A stretch of 64,000 bases of DNA from Gammaproteobacteria bacterium (GTDB lineage Bacteria > Pseudomonadota > Gammaproteobacteria > Arenicellales > JAJDZL01). Positions within the stretch are counted from its first letter, which is position 1. The number at the start of each line of letters is the position of its first letter. The notes beneath the pieces were generated by a model. That model saw only the letters and a program-made list of their open reading frames with translations. It searched no databases and was not told where the DNA came from. The translations under genes were made by a program, and so were the position numbers. The DNA is taken from the NCBI GenBank assembly GCA_022823625.1, contig JAJEHQ010000024.1, positions 124,001 through 188,000 of the forward strand. The letters are read 5' to 3'. Below are positions 1 through 64,000 of the stretch, in pieces.

Positions 1-2
1 CG

Positions 3-428
3 ATTGATGCAACAGAGTTTTCAATGCCAGCTATCGATTTGAATCTCGGCTTCTACCAAGTTGCAAATCATTACTATTTTCCTGGCTGGCACCAGCAATC
101 CACGTTGTTTGAAATTTTGATGAACAAGGAAAAGTGGGATGCTCTGTCTGACCAACAACAAGCCTGGCTTGAATTGTCCTGCGGCGACAACTTTCGTTAT
201 GGCCTGCTTGAAGGGGAAGCCATTCAGTCCCCGGCACTGATCGAGCTGCAGGAAAAGGGTGTGAACATCCATCGCTGGCCACAAGAAATTCTGGATCAGC
301 TTGAAGCTGCGTGGCTCGAAGTGGTTGCGGAAGAAAGTGCAGCCAATCCTGATTTCAAAAGAGTTTGGGATCATCTGCAGGCATTTAGAGAGCAGTATTC
401 CGTTTGGGCTGAACTCGGTTACCTGTAA
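3..428 (+). CDS. dctP: TRAP transporter periplasmic binding protein, C-terminal part (partial)
   Basis: This is the last part of a periplasmic solute-binding protein; the frame is already open at base 3, so the start lies before the window. About 141 residues are visible. The pieces IDATEF, YYFPGWHQ and the following helical tail match the C-terminal lobe of the DctP/TakP class of TRAP receptors, which bind carboxylates in the periplasm and hand them to a DctQ/DctM membrane pair. Those two genes follow directly on the same strand, separated by a strong hairpin terminator. The ligand cannot be read because the binding-site arginine region is missing; the neighbouring lutAB genes suggest lactate, pyruvate or another 2-oxo/2-hydroxy acid. 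Confidence 0.85.
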   Translation: MDATEFSMPAIDLNLGFYQVANHYYFPGWHQQSTLFEILMNKEKWDALSDQQQAWLELSCGDNFRYGLLEGEAIQSPALIELQEKGVNIHRWPQEILDQLEAAWLEVVAEESAANPDFKRVWDHLQAFREQYSVWAELGYL

Positions 429-463
429 AACCAGGATTCTCACCTGATTGGTGACTTTTCCAA

Positions 464-504
464 AAACCAGGGATGCCTGAGTGCATCCCTGGTTTGAATT
501 TTTT
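464..504 (+). terminator. Intrinsic terminator/attenuator between dctP and dctQ
   Basis: A perfect 13-bp stem (arms 464-476 and 483-495, six-base loop) starting AAACCAGGG is followed by a run of six T at 499-504. It sits inside the TRAP operon, between the binding-protein gene and the membrane genes. Partial termination here would give more receptor than permease, a common arrangement in binding-protein dependent transporters. Confidence 0.85.
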
Positions 505-527
505 AGCTGGCCAAAACCTGAATCGGC

Positions 528-1121
528 ATGAAATTCTTACTGCGACTTGATGAGATTACCGAAGCTTGGATTGTCTGGATCGGTAGAGTGACCGCATGGG
601 TCGCGATCGCGCTCATGATTGTGATCGTTTTTGATGTCATTACCCGTCGCTTTCTTGTGCTTGGCTCAACCAAACTCCAGGAACTTGAGTGGCACATTCA
701 TGCAGTCCTTTTTCTGTTTTGCCTGGGATATGCCTATCTCAAAGATGCACATGTAAGAATTGATTTGGTTCGGGAACGACTCAGCAGAAGATCGCAACTT
801 TGGATTGAACTGATCGGTTGTCTGTTCTTTCTTATCCCCTATTGCATCATCGTGATCTACTACGGAGCAGACTGGTGGCATCGTTCATTCGAACAGAATG
901 AAATGGCCGCCTCTGCGACCGGGTTGCCCTATCGCTGGATCATCAAAGCGGCGCTACCTATCGGGTTTGTAATTCTGTTACTTAGTGCCGTCGGTATGGC
1001 TTTTAGAAAGATTGTCCAGATTTTTGGAACTCCCGATTTGGTTCAGATTGTTGACGAAAGAGAGAAGGCTGAGACGGTCCACCTGGATGAGGTGGAACTA
1101 CCGGTCAATGGAGAGCGATGA
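528..1121 (+). CDS. dctQ: TRAP transporter small permease subunit
   Basis: A 197-residue inner-membrane protein with four predicted hydrophobic segments (roughly residues 15-40, 55-75, 95-115 and 140-165), the size and topology of the DctQ family. DctQ pairs with the large DctM subunit to form the membrane part of a sodium-driven TRAP uptake system. The ATG lies just after the terminator behind dctP; no strong ribosome site is visible, but no better start exists in frame. The C-terminal 30 residues are acidic and cytoplasmic. The gap to dctM is 12 bases, so the two are surely co-transcribed. Confidence 0.85.
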   Translation: MKFLLRLDEITEAWIVWIGRVTAWVAIALMIVIVFDVITRRFLVLGSTKLQELEWHIHAVLFLFCLGYAYLKDAHVRIDLVRERLSRRSQLWIELIGCLFFLIPYCIIVIYYGADWWHRSFEQNEMAASATGLPYRWIIKAALPIGFVILLLSAVGMAFRKIVQIFGTPDLVQIVDEREKAETVHLDEVELPVNGER

Positions 1122-1133
1122 CGGAGCGAATTA

Positions 1134-2504
1134 ATGCTTGACTTCTTCATCGACTATATGCCGCTGTTCATGTTTCTTGCACTGGCGATACTGTTATTTT
1201 CCGGCTATCCGGTAGCCGCGGTGCTTGGTGGTATCGGTTTAGGATTTGGCTATCTCGGGGTTTACCTGGATGTATTTGTTCCGATTGAGTTTTTTAACAT
1301 CGTTGGTCGAATATGGAGTGGTATAGCAGACAATCTGGTTTTGGTGGCCATCCCAATGTTCATATTTATGGGGACCATGCTGGAAAAAAGCGGGGTCGCG
1401 CGCGATTTGCTCTATTGTCTTCAGGTTTTACTTAGACGGGTGCCCGGTGGTTTGGCGCTGTCCGTTACAGTTATGGGAACCATTATGGCTGCGACGACCG
1501 GAATCATTGGTGCGTCTGTCGTCATGATGACACTCATGGCTTTGCCCATCATGCTTCAGCGGCAATACAACATACCTCTCGCTACCGGTACAATTGCGGC
1601 ATCTGGAACATTGGGTATTCTGATCCCGCCAAGCATCATGCTCGTGATCATGGCTGACCTGCTCGGTCGCTCAGTAGGCAATTTGTTTGTTGCAGCAGTT
1701 TTTCCAGGACTGCTACTTGCCAGCATCTACGCAGTTTATATTTTTGTGATTTGTTCGATCAAACCCGAGCTTGCGCCCCCACTGCCGAAAGACTTGGGGC
1801 CACAGGACACCCGCGAATTTTGGAAAATGATTTTCAATGGCCTGATACCTCCAGTATTACTGATCGTACTGGTGTTGGGATCGATTGTTGCGGGATGGGC
1901 AACACCGACAGAAGCATCTGGAGTAGGTGCCGCGGGTGCGACTTTGATGGCGGCAATGAAAAAGAGGTTGAATTTTGCGACGCTGCGATCGGTAGTAGAG
2001 CGATCTGCATTGACAGGTGCCATGTTGTTTTTCATTTTCATCGGTGCAACTGCGTTTTCCTATGTGTTTCGATCGCTTGGCGGCGACGATATCGTCATCG
2101 AGATCGTTGAAAACAGCGGTTTTGGTGCATGGGGAATTCTATTTACACTGATGGCAATCGTGTTTGTGTTGGGGTTCTTTTTTGACTGGATTGAAATTAC
2201 TCTAATCGTTTTGCCAGTGTTTGCCCCAATCGTCCAATTGCTTGACTTTGGTGACCATGTTGACAAAATTGACCTGGTCTATTGGTTTGCAATCCTGGTT
2301 GCCGTTAACCTGCAGACCAGCTTTCTGACACCGCCCTTCGGATTCGCGCTTTTTTATATGAAAGGGGTAGCTCCGCCTGAAGTCAAGATTCAGCAGATAT
2401 ATCGGGGTATTGTTCCTTTCGTTTTACTGCAGGTTGTTGGACTGACACTCGTGATTGCGTTTCCTGAGATCGCATTGTGGTTGCCTAGTAAGTTGCTAAA
2501 CTAG
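1134..2504 (+). CDS. dctM: TRAP transporter large permease subunit
   Basis: A 456-residue, very hydrophobic protein with about a dozen membrane segments, the normal size for DctM/SiaM-type permeases that carry out sodium-coupled substrate translocation. Recognisable stretches include the early FSGYPVAAVLG segment, the glycine-rich helical hairpin around GTLGILIPPS (about residues 160-172) and the mirrored LTPPFGFALFYMKG near residue 400, both hallmarks of the ion-transporter superfamily fold with two inverted halves. It follows dctQ by 12 bases and precedes lutA by 24 bases, placing the TRAP system and LutAB in one likely transcription unit. Confidence 0.92.
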   Translation: MLDFFIDYMPLFMFLALAILLFSGYPVAAVLGGIGLGFGYLGVYLDVFVPIEFFNIVGRIWSGIADNLVLVAIPMFIFMGTMLEKSGVARDLLYCLQVLLRRVPGGLALSVTVMGTIMAATTGIIGASVVMMTLMALPIMLQRQYNIPLATGTIAASGTLGILIPPSIMLVIMADLLGRSVGNLFVAAVFPGLLLASIYAVYIFVICSIKPELAPPLPKDLGPQDTREFWKMIFNGLIPPVLLIVLVLGSIVAGWATPTEASGVGAAGATLMAAMKKRLNFATLRSVVERSALTGAMLFFIFIGATAFSYVFRSLGGDDIVIEIVENSGFGAWGILFTLMAIVFVLGFFFDWIEITLIVLPVFAPIVQLLDFGDHVDKIDLVYWFAILVAVNLQTSFLTPPFGFALFYMKGVAPPEVKIQQIYRGIVPFVLLQVVGLTLVIAFPEIALWLPSKLLN

Positions 2505-2528
2505 CTCTTCACCACAATTCAAGCTAAA

Positions 2529-3308
2529 GTGGCTGAAACAGTCAAATCATCTGGAAAATCTGTCGGGCTGTTTGCAACGTGCCTGGTCGATCTCATGAGA
2601 CCTGAGGTTGGATTTGCCTCTGCAAAACTGATTGAAGATGCAGGTTTTGAGCTTGACGTTCCCCGTTCCCAAACCTGCTGCGGTCAACCACTTTATAACA
2701 ATGGAGACTTTCAGGGCACTCGAAATATTGCCCGCCAATTAGTCGAAACATTTTCTGGATATGATTTTGTCGTCGCACCATCCGGATCCTGTGCCGCGAT
2801 GATCAAGATTCACATTCCCGAATTATTTTCTGAAGAAGCAGACCATCTTTATAACAAAGCGAAGGCTATCGCTGACAAGACTTATGAGCTGACTGAATTC
2901 TTAGTTGCGTTTGGAAGCTCAGATATTGTGGCATCTTATAAAGGCGCATGCACCTACCATGATTCGTGTTCAGGGTTTCGAGAGTTGGGCATTCATACTT
3001 CGCCACGTGAACTTCTCGGAAAGGTTGAGGGCATGACACTGACCGAGTGCCGGGAATCAACTGCCTGCTGTGGGTTTGGCGGTACGTTTTGTGTGAAATA
3101 TCCAGAGATCTCAACGCAGATTGTTTCGGAAAAAGTCCAAAACATTCAGGATACTGGAGCTCAAACGGTATTGGGTGGTGACCTTGGTTGCCTGATGAAT
3201 ATTGCCGGTTTCCTCAGTCGGAAAGGCAGTGACATTCGCGTATTACATGTTGCAGAAGTATTGGCGGGTTGCGGAGATAATTCAGCGATAGGCAAGCCGA
3301 GGAATTAA
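2529..3308 (+). CDS. lutA: Lactate utilization protein A (CCG-domain Fe-S protein)
   Basis: A 259-residue cytoplasmic protein with two cysteine-rich CCG modules: C18 with C50-C51-G52 (TCCGQPLYN) and C141/C147 with C180-C181-G182 (ACCGFGGTFC). This is the layout of LutA/YkgE, one subunit of the LutABC iron-sulfur complex that oxidises L-lactate to pyruvate without a classical flavin dehydrogenase. The start is GTG. It lies 24 bases after dctM and 15 before lutB. The expected third gene, lutC, does not follow lutB; the complex would need a LutC encoded elsewhere or may act on a different hydroxy acid. Confidence 0.88.
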   Translation: MAETVKSSGKSVGLFATCLVDLMRPEVGFASAKLIEDAGFELDVPRSQTCCGQPLYNNGDFQGTRNIARQLVETFSGYDFVVAPSGSCAAMIKIHIPELFSEEADHLYNKAKAIADKTYELTEFLVAFGSSDIVASYKGACTYHDSCSGFRELGIHTSPRELLGKVEGMTLTECRESTACCGFGGTFCVKYPEISTQIVSEKVQNIQDTGAQTVLGGDLGCLMNIAGFLSRKGSDIRVLHVAEVLAGCGDNSAIGKPRN

Positions 3309-3323
3309 TTATCTGGGGCAGTT

Positions 3324-4742
3324 GTGGAAGTTGCATCACCGAAATTCAAGTCAAGTGCCCGCGAAGCGCTTTTGAATGAAAGCCTGCAAGGCGCTTTAAA
3401 GAATTCACGCGGTGGTTTTGTCGACAAGCGATTGGCAGCTGTTGAAGATTTCCCGCAATTTGACGAATTGCGAGACCGAGCTGTTGGTATCAAAAATCAT
3501 GTTCTGATCAATCTTGATTACTATCTTGGCCAGTTTGCCGATCAGGTTGAGGCCGTCGGAGGACAGGTTCACTTTGCGGCAACACCTGAGGATGGTGTTG
3601 AAACAATCATCGATATTTGCAAACAGGCGGGTGCAAAGCGCGTTGCAAAAGGAAAATCGATGATTGGTGAAGAGATGGCCCTCAACGATGCACTAGAGAG
3701 TCAGGGTATGGAGGTCATTGAAACTGATCTTGGTGAATATATCATCCAGCTAGCCAAGGAAAATCCAAGCCACATCATCGCGCCCGCCATTCACAAGACG
3801 CGTGCTGAGATTACTGACCTTTTTCACGAACATCACGGGAAGTACGGATTGACGGAAAGGGTGGAAGAAGTAGAGACGATTGTCAATGAAGCGCGAACAG
3901 TATTGAGGGAGCACTTTGTCAGTGCCGATGTTGGCATAACTGGAGCAAACTTTTTGCTGGCAGATTCTGGGGCTTCGGTATTGGTGACGAATGAAGGCAA
4001 TGGTGATTTGACCAGTACTTTGCCACGTGTGCATATCGTTACCGCTTCGATCGAAAAAGTAATTCCCTCGCACAAAGACCTCTCAGTTTTTGTACGAATT
4101 CTTGCACGAAGTGCCACTGGCCAGGAAATATCCTCATATACCAGTATTTACAGTGGCCCAGCACAGTCATGTGACATGGATGGTCCGGCTGAGTATCATG
4201 TTGTTTTACTTGATAACGGACGCTCAAAAATGTTGCAGGGTGAGTTTTGGGAGATGCTACGTTGCATTCGGTGCGGAGCTTGTATGAATCACTGCCCAGT
4301 TTACCAATCTATCGGAGGGCATGCTTATGGTTGGGTCTATCCCGGGCCCATGGGTTCAGTCTGGACCCCATTGCTAGTCGGTTTGCAGAATGCAGCGAAT
4401 CTACCCAACGCATGTTCGCTGAACGGGCGCTGCGAGGCTGTATGCCCGGTCAGAATTCCACTGCCGAAATTATTGCGAACACTGAGAAACCAAATTTTTG
4501 AACGAGGTCTGTCAGACTGGCCGTCACGTAGCGGACTTGCGATGTGGGGATTGGTAGCCAGGCATCCGAAACTGTTCCGGTTGTCAATCGGTATGGCTTC
4601 CTGGTTTTTGAGTCAACTGGGCCGTCGCAGGGGTTCAATTCGAAGTCTACCGTTGGCCACTGGCTGGACAAAGACTCGAGATCTTCCTTCACCAGCAGGT
4701 AGGGGATTTGTTGCTCGATGGAATTCTCAGAAATTCGAATAG
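3324..4742 (+). CDS. lutB: Lactate utilization protein B (Fe-S oxidoreductase)
   Basis: A 472-residue protein of LutB/YkgF size. The N-terminal two thirds form the LUD domain, with the typical GITGANFLLADSGA stretch and the TNEGNGDL segment; the C-terminal part has a ferredoxin-like cluster C314-x2-C317-x2-C320-x3-C324-P and a second group near residues 364-374 (ACSLNGRCEAVCPV), enough for two [4Fe-4S] clusters. With LutA it transfers electrons during lactate oxidation. The start is GTG, 15 bases after lutA. The gene appears complete, ending at a TAG. Immediately after it the sequence changes to defence genes and remnants, so this gene marks the left edge of the accessory island. Confidence 0.88.
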   Translation: MEVASPKFKSSAREALLNESLQGALKNSRGGFVDKRLAAVEDFPQFDELRDRAVGIKNHVLINLDYYLGQFADQVEAVGGQVHFAATPEDGVETIIDICKQAGAKRVAKGKSMIGEEMALNDALESQGMEVIETDLGEYIIQLAKENPSHIIAPAIHKTRAEITDLFHEHHGKYGLTERVEEVETIVNEARTVLREHFVSADVGITGANFLLADSGASVLVTNEGNGDLTSTLPRVHIVTASIEKVIPSHKDLSVFVRILARSATGQEISSYTSIYSGPAQSCDMDGPAEYHVVLLDNGRSKMLQGEFWEMLRCIRCGACMNHCPVYQSIGGHAYGWVYPGPMGSVWTPLLVGLQNAANLPNACSLNGRCEAVCPVRIPLPKLLRTLRNQIFERGLSDWPSRSGLAMWGLVARHPKLFRLSIGMASWFLSQLGRRRGSIRSLPLATGWTKTRDLPSPAGRGFVARWNSQKFE

Positions 4743-4828
4743 ACTCTGACTTGTTTTGCCATCCAGTAATTCTTCACAGCAAGATTGACCAAGTCACTTG
4801 TGTTCCATTTTGAGAACTGAGATATCAG

Positions 4829-5026
4829 GTGAGGGGTTTTTCAGCTATCTGGATTGAGTTTATTAATTCCGCTTTCCTCCCAGTTGATCGAAATAGGGGC
4901 ACACAGATTCGAGAGGAGGCCTATTTCACCAAAGGACGTGTCATTGTTGCAGATAAAAATACAAAGAGAGTTGAAGTGAAATTTGCCCACTACATGCCAA
5001 TACTTGAGTCCGTCGAGCCACACTAA
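4829..5026 (+). pseudogene. Remnant of a type I restriction enzyme R subunit (N-terminal piece)
   Basis: A 65-codon open frame whose middle reads TQIREEAYFTKGRVIV followed by a basic stretch and FAHYMPIL. This closely resembles the N-terminal nuclease region of one HsdR family, where the pattern TQIREE-x-YFTKGRIIV is followed by RADY and then the catalytic IEAK. Here the frame stops right after the equivalent of RADYIL, so the nuclease, helicase and C-terminal parts are absent. It ends 15 bases before the start of the next defence gene. I read it as debris of an older type I system replaced by the present genes; the family match is from memory and needs a search. Confidence 0.55.
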
Positions 5027-5041
5027 TCAGCGAGTATTGCG

Positions 5042-7168
5042 ATGGAAGAACCTAAACCACTTGATAGTTGCTTCGAAAAAAAGCTGTTCCGAATTCCCGA
5101 CTACCAGCGCGGTTACGCGTGGGGACGCGAGCAGTTGGATGCCTTCTGGGAGGATCTTACAAACCTGCCAGACGGTCGCTCCCACTATACCGGCGTGCTC
5201 ACTCTGAAAAATATTCCGACCACGGAAGTTCGACAGGATGACAAGGAGTTCTGGCTGGTCGATGACCATTCCTACAAACTGTACCACATTGTCGACGGCC
5301 AGCAACGGCTAACGACCTTCACGCTGTTTTTGCAAGCATTCGTCGAGTTGATTCGCAGCTTGCCCGAAAACGAGGGTCAGGTGGACGAGGAGATCTACCT
5401 GGCGGACACGCTGAGCATCGCGGATGTTGAAAAGAAGTTTCTGTTCAAAGTGAAGCCGGCTGGGGATGCCTTTCGAACTTACAAATTCGGCTACACGGTT
5501 GACAATCCTAGCTACGAGTACATGCGGTACCGCATTTTGGGTGAGTCGGATAGTGGTACAGTGTGTGAGACGTTCTATACACTCAACCTTAGCAATGGGA
5601 AGCAATATTTTAAAGAGCGACTGCGAGCCTGGCACGAAGAAAAAGGAAGCTCAGGGCTCCGAAGCATATACCGTACGCTGACCAAACGGTTTCTGCTCAA
5701 CGAGTACATTATCAAAGACGAATTCGATGTTTTCGTCGCCTTCGAGACGATGAACAATCGCGGTAAGACGCTATCAAATCTCGAGTTGCTCAAGAATCGT
5801 TTGATTTATCTTACGACGCTCTATACTGATGCGGAGTTGGATCCTGCGGAATACAAAGATCTCCGAGACTCAATCAACGACGCTTGGAAGGAAGTTTATT
5901 TTCAGTTGGGGCGCAACAAGTCGAAGCCGCTGAACGACAACGACTTTCTGCGAGCTCACTGGATGATGTATTTCAAGTTTTCGCGGCAGACGGGACGAGA
6001 CTACATCAAGTTCCTGCTGGAGGAGCAGTTCACTCCACAGCGTGTTCATCGCAAGATTGTTCAACGGGTGGAACTAGAGGAAGCCGAAGAGCAGACATCT
6101 GATTCGGACCTAGAAGTGGACGACGAGAACGGATTGGACGAGGTCGAAAGCAGCAGGCCGGTGATTGAGGCTGAGTTGCGTCCGAACGACATTCGCGACT
6201 ACGTCAAAAGCCTCAAAGCATCTTCGGTTCATTGGTTCCGCACGTTCTACCCATCGATGTCTGACGATTTGACGTCGAAAGAAATTGAATGGATTCAACG
6301 TCTGAATCGGTTAGGTATGGCGTATTTTCGCCCACTATTAATGGCGATTCTAAAGAATTTTGAAGATCCGTGCCAGCGTATTGGTATCTTCAAGGAGATA
6401 GAACGGTTTGTCTTCGTTTTGTTTCGGTTAACCCAAGCCCGTTCGAATTATCGCAGTTCGGAGTTCAGCAATGCTGTCCGCGCAATAGACCGTGGCGAGT
6501 TAGGTTTGACGGAACTAAAGGAGCGACTGCGACGCCGGATGAGTTACGCGTTCACGGATGATGGTCATTTTGCACACGACGACTTTTATCTGTTGCTTCA
6601 GAAGAAGTTCGAGAACGGTCAGGGCTACTATGGCTGGTCCGGCTTGCGCTATTTCCTCTACGAGTACGAACTGGAGTTGCTGCCTAGCGGTCGCCCTAAG
6701 AAAGTCTACTGGTCGGATTTGCTCAAGACACCGAATGACAAAATTTCCATTGAGCACGTTTATCCGCAAACCGAGACGGCGGCGTGGCGGTTGACCTTCG
6801 AAAGTATCCGTGAGCAAGAGAGGGTGAAGTACTGCAATAGCCTTGGTAACCTGTTACTCCTTTCTCTTGCGATTAACGCTTCGTTGCAGAATGACGAATT
6901 CGCTGAAAAAAAGAACCCCAAATTAAACCGTGATGGCACTAAAGCTCGTAACGGTTATGCAGATGGGTCGCATTCGGAAATCGAAGTCTCCCGTTGCGAA
7001 ACTTGGGGACCCAATGAGATTCTTGAGCGAGGCATTCGGCTGATTAGATTCATGGAGAAGCGCTGGGATATCCGTTTCGCAGATGACCAGGTACGGGAAG
7101 CACTACTGTTTATCGGAAGTAATAATGGCGAAGAACCCGATGGACAGGATTTAGAATCAGATTCATAG
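5042..7168 (+). CDS. GmrSD-like DUF262/DUF1524 nuclease protein
   Basis: A 708-residue cytoplasmic protein with the two-part layout of GmrSD-type enzymes. The N-terminal DUF262 (ParB/sulfiredoxin-like, NTP-using) domain shows IPDYQRGYAW at residues 18-27 and VDGQQRLTTF at about 84-93. The C-terminal DUF1524 domain has the HNH-like IEHVYPQ near residue 571 and the NSLGNLLLL stretch about 35 residues later. GmrSD restricts phage DNA carrying glucosylated hydroxymethylcytosine; relatives (BrxU, SspE) act on other modified DNA. A central acidic linker (about residues 350-375) separates the halves. The ATG is preceded by the end of an HsdR remnant. The next gene starts 142 bases on. Target specificity cannot be read from sequence. 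Confidence 0.85.
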   Translation: MEEPKPLDSCFEKKLFRIPDYQRGYAWGREQLDAFWEDLTNLPDGRSHYTGVLTLKNIPTTEVRQDDKEFWLVDDHSYKLYHIVDGQQRLTTFTLFLQAFVELIRSLPENEGQVDEEIYLADTLSIADVEKKFLFKVKPAGDAFRTYKFGYTVDNPSYEYMRYRILGESDSGTVCETFYTLNLSNGKQYFKERLRAWHEEKGSSGLRSIYRTLTKRFLLNEYIIKDEFDVFVAFETMNNRGKTLSNLELLKNRLIYLTTLYTDAELDPAEYKDLRDSINDAWKEVYFQLGRNKSKPLNDNDFLRAHWMMYFKFSRQTGRDYIKFLLEEQFTPQRVHRKIVQRVELEEAEEQTSDSDLEVDDENGLDEVESSRPVIEAELRPNDIRDYVKSLKASSVHWFRTFYPSMSDDLTSKEIEWIQRLNRLGMAYFRPLLMAILKNFEDPCQRIGIFKEIERFVFVLFRLTQARSNYRSSEFSNAVRAIDRGELGLTELKERLRRRMSYAFTDDGHFAHDDFYLLLQKKFENGQGYYGWSGLRYFLYEYELELLPSGRPKKVYWSDLLKTPNDKISIEHVYPQTETAAWRLTFESIREQERVKYCNSLGNLLLLSLAINASLQNDEFAEKKNPKLNRDGTKARNGYADGSHSEIEVSRCETWGPNEILERGIRLIRFMEKRWDIRFADDQVREALLFIGSNNGEEPDGQDLESDS

Positions 7169-7310
7169 GCAAAACGCCGAAGCACTACATATTGAGAATC
7201 TACAAGAGTTCTAATAGTTGCCCATGCATGCGAACTTACCATCTAAGCTCGAAATGCTTCTGGCCTAAGGATAAATTGTAGCTAGCTGAATAATTGATGG
7301 AGAAATTAAC

Positions 7311-7955
7311 TTGAACTTACTAACGGGCACCTTCGAAAAAAGGCTTAGAAAAAGTATTTCGTTTGCATGGCAAATTTTCAGGGAAAAAACAGGCGCCAAG
7401 CTGTTACCAATCAACAAAGAAGCATCAATGCAGCTTCATTACACCTATATCTTGCAACAGGTGATTCCTCTTATTTGTTTTCATGAGGATGAAAATGTGA
7501 AATTCGAATTGGAGACAGGTGTGAGGGTTAATGACAATTACCGTGTAATTGATCTGGTATTGAAAGGAAAGAACTCTCACGGTCTTTACCACAATGTTGC
7601 TGTTGAGATGAAGTGCTATCGGCAAAAAACTTCGTCAGGTGGGCAGCGTGAAGCATCAGATATTTTCATGAAAGACGTCTATGGCGATCTACACTTACTT
7701 GAAGAGTATTGCAATTATGGAGAGTTTGATCGAGGTGTTTCTCTCGTCATGAATGATTTTATAAGGCATGTGCATCCCAAGCAAAAGAGTGGGAAGTGTT
7801 GGGACTATGACATTTCACATGGTACTAAAGTAGGAGATATACACCTGGAGACTCCGATAGGCGGAAAAAAGATCGATATTAGACTTGAAAAATCATATGA
7901 ATTCAATTGGGTTCAATGTGGTCAATTTTGGTTTCTGGAGATTGAAGGACATTAG
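7311..7955 (+). CDS. Small PD-(D/E)XK nuclease-fold protein, family unknown
   Basis: A 214-residue protein I cannot assign to a named family. It has a compact nuclease-like signature: an acidic residue in the strand FELETG (about 65-70), D81 in YRVIDLVL, and E99-M-K101 in VAVEMKCYRQ, the spacing expected for a PD-(D/E)XK fold. Downstream EASDIFMKDVYGDLHLLEEY could supply the conserved helix. No membrane segment or signal peptide is visible. The start is TTG with a good ribosome site (GGAGAAA) eight bases upstream; a nearby ATG at 7296 runs into a stop after five codons. It lies between a GmrSD-like gene and a type ISP-like gene, 142 and about 180 bases away, so a defence role is inferred from context. 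Confidence 0.6.
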   Translation: MNLLTGTFEKRLRKSISFAWQIFREKTGAKLLPINKEASMQLHYTYILQQVIPLICFHEDENVKFELETGVRVNDNYRVIDLVLKGKNSHGLYHNVAVEMKCYRQKTSSGGQREASDIFMKDVYGDLHLLEEYCNYGEFDRGVSLVMNDFIRHVHPKQKSGKCWDYDISHGTKVGDIHLETPIGGKKIDIRLEKSYEFNWVQCGQFWFLEIEGH

Positions 7956-8136
7956 AATTTCCTGAGTTTATCGATTCGTATTGATAACATGTTGATTTAG
8001 TTATATTCGTTACAAATAATACTGCATTTCGAACCCCTGCAATTTTTCGGTAAATTCTGCTGTTATTTCAACTCGAGTGGTTGCTTGTCCCAATCAAGCC
8101 CAATCATCCGACAGATATTCTACGCAAACAAAGTTT

Positions 8137-11100
8137 ATGAAACAAAACCAAACTAATCGAGAAGTAATTTCACAAGCAATTGAATTGGCGGCTGAAATGG
8201 GACCGCAGCAGACCGATGGAGAGTGGTTGGAGAAACTTATTGAAGACACGGCAGAATTGATTAAGGACTGGGATATAGCGAAATGCCAGCCGTGGGCAAA
8301 CTGGGACGACCGCAAGCGCCACTTTCCAGAATCGACTGAAAAGGACTTGGGCATTGATCTAGTGGCAGTCCGTCGTAGCGACGGTGAATTCATAGCTATT
8401 CAGAGTAAATCTCGTCAGCTAGACGAATCAAACAGTGGGAGTTCGATTAGCTTTGATGAATTAAGTACTTTTATTGGATTGTCCGCGACGGATTTTTGGG
8501 CTGAACGCTGGGTTGTCACAAATGGGAACTGTCGATTTGGTGACAACCTAAAACATGTTAGCTCAATAACTCACAAACCAATCAAACTAGTCAACATCGT
8601 AAATGATCTTTTGCAACAACAAACTCCATATACAGTCGAAGTATGCGCTCATTGTGAGCCTCACACTGAAGGAGAAGAATTTGCGAAACAAACAAAAACC
8701 TGTATGCAGTCAGAGGCTATCGACACGAGCGTACGCCTGCTTAGGAAACATGCTCAGTCAAAAAGTGGAGGCCTTCCGGTTGGTCAGGCACGTGGCAAGA
8801 TTATTCTTCCATGCGGCACAGGAAAAACTCGAATTTCATTACGCATAATTGAGCAATTGACACCTCAAAGGGGCTTGTCAATTGTTATGTGTCCCTCAAT
8901 CGCACTTGTTGCTCAAATCAGGAGTGAGTATCTACAGAATGCTGAAGTTAGTATTCGTGCACTTGCTGTATGCTCAGATAAAACTGCAGGATACGACCCC
9001 CAAAAAGAAAGTTCTCGGAATACGGCAAAAGATCCTACATTGGACAACAGCAACGTCAGTGCGTCGGATGTAAAAGGTAAAGTTACGACAGATTCATATG
9101 AAATTGCACAGTGGATCAAGCAAGGAATTGGTACAAATCAAGTTAGCGTAGTTTTCGGAACTTATCAAAGTGGAAGAGCGATTGCAAATTCACTCGAAAA
9201 ATGTGGTGAATCGATTGACGTTCTTGTGGCGGATGAAGCACATAGGACAGCCGGAATAAGACGGAAACGACGGACTATTAGTGCAAAACTTACAGAAGAG
9301 GAAGAACGTATTCGTGACTTCACGCTGTGCCACGACAACAAAGCCTTTCCAGCTAAATTTCGAATTTATCAAACGGCAACTCCTCGCATATTTGACACTA
9401 GTAAAGTTACAGCCGATAAAGAAAGCGCTTGGATTGTCCGAACGATGGATGATGAAAACATATTTGGTGTTGAACTTTATCGCAAGAGTTATGTAGAGGC
9501 TGTTGAAAACGGTTGGCTATCTGACTATCGAATTATTGCGCTGGGTACTAATGACCCGACTACTTACAAAGCTGCCTATAAGCTAGCTATAAGCACACAA
9601 AGTAAAGGTCGACGCCGCCTAACTTCCGCTGACTACCTCCGAGGACTTGCATTCACCTTGGCCATGGGTGGCGCCACCCAGAATCAAAAAGAGGATGATG
9701 TTCACATTCAATCTTGCATTGCATTTATGAATACGGTAGACAAATCAAAGAATATGGCGGAAGACCTGCAAACAGATGTAGTGCGAAATTGGCTTCAGAA
9801 TTGGATGGACGAAAATCAGAGTGGGAAGCAGGCATTGCAGTTCTCACTTGAGCATCTTGATGCTACTAGCAATGTAGTGGCACGAAAAAATGCAATACGT
9901 CGTCTAGGAGAAGCTCACCCAGACAAACCGTATGGAATAATTAATGTCGGCATTTTCGGGGAAGGAACTGACTCTCCGTCATTAAATGCGGTAGCCTTTC
10001 TTGAATCTAGGAGGAGTCCAGTTGATGTCGTACAGGCAGTAGGTCGTGCAATGCGAACCGCTCCAGGTAAGCAATTTGGCTACATTATTTGTCCTATTCT
10101 TATCCCACCAAATGTAGTTCCGGAAGATTGGATAAGCTCCAGTGCTCCTGAGGAAGGTTGGCAGGAATTGGGACAGATATTGCGAGCTCTACGTGCTCAT
10201 GACAGTCGTATTGAAGATGAACTGACTGAATTGATGCAACTCTATCTCCCAGCATCGCCAGAGGAGATACACACCATTATCGCGATCGCTGAGCACGAAA
10301 AGAAACGAATCAAATACCGCTTGCATGTTGGAGCGCCGGGTGATTCACAAATCGCGGTGGAACGCGTGTTGACGGGTCAAACTACAGTAGATGAAGAATT
10401 TCTGCCGATTTCAGAAGTGAATTCGTTACCAAAACCCTCTGGAGTACAGACTGCCATCCTTGAACCAACATTGGTTGTTGCAGGCAAGAGTAATGAAGAC
10501 AAGAGTATCGAAGTAAGAATGGATAGTGTCGCAAGAGACAAACCCTCATCTGATGGTATGCCGGGTAAAGTAGACATGGATAAAACCAAGAAGAAAGCCA
10601 GGGATATGATCAACAAAGGCACCGGTACGCGATTACCAACTGGAGAAAAGAAGGAAAAAAGGAAACGCAGGACTCACCAGGAAATTGTAGAAGATTCCGC
10701 CCAGCAAATGCTAAAGATGACTCGTCTTGATAAATTTGGGGATTCCATTAAGATGAATTTACTGTCGAAATCGGGACTGATTCACAACCGAATAGTCAGA
10801 GACCTCAACATTTTGGAAGACAGCATCAAGGAAGCTGCCCTGCATCTGCGGGGAGACGAACTTGCGCCGACATTAAACCGACACTTCGGGTTGACAAACT
10901 TAAAATCAGCGGCACAAAAAAAGCAGGCCGATGGTGTCACAATTTCCTCATTATTGATGATGAACGCAGCGATGCTACATCAGCGAATCGCGCATGGTCA
11001 CTGGTTAAGTGGAGTTAGCGATTTATCTTCCATAAAGAACGATGTCAATGTGGTAACAAAATTGCGCCGGGAGTGGGAACGGATAATGCGGCATGATTTT

Positions 11101-13191
11101 CGGCCAGTTTTAGAGCCAGCAGTTGGAATCATCGAAACAGTAGAGGATACTGGGAAACTAGCGGGAATGGAGCGAGCACTTCGTCATATTGCATCTGAGG
11201 CAGAACGAATAGCCGAGACCTACGCTGATATGGGTGCTGACCACGCAGGTCCACTGTTTAACCGAGTAATGGGCAATCAGGCTAGCGATGGAGCTTACTT
11301 CACTAGACCCACTGCAGCATCCATAGCTGCGCGTCTGACACTTGATGCTTATGGTAATGTCGATTGGACCGATTCAAATGTTTGGCGAAATTGTAAGATT
11401 GTTGATCTTGCTTGCGGCAGTGGGACATTGCTGGCTGCTATCTTGACTCAAATGAAACACCGTGCAAGGGAAAAGAAAGTTGACGAATTTGAGATTGCTG
11501 GTCTTCAGAAAATTGCAGTTGAAGACAGCATCAAAGGGCTCGATATCAATCCGGTTTCACTACAGTTAGCTGCATCGCAACTGACCGCGGGAAATCAAGA
11601 TATTCGCTATCGGTCAATGGGATTACATCTGATGCCTTACGGTCCTTCAAAAGACAATACTGCTGTCGTGTCAGCTGGCACACTGGAGTTACTGGGACAA
11701 AAGGCAATAGTACCCAGAGTTGGAGAAGTCAACCTTTCGGACGAACAAATCGAATCGCAACACATTTGGGAGGTAAATCGGGACGCAGAATTAGAAGATG
11801 CAGTGGATGCTGTCAGCAATGCTCAAATCGTAATCATGAACCCACCTTTTACTAACCGAACGAGTATGGGTGAAAAATTTCCAAAAGGCGTTCAAAAGCA
11901 GTTGCGTTCTCGAGCAGACGCTATGGAAAATGTTTTGGTGGATAACGATTCACAGATGGAAAAATTTGTAGATAAGAACTCCATTAGACCGCTTTTCGTG
12001 GCATTAGCTGATAGGTGCCTCGATAAATTCAATGGAATTTTAACGATGGTAATTCCGACTACTGCACTCTCAGCGCCATCTGGACTACACGAAAGGGTGT
12101 TGTTGGCTCAACGGTACCACATTCACAGTATTGTTACCTGTCATTTGCCAGGTCAAATAAACATGAGTCAAAATACCAATATCAATGAGAGTATTGTCAT
12201 TGCTAAGAGAACTACAAAAAACGATTCAACTCCAACCAGGATCGTTAATCTCGACCGTTTTCCAATCGATGAAAAAGAAGTTACCGACTTACACAATTGC
12301 ATTCTTCATTGTGGTGTAGGTGCTATTGCTAATGGTTGGGGAGAAATTTCGGAATGGCCTGCTGAGCGGATTAATGTCGGCGACTGGTCTGCAGCAATAT
12401 GGCGCTCGCCAAAATTGGCTGAAGTAGCCGCGAGGTTTGCGAATGAATATAAATTGAAATCAATCTCCGAATCTGGATTCTCACCTGCAGCAACTGGTCA
12501 AACGCTGCGTGGGTCTTATCAACATGTGGATGCTGGGACCCCAGGTAGTTTTCCAATATTAAAGTCTAAAGGCGCAGAAGGCCAAACATTTATCGAGAGT
12601 CGGCCAGATGAATTTTGGATGCCTAAACCCAAAATTGAGCAAGAGGAAAATGAATACTTATATGGCCTGAACAAATCAACTCCTGAAAATGACAAGATCT
12701 TGGAAAAGGCCAGTCATCTTTTGGTCACAGCTGGGCAAAGAAATAGCACAGCGAGACTGACTGCTACAGCGAGTAATGAGAAATATGTTGGCAATGGTTG
12801 GATTCCGGTTGAAGGGTTAACTCCCGATGAAGGCAAAGCATTAGCAGTTTTCATTAACTCAACTATTGGTCGTCTGCAACTGATGCGCTATCCTGGTAGA
12901 TCATTGGAGTTTCCAACATACAGTACAACTGAAGTTGGAAACCTTAAGATTCCCGATATCAGAAATGATCGCATCCGACGTTTATTGCTAAACTGTTGGG
13001 AACTAACAAAGGATTTGAAGGTACCTCAATTTCGAGATGGTGAATGTGAAGTACGTCAGCTATGGGATGAAGCGGTTGCTACCGTACTAAATTTGGACTT
13101 ACAAGAATTGGCAAAATTGCGAACACTGTTAAATGACGAGCCGCACGTACGAGGTCGAGGTTATAACCAATTCACTGATGAATCTGAGTAG
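8137..13191 (+). CDS. Single-chain type ISP-like restriction-modification enzyme
   Basis: A 1684-residue protein combining nuclease, translocase and methyltransferase, as in LlaGI/LlaBIII-type ISP enzymes. From the ATG at 8137: Mrr-like nuclease with D74 (GIDLVAV) and Q89-S-K91; superfamily 2 helicase with Walker A CGTGKT near residue 225, DEAHRTAG near 366, and FGEGTDSPSLN plus QAVGRAMR near 633; then a helical coupler, an N6-adenine methyltransferase with GAYFTRP near 1053, DLACGSGTLL near 1090 and NPPF near 1235; and a C-terminal target-recognition region. Such enzymes methylate one strand of an asymmetric site and cut between head-to-head sites after translocation. The frame is open back to a GTG at 8077, so a start 20 codons earlier is possible; neither start has a strong ribosome site. 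No separate subunits are nearby. Confidence 0.85.
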   Translation: MKQNQTNREVISQAIELAAEMGPQQTDGEWLEKLIEDTAELIKDWDIAKCQPWANWDDRKRHFPESTEKDLGIDLVAVRRSDGEFIAIQSKSRQLDESNSGSSISFDELSTFIGLSATDFWAERWVVTNGNCRFGDNLKHVSSITHKPIKLVNIVNDLLQQQTPYTVEVCAHCEPHTEGEEFAKQTKTCMQSEAIDTSVRLLRKHAQSKSGGLPVGQARGKIILPCGTGKTRISLRIIEQLTPQRGLSIVMCPSIALVAQIRSEYLQNAEVSIRALAVCSDKTAGYDPQKESSRNTAKDPTLDNSNVSASDVKGKVTTDSYEIAQWIKQGIGTNQVSVVFGTYQSGRAIANSLEKCGESIDVLVADEAHRTAGIRRKRRTISAKLTEEEERIRDFTLCHDNKAFPAKFRIYQTATPRIFDTSKVTADKESAWIVRTMDDENIFGVELYRKSYVEAVENGWLSDYRIIALGTNDPTTYKAAYKLAISTQSKGRRRLTSADYLRGLAFTLAMGGATQNQKEDDVHIQSCIAFMNTVDKSKNMAEDLQTDVVRNWLQNWMDENQSGKQALQFSLEHLDATSNVVARKNAIRRLGEAHPDKPYGIINVGIFGEGTDSPSLNAVAFLESRRSPVDVVQAVGRAMRTAPGKQFGYIICPILIPPNVVPEDWISSSAPEEGWQELGQILRALRAHDSRIEDELTELMQLYLPASPEEIHTIIAIAEHEKKRIKYRLHVGAPGDSQIAVERVLTGQTTVDEEFLPISEVNSLPKPSGVQTAILEPTLVVAGKSNEDKSIEVRMDSVARDKPSSDGMPGKVDMDKTKKKARDMINKGTGTRLPTGEKKEKRKRRTHQEIVEDSAQQMLKMTRLDKFGDSIKMNLLSKSGLIHNRIVRDLNILEDSIKEAALHLRGDELAPTLNRHFGLTNLKSAAQKKQADGVTISSLLMMNAAMLHQRIAHGHWLSGVSDLSSIKNDVNVVTKLRREWERIMRHDFRPVLEPAVGIIETVEDTGKLAGMERALRHIASEAERIAETYADMGADHAGPLFNRVMGNQASDGAYFTRPTAASIAARLTLDAYGNVDWTDSNVWRNCKIVDLACGSGTLLAAILTQMKHRAREKKVDEFEIAGLQKIAVEDSIKGLDINPVSLQLAASQLTAGNQDIRYRSMGLHLMPYGPSKDNTAVVSAGTLELLGQKAIVPRVGEVNLSDEQIESQHIWEVNRDAELEDAVDAVSNAQIVIMNPPFTNRTSMGEKFPKGVQKQLRSRADAMENVLVDNDSQMEKFVDKNSIRPLFVALADRCLDKFNGILTMVIPTTALSAPSGLHERVLLAQRYHIHSIVTCHLPGQINMSQNTNINESIVIAKRTTKNDSTPTRIVNLDRFPIDEKEVTDLHNCILHCGVGAIANGWGEISEWPAERINVGDWSAAIWRSPKLAEVAARFANEYKLKSISESGFSPAATGQTLRGSYQHVDAGTPGSFPILKSKGAEGQTFIESRPDEFWMPKPKIEQEENEYLYGLNKSTPENDKILEKASHLLVTAGQRNSTARLTATASNEKYVGNGWIPVEGLTPDEGKALAVFINSTIGRLQLMRYPGRSLEFPTYSTTEVGNLKIPDIRNDRIRRLLLNCWELTKDLKVPQFRDGECEVRQLWDEAVATVLNLDLQELAKLRTLLNDEPHVRGRGYNQFTDESE

Positions 13192-13411
13192 TTTTCGTAT
13201 AAATGAATATGAGCGGTGCTGGGGTTAACCGAAAGTTCTTGAATTTTCCGTCAATGTCAGCTTCCTAACGGTTTTCTTGTGAACGGCGAACTGAATCCCA
13301 TAGTGTAATCTACGGGGTTAGTGATTTCTTTATGCATTTAATCATTGCACCCATAGATGATGGCGGCATTCCAGTCTGTCGTTTATACGATGATGATTGG
13401 AGTCCTGTAGA

Positions 13412-13630
13412 GTGACTACGCCTATTCGCGACCCGATTTTCATCAACCACGCAAATCCGGAGGACAATACATTTGCTATATGGTTGAGTTTGCGACTGAC
13501 CGCGGCCGGATACGAAGTTTAGGCAGACGTGTTTAGATTGCGGGGTGACCAAGACTGGCAACGACAACTGGAAGACGTACTTCGCACTACATTTGACAAT
13601 ATCTCCGCTATCTATGAGGGGTTCTATTGA
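13412..13630 (+). pseudogene. Remnant of a TIR-domain protein gene
   Basis: Reading from GTG 13412 gives PIFINHANPEDN, WLSLRLTAAGYEV, then an in-frame TAG at 13520-13522 where a tryptophan is expected (EVWADV), then ADVFRLRGDQDWQRQLEDVLR. This matches the N-terminal part of bacterial TIR-domain proteins (FISHA-PEDN ... WLA ... GY-VW-D). The frame ends at TGA 13628; the rest of the domain, including the catalytic glutamate helix, is missing. TIR proteins are usually NAD-consuming defence effectors. The GTG overlaps the stop of a 27-codon open frame (13332-13415) that I do not recognise. Confidence 0.7.
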
Positions 13631-13848
13631 AATCCGACACCAATCTCGTCCACTGGCTGGAAACCAATGACTTCTTGCTCGAAAATTCTCAAAACAATAC
13701 GATTCGAACGAATTTGAAGCTGATGCGGTCGCAAAAAGACTGTTTCCGCGGATCTCGTCTCGATCAGATTGTGCATGCCTGTTGGCCACCTGTCGAGATT
13801 CTGCACCCATGGCCGAATACTCGGTTTGCCGTCAATCACTCAAGGTAG

Positions 13849-13880
13849 GAGCCGTATGCGTTAACGCGCACGTACGGATC
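13849..13880 (+). ncRNA. Group II intron domain V-like hairpin (left part of a split intron tail)
   Basis: The 32 bases begin GAGCCGTAT, contain the AGC catalytic triad, and end CGTACGGATC. They fold as domain V: an eight-pair lower stem with one G-A mismatch, a two-base CG bulge and a short upper stem. The following TGTGCGGGGA is the start of a domain VI-like hairpin, whose other half appears at 15606, after an IS110-family element. No intron-encoded reverse transcriptase and no 5' intron domains were recognised upstream, so this is a fragment. The upper stem is slightly shorter than in well-known introns. Confidence 0.5.
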
Positions 13881-13998
13881 TGTGCGGGGACTTCCTACCA
13901 TTTTACAAGTCCGATATGGCGGTAAAGTATCCGTCAAAATAGCGAATTCCAAAACTGCTGGCTGATTCGACATTGATATAGGTCGGGGTCTCATAAGA

Positions 13999-15237
13999 TT
14001 AAGCAGCAATGTTAAGATTTTTCGAATCCGCATTGAATTCGGTTTGATTTCTCAGCATTGCGCATGCGACATTGAGGAGCCGGTCTCCAACACTTCTGAG
14101 CGCCCGGGCATGCGAATGTCCCCGTGCACGCAGTGTGGTATATTTGGCTTTGCTGATTTCCTCATGTTGCGAGGCGCTGTGCGCCCAATAATGGATGGCA
14201 TTGCGCAGCCGGTCGTTGCAGGCGAGCCTGCGAATGACCCGATTGGATTTTCCCGAACGTTTGGTCACCGGGGCCACGCCACACAGGCATCTGAGTGCCT
14301 GAAAGTCGCGCCGCTGCAACGGATTGAAGGCTTCGGCAAGCAGCGTGGCGAGGACGATTCGTCCGACCCCTGGAATTGAGGACAGGATGGCCACGTCACG
14401 CTGCCAGTCTATTCCCGTTTCATCCGGTGGTGACCGGGTCAACTGTTCGATCAGCTCGTCTATGCGTCGGTTGATGTTCTGGGTCTGGTTCTGATTCAAT
14501 TCAAGCTGATCAAAAGCAACCTTGAGACTCGTACACACCGCCTGCTCGGTGCCGGCTGCGACCTGGATGGCAGGGTCTTTGAGGATGTTCAACACCTGCT
14601 GAGTACTGATTCTGCGGATTCGGTGCTTTTTCAGCAGTTTTTCAACGGTCGTCTTTCTGAGGTGCCTGGCGCGTGCCGGCGTCGGTGCGAGCTGCCACAG
14701 CTGTCTGATCCACGGCCTGGACAGATCTTTTGCCAGATCAAGGAACTGCGGATAGTAGCGCCACAGCAGCTGGCCGATCCGGTTAACCAGGCGAACCCGG
14801 TCCTTGGTCAGCTCATCTGCGATGCGGCTCAGCTCTCGCAGCTCAACTATTTCGGCTGAGCTGGGCTGCAGATAACGGTAGCAATGCCTATCGGTACGAA
14901 GGCTGATGGCCAGCACCTGCGCATCGAGGCGGTCATCCTTGGCACCGGCCGGTGAGATGCGGTCGCGAAACCGGTCCAACTGCTTCGGATTGATCGAATG
15001 CACAGCAAAACTGCGCTCCATCAGGGTTTCCACCACCGGGCCATGAGGGATCTCAATGCCAACCGCAACTGCCGCATCGCCCGTGTTGTTCGAAATCCAC
15101 TCTGTGAGCTCGTTCAATCCTTTACCGCCGTGCGAAAATCCACGTTCTGCCACGATGGCACCCTCACCATTGATCAGGCAGGCCTGGTGCAGCTCTCGTC
15201 CCCAGTCAACGCCAACGAAAAATTCGTACTCATTCAT
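13999..15237 (-). CDS. IS110-family transposase (DEDD recombinase)
   Basis: A 412-residue recombinase. The N-terminal RuvC-like DEDD domain shows VGVDWG near residue 10, GIEIPHG near 62, and AKDDRLDAQ near 100 with the last two aspartates. The C-terminal transposase_20 domain shows SIPGVG and then CGVAPVTKRSGKSN, which holds the candidate catalytic serine. These enzymes insert DNA guided by a structured bridge RNA. The chosen ATG at 15237 has a strong ribosome site (AGGAGAGAGG) just upstream; the open frame extends 18 codons further but without one. The gene is uninterrupted, so the element may still be active. It interrupts a group II intron tail. Confidence 0.93.
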   Translation of the reverse strand: MNEYEFFVGVDWGRELHQACLINGEGAIVAERGFSHGGKGLNELTEWISNNTGDAAVAVGIEIPHGPVVETLMERSFAVHSINPKQLDRFRDRISPAGAKDDRLDAQVLAISLRTDRHCYRYLQPSSAEIVELRELSRIADELTKDRVRLVNRIGQLLWRYYPQFLDLAKDLSRPWIRQLWQLAPTPARARHLRKTTVEKLLKKHRIRRISTQQVLNILKDPAIQVAAGTEQAVCTSLKVAFDQLELNQNQTQNINRRIDELIEQLTRSPPDETGIDWQRDVAILSSIPGVGRIVLATLLAEAFNPLQRRDFQALRCLCGVAPVTKRSGKSNRVIRRLACNDRLRNAIHYWAHSASQHEEISKAKYTTLRARGHSHARALRSVGDRLLNVACAMLRNQTEFNADSKNLNIAA

Positions 15238-15291
15238 GATCCTCTCTCCTGAATAAAGCAAACTGAAACATCCACCAGGCTCGGCTGCCAC

Positions 15292-15544
15292 AGCGCTTGA
15301 TCCGGTCCCTGTACTGGTGCTCCAGGCACAAACTTCCTACTGGGCTTCCACTGCGGCGAACAATCGAGGCACAGGTCCCCCCAAGGTGCTCAACAAAGGC
15401 ACAGGGGGAGTAGGTTGCTCTCGACTGTTGGCCTGCATCAGTTGATATTTCAACATTGATAAGGTTGTCAATACTGAAGTCTGACACCAGGCCATTTCGC
15501 TTTCCACTTCGTGCTCCGCACTCCGTTCCAAGTGAAATGGCCTG
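15292..15544 (-). ncRNA. Candidate bridge RNA of the IS110-family element
   Basis: The leader of the transposase gene is long, non-coding and structured. Reading the minus strand from 15544, a perfect 11-bp stem (arms 15534-15544 and 15488-15498, CAGGCCATTTC) encloses a second stem (CACTT/AAGTG) and a small GTGC-GGA-GCAC hairpin; this nested stem with large internal loops is what a bridge RNA guide loop looks like. Downstream there are two copies of GGCACAGG and further pairing potential towards the transposase start. The loop sequence GGAGTGCGG (minus strand of 15516-15524) matches 8 of 9 bases of the insertion-site flank GGAGTGTGG (15608-15616). Boundaries are approximate and transcription is not shown. 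Confidence 0.45.
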
Positions 15545-15605
15545 AAACTTCAATAAAGGTATAACTGATAATGGTAAGTCGATTAGTACCGGGATAAATG
15601 GTACA

Positions 15606-15633
15606 GGGGAGTGTGGCAACATGCTTCCCTACC
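15606..15633 (+). other. Right part of a split group II intron domain VI-like hairpin
   Basis: GGGGAGTGT and ACATGCTTCCC pair around a short GGCA loop, and the sequence continues CTACCGCGAC, as seen at 3' ends of some bacterial group II introns. Placed after the domain V-like hairpin ending at 13880 and TGTGCGGGGA, it completes the intron tail. The IS110-family element lies between the two halves. The exact 3' splice point is not determined. Confidence 0.4.
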
Positions 15634-15761
15634 GCGACTCCTTTCGCGCCCACCAAGACACAACATGAATCGAAATCCCCAGTACATTAAGCACAGTCGA
15701 ATCTGTCGGAGTAGTGATTGTGGGCTACCCATTCGTAGGTTGCAACGGACTGCGAATGCGC

Positions 15762-15790
15762 ATGACGTAATGCATAATGCTATCTATAAT
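15762..15790 (+). promoter_or_regulatory. Putative sigma-70 promoter of higBA
   Basis: ATGACG at 15762-15767 (four of six bases of the -35 consensus) is separated by 17 bases from a perfect TATAAT at 15785-15790, 37 bases before the higB start. Spacing and -10 quality make it the best promoter candidate in this intergenic region. Nearby short palindromes around TAATGCAT could be HigA operator sites. Confidence 0.55.
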
Positions 15791-15827
15791 TGAAAAGTCG
15801 TGAATTCCATGAGAGCGAAACGAAGGG

Positions 15828-16109
15828 GTGATTGTCAGCTTTGCAAACAAGAAAACGAAGGTCTTTTACGACGGCATGCGCGTTGCAGCGTACTCTGGTT
15901 TCGCACGAACTGCTTCACGCAAACTGGATCAATTGGATTCCGCGATCAGTATTAACGACCTCGATAGGCCAGGTAATCATCTTAAGTTACTCAAAGGGAA
16001 TCGTAAAGGACAATGGAGCATTCGCATTAATGATCAGTGGAGGCTTTGTTTCAGGTGGCCCGAAGACAGCTCAGGGCCGACGGATGTTGAAATTGTGGAC
16101 TATCATTAG
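15828..16109 (+). CDS. higB: HigB-family toxin (RelE/ParE superfamily mRNA interferase)
   Basis: A 93-residue protein of standard HigB size. The N-terminal IVSFANKKTKVFYDG, the central RPGNHLKLLKGNRKGQWSI stretch and the closing INDQWRLCFRW ... VEIVDYH are the family pattern of RelE-fold toxins that cut mRNA on the ribosome. The start is GTG at 15828 with a purine-rich GAAGGGG directly before it. It precedes higA by 17 bases, toxin first, the usual order for HigBA. A promoter with a perfect -10 is present upstream. The gene looks intact. Confidence 0.9.
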   Translation: MIVSFANKKTKVFYDGMRVAAYSGFARTASRKLDQLDSAISINDLDRPGNHLKLLKGNRKGQWSIRINDQWRLCFRWPEDSSGPTDVEIVDYH

Positions 16110-16126
16110 AATTGAGGAAGCTTGCT

Positions 16127-16432
16127 ATGCGTGAACCCATCCATCCCGGCGAGACGTTGCGAGAGGACCTTGACGAGCTCGGTATGAGTGCGGCCGAATT
16201 GGCGCGTCAGATTGAGGTTCCAGTGAACCGCATCACTGAGATTCTCAACGGTCGGCGTTCAATAACCGGTGATACGGCCTTGAGACTAGGGCGATACTTT
16301 GGAACTTCTGGAGAGTTTTGGCTCAACCTCCAAAAACTCTACGAATTGCGTTTGGCACAGGAAAAAATTGGAGCAGAAATTATCCAGTTGCCGACGCTTG
16401 ATGCGAGTAAGGGTCTGCGTGCGGCAAATTGA
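16127..16432 (+). CDS. higA: HigA-family antitoxin (XRE-type HTH)
   Basis: A 101-residue helix-turn-helix protein starting MREPIHPGETL, the standard HigA opening. The XRE domain covers about residues 20-70 (MSAAELARQIEVPVNRITE ... GDTALRLGRYFG) and ends with the FWLNLQKLYEL motif typical of HigA. It neutralises HigB and represses the operon. The ATG at 16127 has a good ribosome site (GAGGAAG) at 16113-16119, better than the in-frame TTG at 16112. With intact higB it is probably a functional module. Confidence 0.92.
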   Translation: MREPIHPGETLREDLDELGMSAAELARQIEVPVNRITEILNGRRSITGDTALRLGRYFGTSGEFWLNLQKLYELRLAQEKIGAEIIQLPTLDASKGLRAAN

Positions 16433-16515
16433 AAGTGAGACACACCCCTAGCGATTCAAAATACTTGTAATCTCAAACAGGAACCCCTATGCCTTTAGAA
16501 GCAGGCGAATTTCGA

Positions 16516-16562
16516 ATTTAAATTTGAGGGTTGCAGAGGTTCTGATACGTTGCGACCGTGCC
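16516..16562 (+). repeat. Imperfect direct repeat, copy 1
   Basis: Forty-seven bases about 80 percent identical to 18021-18067. Both contain GAGGTTCTGATACG / AAGGTTCGGATACG and end CGACCGTGCC. In the same frame both read as similar peptides (LRVAEVLIRCDRA and LKIAKVRIRFDRA), with synonymous as well as other changes, which suggests two decayed copies of one coding end. Copy 1 lies between higA and abiEi. Confidence 0.6.
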
Positions 16563-16670
16563 TACCAGTTCTTCAAGTTTGCTGCCAATTGAAGAGCCAA
16601 CTACACAATCATCCGTCGTATTTTTGATTGCTGGATTCTGATCACTTGAAGTTTTCAATAATGTTATGAT

Positions 16671-16700
16671 TACTATATAATAATTAACTAATATATAGTA
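16671..16700 (+). promoter_or_regulatory. Candidate AbiEi operator (inverted repeat) in the abiE promoter
   Basis: A perfect 9-bp inverted repeat, TACTATATA (16671-16679) and TATATAGTA (16692-16700), with a 12-base spacer, lies 18 bases before the abiEi start in an otherwise AT-rich stretch. AbiEi proteins are known to repress their own operon by binding inverted repeats at the promoter. The AT-rich arms could also supply the -10 element. Confidence 0.55.
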
Positions 16701-16718
16701 GAAAGAACATCAAGTCTT

Positions 16719-17324
16719 TTGAAACGAGAAACATTGCGAGATCGGGCTTTGGGATTAGCACTTAGCGGTGAGATACTGCGGGCTAAAGACTTTTATGCTG
16801 CAGGTGTGCCGCATACGTATCTGCGGCGGCTTCAGGATGAGGGTGTGATATTGCGAATAGGACGCGGTATCTATCAATACGCAGAAGCAGAAATATCCGC
16901 TTCGCACAGTCTGGCAATGGTGTCGAAAGTGATTCCACACGGTGTAATCTGCCTTCTGTCAGCACTCCAGTTCCACGTGTTGACCACTCAACTGCCACAC
17001 CAGGTTTGGGTGTTTATTGAACATGGCAGATGGACTCCTCTGAGTTCACCCGTGTCGTTGCGGGTCATTCGTTCCAGTTCTGAATCACTTTCGGTAGGTT
17101 TGGAGCGCCATAGGATCGAAGGGGTATCGGTGCCAATTACAATTCCAGCCAAAACGGTTGCCGATTGTTTCAAGCATCGAAACAAGGTGGGGACTGATGT
17201 TGCGATTGAAGCACTGAAGGAATGTCTATCTCGTAAACAAGCCACTGTCGACGAAATCTGGCGGTTTGCGGAAATCAATCGAGTAGCCAGTGTTATGAGA
17301 CCGTATTTCGAAGCCATCGTATGA
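16719..17324 (+). CDS. abiEi: AbiEi-family antitoxin/transcriptional regulator
   Basis: A 201-residue protein with the AbiEi layout: an N-terminal winged helix (about residues 15-60: AKDFYAAGVPHTYLRRL, GRGIYQYA) and a C-terminal antitoxin domain beginning PHGVICLLSALQFHVLTTQLP near 85 and containing IPAKTVADCFKHRNKVG. It is the antitoxin of a type IV toxin-antitoxin system and normally controls its own promoter; a perfect inverted repeat lies just upstream. The start is TTG. The stop overlaps the ATG of the toxin gene by four bases (ATGA), the normal arrangement, but that toxin gene is destroyed, leaving an orphan regulator. Confidence 0.88.
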   Translation: MKRETLRDRALGLALSGEILRAKDFYAAGVPHTYLRRLQDEGVILRIGRGIYQYAEAEISASHSLAMVSKVIPHGVICLLSALQFHVLTTQLPHQVWVFIEHGRWTPLSSPVSLRVIRSSSESLSVGLERHRIEGVSVPITIPAKTVADCFKHRNKVGTDVAIEALKECLSRKQATVDEIWRFAEINRVASVMRPYFEAIV

Positions 17325-17709
17325 AAGGTTCAAACAAGAACGATAGTGAGTGGGTTGTTAGGAACCAACTAGTTCGATTGGCTAACGATTCCAGCAAAGA
17401 TGTCCAGTCGACAATGATTCACTGTGCGAATGAGCGGTTTCTAAATCGGAGCGGCGTTTCAACTCACGAAATATGCTGATACCGACAGACATTCCGCTGG
17501 CTTTGCCACGGGAGTTCGCAGACGATCCACTGAAGCGCACGCAGTAGCAAGGATTTCTGCGGAAATCAGAAGACGGCTCTGTGCCTGATTCGCTAGAACA
17601 GCTGCAACAGCAATTGGGTCAATTCATGTTGCCGCCTGTCAGATCAATCGTTGCAAATAAAAACTCCGATTAGGTTTGGGAACCTGGGGAGGTGTGGAGG
17701 TTAAATTAA
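17321..17709 (+). pseudogene. Decayed AbiEii toxin gene (both ends left, middle deleted)
   Basis: From ATG 17321 the frame encodes 52 residues ending with ANERFLNRSG, resembling the N-terminal helix of AbiEii nucleotidyltransferases (RYA-ERFLYRLS), then stops at 17477. In another frame from 17476 the sequence reads IPLALPREFADDPLKRTQ, an in-frame TAG where tryptophan is expected, FLRKSED, LGQFMLPPV and VWEPGEVW, the typical AbiEii C-terminus. A normal AbiEii has about 300 residues; roughly 170 including the catalytic GSxxxxD region are missing. A second internal TAG precedes VWEPG. The toxin is certainly non-functional. Confidence 0.7.
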
Positions 17710-18336
17710 CGCGTTATTGGATAGTCGACAGGGTTCAAATACACTCAGACCAGGCCCACCAGATACTATCTCCTACTGCATAAGCTATATGTTGCTTCAA
17801 ACCAATTTATCGAGGCAAAAGAAATTTGTGTCAGAACAAAATGACCCCGCCATAGTCGAAATAAGGTGAGTAAGATGTATTGGCGGCAAGCGAATTACGG
17901 GTTAGCTGCTCCAAGATGGCATTAGTGCTATGGATGATAACGATCTAGTGCTCAATCGACAAGTATGTGGTAGCAAACAATAGAACTACTGTGTTGTCTT
18001 TTGTGACGGTCGGACTTTGAATAGAAAATTGAAGATTGCAAAGGTTCGGATACGATTCGACCGTGCCCGCTAATCAATTTCATGAAAGTTAAGCTACATA
18101 GGTAAATGTGTGATATTGACTATAACCCATGGTTCAAATTTTTGCGACCAACGAATGTGTAGGTGAACTAAGGCACAAATTCGAACAGGAAGACATTTGG
18201 GGTTAAAATAATTACAGATGTAGATTGATCGTTCCTGTAACTTTTAGAATTTTGCTGCATCCAACCAGACCAATATTTATCTGTAGCAAGTAGTCAAAAC
18301 GAACCCACTTGCTCGTCATTGATTATTTTTTTTGCC
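17710..18336. other. Intergenic stretch without a recognisable gene; holds repeat copy 2
   Basis: About 630 bases with stops in all frames. It includes repeat copy 2 (18021-18067), preceded by a broken frame around 17880-17990 (KRITG, DGISAMDDNDLVLNRQ) that looks like eroded coding sequence but that I cannot assign. The last 100 bases are AT-rich and probably hold the promoter of the antitoxin/PIN pair that follows. Confidence 0.5.
18021..18067 (+). repeat. Imperfect direct repeat, copy 2
   Basis: Partner of 16516-16562, about 80 percent identical over 47 bases, same orientation, 1.5 kb apart. Together the two copies bracket the abiE locus and its wreckage. It may mark an old tandem duplication or two remnants of the same gene family. 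Confidence 0.6.
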
Positions 18337-18573
18337 ATGACTATATGGGAAATAACGATACCAGAAACGACTGATCGTGCAGTCCGGGACTTTCTTGATC
18401 GCAATGGTGAAGGTGCTCAGAATCTGTCCGAATTTGTTAATGCCGCTGTGCGCCGCCGGGTTTTTGAATTAACAGTTTCAAAAATCAAAGAAAGAAATGC
18501 TAATTTTGATCAGAACGAAATTCAGGCATTGATTGACGAGGAGGTTCGCACCGTCAGTGAGACTCGTTCTTGA
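18337..18573 (+). CDS. Ribbon-helix-helix-type antitoxin partner of a PIN toxin
   Basis: A 78-residue protein starting MTIWEITIPETTDRAVRDFL, a strand-helix pattern of CopG/ParD-like ribbon-helix-helix regulators, with NLSEFVNAAVRRRVFEL as the second helix (about residues 30-47) and a charged C-terminal helix that would wrap the toxin. It precedes a PIN-domain gene and overlaps it by 17 bases, the usual antitoxin-first type II order. The ATG at 18337 is preferred over the upstream alternative, which would add a meaningless hydrophobic start. The specific antitoxin family is not certain. Confidence 0.75.
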   Translation: MTIWEITIPETTDRAVRDFLDRNGEGAQNLSEFVNAAVRRRVFELTVSKIKERNANFDQNEIQALIDEEVRTVSETRS

Positions 18574-18967
18574 TACGAACATCCTCATCAGTGCCTTAAT
18601 CACTAAGGGAACTTCGCCTGACAGTTTGTATCAAGCGTGGTTGAACGGTGAGATAGAAGTTGTAACCACAAATGTGCAGATTGCTGAACTCAGGCGCGTA
18701 TTGGCACGACCTAAACTGAAAAGGTTTATACGTGCCGAGGAAGTGGCCACAATGCTTCAACACATTGACGGATATGCTCATATACTTGCTGATGTTCCGG
18801 AAGTAGAAATATCTTCCGACCCTGATGACAATCCAATTGTGGCTGCTGCTATAGCTGGAAATGTTGATATGATCGTGTCTGGTGACAAAAAACACATGCT
18901 TGTACTCGGCGAGGTTCAGGGAATACCGGTTATGAACGCTCGTGATGCGGCGAAGAAACTCACTTAA
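18557..18967 (+). CDS. PIN-domain toxin (putative ribonuclease)
   Basis: A 136-residue PIN-fold protein. The start strand MRLVLDTNILISAL carries the first catalytic aspartate (D6), IAELRRVL gives the acidic second site, and SSDPDDNPIVAAAIAGN followed by IVSGDKKH gives the remaining metal-binding acids. PIN toxins of this COG1569-like group cut RNA when freed from the antitoxin. GTG at 18557 is chosen because the protein then begins exactly as family members do; an earlier in-frame start would add eight residues. It overlaps the antitoxin by 17 bases. All key residues are present, so the pair may be active. Confidence 0.85.
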   Translation: MRLVLDTNILISALITKGTSPDSLYQAWLNGEIEVVTTNVQIAELRRVLARPKLKRFIRAEEVATMLQHIDGYAHILADVPEVEISSDPDDNPIVAAAIAGNVDMIVSGDKKHMLVLGEVQGIPVMNARDAAKKLT

Positions 18968-19311
18968 AACAGCTAAAACATAAAATTCAATTCGATAGAA
19001 ATTGTCGCTCAATCGTGGTGGTAAAATCTGACATTCCTTCAATTGCAAGGGGTGAGCGGCTGGCCTTCAAATTTTCTGTTGCAATTAGACTTCGTGTTTT
19101 GAAGTAGAGTTTCGCAGAGGTTCGAATAATTTCCTTTAGTGCCCTCCGAAGCCAATGAAATCTGGTTTCATCATCATTGATGATGCCACACCCCAAAATC
19201 GAATACAGTAAATTGGGATTATCCTGGCGCATACAAGGTGCGCATCCAAACCAAATCCTATAATCTATCGTTGGCAGATTACTATGCTGGCTTGACTATC
19301 GGAGCGTCAAA

Positions 19312-19596
19312 ATGAAAACTATTGCCAAATCGGAACCTGACAGGTTGATGACACTTGATCAGGCGGTTTGGGTGGATCCTGTACGGATGAGTGGCACTCC
19401 CTGCTTCCGCGGCAGTCGTCTTCCTGTCCAGCAGTTGTTTGATTGGCTTGCAGACGGAGTATCACTTGACGAATTCGTCCGCGAATTTCAGATTGATCGG
19501 GAAGCTGTTGTTACAGTGCTACGCTATGCCGGCAGTTCTATTTGTGCCAGTCCTGCTTCTTTGCCAGATGATCAGCGACCGGACGTTAGTGCCTGA
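19312..19596 (+). CDS. DUF433-domain antitoxin
   Basis: A 94-residue protein with the DUF433 pattern: WVDPVRMSGTPCFRGSRLPVQQLFDWL at about residues 20-47 and SLDEFVREFQIDREAVVTVL further on. DUF433 proteins are small helix-turn-helix antitoxins of VapB type, usually paired with a DUF5615 PIN-like toxin just downstream. Here only the first 28 codons of such a toxin remain, six bases after this gene. The antitoxin itself appears complete. The ATG is preceded by GGAGCGTCAAA, an acceptable ribosome site. Confidence 0.85.
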   Translation: MKTIAKSEPDRLMTLDQAVWVDPVRMSGTPCFRGSRLPVQQLFDWLADGVSLDEFVREFQIDREAVVTVLRYAGSSICASPASLPDDQRPDVSA

Positions 19597-19602
19597 CTGC
19601 GT

Positions 19603-19686
19603 ATGAAGGTACTTCTCGATCAGGGAGTATCTCATCGTCTGAGACATCCTCTGCAAGAAGCACTCAATCGTGTGCCAGTGGAGTGA
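19603..19686 (+). pseudogene. Truncated DUF5615 PIN-like toxin gene
   Basis: Twenty-eight codons reading MKVLLDQGVSHRLRHPLQEAL before a stop. This is the first strand and helix of DUF5615 toxins (M-VLLDE-xPxRLR...L), including the first conserved aspartate, directly downstream of its cognate type of antitoxin. The remaining 80-90 residues, with the other catalytic acids, are absent, and the next sequence is unrelated non-coding DNA up to yejA. Function is lost. Confidence 0.6.
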
Positions 19687-19870
19687 CCTAGACTCTCCAT
19701 TACAATCCTTAGTTCCACATTGACATTCGCTAGAATGGGAACGGCTTGAATTACCACTATCATTTACCAAGAATTCAACATGAACAAAAATTAATGCGAT
19801 TAAATCTGTGCAATGTTAGAATTTCAACATCAAACCTCACCTGTTCTAATTTCGGTCACTGGAGAATTGC

Positions 19871-21733
19871 ATGGTTAAACCTAGACTCCCACTGCCATCT
19901 TGCAGAACTTTACTCGCCAATAGTCTGGCTGCGCTTCTCATCATTGCAAGTTGGGTGGTTTATGCCGAGTCGCCACAGCCGGTACACGGACTTGCGATGC
20001 ACGGTGAGTTGAAATACGGCCCCGATTTTCAGCACTTTGATTATGTGAACCCCAATGCCCCGAAAGGTGGCATGCTTCGAACCGCTGCACGAGGTACGTT
20101 TGACAGCTTCCATGGACATATACCCAAGGGTAACGCAGTGTCCACGCGATCAATTGAAACTTTACTGACCACCAGTGATGATGAAGCATTTTCCGAGTAT
20201 GGTTTGATCGCAGAGTCGTTGGAGGTTCCAGAGGACCGTTCCTGGGTAATTTTCAACATCCGGCCAGAAGCCCGTTGGCATGATGATGAGCCAATTACTG
20301 CAGATGATGTCGTTTGGTCTTTCGAGACGTTGACAACTCAAGGCAGGGATTTTTTCCGTCGGTATTACGCCAGCGTGGCCAAGGTGGAAAAACTGGCTGA
20401 CCGACGCGTTAAATTCACTTTTGACGAAGAAGAAAATCGGGAAATGCCCCTGATTGTTGGACAAATGCCAATTTTGCCAAAACACTATTGGGAATCTAGG
20501 GACTTTGCAAGCACGACGTTGGAGCCACCGCTCGGCAGCGGACCTTACCGTGTTAAGGACTTTGAAGCTGGACGTTTTGTGGTTTACGAACGGGTTGAGG
20601 GCTATTGGGGCGCTGATCTGCCTGTAAATCGCGGTTTGTACAACTTCGATATCGAGCGCATTGATTTTTATCTGGACGATACTGCAATTCGATTGGCATT
20701 GAAAGCACAAGATATTGATTTTCGGAGTGAAAACCAGGCAAAAGCATGGGCATCGGATTACAACGTTCCTTCAGTTGAGAAAGGGTTCCTGAAGAAAGAG
20801 TCGATTCGACACCGTTTACCTACGGGGATGCAGGCATTTATTTTCAATACACGACTTCCTAAATTTTCCGATCCAAGGGTCCGCAAAGCTCTTGGATATG
20901 CATTTGATTTTGAATGGACCAATAAGCAGCTGTTTTACAGTCAGTACACCCGGACGGAGAGTTATTTTTCAAATTCCGAGTTGGCGGCAACGGGAGTCCC
21001 TGAGGGAGAAGAACTCGAAATTCTCAGCAAATATCAGGATAGGCTGCCCCACGAAGTCTTTGATGAGCCTTATCGTCCACCTTCAACCGATGGAAGTGGA
21101 CATGCCCGCCGCAATTTGCGTACCGCTTTGAACCTGTTGGCTGACGCAGGATGGACCGTTGAGGACCTGAAGCTGGTGAACAGTGAGACTGGAGAACAGA
21201 TGAAGTTTGAAATTCTGCTCGTAAGCCAGGCATTTGAACGGATTGTTCTACCGTTTACCCGTAATCTGTCACGGCTCGGAATTGATGCCAAGGTGCGTTT
21301 GGTCGATCAGAGCCAATATATCAACCGAATCAGGGCCTTTGACTTCGATATGATTATCAGCGGCTGGGGCCAGTCAGACTCTCCGGGCAACGAGCAACGC
21401 TCTTTTTGGGGCTCATATACTGCGGATGTGCCCGGTAGCAGGAATTTTGCAGGCATTAAAGATCCGGTAATCGATGAGATAATCGAATTGATTATTCAGG
21501 CACCTGATCGAGAATCATTAATTGCGCGGACGCGGGTACTCGATAGAGTACTGCGAGCAGGATATTACGTTATTCCAAACTGGCACATTCGAAGTGACAG
21601 AATTCTGTACTGGGACAAGTTTTCGCGTCCAGACACGCCAACCAAATCCGGAGCGATGCCTACTCGCTGGTGGTTTGACGAAAACAAAGCCAGAATTCTC
21701 GAAGCAAACCTGTCGGGAGCCTCTGACAGTTAG
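19871..21733 (+). CDS. yejA: Peptide/microcin C-type ABC transporter binding protein
   Basis: A 620-residue periplasmic binding protein of the SBP_bac_5 (DppA/OppA) family. The N-terminus has a signal peptide (basic start, then LAALLIIASWVVYA to about residue 32). HGLAMHGELKYGPDFQHFDYVN and the long length are characteristic of YejA. It delivers oligopeptides, and in E. coli the peptide-nucleotide antibiotic microcin C, to YejBEF. The ATG has GGAG seven bases upstream. It begins the four-gene yej operon and is the first housekeeping-type gene right of the defence island; yejB follows 80 bases on. Confidence 0.9.
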   Translation: MVKPRLPLPSCRTLLANSLAALLIIASWVVYAESPQPVHGLAMHGELKYGPDFQHFDYVNPNAPKGGMLRTAARGTFDSFHGHIPKGNAVSTRSIETLLTTSDDEAFSEYGLIAESLEVPEDRSWVIFNIRPEARWHDDEPITADDVVWSFETLTTQGRDFFRRYYASVAKVEKLADRRVKFTFDEEENREMPLIVGQMPILPKHYWESRDFASTTLEPPLGSGPYRVKDFEAGRFVVYERVEGYWGADLPVNRGLYNFDIERIDFYLDDTAIRLALKAQDIDFRSENQAKAWASDYNVPSVEKGFLKKESIRHRLPTGMQAFIFNTRLPKFSDPRVRKALGYAFDFEWTNKQLFYSQYTRTESYFSNSELAATGVPEGEELEILSKYQDRLPHEVFDEPYRPPSTDGSGHARRNLRTALNLLADAGWTVEDLKLVNSETGEQMKFEILLVSQAFERIVLPFTRNLSRLGIDAKVRLVDQSQYINRIRAFDFDMIISGWGQSDSPGNEQRSFWGSYTADVPGSRNFAGIKDPVIDEIIELIIQAPDRESLIARTRVLDRVLRAGYYVIPNWHIRSDRILYWDKFSRPDTPTKSGAMPTRWWFDENKARILEANLSGASDS

Positions 21734-21813
21734 ACCAAATGCAACTCAACGCATGCGGTTTAGTGCTGTTCTTTTGATGAATCGGATGCAGCGAACCTGA
21801 TGAAGCAGTAGTC

Positions 21814-22932
21814 ATGACCACCTACATCATACGTCGGTTGTTACTGATGATCCCCACGCTTTTCGCGATCATGGTGATCAATTTTGTAGTCATTCATGTG
21901 GCTCCAGGTGGGCCTGTGGAGCAGGTGATTGCAACATTGAGCGGAGTAGGGGGTGACATTACTGAGCGAGTCACCCGAACGGGGACTGGTGAGGTTATCG
22001 ATCAGCTTAGCGACCAACAGTTGGGCGTCGATACCGGTGCGATTTCTAGCAAATATCGCGGCGCGCAAGGATTGGATCCGGAGTTTATTGAGGAACTGGA
22101 GCAGCGCTTTGGGTTCGACAAACCATTGCACGTACGTTTTTTCCAGACCATGAAAAACTACCTGTTTTTCGATTTTGGAGAAAGCTTTTTCCGAGATCAA
22201 AGCGTAACCGATCTGGTGCTGGACAAGATGCCAGTATCCATATCGCTGGGGCTCTGGACAACACTTTTGGTTTACCTGATCTCAATTCCCTTGGGTGTCA
22301 TCAAGGCCACTCGGGATGGTACACCATTCGATGGCTGGACGACTGTGGTTCTGATTATCGGAACCGCGATTCCCGGATTCTTGTTTGCAGTCTTTCTTTT
22401 GGTCATTTTTGCTGGTGGAAGTTATCTGGATTGGTTTCCGCTATCCGGATTGACATCCGACAATTGGGCTGAGCTGTCCTGGTTCGACAGAATTCTTGAC
22501 TATTTCTGGCACATTACACTACCTGTAATTGCCATGGTTATTGGAGGGTTTGCTGGCCTCGCAATGCTGACAAAGAACTCATTTCTCGATCAGATCAATC
22601 AGCAGTATGTATTGACTGCACGATCGAAGGGGCTGCCCGAGCGGCGTGTGCTTTACGGTCACGTGTTTCGAAATGCCATGCTTATTGTAATAGCTGGATT
22701 TCCTGGAGCATTTGTTGGGATATTGTTTACTGGATCGCTGCTGATCGAAATCATTTTCTCGCTTGATGGATTAGGGTTACTGGGTTTTGAGGCTGCATTC
22801 AACAGGGATTATCCGGTGATGTTTGCGACACTGTACTTTTTTTCGCTGCTGGGTCTCCTGATGAACTTGCTTGGTGATTTAATGTACACAATTGTTGATC
22901 CTCGCATTGACTTCGAATCCCGGGAAACGTAG
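21814..22932 (+). CDS. yejB: Peptide ABC transporter permease YejB
   Basis: A 372-residue inner-membrane permease with six hydrophobic segments. The first is [19 protein letters not shown]; a long periplasmic insertion (about residues 50-105) between the first two is typical of YejB and absent from DppB. The cytoplasmic EAA-type loop reads [15 protein letters not shown], which couples to the ATPase. It forms the channel with YejE. It ends two bases before the yejE ATG. Confidence 0.92.
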
Positions 22933-22933
22933 T

Positions 22934-24004
22934 ATGGCAGAACTGCAGGATTCGTTGCAATCATCCAGATTTCTGGGAATGGAAGTTTCGCCTCTAACTC
23001 GTCGGCGAATTGACAGTTTCCGCGCGAATCGGCGAGGTTACTGGTCTTTGTGGATTTTCATTTTTCTGTTTGTCATTTCGCTATTTTCTGAATTCGTTGC
23101 CAACGACAAGCCCTATCTGATTAGCTATGCAGGTGAGTTCTATTACCCCATTCTTCAGTCGTATCCGGAAACGGTATTTGGCGGTGAATTTTCTACTGAA
23201 GCGGACTATAAGGATCCATACGTCGGTGAACTGATCGAAGAGGATGGTTGGATGCTGTGGCCACTCGTTTCTTACAATCACCGAACGGTCGCCTGGGACT
23301 TGCCATCGCCGGCGCCATCACCACCGGATGGTGAGCATTGGCTTGGTACGGATGATCAGGCACGAGATGTCGTAGCAAGGCTGCTGTATGGATTTCGAAT
23401 ATCAGTGCTGTTCGGATTCACACTGACAGTGATCAGTGCCATCATTGGAGTAGCCGCCGGTGCGGTTCAGGGCTTTTTCGGCGGGTGGACCGATCTGCTT
23501 TTTCAGCGTTTCATTGAAGTGTGGGCTGGATTACCAACACTGTATCTGCTGATCATCCTGGCGAGCGTGGTAGAGCCGAACTTTTGGTGGTTACTGGGAC
23601 TACTGCTGCTATTCTCCTGGATGGGATTTGTTGGTGTCGTTCGAGCAGAATTTTTGAGAGCTCGGAATTTCGACTACATCACTGCGGCACGCGCATTAGG
23701 TGTCTCGAACACACGAATCATGTTCAAACATGTGTTGCCGAATGCTTTGGTAGCCACGATTACATTCATGCCGTTCACATTGGCGGGTTCAGTGACAGTG
23801 CTCACTTCATTAGACTTTCTCGGAATAGGCCTACCGCCGGGTTCAGCTTCATTAGGCGAATTGCTGGCACAGGGTAAAGCAAACCTGCAGGCACCATGGT
23901 TAGGCTTGACCGGATTTTTTGTCATATTGATTATGCTTAGCCTGCTGATGTTTATCGGCGAAGCCATTCGCGACGCATTCGATCCCAGAAAATCGTTTGA
24001 ATGA
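22934..24004 (+). CDS. yejE: Peptide ABC transporter permease YejE
   Basis: A 356-residue permease. After a cytoplasmic start it has one membrane segment (WIFIFLFVISLFSEF), a large periplasmic loop with HWLGTDDQARDVVARLLYG, then five more segments and the coupling loop AARALGVSNTRIMFKHVLP. Length and order match YejE. The ATG at 22934 begins MAELQDS one base after the yejB stop; the frame is open 14 codons further up but only inside yejB. It overlaps yejF by four bases (ATGA). Confidence 0.92.
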   Translation: MAELQDSLQSSRFLGMEVSPLTRRRIDSFRANRRGYWSLWIFIFLFVISLFSEFVANDKPYLISYAGEFYYPILQSYPETVFGGEFSTEADYKDPYVGELIEEDGWMLWPLVSYNHRTVAWDLPSPAPSPPDGEHWLGTDDQARDVVARLLYGFRISVLFGFTLTVISAIIGVAAGAVQGFFGGWTDLLFQRFIEVWAGLPTLYLLIILASVVEPNFWWLLGLLLLFSWMGFVGVVRAEFLRARNFDYITAARALGVSNTRIMFKHVLPNALVATITFMPFTLAGSVTVLTSLDFLGIGLPPGSASLGELLAQGKANLQAPWLGLTGFFVILIMLSLLMFIGEAIRDAFDPRKSFE

Positions 24005-25659
24005 GAGAGAATTCAACTAGTCCGAATCAGTCCGCCTGTCTGGTACGGGTGAGCAATCTATCGGTATCGTTCAAAACGGTCGCCAGCGTTACCCATGCTG
24101 TAAAAAAAGTTTCGTTTGATATCCATCACGGCGAGACTGTAGCAATTGTTGGTGAAAGCGGTTCTGGAAAATCAGTTTCAGCACTATCAATCATTCAACT
24201 TTTGCCCTATCCAACTGCATACCATCCCAGTGGAAGCATCACCTATGACGGCCAGGAGCTTCTAGGTGCTGAGCGCAATGTTCTTGAAACCTATCGAGGT
24301 GACAAGATTGGGATGATTTTTCAAGAGCCACAAACATCACTCAATCCTCTGCATACCCTCTCCAAGCAAATCAGTGAGTCGCTGATTCTTCATCGTGGTA
24401 TGAGCAAGACGGATGCTCGAGACCGGTCATTAGAGTTGCTTGAATTGGTCAAGATCCGTAATGCCAGACAGCGATTGGACTCTTATCCACATCAACTTTC
24501 AGGCGGACAGCGCCAGCGCGTAATGATTGCTATGGCGCTAGCAAATGAGCCGGGATTGCTTATTGCTGACGAACCGACCACCGCGCTGGATGTCACCATT
24601 CAGGCAGAAATTCTGGAACTGCTGCTAGATTTACAGCAGCAGTTAGGCATGTCTATGCTGCTCATCAGTCATGACCTCAATATTGTGCGCAAACTTGCCG
24701 ATAGAATCTGCGTTATGCGGAACGGTAAATTCGTGGAAACAGGAATCAAGAAACAAATCTTTGACTCTCCTGAGCACGACTATACCAAGATGTTACTGGC
24801 GGCAGAGCCATCAGGTAGTGGTGGACAACCCGCTGAAACTGCATCAGTTGTTGCTGAGCTTGACTCACTGAGAGTCTGGTACCCGATACGTAAGGGAGTA
24901 TTGCGAAGGGTGGTGGACTACGTCAAGGCAGTGGATGATGTCAACATTACCATTCGGGCCGGAGAAACCGTGGGTGTTGTAGGTGAATCGGGCTCTGGAA
25001 AAACCTCATTGGCACTGGCCATGTTGCGGCTGATTTCAAGCCGCGGAAGTATTCGGTTTCTGGGTAATGAAATTCAGGGACGAACGACAAAAGAGCTGCG
25101 TGATCTGAGAAAAAGCATGCAGATAGTATTCCAGGACCCATATAGCAGTTTGAGTCCCAGAATGACAGTCGCCGATATCATCGCAGAGGGATTGAAAGTG
25201 CATTTTCGGGAGATGACCAAATCCGATCGTGATGATCGCGTTATTGAAGTTCTAAGAGAAGTTGAACTGGATGTGGACACCCGGCATCGATATCCCCATG
25301 AGTTTTCAGGTGGCCAGCGACAACGGATAGCGATTGCGAGGGCGATGATTCTAAGACCCAGGTTTGTTGTATTGGACGAGCCGACATCTGCACTCGACCG
25401 ATCAGTTCAGTCACAAATCATAGATTTATTGAGAAATCTTCAAGAAGCCCACGCACTGGCTTATCTTTTCATCAGTCACGACCTTTCGGTAGTGCGTGCA
25501 ATGTCGAGTTCTGTGGTGGTCATGCAGTTCGGGCGGGTTGTTGAACAGGGAGCCACAGAACAAATCTACAACAACCCGCAAGAACCGTACACAAAAGCAC
25601 TGATCAGTGCTGCGATGGATCTTGAAACGAGCGATGTGGAATACGAACCTATCGACTGA
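24001..25659 (+). CDS. yejF: Peptide ABC transporter dual ATPase YejF
   Basis: A 552-residue cytoplasmic protein with two complete ABC nucleotide-binding domains in one chain, the YejF arrangement. Walker A GESGSGKS is near residue 51 and again near 328; signature LSGGQRQR near 167 and FSGGQRQR near 435; Walker [13 protein letters not shown] and [12 protein letters not shown] follow each. It powers YejBE. The start overlaps the yejE stop, indicating translational coupling. It closes the operon; the next gene begins 150 bases later with its own strong ribosome site. Confidence 0.95.
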
Positions 25660-25810
25660 TTTCCTGCTCAGCCGGGTTGCCGAGTATCAAAAATTTATGG
25701 TGTACAATTGAATCTGATGAGTTAAATCGGGGCGAATCCCTGGCGTCTCCGAGATTAATAATAAATGATGCAGGGAAATTCAAGTCGTACGCTTGAGGAG
25801 GTAGTAGGCT

Positions 25811-27169
25811 ATGGATGACCAATTAGGAGCGCTGATAGTAATCTTTACTGAGTTTTACTATTGGCTTACGGTTGTCATCATGTTCATGATTCACATTGGC
25901 TTCTGTATGTATGAAGTCGGCGCGTCTCGCCGAAAAAACCACATTCATACATTGATGAAGAACACAATGCTGATTCCACTGGTGACAATTACATTTTTCT
26001 TTTTCGGCTGGTGGATCTATTTCGCCTTTCCCAACGGACCTTGGATCACTGGTGGCATCGTAGAGTCTCCGCATGCCGAACCCTGGAGTCAGCTGATGGG
26101 AACTCATATGGGTGCTGGTGCTGATGGCTGGGAGCGCATCAACGGCGTGTTCTGGGCAGCATTTTTACTGTTCTCCTGGACAGCGGCTTCGATTGTATCC
26201 GGTTCGGTCATTGAACGAATTCAATCGGGTGGATTCTGGATTTTGGCGGTGGCTATCGGTTCTGTATTCTGGATCATTGACGCTGCCTGGGGATGGCACT
26301 CCGGTGGCTGGATGGTTCAGTTGCTGGGTTATCACGATGCCTATGCGTCCGGAGTGATTCATGCAATCGCAGGTGGTTTCGCCTTGGGTGTGCTGTTTGT
26401 ACTCGGTCCACGAATCGGCAAGTTTGCTGCAGATGGGACGCCTCGCAACATTAACCCAAGAAATCCGTGGTTGGTTGCAATCGGACTGTTTCTCATCTAT
26501 ACCGGATTCTGGGGTTTTTACGTTGCCTGTAATGTACCGATCTGGGATATTCAGGCAGGTGACGGTGAATTCTTCTCCGCGACCAACATCTATCTTGCCC
26601 CAACAACACTGAGTGCGATTACGCTTAACTTCCTGATGTCTCTGTCAGGCGGACTGTTGGCTGGATATTGGGTCTCAAAAGGTGATGCCTTTTGGACTTA
26701 TTCATCAGGTCTCGCAGGTATTATCGCGGCATCTGCCGGAAACGACTTGTATCACCCAATCCAAGCCATGTTCATCGCAATCGTGGGCGTGATCTTCATG
26801 TACAAGATGCACTACTATGTTGAGCGTAGGTTCAAGATTGATGATGCAGTCGGTGCGGTTGCCGTTCACGGCTATGCCGGATTCTTCGGTGTGGTGGTTT
26901 GCGGTTTCATGCTCTGGGGTTATCCATCATCTCCCGACCCGAGTTTTGCGACGATCAATCCAATTGGACAGATTCTTGGTGCAATCATCATGTTTGGTGT
27001 GCTCGGATTCTTGCCAGGTTGGGTTCTCGCCAAGATTTTGAATGGTCTGGGCATACTGCGGATTCCACCATCTGTTGAAATTGCTGGATTGGATACCGCA
27101 ACGCAGGAATTGATGGATGCCGAAGAAGCGGCAATCATCGAAGCAGAAAACGCTGCCAAGAGCAGCTAA
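25811..27169 (+). CDS. Divergent Amt-family ammonium channel
   Basis: A 452-residue membrane protein with about 11 segments. The two pore histidines of Amt/Mep/Rh proteins are recognisable: H184 in SGVIHAIAGGF and H353 in AVHGYAGFFG; an acidic D176 lies where the structural Amt aspartate is expected, and EIAGLD near the C-terminus matches the cytoplasmic tail. Other regions diverge: the usual GFN-A/P-GS stretch is GFYVACN, and the first helix region reads HIGFCMYEVGASRRKNH. No glnK is adjacent. The ATG has a strong ribosome site (GAGGAGGT). A 60-residue membrane protein follows after 24 bases with its own GGAGG site. Ammonium or methylammonium transport is inferred. Confidence 0.8.
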   Translation: MDDQLGALIVIFTEFYYWLTVVIMFMIHIGFCMYEVGASRRKNHIHTLMKNTMLIPLVTITFFFFGWWIYFAFPNGPWITGGIVESPHAEPWSQLMGTHMGAGADGWERINGVFWAAFLLFSWTAASIVSGSVIERIQSGGFWILAVAIGSVFWIIDAAWGWHSGGWMVQLLGYHDAYASGVIHAIAGGFALGVLFVLGPRIGKFAADGTPRNINPRNPWLVAIGLFLIYTGFWGFYVACNVPIWDIQAGDGEFFSATNIYLAPTTLSAITLNFLMSLSGGLLAGYWVSKGDAFWTYSSGLAGIIAASAGNDLYHPIQAMFIAIVGVIFMYKMHYYVERRFKIDDAVGAVAVHGYAGFFGVVVCGFMLWGYPSSPDPSFATINPIGQILGAIIMFGVLGFLPGWVLAKILNGLGILRIPPSVEIAGLDTATQELMDAEEAAIIEAENAAKSS

Positions 27170-27193
27170 CCTTATCATTGGAGGTACACTGAT

Positions 27194-27376
27194 ATGACCA
27201 CAGGTGATTTTACGGACTGGGCAGGCACTATTGCTGAAATCGGTCCGGTTTATCCCTTTGTAGGGACTGAGTTCCTGTTAGTAATCGCTGGCGTCGTTTT
27301 CTGGGTTGCCTGGCACATAGCCCAGTTGCGTAGCGAGGCTAATCGCCTTAGGGAGGAGGACGACAAGTACAGCTAA
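27194..27376 (+). CDS. Small one-helix membrane protein linked to the Amt gene
   Basis: A 60-residue protein with one hydrophobic segment (about residues 20-42, TEFLLVIAGVVFWVAWHIAQL) followed by a charged helical tail (RSEANRLREEDDKYS). It has a consensus ribosome site GGAGG eight bases before its ATG and sits 24 bases after the ammonium channel gene, so it is translated as part of that operon. No family recognised. A role as an accessory or regulatory subunit of the channel is inference from position and size. Two hairpins directly after it end the transcript. Confidence 0.65.
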   Translation: MTTGDFTDWAGTIAEIGPVYPFVGTEFLLVIAGVVFWVAWHIAQLRSEANRLREEDDKYS

Positions 27377-27389
27377 ATTGGCTGACAGG

Positions 27390-27417
27390 AACCGTCAGTT
27401 TTTGTGAACTGACGGTT
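27390..27417 (+). terminator. Hairpin after the amt operon
   Basis: A perfect 11-bp stem (AACCGTCAGTT at 27390-27400, complement at 27407-27417) with a six-base loop, 13 bases after the stop of the small membrane protein gene. Only three T follow, so on its own it is a weak intrinsic terminator; a second hairpin lies 13 bases on. Confidence 0.6.
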
Positions 27418-27430
27418 TAACACAAGTAAA

Positions 27431-27465
27431 GAATCCCCTGTCAAGGATTGCTCGGCAGGGGATTC
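27431..27465. terminator. Second hairpin between convergent transcripts
   Basis: A perfect 10-bp stem (GAATCCCCTG at 27431-27440 and its complement at 27456-27465) with a 15-base loop, followed by CTCTTTC. It lies between the plus-strand amt operon and the minus-strand peroxiredoxin gene and may stop transcription from both sides. Confidence 0.55.
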
Positions 27466-27502
27466 CTCTTTCAATAACGATTGCTCAATTCGCTAGAGAT
27501 CG

Positions 27503-28081
27503 TTACTTCACAAGCGGGTTATTGGTGAGAAACTGTATCACCCAGTGGGGGTCGGTGTCACTTGGAAAGATGGGATAGTGAACCGCTTCAATTGATCCAT
27601 CATTGGCAATTAATGTAACCCTCTTCATCAGCGTTTTCCCCTCAACTGAGAATGTCGGGATATTCAGCGCCGAAGCAAATTCAAGCTGATGATCGCTCAA
27701 AACCTGATAGGGTAAGCGGAGTCTTCCCACCATTTCAAATTGGTAATCCGTCGATTGGGTGCTGATGCCAAATACATTTGCTCCAAGTGTTTCAATTTCA
27801 TCATGATGTTCCCGGTACGCCAGGCTTTGAGGGGTACACCCCCTAGCTCCTGGAATGTCATCCCATCCATCAGGAAGTGCAATGCCGGGTACTCCAGTCA
27901 TTGGGTAACAGTAAAGCACCACTCTATTGATTATTGATGCGAGGTTTACCTTTTCCCGGGATGTTGACCTGAGTGGCAAGTCTGGAAGTTTCATATTGAG
28001 CAGATGATCACAAGCGCCGTCATCGATCGGAATGGGCAGATCATCTGGCAAAGATTCAAAACCGTCAGGCACTTTATTCAT
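27503..28081 (-). CDS. Peroxiredoxin (AhpC/TSA-like)
   Basis: A 192-residue cytoplasmic thiol peroxidase. The catalytic loop reads IPGARGCTPQS with the peroxidatic cysteine at C82, preceded by the strand VVLYCYPMTGVPG. The insertion GIALPDGWDD before the cysteine marks the subfamily that resembles BCP/PrxQ but has a longer loop. No obvious resolving cysteine lies five residues on, so it may be a 1-Cys type or use C58 or C24. It reduces peroxides. It stands alone, 275 bases downstream of glmS on the same strand. Confidence 0.8.
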   Translation of the reverse strand: MNKVPDGFESLPDDLPIPIDDGACDHLLNMKLPDLPLRSTSREKVNLASIINRVVLYCYPMTGVPGIALPDGWDDIPGARGCTPQSLAYREHHDEIETLGANVFGISTQSTDYQFEMVGRLRLPYQVLSDHQLEFASALNIPTFSVEGKTLMKRVTLIANDGSIEAVHYPIFPSDTDPHWVIQFLTNNPLVK

Positions 28082-28355
28082 CGGAATCTAAAAATTAGTC
28101 AGGAAGGCTCAAGAGTAACTTGCAAGTGGTCGAATTTGTACTGATCAATCATGCAAATTGTAGAAACTGGAAACACGATACAGATCGCAATGAAAGCCAT
28201 GCTTTCTGGTGTTCTGCATTCAACAGCCAATGACACTGGTGTAGCTTGTCGAACTCGGTCGGTGGAAACTCTAATGCGATCTATGGATACCCTACTGATC
28301 GAATCAAAGAAATGGAATGCTGCTGTGTGGCACGACAATTATTGGCACGCCAAAG

Positions 28356-30194
28356 TTATTCTACGGTAACAGACTTGGCTAAATTTCTGGGGTTGTCGAC
28401 GTCAGTACCCTTGATGATTGCAACGTGATAAGCGAGAAGTTGCAATGCAATTGCGTGAACGATGGGTGAAGTATAAGGACCCGCTCGAACGACCTCAAAC
28501 ACCTCAATCAGCTCATCACTTTTCATTTCAGTGCCAGAATCGGTAAACACATAGAGTTTTCCGCCCCGGGCTCTTACCTCCTGAATATTGGATTTGAGCT
28601 TGCTCAGCAGATGATTATTCGGCGCCACCGCTATGGTCGGCATTTTTTCATCAATTAATGCCAATGGTCCATGTTTTAACTCACCCGCGGGATAAGCATC
28701 TGCATGGATGTATGATATCTCCTTCAGCTTCAATGCGCCTTCTAGAGCAATTGGAAAATGGGTGCCGCGTCCCAGTAGCAGCACGTGATCTTTATTCGCG
28801 AAATTTTCTGCAAGTCTGGCAATCTGACTGTCCATTTGCAGCACTGCTTCAATTCGAGCAGGCAACGCACGAAGCTCATGAACAATTTCCGCCTCCTGCT
28901 CAGCAGTGAATCCTCTGCGTCTGGCAAGGGCAATCGTCAGTAGCATCAATGAAACCAGTTGAGCCGTAAACGCTTTAGTTGATGCAACAGAAATTTCAGG
29001 CCCGGCTTTCGTATGCAATACAAGATCAGTCACCCGGGTCAATGAACTCGCGGGTGAGTTGCAAATTGACAGGGAATATTTGTATCCCAAATTTGCCGCG
29101 TGTTCCTGAGCGGCAAGAGTATCGGCAGTTTCACCGGATTGAGAGAGGAGTACTACCAGACACTCATCCGGAACGAACGGTTTTCGATATCGAAATTCGC
29201 TGGCGATTTCAGCTTCGCAAGGAATATTTAGTGATTCCAGCCAAATTTTACCGATCATACCAGCATAGTAACTGGTACCGCAGGCGAGGATGCGAACGGC
29301 TCTGACTTTTTTAAAAATTGCAGGTGCTATATCACCAAACGTAGCGATTTCATTGATCCGATCATCGGTGATTCGTTCAGAAAGGGTGTTCGCTACCACC
29401 GAGCCCTGTTCAAATATCTCCTTATGCATGTAATGAGAGTGATGAGCTAAATCAATCAATTCCGCCCGAATTGGAATTAATTGGTCTACTCGATGGACCT
29501 CATTTCCGTCCTTGTCAAAAATGACTGGCCCGGACGTCCTCGAAACAACTGCTGTTTCACCATTTTCCAGCACAATGATCGTCTTTGCAATTTTTGCGAG
29601 TGCGATGGCATCAGACGCAATGAAGACTTCATCGTTACCAAGACCGATTAGAAGCGGGCTGCCGCGCTTGGCAACCACTATTTTTTCAGGGTCTGCAACA
29701 GACAGCGCAGCGAAAGCAAATGAGCCTTCCAGTTTCGCCACTGTACCAGAGACTGCAGCATGAAGATCAAGTCCGCTGTTGATGCCACCTAGAATTTCGT
29801 GGACGATCACCTCGGTGTCAGTTTCGGAGTCGTAAACGACTCCATCGATCAGGTGCTGATCCTTCAACTCCTCATAATTTTCAATAATGCCATTGCAGAC
29901 GACGGCAATTTCATCTCTACACGCGATAGGATGAGCATTTCGCTCTTCAGCTGCGCCATGTGTTGCCCAACGCGTGTGTCCAATCCCTATTGATCCACTC
30001 AGTTGACTGCCGTTGCTTAGCGATTCGGCAAGTTTCTCAACTTTGCCAACACATCGACGCCGGTCCAGGTCACCTTCAGGGTTTATGACTGCAATGCCCG
30101 AAGAATCGTATCCTCGATACTCCATTAACCGCATGCTGTTGACCAGGGTTGGTACAACATTGGAATTGGAAATTGCTCCAATTATTCCGCACAT
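28356..30194 (-). CDS. glmS: Glutamine-fructose-6-phosphate aminotransferase
   Basis: A 612-residue enzyme of standard length. It begins MCGIIGAIS, giving the N-terminal cysteine nucleophile of the class II glutaminase domain (residues 2 to about 240), followed by two SIS sugar-isomerase domains (LACGTSYYAGMIG near 305 with SQSGETADT near 352, and LLGRGTHFPIALEGALKLKE near 470). It ends KSVTVE, the conserved C-terminus. It makes glucosamine-6-phosphate, the first step to UDP-GlcNAc for peptidoglycan and lipopolysaccharide. It lies 20 bases after glmU. Confidence 0.97.
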   Translation of the reverse strand: MCGIIGAISNSNVVPTLVNSMRLMEYRGYDSSGIAVINPEGDLDRRRCVGKVEKLAESLSNGSQLSGSIGIGHTRWATHGAAEERNAHPIACRDEIAVVCNGIIENYEELKDQHLIDGVVYDSETDTEVIVHEILGGINSGLDLHAAVSGTVAKLEGSFAFAALSVADPEKIVVAKRGSPLLIGLGNDEVFIASDAIALAKIAKTIIVLENGETAVVSRTSGPVIFDKDGNEVHRVDQLIPIRAELIDLAHHSHYMHKEIFEQGSVVANTLSERITDDRINEIATFGDIAPAIFKKVRAVRILACGTSYYAGMIGKIWLESLNIPCEAEIASEFRYRKPFVPDECLVVLLSQSGETADTLAAQEHAANLGYKYSLSICNSPASSLTRVTDLVLHTKAGPEISVASTKAFTAQLVSLMLLTIALARRRGFTAEQEAEIVHELRALPARIEAVLQMDSQIARLAENFANKDHVLLLGRGTHFPIALEGALKLKEISYIHADAYPAGELKHGPLALIDEKMPTIAVAPNNHLLSKLKSNIQEVRARGGKLYVFTDSGTEMKSDELIEVFEVVRAGPYTSPIVHAIALQLLAYHVAIIKGTDVDNPRNLAKSVTVE

Positions 30195-30214
30195 TTGCTG
30201 ATTAATCTCCCCAG

Positions 30215-31612
30215 TTAACCTGCTGATTTTCCAGATATTCGGGACTTACGCCCATTTTTTGGTGCATGTCTGTTCTTGATTCTTCGAACTTCACCGCGCT
30301 CAACAACCAGTTCACCCGAGTTGACATTCCTTGAAATTGTCGAACCGGCACCGATAAACGCATATTCCTGAACTTCAAGCGGTGCAACCAGTGCGGAATT
30401 TGATCCGACAAACGCATGATCACCAATATATGTTTGATGTTTTCTTTTTCCATCGAAATTACAGGTTATTACACCGGCGCCAATATTTACATGATTTCCG
30501 ATGTGTGCATCTCCAATGTAGGCAAGGTGATTGATTTTGGTATCTTCACCAATGATCGATGCCTTAATTTCGACATAATTTCCGACTCTGGAGTTCTTGC
30601 CGATGACTGTACCTGGACGAATTCGAGCAAATGGGCCCACGGTACAGCCTTCACTAATCTCAGCGCCTTCAACTGAAGAGAATGGTTTTATTTCCACCCC
30701 AGGCCCTAACTTGCTGTCTCGAACCACACAGTTTGATGCAATACTGACGTCGTCGTCCAGCGTCACATCACCTTCCAGTAGGACATTTGCATCAATACGG
30801 CAGTCTTTCCCGGCAGTGCAGTTTCCGCGCAGGTCGAATCTGGCGGGATCGACAACATGCACGCCTTCTTTCATGAGTTGTTCAGCGTTTCTCATTTGCA
30901 ATGCTCGTTCGAGTTGAGCCTGGTCCAACCTGCTATTTACACCAACAGTTTCAAGCAAGTCATTAGCCTGACATAATGCAACAACGATACCTTCGGAAAC
31001 CGCATGTTTGATAATGTCTGTCAAATAATACTCGCTTTGTGCGTTTTTGTTATCCAGCAATTTCAGCCAACGCGCTAGTAACTTCGCTTTGACAGCTAGA
31101 GGTCCAGCATTGACTTCCTTAATCTGCCGTTCCTCAGGTGCTGTATCTTTCTCTTCAACAATTCGCTGCAGCACACCCGCGTCATCGCGCTTGATACGTC
31201 CGTAGCCTGTCGGATTGTCGAGTTCTACTGTTAGTACGGATAGCGCGTGCGTGTTTGCTAGTTCAATTAGCCGACTTACAGTATTAGCTTGAACTAGAGG
31301 GATGTCACCGTACAGAATGCAAACCGTAGACTCAATGTCGATATGAGGGATGGCCTGTTGAACGGCGTGTCCGGTGCCAAGCGGTGCTGACTGCAGTACC
31401 CAGTTAATGCAGTTGTCAGGAACACTCTCCCGAATTTGGTGGCCGTTCTCCCCATACACGATATGAATTTTGTCGACACCTGCGTTTTTTACGCTGTTGA
31501 CGATATACCGAATCATGGGTTGTCCACCCAATTCTTGAAGAGATTTTGGTCGATTGGAGTGCATCCGCACTCCCTGACCGCCCGCAAGAATGATGACTTC
31601 AGTCGATGTCAA
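30215..31612 (-). CDS. glmU: Bifunctional GlmU uridylyltransferase/acetyltransferase
   Basis: A 465-residue enzyme. The N-terminal pyrophosphorylase domain opens ILAGGQGVRMHSNRPKSL, where the usual GxGTRM has valine in place of threonine; the C-terminal half is a left-handed beta-helix of hexapeptide repeats (about residues 250-440) with the acetyltransferase site near YVEIKAS and NYDGxxKHxT-like CNFDGKRKHQT. It turns glucosamine-1-phosphate into UDP-GlcNAc. It lies between atpC (67 bases upstream) and glmS, the common gammaproteobacterial order. Confidence 0.97.
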   Translation of the reverse strand: MTSTEVIILAGGQGVRMHSNRPKSLQELGGQPMIRYIVNSVKNAGVDKIHIVYGENGHQIRESVPDNCINWVLQSAPLGTGHAVQQAIPHIDIESTVCILYGDIPLVQANTVSRLIELANTHALSVLTVELDNPTGYGRIKRDDAGVLQRIVEEKDTAPEERQIKEVNAGPLAVKAKLLARWLKLLDNKNAQSEYYLTDIIKHAVSEGIVVALCQANDLLETVGVNSRLDQAQLERALQMRNAEQLMKEGVHVVDPARFDLRGNCTAGKDCRIDANVLLEGDVTLDDDVSIASNCVVRDSKLGPGVEIKPFSSVEGAEISEGCTVGPFARIRPGTVIGKNSRVGNYVEIKASIIGEDTKINHLAYIGDAHIGNHVNIGAGVITCNFDGKRKHQTYIGDHAFVGSNSALVAPLEVQEYAFIGAGSTISRNVNSGELVVERGEVRRIKNRHAPKNGRKSRISGKSAG

Positions 31613-31679
31613 TCAGGACTCCACGTCGCCAAAGGTTTGAACAATGACGAATACTCTGATCTGAGGTAATTTTCGATCG

Positions 31680-32099
31680 CTATCGAGCGGTTTTTCGAAG
31701 CTTCTCTACAGCCCGCAATTGCGCAACTGCCTGGACCAGTTCTGCTTTGGCTTTTGCCAATTCCATTTCCGAAGTTTTTTCCTGCAGGTCTCGTTCTGCC
31801 TGCTTTATGGCTTCCTGCGCTTTCGCTTCGTCAAGGTCAGCTGCGCGAAGAGCAGTATCGGACAGGACCGTTACGACATGTGGCTGAATTTCGAGCAAGC
31901 CACCGGAAACGTAGAAAAACTGTTCTTCTCCATTTTCCTGCTGTACCCGGACTTCTCCGGGCTTTAGTCGAGTCAAAAGTGGTGCATGCTGGGGTGCAAT
32001 TCCGACTTCACCCATTTCAGCGGGCGCATAGACCATAGTACCGCTCCCGGACCATATGGCCTCTTCTGCGCTGACTATTTCTACTGCGATTGTTGACAT
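31680..32099 (-). CDS. atpC: ATP synthase F1 epsilon subunit
   Basis: A 139-residue subunit of the F1 central stalk, beginning MSTIAVEIVSAEEAIWSG and containing GEVGIAPQHAPLLTRLKPG, the conserved beta-sandwich, then a C-terminal helical hairpin rich in alanine and glutamate that can inhibit ATP hydrolysis. The ATG at 32099 fits family starts; the frame is open four codons further. It follows atpD by 30 bases and ends the atp genes proper. Confidence 0.95.
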   Translation of the reverse strand: MSTIAVEIVSAEEAIWSGSGTMVYAPAEMGEVGIAPQHAPLLTRLKPGEVRVQQENGEEQFFYVSGGLLEIQPHVVTVLSDTALRAADLDEAKAQEAIKQAERDLQEKTSEMELAKAKAELVQAVAQLRAVEKLRKTAR

Positions 32100-32129
32100 T
32101 TCTCTATCCAATCAATTTGTACTGACTGA

Positions 32130-33518
<1,389 letters not shown>

Positions 33519-33576
33519 TTATTTACTGGGAATGAATCGTAATTTTTCTGCAAAATTTTAATGCATGTGCAACTGA

Positions 33577-34440
33577 CTACACTGCCGCCGCACCGCCAAC
33601 AATTTCAGAGATTTCCTGTGTAATGGCGGCCTGGCGCGCCTTGTTGTAAATCAGTTGTAATTCGTCAATCAGGTTGCCGGCATTATCCGTCGCAGACTTC
33701 ATTGCTACCATTCTTGCAGATTGCTCGCACGCAATATTCTCAACGACAGCCTGGTAAATGATCGACTCGATGTAGCGGAGCATCAGTGCATCAACAACTA
33801 CATGGGATTCAGGTTCATAAAGATAATCCCAATATTCCGGCAGTTTCTCTTCCAATTCTACGCCTTTGATCGGCAGGATCTGCTCAATTTGCGGGCTTTG
33901 AGTCATGGTATTGACAAAACTGTTGCTAACCAGATAAAGACGGTCGATTTTTTCTTCTTCATAAGCATCTAGCATGACCTTGATTGCTCCGATCAGTTCG
34001 GAAATTTGCGGTGCATCCCCCAGGTGAGTCGCCTGGCACAGGATATTGCCTCCAAATCGCCGAAAAAAACCAAGCCCTTTGTTTCCAATGATGCCAAATT
34101 TAGTAGATACTCCCTTTTCATCCCACTCCGATATTGATTCCAATGCTGATCGAAACAGGTTGATGTTTAAACCACCGCACAGACCACGGTCAGAACTGAT
34201 GATGATGTATCCAACTGATGATACCTCTCTTTCGATTGAATAGACGTGCCTGTATTCCAGCCTGGCGAGTCTGACGTGAGCCATCACCCGTCTGACTGAT
34301 TCAGCATAAGGTCGAGCGGCTCGCATTCGCTCCTGAGCGCGCCGCATTTTGCTGGCAGCGACCATTTCCATAGCCGAAGTAATCTTTTGAGTATTTTGAA
34401 TACTTTTAATCTTAGTCCGAATTTCTTTAGCGCCAGCCAT
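33577..34440 (-). CDS. atpG: ATP synthase F1 gamma subunit
   Basis: A 287-residue central rotor subunit. The N-terminal helix [20 protein letters not shown] and [15 protein letters not shown], and the C-terminal [20 protein letters not shown] ... [16 protein letters not shown], are the two conserved coiled-coil halves that turn inside the alpha-beta ring. The middle Rossmann part carries [11 protein letters not shown]. Length and order are normal; it follows atpA by 37 bases. Confidence 0.97.
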
Positions 34441-34477
34441 GTATCAAATCCGCTTGATCAGTTTCAGAATATCAGCC

Positions 34478-36025
34478 TTACCAGGAGCCGTTTTTCACAA
34501 AGTCGTCAAGTGCATTTTTCATTGATGCCGCGACCTCGTCGTTAAATTCAGGGTCATCGTTTATACTGGCAAGCAGGTCTGCGTAATTGGATCGCATATA
34601 CGCCTGCATTGCCTGTTCGAATGGCACAACCTGTGGAACTTCCATGTTGTCTAAATACCCTTCGTTAGCAGCAAAAAGAGAAAATGACATCTCGGCAACC
34701 GATAGCGGTTCATACTGAGGCTGCTTCATCATTTCGGTCACTCGCTGCCCCCGTTCGAGCTGTTTACGGGTTGCTTCATCAAGGTCTGATGCAAACTGAG
34801 AGAATGCCGCCAGCTCGCGATATTGAGCGAGTGCGAGTCTGATTCCCCCGCCGAGTTTCTTAACGATCGGTGTTTGAGCGGCGCCGCCAACCCGGGAAAC
34901 CGAAAGACCCGCATTAATAGCTGGTCGGATATTGGCATTGAACAAATCACTTTCAAGGTAAATCTGACCGTCAGTTATTGAAATCACATTGGTCGGAACA
35001 AATGCAGACACATCACCTGCCTGTGTTTCAATAATGGGCAACGCTGTGAGCGATCCGGTTCTGCCCTTGACTTCCCCATTTGTGATACTTTCTACGTATT
35101 CAGGGTTAATTCTTGAAGCGCGCTCCAATAATCGTGAATGCAGATAAAACACATCCCCCGGATAGGCTTCACGACCCGGTGGTCGTCTGAGCAGCAAAGA
35201 AACCTGTCGATAAGCCCAGGCCTGCTTGGTTAGATCATCGAAGATAATCAGCGCGTCTTCGCCACGATCTCGAAAATACTCACCCATGGTGCAGCCGGAG
35301 TAGGGAGCGATGTACTGCATGGCAGCACTCTCTGCTGCAGATGCCGACACTACGACGGTGTGTTCCATGGCGTCGTGCTCTTCAAGCTTTCGAACCACGT
35401 TCGCGATGCTCGAGACTTTTTGACCAATTGCCACGTAAATGCACTTAATACCGGTGCCTTTCTGATTGATGATCGTATCCAAAGCCACTGCGGTTTTACC
35501 GGTCTGCCGATCACCGATGATTAGTTCGCGCTGTCCGCGGCCGATTGGTACCATTGAATCAATTGCTTTGAGACCGGTCTGAACGGGTTCCGACACTGAC
35601 TGCCGAGTAATCACGCCAGGTGCGACTTTTTCGATCGGTGCTGAACCCTTCGATTCAATCGGGCCTTTGCCATCCAGCGGCCGGCCAAGTGAGTCAACTA
35701 CGCGTCCAAGCAAGCCTTCACCGATCGGTACTTCTAAAATTCGTCCGGTGCAGCGAACCGTATCGCCTTCGGTGATATGTTCATAGTCGCCAAGAATCAC
35801 CGCGCCGACGGAATCTTGTTCAAGGTTCAGTGCAAGACCGAATGTATCACCTGGAAATTCCAACATCTCGCCTTGTAGTGCATCGGCCAATCCGTGAATT
35901 CGGACGATACCGTCCGTCAGCAATACGACAGTACCTTCGCTTCTCGCTTGTGGGGTTGCATCAAAGTCCGTAATCCGAGCCTTGATCAGCTCACTGATTT
36001 CGGACGGGTTTAATTGCATCGCCAT
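34478..36025 (-). CDS. atpA: ATP synthase F1 alpha subunit
   Basis: A 515-residue non-catalytic nucleotide-binding subunit. It begins [18 protein letters not shown], has Walker [11 protein letters not shown] near residue 170 and the conserved [10 protein letters not shown] near 375. It forms the hexamer with beta and anchors the peripheral stalk. It lies 50 bases after atpH. Confidence 0.98.
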
Positions 36026-36075
36026 TTGGTTCGTTCCTCTTTGTTCAATAATGGCAGTTCGCTTGATTCACTGAA

Positions 36076-36612
36076 TTACACACCAAGTGAACTGGCGAGT
36101 TTATCCAGTCGGGCTCGAATGGAGCCGTCAATGACCCAGTCACCGGCACGTACCACAACGCCACCGATCAGATCTTTGTTGATCTTGCTTGTCAGCCGGA
36201 CCTTTCGGCCCATTCGCTGTTGCAGTGCTTCGATCAATTGTGCCAGCTGCTCGCTATCCAATTCATAAGCAGCTTCAAGTTCCGCTTCGATCACGCCTTC
36301 ATCCTCAGCTCTCAACGACTCGAACTGTCTGGCGATCAACGGTAGTGCAGACAGCCGGCGGTAATGACTCAGGATTTTGATAAAGTTCTGGGCCTGCTCG
36401 TCCAGATGCTTACCGGTGATTTCTAGTACCACACTCAACACCTGCTCGCGCGTAATTCTCGGATCGCTGACCAGAGAATTGAAGTCCGGATGTTCGGCTA
36501 TCTCCGACAGCATCTCTAATTGATTGCTCCAGTCTTCAAATCGTCCGGTTTCTTTGGCCAGTTCAAAGACAGCCTGTGCGTAGGGTCGTGCGATGCTGGA
36601 AAGATCACTCAT
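36076..36612 (-). CDS. atpH: ATP synthase F1 delta subunit
   Basis: A 178-residue peripheral stalk subunit with the helical N-terminal domain (SSIARPYAQAVFELAKETG) and the C-terminal segment KINKDLIGGVVVRAGDWVIDGSIRARL, both diagnostic. It links the b-subunit stalk to the top of F1. It lies 18 bases after atpF. Confidence 0.95.
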   Translation of the reverse strand: MSDLSSIARPYAQAVFELAKETGRFEDWSNQLEMLSEIAEHPDFNSLVSDPRITREQVLSVVLEITGKHLDEQAQNFIKILSHYRRLSALPLIARQFESLRAEDEGVIEAELEAAYELDSEQLAQLIEALQQRMGRKVRLTSKINKDLIGGVVVRAGDWVIDGSIRARLDKLASSLGV

Positions 36613-36630
36613 TTTGAATCAGGTCGGTTT

Positions 36631-37101
36631 TCAAAGATTACCAGCAAGGTCAGAGAGCATTTGCTCATGTGCTTTGGCATCTACTTCTTGAGACAGAATC
36701 TGTTCCGCCCCGGCAATCGCGAGTGTAGCGACCTGAACCCGCAACTGTTCTCTGGCCCGATTGGTTTCCATTTCGACTTCACCGCGTGCGGCTGTAATAA
36801 TACGCTCACCTTCAGTGCGCGCTTCGTTCTTGGCTTCGGCTACAACTTCAGCCCCGCGCTTTTCAGCCTTGGCGATAATTTCCTGGGCTTGTGATTTGGC
36901 TTGCTCGATCAGCTGTTCCGCATCCTGGTGACCGCGCTCGCGTTCACGCTGTCCTTCTGCTGCTGCGGCCAGGCCGTCTGCGATGGATTTACGTCTTTCA
37001 TTCAGCGCTTTCATAATCGGCGGCCAAATGAACTTCATGCAAAACCAGACGAAAATGATGAACGTGATCGTCTGCCCAATTAGCGTCAGATTAATATTCA
37101 T
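36631..37101 (-). CDS. atpF: ATP synthase Fo b subunit
   Basis: A 156-residue subunit with one N-terminal membrane helix (NLTLIGQTITFIIFVWFCM) followed by KFIWPPIMKALNERRKSIADGL and a long charged alpha-helix forming the peripheral stalk dimer. The sequence and length are those of gammaproteobacterial AtpF. It lies 54 bases after atpE. Confidence 0.96.
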   Translation of the reverse strand: MNINLTLIGQTITFIIFVWFCMKFIWPPIMKALNERRKSIADGLAAAAEGQRERERGHQDAEQLIEQAKSQAQEIIAKAEKRGAEVVAEAKNEARTEGERIITAARGEVEMETNRAREQLRVQVATLAIAGAEQILSQEVDAKAHEQMLSDLAGNL

Positions 37102-37155
37102 TGCTATGCTCTAAAACAATTGATTTGAACCGGTCGAATAATCGACCGGTACTCG

Positions 37156-37386
37156 TTAGGCAACCGCGAACAGAATATAGAATGCGATACCGACTCCAAT
37201 CATCGGAACCGCGTCCACGAGCCCCATCATAATGAAAAATTGAACTCGCAGCATTGGCAGCAGTTCAGGTTGTCGCGCGATGGCCTCAATGAATCTCGCG
37301 GCGAGAATTCCAATGCCAACCGCGGCACCGACTGCGCCCATGCCGAGCAGTACGGCACCCGCGATAAAATACAGTGCTGCTTCCAT
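37156..37386 (-). CDS. atpE: ATP synthase Fo c subunit
   Basis: A 76-residue two-helix membrane hairpin forming the proton-driven rotor ring. The polar loop ARQPEL (about residues 37-42) faces F1 and D58 in GLVDAVPMI is the ion-carrying carboxylate. The sodium-binding set of Na+-type c subunits (glutamine in helix 1, ES/ET pair in helix 2) is not present, so proton coupling is likely. A short gap precedes atpF. Confidence 0.97.
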
Positions 37387-37431
37387 AATGTAATCTCCGT
37401 TTTGACAGCCTTATATAGTTGAAATCATAGA

Positions 37432-38298
<867 letters not shown>

Positions 38299-38311
38299 TT
38301 AACAGAGGTTG

Positions 38312-38722
38312 TCAGCGAATACGAAGGCCCGCCTCAATCCAGCCAGCAAATGTTACCACGGTAAATACGGAAAACATGGCGATTGGATTGATGGAACTGA
38401 CTAACCAGAAAATTGCTGCAAAAACGCAGGCAGTGGTAGCAAACTTGATCATTTCGGCCCGAAGCATGATGCCGAATATTCGCGGATCATTGGGGTGAAC
38501 CGCGCGGTTTTTTCCAAAGACTCGCCAGATTGCATAGGCATTTGGAATGATACAGGCGAGTCCACCCAGTAAAGCTGAATAAAACGCAACAAATCCAAAG
38601 ACTGTGCACACGATGGCGCCTACAGAGGTTACGACCGTTTGGGTAACCAGAATGCGCCCGGTGTTTGCCTCAAACGGAAGTTTCAGATGAGCCAAACCAA
38701 AATTATGAATAAATTCAGCCAA
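38312..38722 (-). CDS. atpI: ATP synthase assembly protein I
   Basis: A 136-residue membrane protein with four hydrophobic segments, first in the atp operon as usual. AtpI helps assemble the c ring and may carry magnesium. The segment LLGGLACIIPNAYAIWRVFG is characteristic. The ATG codon begins MAEFIHNFGLAHLKL. The operon leader upstream carries a perfect hairpin. Its sequence varies widely between species, so the call leans partly on position. Confidence 0.88.
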   Translation of the reverse strand: MAEFIHNFGLAHLKLPFEANTGRILVTQTVVTSVGAIVCTVFGFVAFYSALLGGLACIIPNAYAIWRVFGKNRAVHPNDPRIFGIMLRAEMIKFATTACVFAAIFWLVSSINPIAMFSVFTVVTFAGWIEAGLRIR

Positions 38723-38777
38723 GTTCGGAGTAATTTGCCGAGCAAAAGTAATAGGATTTTGACGAGATTATTAATTT

Positions 38778-38802
38778 GAAGCCGGTATAGGATACCGGCT
38801 TC
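38778..38802 (-). promoter_or_regulatory. Perfect hairpin in the leader of the atp operon
   Basis: Arms GAAGCCGGTAT (38778-38788) and its complement (38792-38802) pair over 11 bp with a three-base loop. It lies 56 bases upstream of atpI in the 348-base gap separating it from the phosphonate permease gene. In minus-strand direction it is followed by AAATTAATAATC, not a T run, so it is a poor terminator; it may be an mRNA leader element or the end of read-through from upstream. An AT-rich TATATT stretch about 40 bases further upstream may be the -10 region of the atp promoter. Nothing else was recognised in the gap. Confidence 0.5.
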
Positions 38803-39070
38803 TTTGTATGCGGATAATATAGCAATTTATTCTTGTACTTTGTGCCAAAAATTCCGAAATACACGCGATGTGGGCGAAGACATCGTTCAGTAGTGCTGAT
38901 ACAACCAGGTTCGGAATGGCCACTGACAAATTGACCATGAATGGGTGAAAGTTATCTGGAAATGATTGTGAATGATTCTGGGTTTTGCAACAACTGGCAT
39001 CGCGTAATCACTCACAGGAAAAATTCAATTTGAGATTACGACAGTCTGGTCAAAGCTGATTTGCTGACCG

Positions 39071-40771
39071 CTAGTCTGAGGTCAGTTTCTGCTGCCTCCA
39101 TTTTTGGGTGTGCTTTTCAATGAAGTGTGTCAGCAGCCAGTGAACAATTCGTACGCCCATTGCTGTATACACAATCATCATGGCCATTGCGGCAGCTGGT
39201 GCAACGTCACCAGCATCATCCATATTGACTACAGCCACAGCTGCGATATTGGTGTCGTGTCCGTAAAGAAATACAACAGCAGAAACTGTTGTAATTGCCG
39301 TCACAAACAGATAAATCCAAATGTTTGATAGTGCCGGAATACATATCGGCAGGGTCACATGCCAGAAAGTCTTGTAGAACGGAACCTTAAGGGAAGCAGA
39401 TACCGATTCAAATTCAACGTCTAGCTGCTTTAGGGCAGTTGTTGCAGTCAAATGGGGCACTGTATAGTAATGCACGATATTAGCTAGAACCAGAATAATC
39501 ATGGTCTTGTAAATGAAGTTCAGTGGATTCAAAGGATCATTGAAAAAGAATAGATAAGCCAATCCCAAAACCATTCCCGGTGTGGCCAGCGGGACAATGG
39601 AAAGAAAGTTCAGGGATGAACGTAGTCCTCTGTACCTTCTTGTTTTTTCGATGAAATAAGCGCTGCAGAATATGACTGCTGTTCCTATGAATGCGGTATA
39701 CAACGACATAACCACACTGTTGCGATATGCCTGCCAACTGCCACCATCCATCAGATTGAACTGATAGTTGGTGAGGGATAGACTCAGGTTATATGGCCAG
39801 AACTTGACGAAGGATGCATAAGCGGCTGTTCCCAGAATAGCAAACAAAATGATGCTCACAGCAATGCAGTAGAGCAACATCAATAAGTCAAACCGTCGAT
39901 TCGGTTTTGGCTGGTAGGGTACAGAACCCGGTGTGATTTGAGCGGTTTGCTTACGCTGCACTTGCCGCTGTGCAATGAATGTCACGACAACTGGAAGAAG
40001 CAGAATGACGCTGACGACAGATCCAAGTTGAAAGTTCTGCTGGCCAACAACCTGCTTGTAAATGTCAAGCGACAGGACGGTAAACCATCCGCCGATTACC
40101 TTGCAGGCTCCAAAATCCGTAATTGCATACAGAAACGCGACAAAACAAGCACTCATCACACCGTATTTTGCGGCTGGCAGTGTGATCTTAAAAAAGGTTC
40201 GAATACTCTTCGTACGAAGAACTTTCGCAACCTCGTAGAGCCGTCCATCCGCAGTCGATAGTGCTGTTGACAACAGAATGACGACGTGCGGAAAAATCCA
40301 AAATACCAGGGAAATAACGATTCCAATCGGCCCCCTGATTTCATAGCCAAACATCAACTCTTTCATGTAACCCTGATTGCCAAACATGTAGATGAGTGCA
40401 ATTGCCGGCAGCAGAGACGGCGCTAATAGAGGAATGAGCGAAATCGACCGAAACAGGTTCTTGTAGGGCATGCAGCTTCGTGTCAAGGCATAGGCATAGA
40501 TGAATGCCAGAGTAATGACGATGACCGTTGTGACAACCCCGATTATGATGGTGTTGTAGATGGAAGCAACGAGTGCCGGAGTTTGGAAATATTCAACATA
40601 GTTCAGTATTCCGACAAATTGTCCATCTCTGTTTTCGACACTCTTAAGAAAAATCGTAAAAAGTGGCAGCAGCACCGCAACTGCAACCACCAGCGCGATC
40701 AATACAAGAATTCCACCTTGAAACTTGTCGTCACGGCTGTACTTGGTGACGATTGCCGATGCAGTAGCCAT
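39071..40771 (-). CDS. aepW: 2-aminoethylphosphonate-type ABC transporter permease, fused double domain
   Basis: A 566-residue inner-membrane protein made of two permease domains in one chain, each with six helices, joined by a linker near residues 270-300. Each half carries a coupling loop (AKVLRTKSIRTFFKITLP near 185 and SASLKVPFYKTFWHVTLP near 455). Double-length permeases of this kind are typical for iron(III) and for the second 2-AEP transporter family (PhnU2/AepW type). It lies nine bases after the ATPase gene; SBP, ATPase and permease form one minus-strand operon facing away from pbfA-phnX. Confidence 0.85.
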   Translation of the reverse strand: MATASAIVTKYSRDDKFQGGILVLIALVVAVAVLLPLFTIFLKSVENRDGQFVGILNYVEYFQTPALVASIYNTIIIGVVTTVIVITLAFIYAYALTRSCMPYKNLFRSISLIPLLAPSLLPAIALIYMFGNQGYMKELMFGYEIRGPIGIVISLVFWIFPHVVILLSTALSTADGRLYEVAKVLRTKSIRTFFKITLPAAKYGVMSACFVAFLYAITDFGACKVIGGWFTVLSLDIYKQVVGQQNFQLGSVVSVILLLPVVVTFIAQRQVQRKQTAQITPGSVPYQPKPNRRFDLLMLLYCIAVSIILFAILGTAAYASFVKFWPYNLSLSLTNYQFNLMDGGSWQAYRNSVVMSLYTAFIGTAVIFCSAYFIEKTRRYRGLRSSLNFLSIVPLATPGMVLGLAYLFFFNDPLNPLNFIYKTMIILVLANIVHYYTVPHLTATTALKQLDVEFESVSASLKVPFYKTFWHVTLPICIPALSNIWIYLFVTAITTVSAVVFLYGHDTNIAAVAVVNMDDAGDVAPAAAMAMMIVYTAMGVRIVHWLLTHFIEKHTQKWRQQKLTSD

Positions 40772-40779
40772 TTCAGGTA

Positions 40780-41868
40780 CTAGGCTAGATAGACGTGCAG
40801 CCTCTCGGGTGGAAACTTGATGGATACATTTGCACCACTCTCAATTTCCAGTGAACGCATATCGGAAGGCGGTAACTCAGCAATGAATTCTGTCGAACTG
40901 CTCTCTTCAAAGGCGAGGCGAACCCGAAAAACAGATCCGAGAAATTCAGTATCGATAACAATCGCATTATTGCAGTTGATTTCATTGTTATCGAAATCCG
41001 AGTTATAAATAACGATGTCTTCAGGGCGGATGCATAACAGTACGCGATCGCCCAAAGACAATGTTTCAGTGGCTTGGGCACAGTCGAAACTGAACTGATT
41101 GACTGCGACTTCACCGTTGCCCGACGCGATACCATCAAGAAAATTCATTTTTCCAATGAAGTTTGCTACAAAAGGAGTTGTCGGGTTGCTATATATCTCC
41201 TGTGGAGTGCCGGTCTGTGCGATCACTCCGTGGTCCATCACAACGATCCGGTCGCCCATCGTCAGTGCTTCTTCCTGGTCGTGGGTAACGAGTACAGTGG
41301 TAATACCAATCTTTCGCTGCAGATCAAGGATCTCTCGACGCAGTCGTTGTCGAACTTTTGCATCAAGCGCTGAAAGCGGTTCATCGAGCAGCAGCAATCC
41401 GGGTGATGTCGCAAGAGCTCTTGCCAAGGCGACTCGCTGCTGCTGGCCTCCTGACAGTTGTCCGGGATATTTATCACTATGGCCCTCAAGTCCCACCGTA
41501 GCAATCAATTGCTGGACTCTTTCCTGGATTTTCTGTTTCGGCAGTTTACGATTTGCCAGACCAAATCCAAGATTTTCATTGACGGTTAAATTCGGGAATA
41601 GGGCGTAGGACTGAAAGACGATGCCAAAGTCTCGGTCCTCTGGCGGTAGCGATGTGATGTCCACACCGTTTTGTACGATAGTGCCTACAGTTGGGGTTTC
41701 CAGGCCAGCGATGCAACGCAAGACTGTTGTTTTGCCACACCCTGACGGGCCTAACAAACAAATGAGTTCGCTTTGATCGACCTCGAGAGAAACCTGACTT
41801 AATGCTTCAAACTCCCCAAAGCGTTTCGTCAAATTTTGAATAAGCAGATATGAATCGGAACTTGACAT
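40780..41868 (-). CDS. aepV: 2-aminoethylphosphonate-type ABC transporter ATPase
   Basis: A 362-residue ATPase. Walker A LLGPSGCGKTT is near residue 37, the signature LSGGQQQRVALARAL near 137, Walker B LLLLDEPLSALD near 158, then the H-loop VTHDQEEA. The C-terminal 120 residues form the OB-like TOBE domain typical of the MalK/PotA group. The ATG at 41868 starts MSSSDSYLL as expected; the frame is open 17 codons further but without support. It powers the permease encoded next. Confidence 0.88.
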   Translation of the reverse strand: MSSSDSYLLIQNLTKRFGEFEALSQVSLEVDQSELICLLGPSGCGKTTVLRCIAGLETPTVGTIVQNGVDITSLPPEDRDFGIVFQSYALFPNLTVNENLGFGLANRKLPKQKIQERVQQLIATVGLEGHSDKYPGQLSGGQQQRVALARALATSPGLLLLDEPLSALDAKVRQRLRREILDLQRKIGITTVLVTHDQEEALTMGDRIVVMDHGVIAQTGTPQEIYSNPTTPFVANFIGKMNFLDGIASGNGEVAVNQFSFDCAQATETLSLGDRVLLCIRPEDIVIYNSDFDNNEINCNNAIVIDTEFLGSVFRVRLAFEESSSTEFIAELPPSDMRSLEIESGANVSIKFPPERLHVYLA

Positions 41869-41902
41869 CCCATTGATCCGGTGTGTCAAGAGATAATTCC
41901 GA

Positions 41903-41966
41903 GGGTCAGTGAATATCACTGCCCCCGAAATTTATCCAATAATGTAGATTGTCGAATAATCGACAA
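41903..41966 (-). promoter_or_regulatory. Two intergenic hairpins between binding-protein and ATPase genes
   Basis: One hairpin has arms TTGTCGA (41949-41955) and its complement (41960-41966) with a four-base loop; a second at 41903-41925 pairs TCAGTGA with TCACTG and flanking G/C runs. Neither is followed by a T run on the minus strand. Such structures commonly protect the binding-protein mRNA or reduce read-through into the ATPase gene. Confidence 0.45.
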
Positions 41967-41983
41967 CTAGGTCCTGGATTGCT

Positions 41984-43021
41984 CTAGGATTTTGGTTCCG
42001 ATTTTGCGCCGTACCGGTTTTGCCATTCGGACAGAATCCTTTGGCGATTTCCAGCGGCCCATGCAAAATCGTTATTGATCATCTTCTCAAGAATCATCGG
42101 CGGAAAGTTCTCGACTTCTTGAGCGACACCAGGCATTGCGACGACTGCATATTCACGGTTGTAAATCTCATTCGCCTTTTTGGTAACTGACCAATCTGCA
42201 AGTGCTTGTGCAGCTGCCATGTTTTTGGCACCCTTGACAATTCCAAAGGCTTCCAAGTCCCAGCCAACACCTTCTGCTGGAGCAATCACTTCAACCGGTG
42301 CGCCTTGATTTTTCAGTTTTGCACCACGGTATGCGAAGGAAACTCCGACAGTAATTTCTCCGGCAGCAGCCTGCTTGCACGGCTTGGAGCCAGAGTGTGT
42401 GTACCAAGCAATATTTTCATGCAAGGAATCCATGAATGCCCAACCGTCTTCTTCACCCCAGATTTGGAGCCAACTCGACACATCGAGAAAACCTGTACCG
42501 GAAGAATTTGGATTCGGCATGACAACATGGCCCTGATACTCAGGTTTGGTCAGATCCTGCCACGATGAAGGTTGAGGAACCCCATTCTTTTCACCTTCAA
42601 CGGTGTTGTAGCAGATTGACGCGATCCAGGCTCTTTGGCCAACCCACAGCGGTGGGTCCATAGTCGGATCAACGTACTTAGGATCCAGCATTTCTACACC
42701 CTTTGGAGAATAACCTTCAAAGTAATCTTCATTGGCGAGAAACACCAGGCTGGTTGCAGCCAGTCCCCAAACGATATCGGCTTGAGGATTGTCTTTTTCA
42801 GCTAGAAGTTTGGCAGTAATAATACCTGTCGAGTCCCTAGCTCCCCATTTCAAATCAATGTTGGGGTTGTCAGCTTCAAATTCTTGCTCAAACATGGCAA
42901 GTTCATCCGCTTCAATTGCCGTGTAGACAATTAACTCATCCTGCGCAACGGCAGTACCTATCAGAGCAACCATTGCAACCAAAGAGGTTATGATGGTCCT
43001 TAGTCTGAGATAGTAGTTCAT
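41984..43021 (-). CDS. aepX: 2-aminoethylphosphonate-type periplasmic binding protein
   Basis: A 345-residue periplasmic protein with a signal peptide (about residues 1-26, ending AVAQ before DELIVYTA). The stretches TAIEADEL, DSTGIITAKLLAEK and ADIVWGLAATSLV are the pattern of the second family of 2-AEP binding proteins (PhnS2/AepX). The ATG at 43021 has a perfect GGAGG site seven bases upstream, clearly better than the ATG five codons earlier. The divergent neighbours encode phosphonate breakdown enzymes, so the ligand is probably 2-AEP or its 1-hydroxy derivative; the sequence cannot tell which. Confidence 0.87.
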   Translation of the reverse strand: MNYYLRLRTIITSLVAMVALIGTAVAQDELIVYTAIEADELAMFEQEFEADNPNIDLKWGARDSTGIITAKLLAEKDNPQADIVWGLAATSLVFLANEDYFEGYSPKGVEMLDPKYVDPTMDPPLWVGQRAWIASICYNTVEGEKNGVPQPSSWQDLTKPEYQGHVVMPNPNSSGTGFLDVSSWLQIWGEEDGWAFMDSLHENIAWYTHSGSKPCKQAAAGEITVGVSFAYRGAKLKNQGAPVEVIAPAEGVGWDLEAFGIVKGAKNMAAAQALADWSVTKKANEIYNREYAVVAMPGVAQEVENFPPMILEKMINNDFAWAAGNRQRILSEWQNRYGAKSEPKS

Positions 43022-43275
43022 AAAAGCTACCTCCATTCTGTATAGGGTGAATCAAACTTTATACTTCGATTCGGGAACCTAATATTAACTTAATTTAGAA
43101 AACATATTGTCAACTTCCAATTATCCACACATTTCGCAAATCGCAAAATTTTATTTTTATGAATAGTGATGTTAAATAAAATCAGCTAGTTAGGTGTAAT
43201 GCAACTGATTAAAGCGATTTGTATAAATTGAATAATTTGTCTGATTTTGAAGGAAGAGGGTGCAAAAGCTTTTTG

Positions 43276-43344
43276 GAAGAATAAGCTTGTCCCATCGTGA
43301 ATCTACTCTGTTAATTTCAATATTGCTGTGTACGCTTATTCTTC
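43276..43344 (+). promoter_or_regulatory. Long-spaced inverted repeat in the divergent phosphonate promoter region
   Basis: GAAGAATAAGC (43276-43286) and its perfect complement (43334-43344) flank 47 bases, 46 bases before the pbfA start. It is the only long dyad in the 368-base region between aepX and pbfA, which must hold both promoters. TATAAA at 43351-43356 may be the -10 of pbfA. A regulator binding two half-sites or a leader hairpin are both possible; no regulator gene is nearby. Confidence 0.45.
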
Positions 43345-43389
43345 ATTGCATATAAACAGAAGCACTGAAAACGTTGAGAGAATTACACC

Positions 43390-44757
43390 GTGAATATCAA
43401 TGAAAAATCTGACACACTGCACTCTGAAGGGGATACCAACCTGTCTCTGGAAAGAGCCTCCTGGCGTCAGCAGATTGACGATCCTGAAACGTTGGACTGG
43501 CTGGAAAGAGATGAGAAATTGTTCCTGCATCAATCACTATCAACGCCATGTCTTGATGTTCTAGTTGGTGCTCAAGGGTCTGAAGTTACAAATATTCGAG
43601 GGGATCGGTACATCGACTTTCACGGTAACAGTGTGCATCAAATTGGATATCAGCATCCGAAAGTTATTGAAGCAATTCGAAATCAGTTGGATACGCTACC
43701 GTTCTGCCCACGTCGATTTACCAATGTTCCGGCCATTGAACTGGCGCAAAATCTGATTGACCTTACACCTTCTGATTTGGGTCGGGTGCTTTTTGCCCCT
43801 GGCGGTACCAGCGCAATTGGCATGGCTTTGAAAATTGCCCGTATGGTGACTGGTAGATTCAAAACAATATCCATGTGGGATTCATTTCATGGTGCATCTC
43901 TTGATGCTATTTCGATAGGAGGAGAAGCTGATTTTCGAAAATACGCCGGTCCCTTATTGCCGGGTACTGAACATGTGCCACCACCCAATCCTGCCACTTG
44001 TCCTTTCAAATGTAGCGGGAGCTGCAATCTGCAGTGTGCGGATTATGTGGACTATGTACTGGGAAAGGAAGGCGATGTCGCGGCAGTTGTGTCCGAAACT
44101 GTTTCCAGTGTGCCGTATTTTCCGCCGGTTGAATACTGGCATCGGATTCGAGAGGCGTGCGATAAACACAATGCTCTGCTGATTCTGGATGAAATTCCTC
44201 ATTCGCTGGGACGAACTGGAACCTTGTTTGCTTTTGAGCATTATGAAATTACTCCTGATCTGCTGGTTTTGGGAAAAGGGCTTGGTGGAGGAGTATTCCC
44301 ATTGGCTGCTGTCATTGCAAAAGAGGAATTTAACGTTGTTCAAGACCGTTCTATTGGGCACTATACCCATGAGAAAAATCCGGTCGCCTGTGCCGCAGGA
44401 TTGGCTACATTGGAAATCATCGTTGAGGAAAATCTAGCGGAACGTTCCAATATTCTCGGACGAGAAGTCCGGCGTCATCTTCAAGCAAATCTAAACAAAT
44501 TCAATTGTGTTTCGGATATTCGTGGGCTTGGATTGCTGCTTGGTATTGAGTTGGATGACCAGCAATACGATGGTAAAAAATTGGCCAGTGAAGTTCTGTA
44601 CGCCTGCTTGCAATCGGGCTTGAGTTTCAAGGTATCGATGGGAACTGTGTTGACGCTAGCTCCGCCACTAAACATTTCTCAAAAAGATTTGGACAGGGCG
44701 CTAGACATATTGATCAAAGCGATTGGGGTTATTTCTGCGAGAGCACAGGACTCTTGA
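43390..44757 (+). CDS. pbfA: PbfA-like class III PLP enzyme, probable 1-hydroxy-2-aminoethylphosphonate ammonia-lyase
   Basis: A 455-residue PLP enzyme of the class III aminotransferase fold. The PLP lysine is K296 in VLGKGLGGGVFP, and the cofactor aspartate lies in LILDEIPHSLGRTG near 263. FLHQSLSTPCLDVL, FCPRRFTN and an extra cysteine-rich loop (CPFKCSGSCNLQCADY, about residues 199-215) mark a distinct subgroup. PbfA enzymes convert (R)-1-hydroxy-2-AEP to phosphonoacetaldehyde and ammonia and are found next to phnX, as here. No class V PhnW transaminase is present in the window. The start is GTG with GAGAG upstream. An ordinary aminotransferase role cannot be excluded by reading alone. Confidence 0.75.
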   Translation: MNINEKSDTLHSEGDTNLSLERASWRQQIDDPETLDWLERDEKLFLHQSLSTPCLDVLVGAQGSEVTNIRGDRYIDFHGNSVHQIGYQHPKVIEAIRNQLDTLPFCPRRFTNVPAIELAQNLIDLTPSDLGRVLFAPGGTSAIGMALKIARMVTGRFKTISMWDSFHGASLDAISIGGEADFRKYAGPLLPGTEHVPPPNPATCPFKCSGSCNLQCADYVDYVLGKEGDVAAVVSETVSSVPYFPPVEYWHRIREACDKHNALLILDEIPHSLGRTGTLFAFEHYEITPDLLVLGKGLGGGVFPLAAVIAKEEFNVVQDRSIGHYTHEKNPVACAAGLATLEIIVEENLAERSNILGREVRRHLQANLNKFNCVSDIRGLGLLLGIELDDQQYDGKKLASEVLYACLQSGLSFKVSMGTVLTLAPPLNISQKDLDRALDILIKAIGVISARAQDS

Positions 44758-44879
44758 TCAAGTTCAAGTTGTGTACCCATTGATATATTTATCATGCAAC
44801 AATGCGAACAAATGGCGGCTGAGTCTATAAATCTATAAAATTTCCCCATCGATAAATTAAAATTGCGCTCTAACCGATA

Positions 44880-44920
44880 CCCCGTTGGAACTTCTTGCGG
44901 ATACCCAACAGGGATTTTTT
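44880..44920 (+). terminator. Intrinsic terminator between pbfA and phnX
   Basis: A nine-position stem with one mismatch (CCCCGTTGG at 44880-44888 against CCAACAGGG at 44905-44913) is followed by A and six T (44915-44920). It separates the two phosphonate genes, so phnX is either expressed from its own promoter or at a lower level by read-through. Confidence 0.75.
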
Positions 44921-44992
44921 GCTTTTCTGCGGTCGGTTGGAAATTTTTTAAGATATTTGAGTAGTATTCGAACTCGTTAGAGGCAGCAGCAC

Positions 44993-45835
44993 ATGAAATC
45001 AGAGTACGTTTATAAAAGAACATATCAGGGCAAGGTTAAGGGCCTGATTCTTGATTGGAGTGGAACAACAGCAGATGCGTTTGTGATCGCACCGGCTATT
45101 GTATTTGTGGAAGCTTTTGAAAAACACGGCGTGGAAATCTCTATGGAAGAAGCACGCGGTCCGATGGGCCTTAGGAAGGACTTGCATATAGCAGCACTGA
45201 TGGAAGTACCGGAGATCAGAGACAGATGGACAAAGGTATACGATGCCGAACCAACTCAAAAAGACGTTGATGCAGTGTTTGCTGATTTTGTTCCGATGCA
45301 GCTGTCCTGTTTAAGTCGATATACGAAACTGCTCCCCGGGGTCGCAGAATTAACCCAACAGTTTCAGAAAGATGGAATCAAAATCGGTTCGACTACGGGA
45401 TTTACAAAGAGCATGGTGGAAATTTTGGCTGCTGATGCAGCCAAACAGGGTTACAAGCCTGATGTTACCGTCGCTGGCGATGAAGTTTTCCACGGTGCCC
45501 GTCCCAGACCTTTTATGATTTATCGAAATCTCGATATGCTGGATGTGTGGCCGATCGAGTCAGTTGTCAAAGTCGACGATACGGTAGGCGGTGTAGGCGA
45601 AGGTTTGGCAGCAGGCTGCTGGTCTGTCGGAATTGCAGGATACAGCAACTACCTGAACATCAATACCATTGAGGAAAGAGAATCAATGTCTGACAAGGAG
45701 TATGCTCGAAGACTCGCTCATTGCAGAGACGTGCTTGAAAAATGTGGCCCTCACTACGTCATTAACGAGTTTACAGAACTGCCTGCCGTCATTGATGACG
45801 TGAATGCAAGACTGGCACGTGGAGAAAGGCCATAA
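44993..45835 (+). CDS. phnX: PhnX-like phosphonoacetaldehyde hydrolase (phosphonatase)
   Basis: A 280-residue HAD-superfamily enzyme that would cleave phosphonoacetaldehyde to acetaldehyde and phosphate. The nucleophile loop is ILDWSGTTADAF with D21; the Schiff-base lysine is K62 in PMGLRKDLH, 41 residues later, the same spacing as in known phosphonatases; IKIGSTTGFTKSM supplies motif II and VVKVDDTVGGVGEG the acidic motif, where the usual second aspartate four residues on appears to be glycine. The ATG has AGAGG upstream. It follows pbfA after a terminator. Activity is likely but the acidic-motif change deserves a check. Confidence 0.85.
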   Translation: MKSEYVYKRTYQGKVKGLILDWSGTTADAFVIAPAIVFVEAFEKHGVEISMEEARGPMGLRKDLHIAALMEVPEIRDRWTKVYDAEPTQKDVDAVFADFVPMQLSCLSRYTKLLPGVAELTQQFQKDGIKIGSTTGFTKSMVEILAADAAKQGYKPDVTVAGDEVFHGARPRPFMIYRNLDMLDVWPIESVVKVDDTVGGVGEGLAAGCWSVGIAGYSNYLNINTIEERESMSDKEYARRLAHCRDVLEKCGPHYVINEFTELPAVIDDVNARLARGERP

Positions 45836-45925
45836 GTCACGAGCGACAGGCATCTTGACAAAGATCTAGTGTCGTATGAAAGTGTTTCAATTTGCTGAGA
45901 GCAGTCTGAGTGAAAAATTACCACT

Positions 45926-46594
45926 TCACTTCGAGCTCTCAGCAGACTCCAGTTCAGCATGAGACTTTGACTTGCGTGACCGTTCTTTTCCCGGTGAATC
46001 TCTGTGCACAGCATGCGGTGGCCACAAATCACCGAGACTGAAAGTGATTGCCTCAAATGGCGGCAGTGAAACTGGTTCATCATCAAACAGTTTGTCGATC
46101 AATACCCACTGCGTTTCGTGCAGCCTGAATGCCTCTAATGAGCGGTTATCTGGGTCCACCAACCAAAGATAGCTGACACCCTCGCGGGCATAAACTGCAC
46201 TTTTTTCACCCAGTTCAAGCTTACGGGTCGACGGGGAAAGTACTTCGCACACCCAATCCGGTACTAAGGTGAAGTAGGCGGTAGTCGGAATCTTGGACAT
46301 TCTCACGCGCCGCCATCCTGCAATATCTGGCACCACAATGTCCTCACTCAGGTGGAGTTCAGGCTCGTCGATGATCCACCAGCCGCCAGGTCCACCGTCG
46401 CCAAAGTGAAAAGGATTGCCGATACGACTCCCAAGTCCCGAACTGGCTATTGCATGAAGAGGTGCCGGTCTGGGATGAGTGTACAGTTTGCCGCCGACAA
46501 TTTCTGCAACCTTATGTGGTGGTGCATTCAATACGTCCTGATAGGTTGCCCGAATTGAATCTGAATCAATTTTTGCCGCCTGCTTTTTTTTCAT
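45926..46594 (-). CDS. Uma2-family (DUF820) putative restriction-like nuclease
   Basis: A 222-residue protein with the Uma2/DUF820 PD-(D/E)XK fold. EIVGGKLYTHPRP near residue 32 begins the fold, DIVVPDIAGWRRVR (about 85-100) carries the catalytic aspartate, and PDWVCEVLSPSTRK (about 112-125) gives the E-x-S motif; YLWLVDPDNRSLEAF follows. Function of this widespread family is unknown; it often lies in accessory regions. The last 30 residues are charged and disordered. It is convergent with phnX and does not belong to the phosphonate operon. Confidence 0.85.
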   Translation of the reverse strand: MKKKQAAKIDSDSIRATYQDVLNAPPHKVAEIVGGKLYTHPRPAPLHAIASSGLGSRIGNPFHFGDGGPGGWWIIDEPELHLSEDIVVPDIAGWRRVRMSKIPTTAYFTLVPDWVCEVLSPSTRKLELGEKSAVYAREGVSYLWLVDPDNRSLEAFRLHETQWVLIDKLFDDEPVSLPPFEAITFSLGDLWPPHAVHRDSPGKERSRKSKSHAELESAESSK

Positions 46595-46966
46595 TATGCC
46601 TTGAAACTTTGACGGTATTGCGGTTTGATTCCAATTGAAAAGTGAGTGCTGATCAATGACTCAATTATCTAAGTGACGATTTTACCCAATCAAATATAGA
46701 AAAATCTCAAACATCAAAGATTACTTCACATCAGATGCTCACGCGATAATCTAGCGTCTCGAATTGTTTGATTGAATGACTTGCAAAATTTCGAGAATCT
46801 GGAAGTGGATTTGGATAATTTCTGCGAGTCTTGCTTAATCAAACCGCGAACATTGTCATCCTATGTAGCGTAATTTGAAATTATTAGATTTTGATCAAAT
46901 AATTCGCTTGCCAATCGACATAGTTAGAACTCCATTAACCGTCCCTAGATGAGCATGGGTCTAAAA
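46595..46966. other. AT-rich intergenic stretch, no gene recognised
   Basis: About 370 bases upstream of the Uma2 gene with stops in all frames and AT content clearly higher than the GC-rich SRPBCC segment at 47.4-48.0 kb. It probably holds the Uma2 promoter. No terminator, repeat or RNA gene was recognised. Confidence 0.4.
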
Positions 46967-47104
46967 ATGATGAAATATCGAATTGACAATCAAATCGCAT
47001 TACACAAACCACCAAAAGGCCCACTGGCACTCTTGCTTAAAGACATTGTGGAGACATTGAGACAGCGCCAGTACACACAAGTTACGATTCAAGAGACGCT
47101 TTAG
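46967..47104 (+). pseudogene. Short remnant resembling the N-terminus of a site-specific integrase
   Basis: Forty-five codons containing KPPKGPLALLLKDIVETLRQRQYTQVTIQ before a TAG. The pattern of a helix with LRQRxY followed by TIQ resembles the SAM-like DNA-binding start of tyrosine recombinases (L-xx-RGY-xx-TI). The rest is missing and the following 200 bases are not open in any useful frame. The family match is weak and rests on a short stretch. Confidence 0.3.
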
Positions 47105-47321
47105 GGTATTACCAAAAACATGCACACATAAGCTTACGCCAAGTCAGGTTTTCGAAATCCAACCTCGTACAACGACTCAAGGTAGAATTCGAACGCGGAG
47201 CAGGGCCATATCAATCGGGTGTAGGACGCATGTACTGGCAGGATGCACTTTGGTAGGCTGAGCTCTCGGGCAGTGGATGCTTGGTAGTTGTCCACTTTTT
47301 GCTAAGTGAGCGCTTTGGCTA

Positions 47322-47433
47322 ATGTCGATTTCCGAGAAAAATCCAGATGCTGAGAGCAGCGGTCAGGTCCGTCGTCACCGTCGTCGGTGGAGCGAAACCC
47401 AGAAACTGCAGATCGTGGCGGAGATGCGGAAGC
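47322..47433 (+). mobile_element. Truncated IS66/IS3-type transposase subunit A remnant
   Basis: An ATG with an acceptable reading frame gives QVRRHRRRWSETQKLQIVAEM, the N-terminal helix-turn-helix of TnpA proteins (RRRRRWS-x-E-x-K-x-IV-E). After about 37 residues the frame runs into the end of the oppositely oriented SRPBCC gene, so the element is cut at that join. No inverted repeat end was recognised. Confidence 0.55.
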
Positions 47434-47958
47434 TCAGTTGCTCGGTGGCGCGGTCACTAATCGCACCCTCTCTGCCAACGCTTCGTTGGTGGCTGCATAG
47501 GCGGGCTCGATCCAGTCCGAGTTCCAGAACCAGAGGCCGATGCCGCGGTCCACTTCGTGTTGAGTGACATTCGTTCCGCCATCTGCGGGCTCCAGTAGCC
47601 AGCGATGGTCGAAGGTCAGAATTCCGGGGATGCCCCCGGACTGGCGCAGCTCTTCGTTCGGGAGAAAGGTGTCCACCGTCGCAACCATCTTCAGGATGGC
47701 TCCACCTGGATCACGGACCCTGTTTAGCACTGTCTCCCCCTTCGCATAGGTGCCGTCGACTTCGACAAAGACCGGGTTCCACTGCGGGTAAGCTTGGGTG
47801 TCGATCAGAACCTCCCACAGTACTTCGGGCGGGGCGGGAATCCAGATCTCCACGAGGAACGTTTTGCGGGTGGCGAGAGCGCCGATCACCGCGACAATCA
47901 GGACAATTGAAACAGCAGTCGGGACACCCCATTTGACAAGGGACCGGGACTTCGACAT
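47434..47958 (-). CDS. Membrane-anchored SRPBCC (START-like) domain protein
   Basis: A 174-residue protein with an N-terminal anchor or uncleaved signal (about residues 10-30, TAVSIVLIVAVIGALA) and a polyketide cyclase/START-like domain: IWIPAPPEVLWEVLIDTQAYPQWNPVF is the standard first strand and helices, and a C-terminal helix NSDWIEPAYAATNEALAERV closes the hydrophobic pocket. Such domains bind lipids or other hydrophobic ligands. The gene is visibly richer in G and C than its surroundings and is joined to a transposase remnant at its 3' end, which suggests transfer. Ligand unknown. Confidence 0.8.
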   Translation of the reverse strand: MSKSRSLVKWGVPTAVSIVLIVAVIGALATRKTFLVEIWIPAPPEVLWEVLIDTQAYPQWNPVFVEVDGTYAKGETVLNRVRDPGGAILKMVATVDTFLPNEELRQSGGIPGILTFDHRWLLEPADGGTNVTQHEVDRGIGLWFWNSDWIEPAYAATNEALAERVRLVTAPPSN

Positions 47959-48149
47959 CTCACACAGCCTCGTGCGTGTTCTGATCCATCATCGCAATCA
48001 GCAATTCCGCGTCAACGCCCACGGGATAGTTGATCGGCGCATCGCCCGCGAGGCACTGGAAGGTTCGGGCGGGCGGTTTGTCGAACCGTTGGAGCACCCA
48101 GTGATGAGAACGATCTGGATCATGGCGCATCCTTACATATCAACAGGTT

Positions 48150-48338
48150 TTGAAGTTTCTTCATTATGGAACAATCTTGAGAAGTTTCGCAGAATTTATA
48201 TCTATGAGCGGCTACGGCAAATTTATCTGGAGCGCATTCGGAATTGCTTTCCTCGTTCTTGCAATCAATGTCGTAACCGCAGTTAGGCGACTTCGTAAAT
48301 CAAAAGAAAACGGAGGCTTCAACCGCTGTATTAAATAA
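48150..48338 (+). CDS. Orphan CcmD-like small membrane protein
   Basis: Up to 62 residues, from a TTG at 48150 or a second TTG at 48177. The core SFAEFISMSGYGKFIW, one membrane helix (AFGIAFLVLAINVVTAV) and the basic end RRLRKSK match CcmD, the small cytochrome c maturation protein (F-xx-F-x-MGGYG-xx-W) that helps release CcmE from CcmABC. No other ccm gene is in the window, so this is either a moved or duplicated copy or a remnant. The sequence before it belongs to a GC-rich segment that looks foreign. Confidence 0.5.
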   Translation: MKFLHYGTILRSFAEFISMSGYGKFIWSAFGIAFLVLAINVVTAVRRLRKSKENGGFNRCIK

Positions 48339-48413
48339 AAGAATTGATTTCGCTACCTTAGCGAGGGAATTGTATTAGCGACAACACGGTTGCGTGTTTC
48401 ACTAACTGGCCTT

Positions 48414-48761
48414 TCAGGGTTTAGGTTTGGGCGAGATAACTGATTCGAGCAGATCGATCAATTCCGGTAGTTCTTCTCGAGCGGTCTTCCAAACAATATC
48501 AAGATTGATGTCAAAATACCCATGGACGAGCCGATTGCGCATTCCAATGATCTGCTCCCACGGCAACTCTGGCAAACTCTGGCGTGTGGGTTCGGTGATC
48601 CGATTCGCTGCTTCCCCGACAATCTCGATATTCTTAATCAGTGCAAGGACCAATTGGCGATTTGTGTTCAAGTCGCCTCGTGTGCTTTCTCTTACGAAGG
48701 AAGTTGCCTCCCGTGCAGCATCCAGCATGTGTCGTAAACGAATTTCATCATCACTGAGCAT
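48414..48761 (-). CDS. hepT: HepT-family toxin (DUF86)
   Basis: A 115-residue helical protein with the active-site motif R-x4-H-x-Y: RNRLVHGYF near residue 75. HepT toxins act as RNases and are neutralised when the MntA partner adds AMP groups to the tyrosine of this motif. ANRITEPTRQSLPELPWEQIIGMR is the usual preceding helix. The ATG overlaps the end of mntA by 11 bases on the same strand. Both catalytic residues are present, so the pair looks intact. Confidence 0.88.
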   Translation of the reverse strand: MLSDDEIRLRHMLDAAREATSFVRESTRGDLNTNRQLVLALIKNIEIVGEAANRITEPTRQSLPELPWEQIIGMRNRLVHGYFDINLDIVWKTAREELPELIDLLESVISPKPKP

Positions 48762-49053
48762 ACTGGACTTCCGCCTTATCGAGAACGTCTTGGCGGAAAT
48801 AGCTGCTCAGATCGTCCGGGGTACGCAGGTCCACCTTTTGGCCGCCGAACATTGCTGAGAGTTCGATTTCCATTCCAGCAATACCCAGCAGACCCGGCAT
48901 GCGATCTGGTGCAAATTCGACCAGAACATCTATATCACTATCCGAATCGAAGTCCGCTCGTAATGCTGAACCAAAAATCGCGAGACGCTGAATGCCATGC
49001 GCCTGACAGAAATGAGCCAGTTCGCTCTTCGGAATCGACAGTTGCGGTTTCAT
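48751..49053 (-). CDS. mntA: MntA-family antitoxin nucleotidyltransferase
   Basis: A 100-residue minimal nucleotidyltransferase with the signature FGSALRADFDSDSDIDVLV (G-S-x10-D-x-D) at about residues 27-45, the metal-binding core that transfers AMP to HepT. It precedes hepT and overlaps it by 11 bases, the standard MntA-HepT arrangement. Length is normal and no key residue is missing. Confidence 0.9.
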   Translation of the reverse strand: MKPQLSIPKSELAHFCQAHGIQRLAIFGSALRADFDSDSDIDVLVEFAPDRMPGLLGIAGMEIELSAMFGGQKVDLRTPDDLSSYFRQDVLDKAEVQYAQ

Positions 49054-49323
49054 ATTGAAAAACTCGGTTCGTATCGATGATAAGTTCTGGGGTCAATAAT
49101 TCCCTTATAAGTTTCGTCTGCAAGCGCACCGAATCGGTTGGGTTGGTATAAACCACGCAGTCGAGAATGTCAGATGATTCTCGGACTTCTCGATAGTTGT
49201 AAAGGTTCCGGTTCGTGCAGGAATGCTGTTTCGAACCTCAGTATATCTGAAAATTTATCGTGGTCCCTTCGCTCCTTGCACTACTATTTCTATCAGAATA
49301 CGAGGAATTACCTACCAATTTAA
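49054..49323. other. Intergenic stretch upstream of mntA, no gene recognised
   Basis: About 270 bases without a convincing coding frame; the minus-strand open frames extending mntA backwards do not resemble proteins. It likely carries the mntA-hepT promoter near 49060-49110, but no clear -35/-10 pair was identified. Confidence 0.35.
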
Positions 49324-49510
49324 CTAGTGGTCGGCTTTCAGTGCCTCAATACTCTGCAAAAGTTCTTCGGTTCCCACAATTCCCTTTTCAGTCAACAATG
49401 TTTCCAGAGCTTTGATCCAGTTTTCGAAATATGGCGCCTCGTTGTTTGACTGAAATGCTTGTGCCAGTTGGTGGCTCCATTCTGTCCAACTGCAAGGTAA
49501 ACCTTTATAT
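49324..49510 (-). pseudogene. C-terminal remnant resembling a nitrile hydratase accessory/beta-subunit protein
   Basis: On the minus strand, ending at TAG 49324-49326, the frame reads WTEWSHQLAQAF, YFENWIKALETLLTEKG and TEELLQSIEAL. The pattern W-TEW-xxxLA followed by YY-xxWL-ALE-LL-EKG is the C-terminal half of nitrile hydratase beta subunits and their activator proteins. No start codon or N-terminal half was found upstream, and no catalytic alpha subunit is nearby. It is probably the end of a deleted gene. Confidence 0.45.
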
Positions 49511-49713
49511 GAACACAGAATAAACCTAATCTGAACGTGAAAAAAAATTGAATCTGAATGCGATGTGCGGTGATTTTAAGGACGTTATGGGCGAGTTGTG
49601 TGGCTTGATTGAGCAGCTGCGCGATCAGGCACTGGTAAAGATTTACAATCTCTGCGAGAATGTCGGCTACGATGGCTTATGTTGCATGCTACATGAGCCA
49701 ACAAGGATCACTT

Positions 49714-51759
49714 TTACGCATCTGTTGGATAATCAAAGTGACGAGCAATCGTTGCAATTTCTTCGTCATTCCAGACTACGGACAAATTCACATCGACCGT
49801 TAATCCAGTGTCCTTTGCTTCGGAGTAAAGTGAGCTTTTGATTCTGGCAATTCCATCACTGCGAAAGATATTGATTTTGTGTTCAACTGTGCAACTTAAC
49901 GAAACTGCCTCATTTGTGATTGCGCGGAAGTGCATCGAGGTTTCAAGTGAAATGGCAATTTCTTCATCACCAAATCGGAATGTACATTGCGGCATTTTCC
50001 AGGAATACTCGAACTGACCAGCACCTAACTCTTCTCGTTCCCTTTGCAGTTCACCCTCAGATTCGAATGTCCAACTTGGTTGATTTGGCAGTTTTTTAGC
50101 GCTAGGGAACGGTGTCGACAATTCAGTTCCAGTATCAAAACGCGGCAGTTTCAGACTTGATTGCTCTGATGAGATTCTTATGCAAGCAGGCCGTGTAGTA
50201 GCCCAGACAAGAGGCCAATAGGATGTGCCGAAAGCCAGCCGAATTCGATTTCCGCGAGTGAATCGATAGGCTGTTGACGGCAGTTGGATGCGATAGCGAA
50301 TCGGTTTGCCGGGAGAAAAGTGTGAAATTTCATCCAGTGATTCGTCAAGCGCGAGATTTAGAATCTGTCTGTTAACCAGATTGGAGTCGCCATCGCGAGA
50401 CACTTCGCAGAGTCGGCAGATCAGCTGAGCTGCGCGCTTATCTCTAATTACATCAATTGACAACTCCGCGTGACCGTTCAGAATGAGATCTTGGGCAAGC
50501 GGCTCGGAGTCGAAGCAAAGCGTGCGTTCATCGTCAACGCGCTGATTAAGCGGAAGTCCGCCAACTCGGCCAAAATATCCGGTATCCCCAGCATATTCGC
50601 CATGCTGCAGATTATTCGGTACATCGAAAAACTGAATTTCTGTAGAAGGCTGATCGGTCAACTTATCACGCTCAAGATATAGCGTGGTAAGATCCGACTG
50701 TTCAAAATCATCGATCTCGATCCATTTTCCATTTCGTTTCTTCAGCCGGTCTTGAGGTGAATCGAATTCACGTTGCCATATCCGCAGGTGAGGCCAGTCT
50801 AAGTCTTTTCCCGGTTCATTCTTCAGCCAGTGGTCCCACCATTCGAGTGAAAGGTCCTGAAAACTGATCGCTGGGCCGGGTTCACCTTGGTCGGGATAGT
50901 GATGTCCCCAAGCCCCTACAATGCCCCAGCAAATATCGGGTCGCAATTTGACCAAGTCCATCACCATGTTGGAATATCGGTCTGACCAGCCGCCAATTGC
51001 AAGAATTGGACAGGAGAGCTGTTTCGAACAGAAAGCAACTGAACCGTGCCGCCAATACTCGCCTCGAACAGAGTTTTGAATCCATTCACTGAGCGGAAAG
51101 GCGAGCTTGTGCAGTCTTTTTTTCCACAGATCAAACCATTCTTTACCGACCGTTGCGAGATCTGGCGGGGAAGCGAGAATGGCGGGTAAAGTAGCGCCCC
51201 ATTCGAAACTGTCAGTGAGTAAACAGCCTCCCATCCAGTGAATGTCATCATCAAATCGATTGATTGTCGCACAATTGGCCACAATTGCTTTCAATGGGCC
51301 CGGAGCATCTACTGCTGCCTGCAGGGCTGCTGTTCCGCCCCAAGATGTTCCAAACATTCCCACACGACCTGTACACCAACTCTGAGCAGCGATCCAGTCT
51401 ATGACATGTCGTGCATCAGTCAGTTCATCATCCGAGTACATATCCGGCATGTGCCCCTCACTGTCACCTGATCCTCGCATATCCACGCGCAAACAAACGT
51501 AACCGTGCGAAGCAAAAAAGGGATGGTTGCGTTCATCTCGGGCACGGACCATGTCGCGTTTTCGATATGGTAAGTACTCCAGAATTGAAGGAAAGGGTCC
51601 GTCTCCCTTCGGCCACCAAATCCGGGCAGACAATCTGACGCCGTCAGGCATTTCTATCCAGAGATGCTCAGTTACCTTGAATGCATTTGGCTCTCTGCGA
51701 TGATGCTTGTCGGACATTAGATCCAGTCTGTTGAGGATTTGATCGATCGATTTGCCCAT
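49714..51759 (-). CDS. CocE/NonD-family serine hydrolase (first copy)
   Basis: A 681-residue alpha/beta hydrolase. The nucleophile elbow GTSWGG lies in the N-terminal third after RVDMRGSGDSEG; the acid is probably in GGWSDRYSN and the histidine in GAWGHHYPDQGEPGP. The C-terminal third is the jelly-roll domain of the X-Pro dipeptidyl-peptidase/cocaine esterase group. These enzymes cleave acyl, ester or peptide bonds; the substrate is unknown and no signal peptide is seen. The ATG at 51759 is one of several candidates (TTG 51780, ATG 51717). It is divergent from the plus-strand opp operon, and a second member lies beyond that operon. Confidence 0.87.
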   Translation of the reverse strand: MGKSIDQILNRLDLMSDKHHRREPNAFKVTEHLWIEMPDGVRLSARIWWPKGDGPFPSILEYLPYRKRDMVRARDERNHPFFASHGYVCLRVDMRGSGDSEGHMPDMYSDDELTDARHVIDWIAAQSWCTGRVGMFGTSWGGTAALQAAVDAPGPLKAIVANCATINRFDDDIHWMGGCLLTDSFEWGATLPAILASPPDLATVGKEWFDLWKKRLHKLAFPLSEWIQNSVRGEYWRHGSVAFCSKQLSCPILAIGGWSDRYSNMVMDLVKLRPDICWGIVGAWGHHYPDQGEPGPAISFQDLSLEWWDHWLKNEPGKDLDWPHLRIWQREFDSPQDRLKKRNGKWIEIDDFEQSDLTTLYLERDKLTDQPSTEIQFFDVPNNLQHGEYAGDTGYFGRVGGLPLNQRVDDERTLCFDSEPLAQDLILNGHAELSIDVIRDKRAAQLICRLCEVSRDGDSNLVNRQILNLALDESLDEISHFSPGKPIRYRIQLPSTAYRFTRGNRIRLAFGTSYWPLVWATTRPACIRISSEQSSLKLPRFDTGTELSTPFPSAKKLPNQPSWTFESEGELQREREELGAGQFEYSWKMPQCTFRFGDEEIAISLETSMHFRAITNEAVSLSCTVEHKINIFRSDGIARIKSSLYSEAKDTGLTVDVNLSVVWNDEEIATIARHFDYPTDA

Positions 51760-52135
51760 AATTTTGCAAGAAATAAGCAATAAATTAATTTCTAAATCTT
51801 CATAATTTAATATGCCTTTGTTTGCGCACTACTCGAGAAAGTTCGTAGATGGTTGTTTCATTGACTGATTTCCTCTGCATTTTCAATAAGATAGGTGTAG
51901 TGGTTATGCTACAATACTTATTCATGTGTAGAGGTATTTAACTTTTTTACTCTTCTTGGAGTCCGCAAATTACGTCTGCGACGAATCTACCAAGCTTATG
52001 TAAATCCATGTAATTGTGGTGACAAAAGGTGTCATTGACTATTTGGAATTCGGTAATACGAGATTGAATGATTCGTTGAATTGGCGGTTATCCACATCAA
52101 CCGTTTCCATCTGAATTACGAACCGGAGACATTCT
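51760..52135. other. Divergent promoter region between a CocE-type hydrolase and oppA
   Basis: About 375 AT-rich bases without a gene. TACAAT at 51910-51915 is a fair plus-strand -10 candidate, though no good -35 is correctly spaced. A ribosome site GGAGA sits just before the oppA ATG. No long dyad or repeat was found. Confidence 0.4.
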
Positions 52136-53764
52136 ATGCAACCAATTCCCCTCACTCGAATTTTCACCCTGTTGATCAGTTTGATCTTTACGCTCACTTG
52201 CACTGCAGCGGATATTCCAGCATCTGATCAGGAAAATCTGGCGGTTGAGCAGACATTCACCTACAGAATGTCTGCTGAAATTCCTACACTTGATCCCCAA
52301 CTAAACGAGGATTCAGAAGGGTACGATGTACTACGCGATCTTTTTGAAGGTTTGCTCAATCAAGATTCAACAGGCAAACTGGCACCTGGTGTTGCCAAGG
52401 AATTTCAGTCGAAAAACAACAACCAAACATTTACATTCCTCCTTCGGAATGATGCGCGATGGTCGAACGGTGACCCGGTTACCGCTCACGATTTTGTTTA
52501 TGCCTGGCGTCGCGCTGTCGACCCAAACACTGCATCGCCGTACTCTTGGTACATATCGCTTGCGACAGTCAGAAACGCGGATGACATCATCGCCGGAAAT
52601 AAACCGCCGAAAGAACTCGGAGTAAAAGCTGTTGACGATTTTACTCTTGAGGTTCAACTTGATCAGTCGTTGCCGTATTTCCCGGAAATGACTACCTATG
52701 CAACACTCTTTCCCGTACACAAAGCGACTGTCGAAAACCATGGCATCAAGTGGACAAGACCTGAAAACATTGTCTCAAACGGTGCTTACGTATTGACTGA
52801 ACACATTCCAAATGAATATCACATGAGAAAGCGCAACTCCATGTACTGGAATAATGAAGCAACGGTCATAGATACTGTAATTGGACGCGTCATCAACGAT
52901 GTGAATCAAGCACTTACCCGTTATTTCGCAGGTGAGGTCGATTACACCGAAACGCCACCTGGACAGTATCCTAATTTGGTCAAGAAGTATCCGGATGAGG
53001 CGACATCAGTGCCAAATCTATGCACCTACTACTATGCAATTAATCACACCGAGAGCGCTAACCCTGGATTGCATGATGTCAGAGTACGAAAAGCATTGTC
53101 ATATGCCATAGATCGAAATTTGCTGGTCGATCAAGTGCTGAAGGGTGGGCAATACCCCGCATACAATTTTGTTCACCGGGCAACAGCTGGCTTCGAAATG
53201 CCGGTGATTGAATATTCATCCATTCCCCAGAACGAACTTGATGCGAAAGCAAAAGATCTTATGATCGCAGCCGGATACAGCCCTGAAAATCCGTTGACAT
53301 TGAAGTTGATCTACAACACTTCTGAATCACATAAGCAGATTGCCACCGTTGTCTCGCAATTATGGAAACAAAAACTTGGGGTACAGACCGAACTCGTAAA
53401 CTACGAGTGGAAAACTTATCTTCAAATTCGTCAAACGCAGGAATTTGATCTCGCGCGTGCCGCCTGGTGCGGAGACTATAACGAAGCGTCCACATTTCTA
53501 GATTTGATGACGACTGCTTCAACCTCCAATGCCGGACGATTATCCAATCCGGAGGTGGATCGACTCATGGCGGAGTCGAAAACCCTGGAAAATCCACAAG
53601 GCAACTACACAGCAGTAGAATTGATTCTTGCTGATGAAATGGCGTTGATTCCGATCTACCACTATACCAGTGTGTTTATGCTGAATTCGCAGATTAAGGG
53701 ATGGCCATATGATAATGTTCAAAAGAACTGGTACTCGAAAGATCTCTATCGCATAAAGAATTAA
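52136..53764 (+). CDS. oppA: Oligopeptide ABC transporter binding protein
   Basis: A 542-residue periplasmic protein with a signal peptide (about residues 1-24, ending CTAADI, without a lipobox). It is of the OppA/MppA type of SBP_bac_5: YRMSAEIPTLDPQLNEDSEG at the mature start, FEGLLNQDSTGKLAPGVA, LRNDARWSNGDPVTAHDFVYAWRR, and WCGDYNEASTFLDL near residue 440, the position of a peptide-backbone contact in OppA. It captures peptides of mixed sequence for the permeases encoded next. GGAGA lies eight bases before the ATG. Confidence 0.92.
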   Translation: MQPIPLTRIFTLLISLIFTLTCTAADIPASDQENLAVEQTFTYRMSAEIPTLDPQLNEDSEGYDVLRDLFEGLLNQDSTGKLAPGVAKEFQSKNNNQTFTFLLRNDARWSNGDPVTAHDFVYAWRRAVDPNTASPYSWYISLATVRNADDIIAGNKPPKELGVKAVDDFTLEVQLDQSLPYFPEMTTYATLFPVHKATVENHGIKWTRPENIVSNGAYVLTEHIPNEYHMRKRNSMYWNNEATVIDTVIGRVINDVNQALTRYFAGEVDYTETPPGQYPNLVKKYPDEATSVPNLCTYYYAINHTESANPGLHDVRVRKALSYAIDRNLLVDQVLKGGQYPAYNFVHRATAGFEMPVIEYSSIPQNELDAKAKDLMIAAGYSPENPLTLKLIYNTSESHKQIATVVSQLWKQKLGVQTELVNYEWKTYLQIRQTQEFDLARAAWCGDYNEASTFLDLMTTASTSNAGRLSNPEVDRLMAESKTLENPQGNYTAVELILADEMALIPIYHYTSVFMLNSQIKGWPYDNVQKNWYSKDLYRIKN

Positions 53765-53784
53765 TGTAATTCGATTTTGTCTTC

Positions 53785-54708
53785 ATGGCGTTTTACATCA
53801 CTCGAAGGATATTAGTTGCCGTACCGACGATCCTGGCACTGATCGTTTTTTCGTTCATCATCATGTATCTTGCTCCTGGCAGTCCATTTGCTGGAGAACG
53901 CCCATTGCCAGAAGCGACATTGGCCAACATCGAGGCGTTGTACGGCCTGAATCGCCCGTTCTACGAACAGGTTTTTCGGTACGTATGGAATATCGTGGTG
54001 CACTTTGATTTCGGGCCCTCACTGGTTTATCGCGATCGTTCAGTCAGCGAAATCATTGCGCAAGGGTTTCCGGTCACCTTGACGTATGGATTTCTTTCAT
54101 TTATTGTTGCGGTCAGTGTGGGTGTCGTGCTCGGAGTAGTTGCCGCACTCCGTCAGAATTCATGGCTTGACTATCTTGCGGTTGGCGTCTCCATCGGTGC
54201 TCAGGTGTTGCCAAACTTTGTTATGGCGCCAATTCTCGTATTGACTTTCACCCTGTGGCTCGGTTGGTTGCCTGGCGGCGGATGGCAAGGTGGCGAACTC
54301 CCTTATCTAATCTTACCTGTCATTGCGCTTTCTACAAGTTTCATGGCATCAATCGCCAGAATTACACGATCATCGATGTTGGAAGTGTTGAACGCAGATT
54401 TCATTTTCACCGTCCGCGCCAAGGGACTGCCTAAACGACGTTGGGTGTTGCGTCATGCACTGAAACCGGCGATGTTGCCGGTCATTTCATATCTTGGTCC
54501 AACATTCGTCGGTTTGATTACTGGTTCAGTGGTGATTGACATTTATTTTTCCACCGGTGGCATTGGCCAATACTTTGTGAACGCGGCGATCAACCGTGAT
54601 TATTCCCTGATCATGGGGATCACAATTTTGACCGGTACACTCACTGTGGTATTCAACCTTCTGGTTGATATTGCTTATGCGTGGATCGATCCTAGAATTC
54701 GTTACTAA
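53785..54708 (+). CDS. oppB: Oligopeptide ABC transporter permease OppB
   Basis: A 307-residue permease with six membrane segments, starting MAFYITRRILVAVPTILAL and containing YLAPGSPFAGERPLP, the OppB variant of the family. The coupling loop is VRAKGLPKRRWVLRHALKPAM near residue 215. It ends with AWIDPRIRY as usual. It follows oppA by 20 bases. Confidence 0.93.
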   Translation: MAFYITRRILVAVPTILALIVFSFIIMYLAPGSPFAGERPLPEATLANIEALYGLNRPFYEQVFRYVWNIVVHFDFGPSLVYRDRSVSEIIAQGFPVTLTYGFLSFIVAVSVGVVLGVVAALRQNSWLDYLAVGVSIGAQVLPNFVMAPILVLTFTLWLGWLPGGGWQGGELPYLILPVIALSTSFMASIARITRSSMLEVLNADFIFTVRAKGLPKRRWVLRHALKPAMLPVISYLGPTFVGLITGSVVIDIYFSTGGIGQYFVNAAINRDYSLIMGITILTGTLTVVFNLLVDIAYAWIDPRIRY

Positions 54709-54717
54709 TTAATCGAT

Positions 54718-55629
54718 ATGAATTTGATTCAGAGAACTAACTTTGAATTTTCTGCAAGGGATGAAGATCACCGCTCACTTTGGCAGGACGCACTCATTCG
54801 ATTTCGCCGGAACCGGGCAGCTTCAGCTAGTGTTCTCGTACTTGCCTTGATTGCAATCTATTCGATATTCGGGCCAACACTTTCAGGGTGGACAACGGAA
54901 GAGATAGATTGGAGCGTCATTGGATCTGTTGAAACAATGGGTAAGCCATCTGGAATACATTACTTTGGAACTGATGAGCTTGGTCGGGACCTCTTTACAC
55001 GTACCGCTATCGGAACTCGAATTTCACTTATTGTGGGCTTGATCGGAGCTCTCATTGCCGTTTTCGTCGGTACCCTTTACGGCGCGATCGCAGGGTATTT
55101 CGGTGGCAAATTAGACAATGTCATGATGCGATTTGTGGATGTCGCAATGTCCATTCCGTATATGTTTGTTCTCATTCTGATGTTGGTTGTGTTCGGACGA
55201 TCTATCGTACTTCTATTTATCGGCATAGGATTGGTTTCATGGCTTGATATGGCACGTATCGTACGAGGACAGACGCTCAGTATTAGAACTCGGGAGTTTG
55301 TCGAAAACGCAGTGGTTAGTGGTGTACTGCCTTTTTTCATCATTCTGCGACATATTGTCCCGAATCTGCTGGGTATAGTTATTGTCTATGCCACACTATT
55401 GGTGCCAAATATCATCCTCTATGAGAGTTTCATTAGCTTTCTTGGACTTGGTGTTCAGGAACCAAACACTTCACTCGGTGCATTGATCAGCAGTGGTTCG
55501 TCTCAAATGCAATACGGAACGTTATGGCAATTGGCGTTTCCTTTGTTCTTCTTTGTGATCACGCTGTTTGGTTTTTTCTTTGCGGGAGACGGGATGCGCG
55601 ATGCTCTCGATCCAAAAGACCGCTTGTAG
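54718..55629 (+). CDS. oppC: Oligopeptide ABC transporter permease OppC
   Basis: A 303-residue permease. After a cytoplasmic start (SLWQDALIRFRRNRAA) come six membrane segments with HYFGTDELGRDLFTRTAIGTR in the periplasmic part and SFLGLGVQEPNTSLG near the C-terminus, both standard for OppC. It ends FAGDGMRDALDPKDRL and is followed with no gap by the oppD ATG. Confidence 0.93.
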   Translation: MNLIQRTNFEFSARDEDHRSLWQDALIRFRRNRAASASVLVLALIAIYSIFGPTLSGWTTEEIDWSVIGSVETMGKPSGIHYFGTDELGRDLFTRTAIGTRISLIVGLIGALIAVFVGTLYGAIAGYFGGKLDNVMMRFVDVAMSIPYMFVLILMLVVFGRSIVLLFIGIGLVSWLDMARIVRGQTLSIRTREFVENAVVSGVLPFFIILRHIVPNLLGIVIVYATLLVPNIILYESFISFLGLGVQEPNTSLGALISSGSSQMQYGTLWQLAFPLFFFVITLFGFFFAGDGMRDALDPKDRL

Positions 55630-56598
55630 ATGAATCTTCTCGACATTCGTAATCTTCAGGTGGTGTTCAAAACCACAACGAAGCCGGTGCACGCGGTTAA
55701 CGGTGTCAGTTTTCATCTCGACGTTGGTGAAATACTGGGCGTCGTCGGAGAAAGCGGTTCAGGTAAGAGTCAGATGACTTTCGCAATGGTTGGGTTGCAT
55801 TCAAAAAACGCCAAAGTGTCGGGACAGGCTCTATTCGAAGGCGTCGATCTCCTCGAATTGAATGAAGGCGAGCTTGAGCGTATTCGAGCCACCCAGATTG
55901 CAATGATCTTTCAAAACCCGATGACTGCACTTAACCCATATCTGCGCATTTCAGATCAAATGGCGGAAATTCTGACTTTCCATCAAGGCATGTTGAAGTC
56001 TCAGGCATTGATGCACTGCATCCATATGCTTGATGTCGTTCAAATTCCAGATGCCAAAAATCGTTTGAGAATGTATCCTCACGAATTTTCAGGGGGCATG
56101 CGTCAGCGTGTACTGATCGCTATGGCACTATTGTGTCAGCCTAGGATACTGATCGCAGATGAACCAACAACCGCACTTGACGTCACGGTTCAAGCTCAGA
56201 TTGTTGAACTTCTCAAGAACATCCGTCAGGAGTTTGGAACAGCAATAATTCTTATTACACATGATTTAGGTTTGGTCGCCGGTATGACTGATCGTATTGT
56301 TGTGATGTATGGTGGACAGGTCATGGAATCCGGGACAACGGAATCCATTTTCTCTTCACCTGAGCATCCATATACTACCGCTTTGCTTGATGCTGTCCCA
56401 CGTCTTGATCGAGACTCTGATTCGTTATCGGTCATCGCTGGAGATCCGTTAGACGTAAGAGACCGGTGGAAGGGTTGTCCGTTCGAGCCCCGCTGTGAAT
56501 ATCACTTGCCGATGTGTTTGCAAACACGACCTCCAATTGAAACTGCAAACGGACGAATCCGTGCGTGTCACGTAGACCGCAACTTGATTGGCAAATGA
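55630..56598 (+). CDS. oppD: Oligopeptide ABC transporter ATPase OppD
   Basis: A 322-residue ATPase. Walker A is GESGSGKSQ near residue 40, signature FSGGMRQRVLIAMAL near 155, Walker [13 protein letters not shown] near 178. The C-terminal oligopeptide-transporter extension with the cysteine group CPFEPRCEYHLPMC is present; such a motif can hold an iron-sulfur cluster. It follows oppC directly and overlaps oppF by four bases (ATGA). Confidence 0.94.
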   Translation: MNLLDIRNLQVVFKTTTKPVHAVNGVSFHLDVGEILGVVGESGSGKSQMTFAMVGLHSKNAKVSGQALFEGVDLLELNEGELERIRATQIAMIFQNPMTALNPYLRISDQMAEILTFHQGMLKSQALMHCIHMLDVVQIPDAKNRLRMYPHEFSGGMRQRVLIAMALLCQPRILIADEPTTALDVTVQAQIVELLKNIRQEFGTAIILITHDLGLVAGMTDRIVVMYGGQVMESGTTESIFSSPEHPYTTALLDAVPRLDRDSDSLSVIAGDPLDVRDRWKGCPFEPRCEYHLPMCLQTRPPIETANGRIRACHVDRNLIGK

Positions 56599-57593
56599 CA
56601 CCTGTTCTGACAGTAGAAAAGTTATCGGTCGAGTTTGATGTCGCCACGGATGGAAATTGGCCATGGATTCCGAAACGTAAACTGACGGCTGTCAGAGATG
56701 TTTCATTTGAAGTCGGCAGTCAGGAAACATTGGGATTGGTGGGCGAAAGCGGTTCTGGCAAAACCACACTGATTCGAGCGATTGCAGGAACAGTTCCGCT
56801 CAGCAGCGGGCGAATATTATGGGAAGGCGAAGATCTTACACATTTTGACCGTCGCTCGAGACGCCAGGTACGGAAAGATATGGCGATGATCTTTCAAGAC
56901 CCTCTTGCAGCATTGAACCCGCGCATGACGGCTGGACAGATTATTGCGGAACCAATTCGGACACACATGCCTGAGTTAAGTAAAGCTCAAATTGTGACCA
57001 AAGTTGGTGAGATTATGGAAAAAGTTGGTTTGTTACCCAATCTTGCCAACCGTTATCCACATGAATTCTCTGGGGGACAGTGTCAGAGAATCGGGATTGC
57101 TCGGGCGCTGATTCTCAATCCAAAACTAGTAATTTGCGATGAGCCTGTCGCAGCACTCGATGTTTCGGTACGAGCACAGGTCGTCAACTTATTAAAGGAA
57201 CTACAACGTGAACTCGGAATGGCAATGATTTTTATTGCGCATGATTTGAGTGTGATTAAACACATATCCACTCAGATTATGGTGATCTATCTTGGAAAAG
57301 TCATGGAATTGGCACCAGCGAAAGAATTGCTGAGCCACCCGATTCATCCCTACACCCGAGCACTCATTGCATCGGTTCCGATTCCAGACCCGATAGAAGA
57401 ACGTGCGCGACCGCGTGTGATCCTAAGTGGTGACCTGCCGTCGCCTCTTGAAATTCCCAAAGGATGTGTATTTGAAAGTCGGTGTCCCGAAGCACGCAAA
57501 GAATGCGCTTCTATCCAGCCCAAACCTGAACTCTACCGAACAGGACATCAAGTGGCTTGCCCATTCCAAATCACTGAAACAGGCATCAGTTAA
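56595..57593 (+). CDS. oppF: Oligopeptide ABC transporter ATPase OppF
   Basis: A 332-residue ATPase, partner of OppD. The ATG at 56595 overlaps the oppD stop and gives MTPVLTVEKLSVEF; the open frame reaches ten codons further up but only inside oppD. Walker [10 protein letters not shown] is near residue 53, signature FSGGQCQRIGIARAL near 162, Walker B VICDEPVAALD follows. The C-terminus carries CVFESRCPEARKEC, as in OppD. It ends the operon; the next gene is convergent. Confidence 0.93.
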   Translation: MTPVLTVEKLSVEFDVATDGNWPWIPKRKLTAVRDVSFEVGSQETLGLVGESGSGKTTLIRAIAGTVPLSSGRILWEGEDLTHFDRRSRRQVRKDMAMIFQDPLAALNPRMTAGQIIAEPIRTHMPELSKAQIVTKVGEIMEKVGLLPNLANRYPHEFSGGQCQRIGIARALILNPKLVICDEPVAALDVSVRAQVVNLLKELQRELGMAMIFIAHDLSVIKHISTQIMVIYLGKVMELAPAKELLSHPIHPYTRALIASVPIPDPIEERARPRVILSGDLPSPLEIPKGCVFESRCPEARKECASIQPKPELYRTGHQVACPFQITETGIS

Positions 57594-57755
57594 ATTCCAA
57601 ATATTCTCAATTATCCGCAAGTGAAAGAATGGTTTCGATAAGTTGAAAATTAATCTCTTTAAATTCAATTACATTACTCTACAAGTGATTGAGTCTAGAG
57701 CTGAATTGAGATATGGCCAATGGTTGCTTGAGTCAGTTTTATTGGCAACTGATCG

Positions 57756-59756
57756 TCAATAGTGGTCTCTGCTAAACCTCTGAAGTTCGGATCTGTGATA
57801 AACCTGATTCTCCTGTTCCCAAGCCGTCACCTCGGATTCAAGATAAAAACTTTCCGTGTCCGAATAGAGCGTAGTGCTTGTCAGAGTTCTCACCTGCCAG
57901 GTGTCACCTCGACCGAATTCCCATTCCCATTCGTATTTTGCGTTTGCAGATAGCGGATCATCAGCTTTGATCGCGTATGTCTGCCAACATCTTGATGCCA
58001 TTTCAACCCCATTCTCTTCAAACCTGACCTTACCGTTATCAGAAAAAATCTTGAGTAGATACATTTGAGTATCGGAGTCTACATTCACAGACCGCTCCTG
58101 CTTGAATTCTCTAAGTTGACTGGTCGGCAGCTCTTCACAAACAACAGGGTCTGCAAAATCAGTCAGTTTTCTCGCGCATTTGCTTTCTTGTCGTAAAGGA
58201 AGATTCAAGTGGCTGCCTTCTGTCGAAACCACGACTTTTGCTACCCGAGGGGTAGGCCAAGCTATCGGCCAATAACTTGTCGACACAGCAAGGCGAAGTC
58301 TGTGCCCTACGGGTACGGCATATCCTGTATGATTCAGGCTGATATTTACTTTGTAACTTTGATCTACAACTAATTCTTGCGGTTTAATTTTTGATTCTCT
58401 ATAACAAAGATTCAGTAATCCGCGGGTAATGAGTGTGCTTTCACCATTCGGCCAGACATCACATAGACGAACTGCCAGCAATGCCGCGGGTTTATCACAC
58501 GTCAACCTGACTCTAAGCTCTGGATTCCCAAGAATTTCCAATGGTTCTTCGAGAATATCAGTATCAAAACAAAGGGATCCTTGATCTTCGATTTGTTGAT
58601 CACCCGGCAGTTCATCAGCAACTCCAAATGCGAACCACGGCATGTATTCACCTGATTCCAATCCGACAGTTTGGGGTGATGTGATTGGAAGTTCCACTGC
58701 CTCCGCACTTGAGGTCATCAGACTTCCGTTTCCGAGGTGGAACCGCTTGTATTTCACGAAAGGAGACGGCCAGGAGGGCTCGCTAACCCATCTCCCGGGA
58801 CGAACATCATAGTATTTTTTTGGACGAACACTGTCTTGCATGTAGACTTGATAGGCATCCTCTCGCATGATGCCGGTGTCCTCACCTTTTAGCCATTCGT
58901 CAAACCATCGTTTGGCATCTTGCAGAAAGCCTACCTGCGGGCCTGGAATTCCCAAGTGCGGGTACCGATGACACCATTGGCCCTGTAATCCGCGTTTGCT
59001 GCACTTTAAGTTTTCCAGTAATCGGCTCACTGTGTTCGGCCAGCAATCGGCGTGACCACTGACTGCATAAATAGGAATTTTGATGGCGGAATAATCGGCA
59101 CCCACTGTCCCTCGCAGCCAATAGCTGTCTTCGCGCTGGTGCTCCAACCAATGGGTCAGATAGTGCGGTGTGGTACGGATGCGCTCCAGCCACAATTCTC
59201 GCCATCGTTCTCCGATCAATGCTGGGTCGGGAGGGCGAGTGTTGTAGCCGAACATGATCGCTCCCCAACCGATTGTTTGGCCGATCATGCATCCCAGATA
59301 GTACCCGGCGTCATCGTAATAACGAAATTCGCTAGCTCCTAATGCGATGACTGTTTTCAAGGGTTCAGGATTGCGGCTTGCGAGCTGTAGCCCGGTCACA
59401 CCTCCCCAAGAAATCCCGATCATACCGACACTTCCATCACACCAGGGTTGTTTTGCCAGCCAATTGACGACTTCTACACCGTCCAGAATCTCGATATCGG
59501 AATATTCATCGTACATTACGCCGTCTGAACTTCCCGATCCGCGCATATCAACACGCACACTCACATAACCCTGTGTGGCAAACCATGCGATGGTTGTGGA
59601 GTCTCTGATCGCGGTGAAATCATCCTTGCGATATGGAATGTATTCAAGTACGACTGGCAGCGTTTGCGATTCGTCGTAATCGGGCATCCATATTCGAGCG
59701 CCAAGCCGCGCTCCGTCTTGCATCTGAATCCATGTATCGGTAACGTTTATCTTCAT
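57756..59756 (-). CDS. CocE/NonD-family serine hydrolase (second copy)
   Basis: A 666-residue protein with the same plan as the gene at 49.7 kb: EYIPYRKDDF, RVDMRGSGSSDG, the nucleophile GISWGG, an acid in SGHADCWPN, a histidine in QWCHRYPHLGIPGP, and a C-terminal jelly-roll. The two are clear but not close paralogues. It starts 31 bases after the upstream ATPase gene on the same strand and is very likely translated from the same mRNA as that peptide ABC system, tying the hydrolase to the imported substrate. ATG 59756 has GAGA upstream; a GTG four codons earlier is an alternative. Confidence 0.87.
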   Translation of the reverse strand: MKINVTDTWIQMQDGARLGARIWMPDYDESQTLPVVLEYIPYRKDDFTAIRDSTTIAWFATQGYVSVRVDMRGSGSSDGVMYDEYSDIEILDGVEVVNWLAKQPWCDGSVGMIGISWGGVTGLQLASRNPEPLKTVIALGASEFRYYDDAGYYLGCMIGQTIGWGAIMFGYNTRPPDPALIGERWRELWLERIRTTPHYLTHWLEHQREDSYWLRGTVGADYSAIKIPIYAVSGHADCWPNTVSRLLENLKCSKRGLQGQWCHRYPHLGIPGPQVGFLQDAKRWFDEWLKGEDTGIMREDAYQVYMQDSVRPKKYYDVRPGRWVSEPSWPSPFVKYKRFHLGNGSLMTSSAEAVELPITSPQTVGLESGEYMPWFAFGVADELPGDQQIEDQGSLCFDTDILEEPLEILGNPELRVRLTCDKPAALLAVRLCDVWPNGESTLITRGLLNLCYRESKIKPQELVVDQSYKVNISLNHTGYAVPVGHRLRLAVSTSYWPIAWPTPRVAKVVVSTEGSHLNLPLRQESKCARKLTDFADPVVCEELPTSQLREFKQERSVNVDSDTQMYLLKIFSDNGKVRFEENGVEMASRCWQTYAIKADDPLSANAKYEWEWEFGRGDTWQVRTLTSTTLYSDTESFYLESEVTAWEQENQVYHRSELQRFSRDHY

Positions 59757-59787
59757 CTTAATTCTCACACGTACCAGGTTAGACTGG

Positions 59788-60762
59788 TCACCTGGGGAAA
59801 TAGCAACTCAATGCCTGGCTTTCACTCACCGCCTCAAACGGTGGAGGAGATTCGGAACAGGTCTCTTTCACAAATGGGCATCTTGTATGAAATTCGCATC
59901 CTGACGGCCGATTAATCGGGCTAGGTATCTCCCCTTTCAGTTCGATTCTGTCGGCTTGCATGTCAGGATCAGGGCTAGGGCTTGCCGACAGCAAGGCTAG
60001 GGTGTATGGATGCCGCGGCCTGGAGAATATTTCAGCAGTATCACCCTGCTCTACAATACGCCCTAAATACATAATCGCAATTTTGTCGGACGTATGTCGC
60101 ACAACATTCAAGTTGTGTGTAATGACCAACATGCTGATTTTCAGTTCATCCTGCAATTGGTTCAACAGATTGAGAATTTCTCCCTGCACGGAAACATCCA
60201 GCCCGGCCGTTGGTTCATCTGCCACGATCAGCCGAGGATTCAGCGCCAGTGCACGCGCAACTCCAACCCGTCGCGCCTGCCCGCCGCTCAACTGATGAGG
60301 GTACCGGTCTCCAAATTCTTCCGATAGTCCGACTAGATCTAGAAGTTTGCTGCTTAGTTCGCGTGTATTAACATTTGGCACTCTGTGAATTCTTGCGGGC
60401 TCCGTAATTAGAGAACGTACGGTCATCCTAGGACTGAGCGACCCGATCGCGTTCTGCCACATGTAACCGATTCCACGCCGATATTCCCGTATCTCGTTTG
60501 CCTGCATCTGCGAGATTTCCCGCCCTTCAAACTGAATCGATCCCTCTGCGATTCGCTCAAGTCCGGTTATCGCCAGTGCCAGAGTTGACTTGCCGGCACC
60601 GCTTTCTCCAACCAGTGCCAGCGTTTGCCCTTCTTCTAAGGTAATACTGGCATCGCGCACTGCATCAAAGCTCGCAGGACTGGTTCGATCAAATAAAGCG
60701 CCCATAGCAGACTTGATGCGGAATCGAACACACACGTTCTTGAGTTGCAGTATGTCTGTCAT
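59788..60762 (-). CDS. Peptide ABC transporter ATPase, OppF/DppF type (second system)
   Basis: A 324-residue ATPase with Walker A GESGAGKST near residue 50, signature LSGGQARRVGVARAL near 160 and Walker B LIVADEPTAGLD. The C-terminal extension has CEFHTRCPFVKETC. The ATG at 60762 overlaps the stop of the preceding ATPase gene (ATGA); an earlier in-frame start lies within that gene. It is the fourth gene of a minus-strand operon that continues into the hydrolase gene. Confidence 0.92.
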   Translation of the reverse strand: MTDILQLKNVCVRFRIKSAMGALFDRTSPASFDAVRDASITLEEGQTLALVGESGAGKSTLALAITGLERIAEGSIQFEGREISQMQANEIREYRRGIGYMWQNAIGSLSPRMTVRSLITEPARIHRVPNVNTRELSSKLLDLVGLSEEFGDRYPHQLSGGQARRVGVARALALNPRLIVADEPTAGLDVSVQGEILNLLNQLQDELKISMLVITHNLNVVRHTSDKIAIMYLGRIVEQGDTAEIFSRPRHPYTLALLSASPSPDPDMQADRIELKGEIPSPINRPSGCEFHTRCPFVKETCSESPPPFEAVSESQALSCYFPR

Positions 60763-61727
60763 GCTGACAACAGGTGACAATTGGCTGAATGACCCGATGT
60801 AACTTCCCGTCTTTGCGGAATGTGGGTCTCACAATCCGGTAAGACACAATGGCAGCGACTGCTAAAAATGCACCCGCCGGATAGGTTGACGAGATCTGGA
60901 ATTTCGCCGGGAATCACGGGTAATATTCTTGTTTTTGTTTGGATCCCGGCCGGATCACATTCAAGCAGTTTTTGCGTGTAGGGGTGAGCGGGATTATGGA
61001 AAACATCCCGAACTGTTCCTTGTTCTACCACTTCTCCCGCATACATGACGACCACATAATCGCACAGCTCCGCGATAACGCCTAAATGATGCGAGATGAA
61101 CAAGATTGAACAACCGAATTCTGCTTGAATATCCTTCAGCAGGTGAATGATCTGCACCTCCAGTGTCGCATCAAGCGCAGTTGTGGGCTCGTCGGCAATC
61201 AGTAATGAAGGTTGTGCCTGTAAAGCCATCGCGATCGATATCCGCTGCAGCATACCGCCCGAATACTCATGCGGATACTGCGTGATGCGCTTGCGCGGGT
61301 CCGCAATCCCGACACTTTCAAGCATGGCGAGAGATTTGTTGAGTTTGTCGGACGTGGACCTCTGGTCGCGATACTGTATATGCGTCATCTGCTGCTCGAT
61401 TGACAGCACTGGATTAAGGCTGGTCATGGGGTCCTGAAATACGATGCTGATTCGAGTTCCTCGCATGGTTCGCATTTCATTTTCACTGAGGTCTAGCAGA
61501 TTGGCGCCCTCGAATTCAATTGTTCCATTGCTGACTGAAGCGTTATGCGGCAATAGTCGAATAATTGATGAGATCAGCGTCGACTTGCCACAACCGCTTT
61601 CGCCGACGACTCCGACGATCGATCCTTTTGGCACATCGATATTGATTTGACGCAAGGCCTGCAATCGGCCTGTATCGATCCGATAGTCGACCGACAAATT
61701 CCGGATGGTGAGTAGAGGTTCGGTCAA
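60759..61727 (-). CDS. Peptide ABC transporter ATPase, OppD/DppD type (second system)
   Basis: A 322-residue ATPase starting at a TTG that overlaps the previous stop (TTGA). Walker A GESGCGKST is near residue 40, signature YSGGMLQRISIAMAL near 150, Walker [13 protein letters not shown] follows, and the C-terminus has CIFSSRCHCVLPDC. It pairs with the next ATPase to power the two permeases upstream. Confidence 0.92.
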   Translation of the reverse strand: MTEPLLTIRNLSVDYRIDTGRLQALRQINIDVPKGSIVGVVGESGCGKSTLISSIIRLLPHNASVSNGTIEFEGANLLDLSENEMRTMRGTRISIVFQDPMTSLNPVLSIEQQMTHIQYRDQRSTSDKLNKSLAMLESVGIADPRKRITQYPHEYSGGMLQRISIAMALQAQPSLLIADEPTTALDATLEVQIIHLLKDIQAEFGCSILFISHHLGVIAELCDYVVVMYAGEVVEQGTVRDVFHNPAHPYTQKLLECDPAGIQTKTRILPVIPGEIPDLVNLSGGCIFSSRCHCVLPDCETHIPQRREVTSGHSANCHLLSA

Positions 61728-62560
61728 AAGCTTTTTCTCAGCTTTGGATCGATGAAATCTCTGAGTGACTCACCAAGATAGGTAAATCCCAGAGTAATCA
61801 ATATTAGCGGTACGCTACCAGCGATGATCGGCCAGGGAGTCACGCGTATCAGCGAGAAACCGTCATTGAGTATGCTGCCCCAGGATGGGGTTGGCGGCTT
61901 CACTCCCATTCCCAGGAAACTCAAGCCCGCTTCCAGCGCGATGACCGTGGGAATATCCATTGATGCGAGTATCATCAGCGGCCCGACAATGTTCGGCAGT
62001 ATGTGTAAGCCGAGAATACGAGTAGTCTTTGCACCCATCACCTGTTCGGCCTTGATGAATTCGTTGGATTTGATAGACAGTGTCTGCGTTCGTACGACAC
62101 GTCCGTAAGTTGGAATCGTGGTCACAATGATGACGGCGATAACCGTCTGGAGAGATGGTCCGACGAGAGCAACTGTCGCGAGTGCGAACATCACGGTTGG
62201 GAAAGAGCGGATCGTATCAAATAATAGCAAAATAGCCTTGTCCAGCCAACGCGGGCCGAATCCCGCCAGCATGCCGAGCACGATACCAACGGCCAATGCC
62301 ACACCGATTGCTGTCAATGCAACACCCAGTGCGACTCGACCCCCATGCAATACCCGGGAAAAGAGGTCACGCCCCAGTTGGTCGGTTCCAAGCAGATGAG
62401 CTTGAGACGGCGATTGCAAGCGGTCTGGAATGTTCAGTGCGATCGGGTCGTACGGAGCGACTACTCCGGCTAAAAGCGCGCTGACAACAATCAGCGTAAC
62501 CAGCAACAACCCGAACAGGCCGGTCGGTTCTTTGATTACCCGTCGAAGTATCGCAATCAC
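61724..62560 (-). CDS. Peptide ABC transporter permease, OppC/DppC type (second system)
   Basis: A 278-residue permease with six membrane segments, HLLGTDQLGRDLFSRVLHGGR and SFLGMGVKPPTPSWGSIL as family marks. I place the start at GTG 62560, which overlaps the stop of the preceding permease (GTGA) in the same style as the other genes of this operon; a TTG ten codons earlier is open as well. It ends TYLGESLRDFIDPKLRKSF. Confidence 0.9.
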   Translation of the reverse strand: MIAILRRVIKEPTGLFGLLLVTLIVVSALLAGVVAPYDPIALNIPDRLQSPSQAHLLGTDQLGRDLFSRVLHGGRVALGVALTAIGVALAVGIVLGMLAGFGPRWLDKAILLLFDTIRSFPTVMFALATVALVGPSLQTVIAVIIVTTIPTYGRVVRTQTLSIKSNEFIKAEQVMGAKTTRILGLHILPNIVGPLMILASMDIPTVIALEAGLSFLGMGVKPPTPSWGSILNDGFSLIRVTPWPIIAGSVPLILITLGFTYLGESLRDFIDPKLRKSF

Positions 62561-63501
62561 AGTGTCTTCCGGGTTCTCGGGTCCAGCCAAGCGTTGATCA
62601 GATCAGACATCGTCGTACTGAAGACAAAGAGGATTGTGCTGACCAAAACTGATCCCATCACTACGGGATAGTTTCTTGTGATGACTGAGTCGTAGATCAA
62701 TTTACCGATGCCGGGGCGGGCGAAGACGATCTCGGTCAGAAGCGCTGACGACAAAAGAAATCCCATTCCGACTCCGATCACCGATACAGTCGGTAAGATT
62801 GCCAATTTCAATGCGTAGTGATAGATGACCCTTCGTTCGGAGAGACCAAAGGCACGCGCGGTTCGAATATGACTTTCCTGCATGACTTCAAGCATCGAGG
62901 CGCGCACCAGTCGCGCAAGATAGCCCACCCATGCCAGGCCAATTGAGAAAACGGGTAGAACGAGATGGACTGCCTGATCCAACAGATCGCCCTTGTCGCC
63001 GGCGCCAACTGCCGGAAACCATTTCAACGCCACAGCGAATATCAACAACGCGTACAGTGCAACCACGAAAGACGGCGTCGTGATGAACGAAACGGAAACA
63101 AATCCGCTGATGCGGTCAAACAGAGTATTTCGATGCAATGCCGAGTAGCATCCCAGCGGGATACCGATCAGTCCTGCAAACACAATCGAAAGAAAGATCA
63201 GCCACAAGGTGTAAGGCAACTGTCCTAAGACGATTTCCACAACCGGACGATTGGTGATGACATCCATCCCAAGGTCGCCGCGTAGCAGATTTGCGAAAAA
63301 GCGCGCAATTTGTACCGGAAATGGCAAGTCCAAGCCAAGTCTCACTGACATGGCAGCGATCAGCTCTGGCGTGGCTCTCGGCCCCAGGATTATTCGTGCC
63401 GGATCACCAGGTATTAAATGAATCATACAGAATAGCAACGCCACTGCCAACAGGACGATGACAACTCCCAAGGCAGTGCGTTTGACTATGTACAGAAGCA
63501 A
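62557..63501 (-). CDS. Peptide ABC transporter permease, OppB/DppB type (second system)
   Basis: A 314-residue permease, first gene of the minus-strand operon. MLLYIVKRTALGVVIVLLAV opens the first helix, then MIHLIPGDPARIILG, the DppB-style periplasmic start, and the coupling loop ARAFGLSERRVIYHYALK. The start is TTG with GAGAGG nearby. The matching binding protein is most likely the divergent gene at the end of the window, 287 bases away. Confidence 0.92.
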   Translation of the reverse strand: MLLYIVKRTALGVVIVLLAVALLFCMIHLIPGDPARIILGPRATPELIAAMSVRLGLDLPFPVQIARFFANLLRGDLGMDVITNRPVVEIVLGQLPYTLWLIFLSIVFAGLIGIPLGCYSALHRNTLFDRISGFVSVSFITTPSFVVALYALLIFAVALKWFPAVGAGDKGDLLDQAVHLVLPVFSIGLAWVGYLARLVRASMLEVMQESHIRTARAFGLSERRVIYHYALKLAILPTVSVIGVGMGFLLSSALLTEIVFARPGIGKLIYDSVITRNYPVVMGSVLVSTILFVFSTTMSDLINAWLDPRTRKTL

Positions 63502-63709
63502 AGAGACCTCTCTGTAGTTCCGGTGATGACCTGAATGGGATAAATTAGTGCAGGAATGCTAAATCATGCAAATCAATGAATGTGAATGGAGATTGTTTAT
63601 ACAACATAACTAACATTGAACACATCCCGATAAGGATGTCGGATGGCACTCGACTCTTGACGCGCATCTGGGGATAGATTGAAGGTGATCAGGGTATTCA
63701 CTCGCCTTG

Positions 63710-63744
63710 ATATCACCTATGAATGTGGCTTGAATTGGTGATAT
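63710..63744 (+). promoter_or_regulatory. Inverted repeat upstream of the divergent binding-protein gene
   Basis: ATATCACC (63710-63717) and its perfect complement (63737-63744), 19 bases apart, lie 45 bases before the binding-protein ATG in the only promoter region shared by the two halves of the transport system. A third partial copy, AAGGTGATCA, is at about 63682-63691. A repressor or activator site is plausible. Short hairpin ACATCC/GGATGT near 63622 was also seen. Confidence 0.4.
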
Positions 63745-63788
63745 AAAAATCAATTCTTACTCACTAACTGTAACTAGGAGAAAGATGT

Positions 63789-64000
63789 ATGAAAAAACAT
63801 GACATTCACGGTTCGCATAGCAGACGCGACTTCCTTAAAACTACCGGTGCTTTAGGGGTTGCCAGTGTTGCTGGCAGCATGAGTCAGATAGTCTATGCTC
63901 AGGATAAAACCATTCTCAAGGTGCGCGCATACTCAGACATGAGGAGTCTGGACCCGGCTCACTCGGTCGGTGTTGTGGACGAGGAAATTCATAGCAGTAT
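63789..64000 (+). CDS. Peptide ABC transporter binding protein with Tat-type signal (partial, 5' end)
   Basis: The first 70 codons of a binding protein cut off by the window end. The N-terminus has a twin-arginine signal: HSRRDFLKTTGALGV followed by a mild hydrophobic stretch ending VYAQ, after which the mature part begins with RAYSDMRSLDPAHSVG, the usual start of SBP_bac_5 proteins. GGAGAAAG precedes the ATG at 63789; an ATG four bases earlier stops after five codons. It is divergent from the second peptide permease operon and is its probable receptor. Confidence 0.85.
   Translation, partial: MKKHDIHGSHSRRDFLKTTGALGVASVAGSMSQIVYAQDKTILKVRAYSDMRSLDPAHSVGVVDEEIHSS

What the first reader, a model, noticed from the sequence alone, without database searches (positions are those of the whole stretch)
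15238..15605. Candidate bridge RNA in front of the IS110-family transposase
The 370-base leader has a perfect 11-bp stem with nested internal stems and loops, as expected for a guide loop. GGAGTGCGG in the loop (minus strand of 15516-15524) differs at one of nine positions from the target flank GGAGTGTGG at 15608-15616. Bridge RNAs are established for IS110 recombinases; this one appears to have a readable target guide.
Basis: partly seen in the sequence, partly recalled or inferred. Interest (0 to 1): 0.6.

Follow-up and report, generated by a model that had tools for sequence, protein, structure and literature searches.

The report
IS110 bridge RNA targeting C-tracts

Summary
A covariance model built only from eight relatives, without the window copy, hits the 64-kb window once: 15286-15433(-), 118.7 bits, E=4e-20. 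That segment holds all four expected guides in order: LTG CTACTCCCCC (15413-15404), RTG TTGGGGGG (15384-15377), LDG AGTAGGAAGT (15341-15332), RDG AGTACAGG (15315-15308). Across nine elements the guides fit their own target and donor DNA better than those of the others (0 of 100,000 permutations as good), and 20 of 28 stem pairs show compensatory changes. The element is 1.72 kb with CC cores at 15606-15607 and 13888-13889, with at least four copies in the genome. It inserts into C-runs; here it splits a group II intron between domains V and VI. It is a new member of a known kind; the C-tract target with mutually complementary target guides is its unusual trait.

The parts
13888..15607 (-). whole IS110-group element, CC core to CC core, 1720 bp
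   Evidence: ends defined by other copies whose similarity stops at CC|TGTACC and AAGT|CC
13999..15237 (-). IS110 recombinase gene, 412 aa; DEDD and serine residues conserved
   Evidence: Pfam, NCBIfam, alignment to IS621 8wt6
15606..15607 (-). left CC core; left target flank follows at 15608 and up (C-run)
13888..13889 (-). right CC core; right target flank at 13887 and down (C-run)
15238..15607 (-). non-coding left end (370 nt) encoding the bridge RNA
15598..15603 (-). -10-like box TACCAT, left-end half of the circle-junction promoter
   Evidence: 17-bp spacing to TTGTAA once RE and LE are joined across one CC; same spacing in nine elements
13903..13908 (-). -35-like box TTGTAA, right-end half of the circle-junction promoter
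   Evidence: a hairpin in this position but of other sequence occurs in six relatives
15286..15433 (-). bridge RNA core: target-binding loop then donor-binding loop
   Evidence: covariance model made without the window: 118.7 bits, E=4.4e-20, only hit; covariation
15404..15413 (-). left target guide CTACTCCCCC
15377..15384 (-). right target guide TTGGGGGG, complementary to CCCCCCAA
15332..15341 (-). left donor guide AGTAGGAAGT against right-end GGTAGGAAGT (9/10)
15308..15315 (-). right donor guide AGTACAGG against left-end CCTGTACC (7/8)
13847..13887 (+). group II intron domain V and G-run, the target interrupted by this copy; domain VI remnant continues at 15608-15633
   Evidence: RF00029 30.5 bits E=0.0014 (below gathering score of 40); unbroken introns in relatives

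Best explanation
This is an IS110-group insertion sequence with a bridge RNA in its left end. When the element excises as a circle, a -35-like box in the right end and a -10-like box in the left end come together 17 bp apart across one CC core and would transcribe an RNA of about 300 nt (inferred). That RNA begins with a long 5' stem-loop and continues with a target-binding loop and a donor-binding loop. The donor loop pairs with the element's own ends (LDG with GGTAGGAAGT, RDG with CCTGTACC). The target loop pairs with C-runs (LTG CTACTCCC[CC]; RTG with [CC]CCCCAA). The recombinase then exchanges strands at the CC core and inserts the element. Shown here: the structure, the guide-DNA correspondence across relatives, the element ends and the C-run insertion sites. 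Inferred from the characterised relative IS621: expression, circle formation, RNA binding and recombination.
For: Transposase family and catalytic residues. A covariance model without the window copy finds 15286-15433(-) as its only hit in 64 kb, E=4.4e-20. Structure: 88.6% of cells paired against 75.0% shuffled and 32-49% when slid; 20 of 28 pairs with two-sided changes. Guides: cognate v non-cognate matches LT 7.67 v 4.69, RT 6.11 v 4.81, LD 8.89 v 6.97 (each 0/20,000 permutations), RD 7.11 v 6.50 (68/20,000), all four 0/100,000. Guide order and spacing (LT, +25 to 31, RT, +42 to 44, LD, +26 to 28, RD) hold wherever all four are located. Ends from at least four copies. Junction promoter with 17-bp spacing in all nine elements. 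The other junctions of this element sit in C-runs of 4-10, while the 64-kb window has a single C/G run of six or more, the guide itself.
Against: No RNA or activity data. The LTG does not match any one left target perfectly in fixed register: the C-run length differs by one or more bases between guide and flank. L047's LTG fits its own left target (5/10) worse than others' (8/10). No orthologous empty site for this copy was found; it was inferred from homologous introns. Swap-test elements are not all independent (L047/L049 share an LTG; L048/L050 are close relatives).
Confidence: 0.95

Rival explanations
1. One reading: the 11-bp hairpin is the guide loop and GGAGTGCGG is the target guide for the flank at 15608-15616.
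For: Stem and words exist.
Against: 18% chance rate; loop unchanged while flanks differ; wrong strand sense for an LTG; covariance model and donor pairing place both loops elsewhere; L048/L050 lack such a long hairpin but keep the guides.
Confidence: 0.02
2. The leader is mainly a structured 5' UTR that regulates transposase translation or blocks read-through transcription, and the guide matches are by-products.
For: Long hairpins of unrelated sequence recur between promoter and gene.
Against: Guides change together with target and donor across relatives; the stems covary around loops at fixed positions. A regulatory role of the 5' hairpin in addition to the bridge RNA is not excluded.
Confidence: 0.03
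3. Preference for C-runs comes from the protein or from DNA structure (slippage, breaks) and not from LTG/RTG.
For: LTG fits only with a register slip; C-runs are unusual DNA.
Against: RTG GGGGGG fits, and extends past the run in two copies (CCCCCCAA); L018, with a similar protein (68%), has a different LTG and a matching non-C left target (TAAATTCC).
Confidence: 0.08

Closest known systems
IS621 bridge RNA and recombinase (IS110 group, Escherichia coli; PMC11208160, PMC11208158)
   Same: Bridge RNA in a long left end; promoter formed across the RE-LE circle junction; target loop before donor loop; LTG/LDG in the sense of the left DNA, RTG/RDG complementary to the right DNA; DEDD plus serine active site
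   Different: CC core instead of CT; left end 370 nt against 191 and predicted RNA near 300 nt against 177 because of a long 5' hairpin domain; target is a C-tract; recombinase only distantly similar (phmmer E=7e-9)
IS110-group elements of the same clade (L018, L047; Methylocystis, Roseibium and Sinorhizobium plasmid copies)
   Same: Same RNA scaffold, CC core and similar end sequences; L047 and the Methylocystis copy also sit in C-runs with G-run RTGs
   Different: L018, L048 and L050 have different left targets (GTAAATTCC, GGCGATACC, GGTGATCCC); L048/L050 lack the long 5' hairpin
IS1111-group elements / seekRNA (PMC11187229)
   Same: Related DEDD recombinase and RNA-guided target choice
   Different: There the long non-coding end is the right one; here the right end is 111 nt and the left end 370 nt

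Membership tests
IS110-group bridge RNA system | DEDD/RuvC-like plus Tnp (serine) recombinase | tested here: met
   Pfam, NCBIfam and IS621 alignment with the five catalytic residues
IS110-group bridge RNA system | Long non-coding left end upstream of the gene, short right end | tested here: met
   370 nt against 111 nt
IS110-group bridge RNA system | Structured RNA with target loop then donor loop, conserved by covariation | tested here: met
IS110-group bridge RNA system | LDG/RDG pair with the element's own ends | tested here: met
   LDG 9/10, RDG 7/8, changing with the ends across relatives
IS110-group bridge RNA system | LTG/RTG pair with the insertion target | tested here: met
   Family-wide swap tests 0/20,000 for both; for this element RTG 6-8 of 8, LTG with a register slip in the C-run
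IS110-group bridge RNA system | Promoter formed across the excised circle junction | tested here: met
   Sequence only: TTGTAA-17-TACCAT; transcription not measured
IS110-group bridge RNA system | RNA expressed, bound by the recombinase and needed for recombination | not testable with these tools
   Needs RNA-seq and in vitro recombination
IS110-group bridge RNA system | Handshake guide bases between loops and exchanged strands | not tested
   Described for IS621 in PMC11208158; not examined here
IS621 itself | CT core | tested here: not met
   Core is CC in all nine elements compared
IS1111 group | Long right end carrying the RNA | tested here: not met
   RNA is in the left end; right end 111 nt
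Rfam families | Match of the leader to a curated RNA family | tested here: not met
   No match for the leader at gathering score or E<=1

The most novel reading that the evidence does not exclude
A branch of IS110 elements is programmed against homopolymer C-tracts, so that its left and right target guides (CUCCCCC and GGGGGG) are complementary to each other and can close the target loop on itself. That loop would have to be opened, or may be self-inhibited, before target binding; the target register would be loose, and tract length would vary at the insertion sites.
Probability: 0.35. Interest if true: 0.5.

Novelty: new member of a known kind. Interest (0 to 1): 0.36.

Why it matters
It adds a divergent, apparently recently active IS110 element with its four guides and its ends worked out from sequence, plus relatives in which target and guide changed together. 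The C-tract target makes a testable question of how a bridge RNA works when its two target guides can pair with each other. It also warns that the most striking hairpin in an IS110 leader need not be the guide loop.

Tried and rejected
Rfam: no match for the leader at gathering score or E<=1. Scan of genome contigs with the protein: only one near-identical copy. Class- and phylum-wide searches of 369 and 399 genomes: one new relative. An orthologous empty site for this copy or the three other copies was not found in five genomes of the genus; unbroken copies of the same intron type were used instead. Intrinsic terminator role for the 5' hairpin: considered and set aside because no T-run follows it. 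A single-sequence fold of the 140-nt core alone is not better than shuffles (z=-1.2), so its folding energy was not used as evidence; covariation was. Literature searches for IS110 insertion into C-tracts or homopolymers returned nothing relevant in the open-access library; subscription papers and supplements were not searched.

Full report
WHAT IS AT THE COORDINATES. The transposase reads 15237 to 13999 on the minus strand and is a plain IS110 family enzyme. It aligns with IS621 (8wt6), and the residues IS621 uses for catalysis (D11, E60, D102, D105, S241; PMC11208158) have counterparts. The two nine-base words it compared are as quoted.

ELEMENT ENDS. The same genome holds near-identical ends at other places, where the assembly breaks inside the element. 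The left-end sequence CCTGTACCATTTATCCCGGTAC occurs five times without mismatch, one of them the orphan leader described below. The right-end sequence TTGTAAAATGGTAGGAAGTCC occurs four times. Similarity stops at CC|TGTACC on the left and AAGT|CC on the right. The element is therefore 13888-15607 with a CC core at each end, 1720 bp. A 99%-identical copy sits in a gammaproteobacterial MAG (L015).

The hairpin loop is identical in copies C33, C34 and C26, yet their flanks match GGAGTGCGG at only 4, 7 and 6 of nine positions. Random pairs of 25-nt flanks from the window match the loop at 8/9 or better in 18% of trials. The strand is also wrong: in IS110 systems the left target guide has the sense of the left target (PMC11208160).

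WHERE THE GUIDES ARE. Nine elements with both ends readable were compared: the window copy, L018 (68% identity), L047 (61%), L049 Methylocystis, L048 Roseibium, L050 Sinorhizobium, and L019, L020 and L025 from one genome of the same genus. An unguided search for the best match of each end in each leader puts left target, right target, left donor and right donor in that order with nearly constant spacing in most of them: window 194, 225, 267, 293; L018 201, 228, 270, 296; L048 72, 97, 140, 166; L019 92, 118, 162, 189; L020 211, 237, 279, 306. Single matches are often unremarkable against shuffles; the common order and the swap test carry the weight. With equal freedom to slide, each guide class fits its own DNA better than the others': LT 7.67 v 4.69 of 10, RT 6.11 v 4.81 of 7, LD 8.89 v 6.97 of 10 (0 of 20,000 permutations each), RD 7.11 v 6.50 of 8 (68 of 20,000), all together 0 of 100,000. 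Clear examples: L018 target GTAAATTCC with guide TTAAATTCC, right target CCCCACT with guide AGTGGGG, donor GGTAGGTAGT with identical guide; L048/L050 right donor CCTGTTC with guide GAACAGG; L019 CCTATAC with GTATAGG. L047 is an exception for the left target. Some elements are closely related, so the permutation counts are not strict probabilities.

STRUCTURE. On a 10-sequence alignment, four helices (target stem, target cap, donor stem, donor cap) have 88.6% of cells paired against 75.0% for shuffles and 32-49% when slid by 1-3 columns; 20 of 28 pairs show changes on both sides. A covariance model built from the eight relatives without the window copy or its near-identical kin finds 15286-15433(-) as the only hit in 64 kb at E up to 10 (118.7 bits, E=4.4e-20).

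THE HAIRPIN. Six of the other leaders carry a strong hairpin between promoter and target loop, with different sequence in most of them (in L019, L020 and L025 perfect 17-bp palindromic stems), while L048/L050 have only a short stem-loop. IS621 bridge RNA also starts with a 5' stem-loop (PMC11208160; left out of the structural scheme of PMC11208158). I read the hairpin as an enlarged 5' stem-loop domain, with shielding of the transposase from read-through transcription as an alternative or added role. This is inference.

PROMOTER. Joining RE, one CC and LE gives TTGTAA-17-TACCAT here, TTGACA-17-TACCAT in L019, L020 and L025, and TTTACA-17-TACCAT in L018. The 17-bp spacing in all nine supports CC as the core. 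Expression is predicted from the circle, as described for IS621.

TARGET. All known junctions of this element lie in C-runs...GTCTACCCCCC...CAGTCTGCCCCCCCCCC...AAACTACCCCC and ...CACACTCCCC on the left; CCCCCCAGATT, CCCCCCAACGC, CCCCCCAACAG and CCCCGCACAG on the right; L015 CCCCCCCCCC and CCCCTCAATC. The window has only one C/G run of six or more, and it is the right target guide itself. The right guide TTGGGGGG fits CCCCCCAA exactly in two copies. The left guide fits with a register slip, which may reflect tract slippage after insertion or loose selection. In the window the run belongs to a group II intron: domain V lies at 13847 onwards (RF00029, 30.5 bits, E=0.0014, below the gathering score because domain VI is split), and the joined flanks read through the D5-D6 linker into domain VI like unbroken introns of the genus, whose G-run is about 5-13 long. 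Six Gs in the inferred empty site equals the intron in L061. An orthologous empty site was not found.

ASSESSMENT. The finding is right in kind and wrong in detail. It is a new member of the IS110 bridge RNA systems. The C-tract target, with target guides that are complementary to each other (and pair with each other in the predicted fold), is the one feature a specialist may find unusual; no report of it was found in the open literature searched, which is weak evidence of absence.

Noticed in passing
L002 (own genome contig C42:80647-80972): Orphan IS110 leader without a transposase (what looks like an IS21-type gene fragment follows): its first 175 nt are 98% identical to the window leader, then identity drops to about 64-84% over most of the guide half, and it carries the L018-like donor guide GGTAGGTAGT. 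It looks like a mosaic in which the guide half was exchanged.
   Followed up: partly
L099 (own genome contig C9:83989-84137): A third, more diverged bridge-RNA-like match in the same genome (52.7 bits, E=2e-6); transposase not checked.
   Followed up: no
G005 (single-contig genome of the same genus; L019-L045, L091-L109): 18 bridge RNA model matches and 37 transposase matches or fragments in one genome; several leaders carry perfect 17-bp hairpins of unrelated sequence.
   Followed up: partly
L055, L059, L062, L065, L068, L070 (G005) and L061 (G001): Group II introns of this genus have a G-run of variable length (about 5 to 13) between domains V and VI, a ready C/G-tract target for such elements.
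   Followed up: partly
L046 (G062): 60%-identical IS110 relative whose leader is cut by other DNA; only the right donor guide half (AGTACAGGG) remains next to the gene.
   Followed up: no
window 8077-13191 (+): 1704-aa fused restriction endonuclease, helicase and N6-methyltransferase, type IIG-like (PADLOC E=4e-94).
   Followed up: partly
window 15828-16432 (+): HigB-like toxin and HTH antitoxin pair directly beside the intron and IS110 insertion.
   Followed up: no
window 16719-17324 (+): AbiEi-type antitoxin (PADLOC E=3e-79); an AbiEii partner was not looked for.
   Followed up: no
window 18533-18967 (+): PIN-domain protein (Pfam PIN_3 E=8e-21), probably the toxin of another toxin-antitoxin pair.
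   Followed up: no
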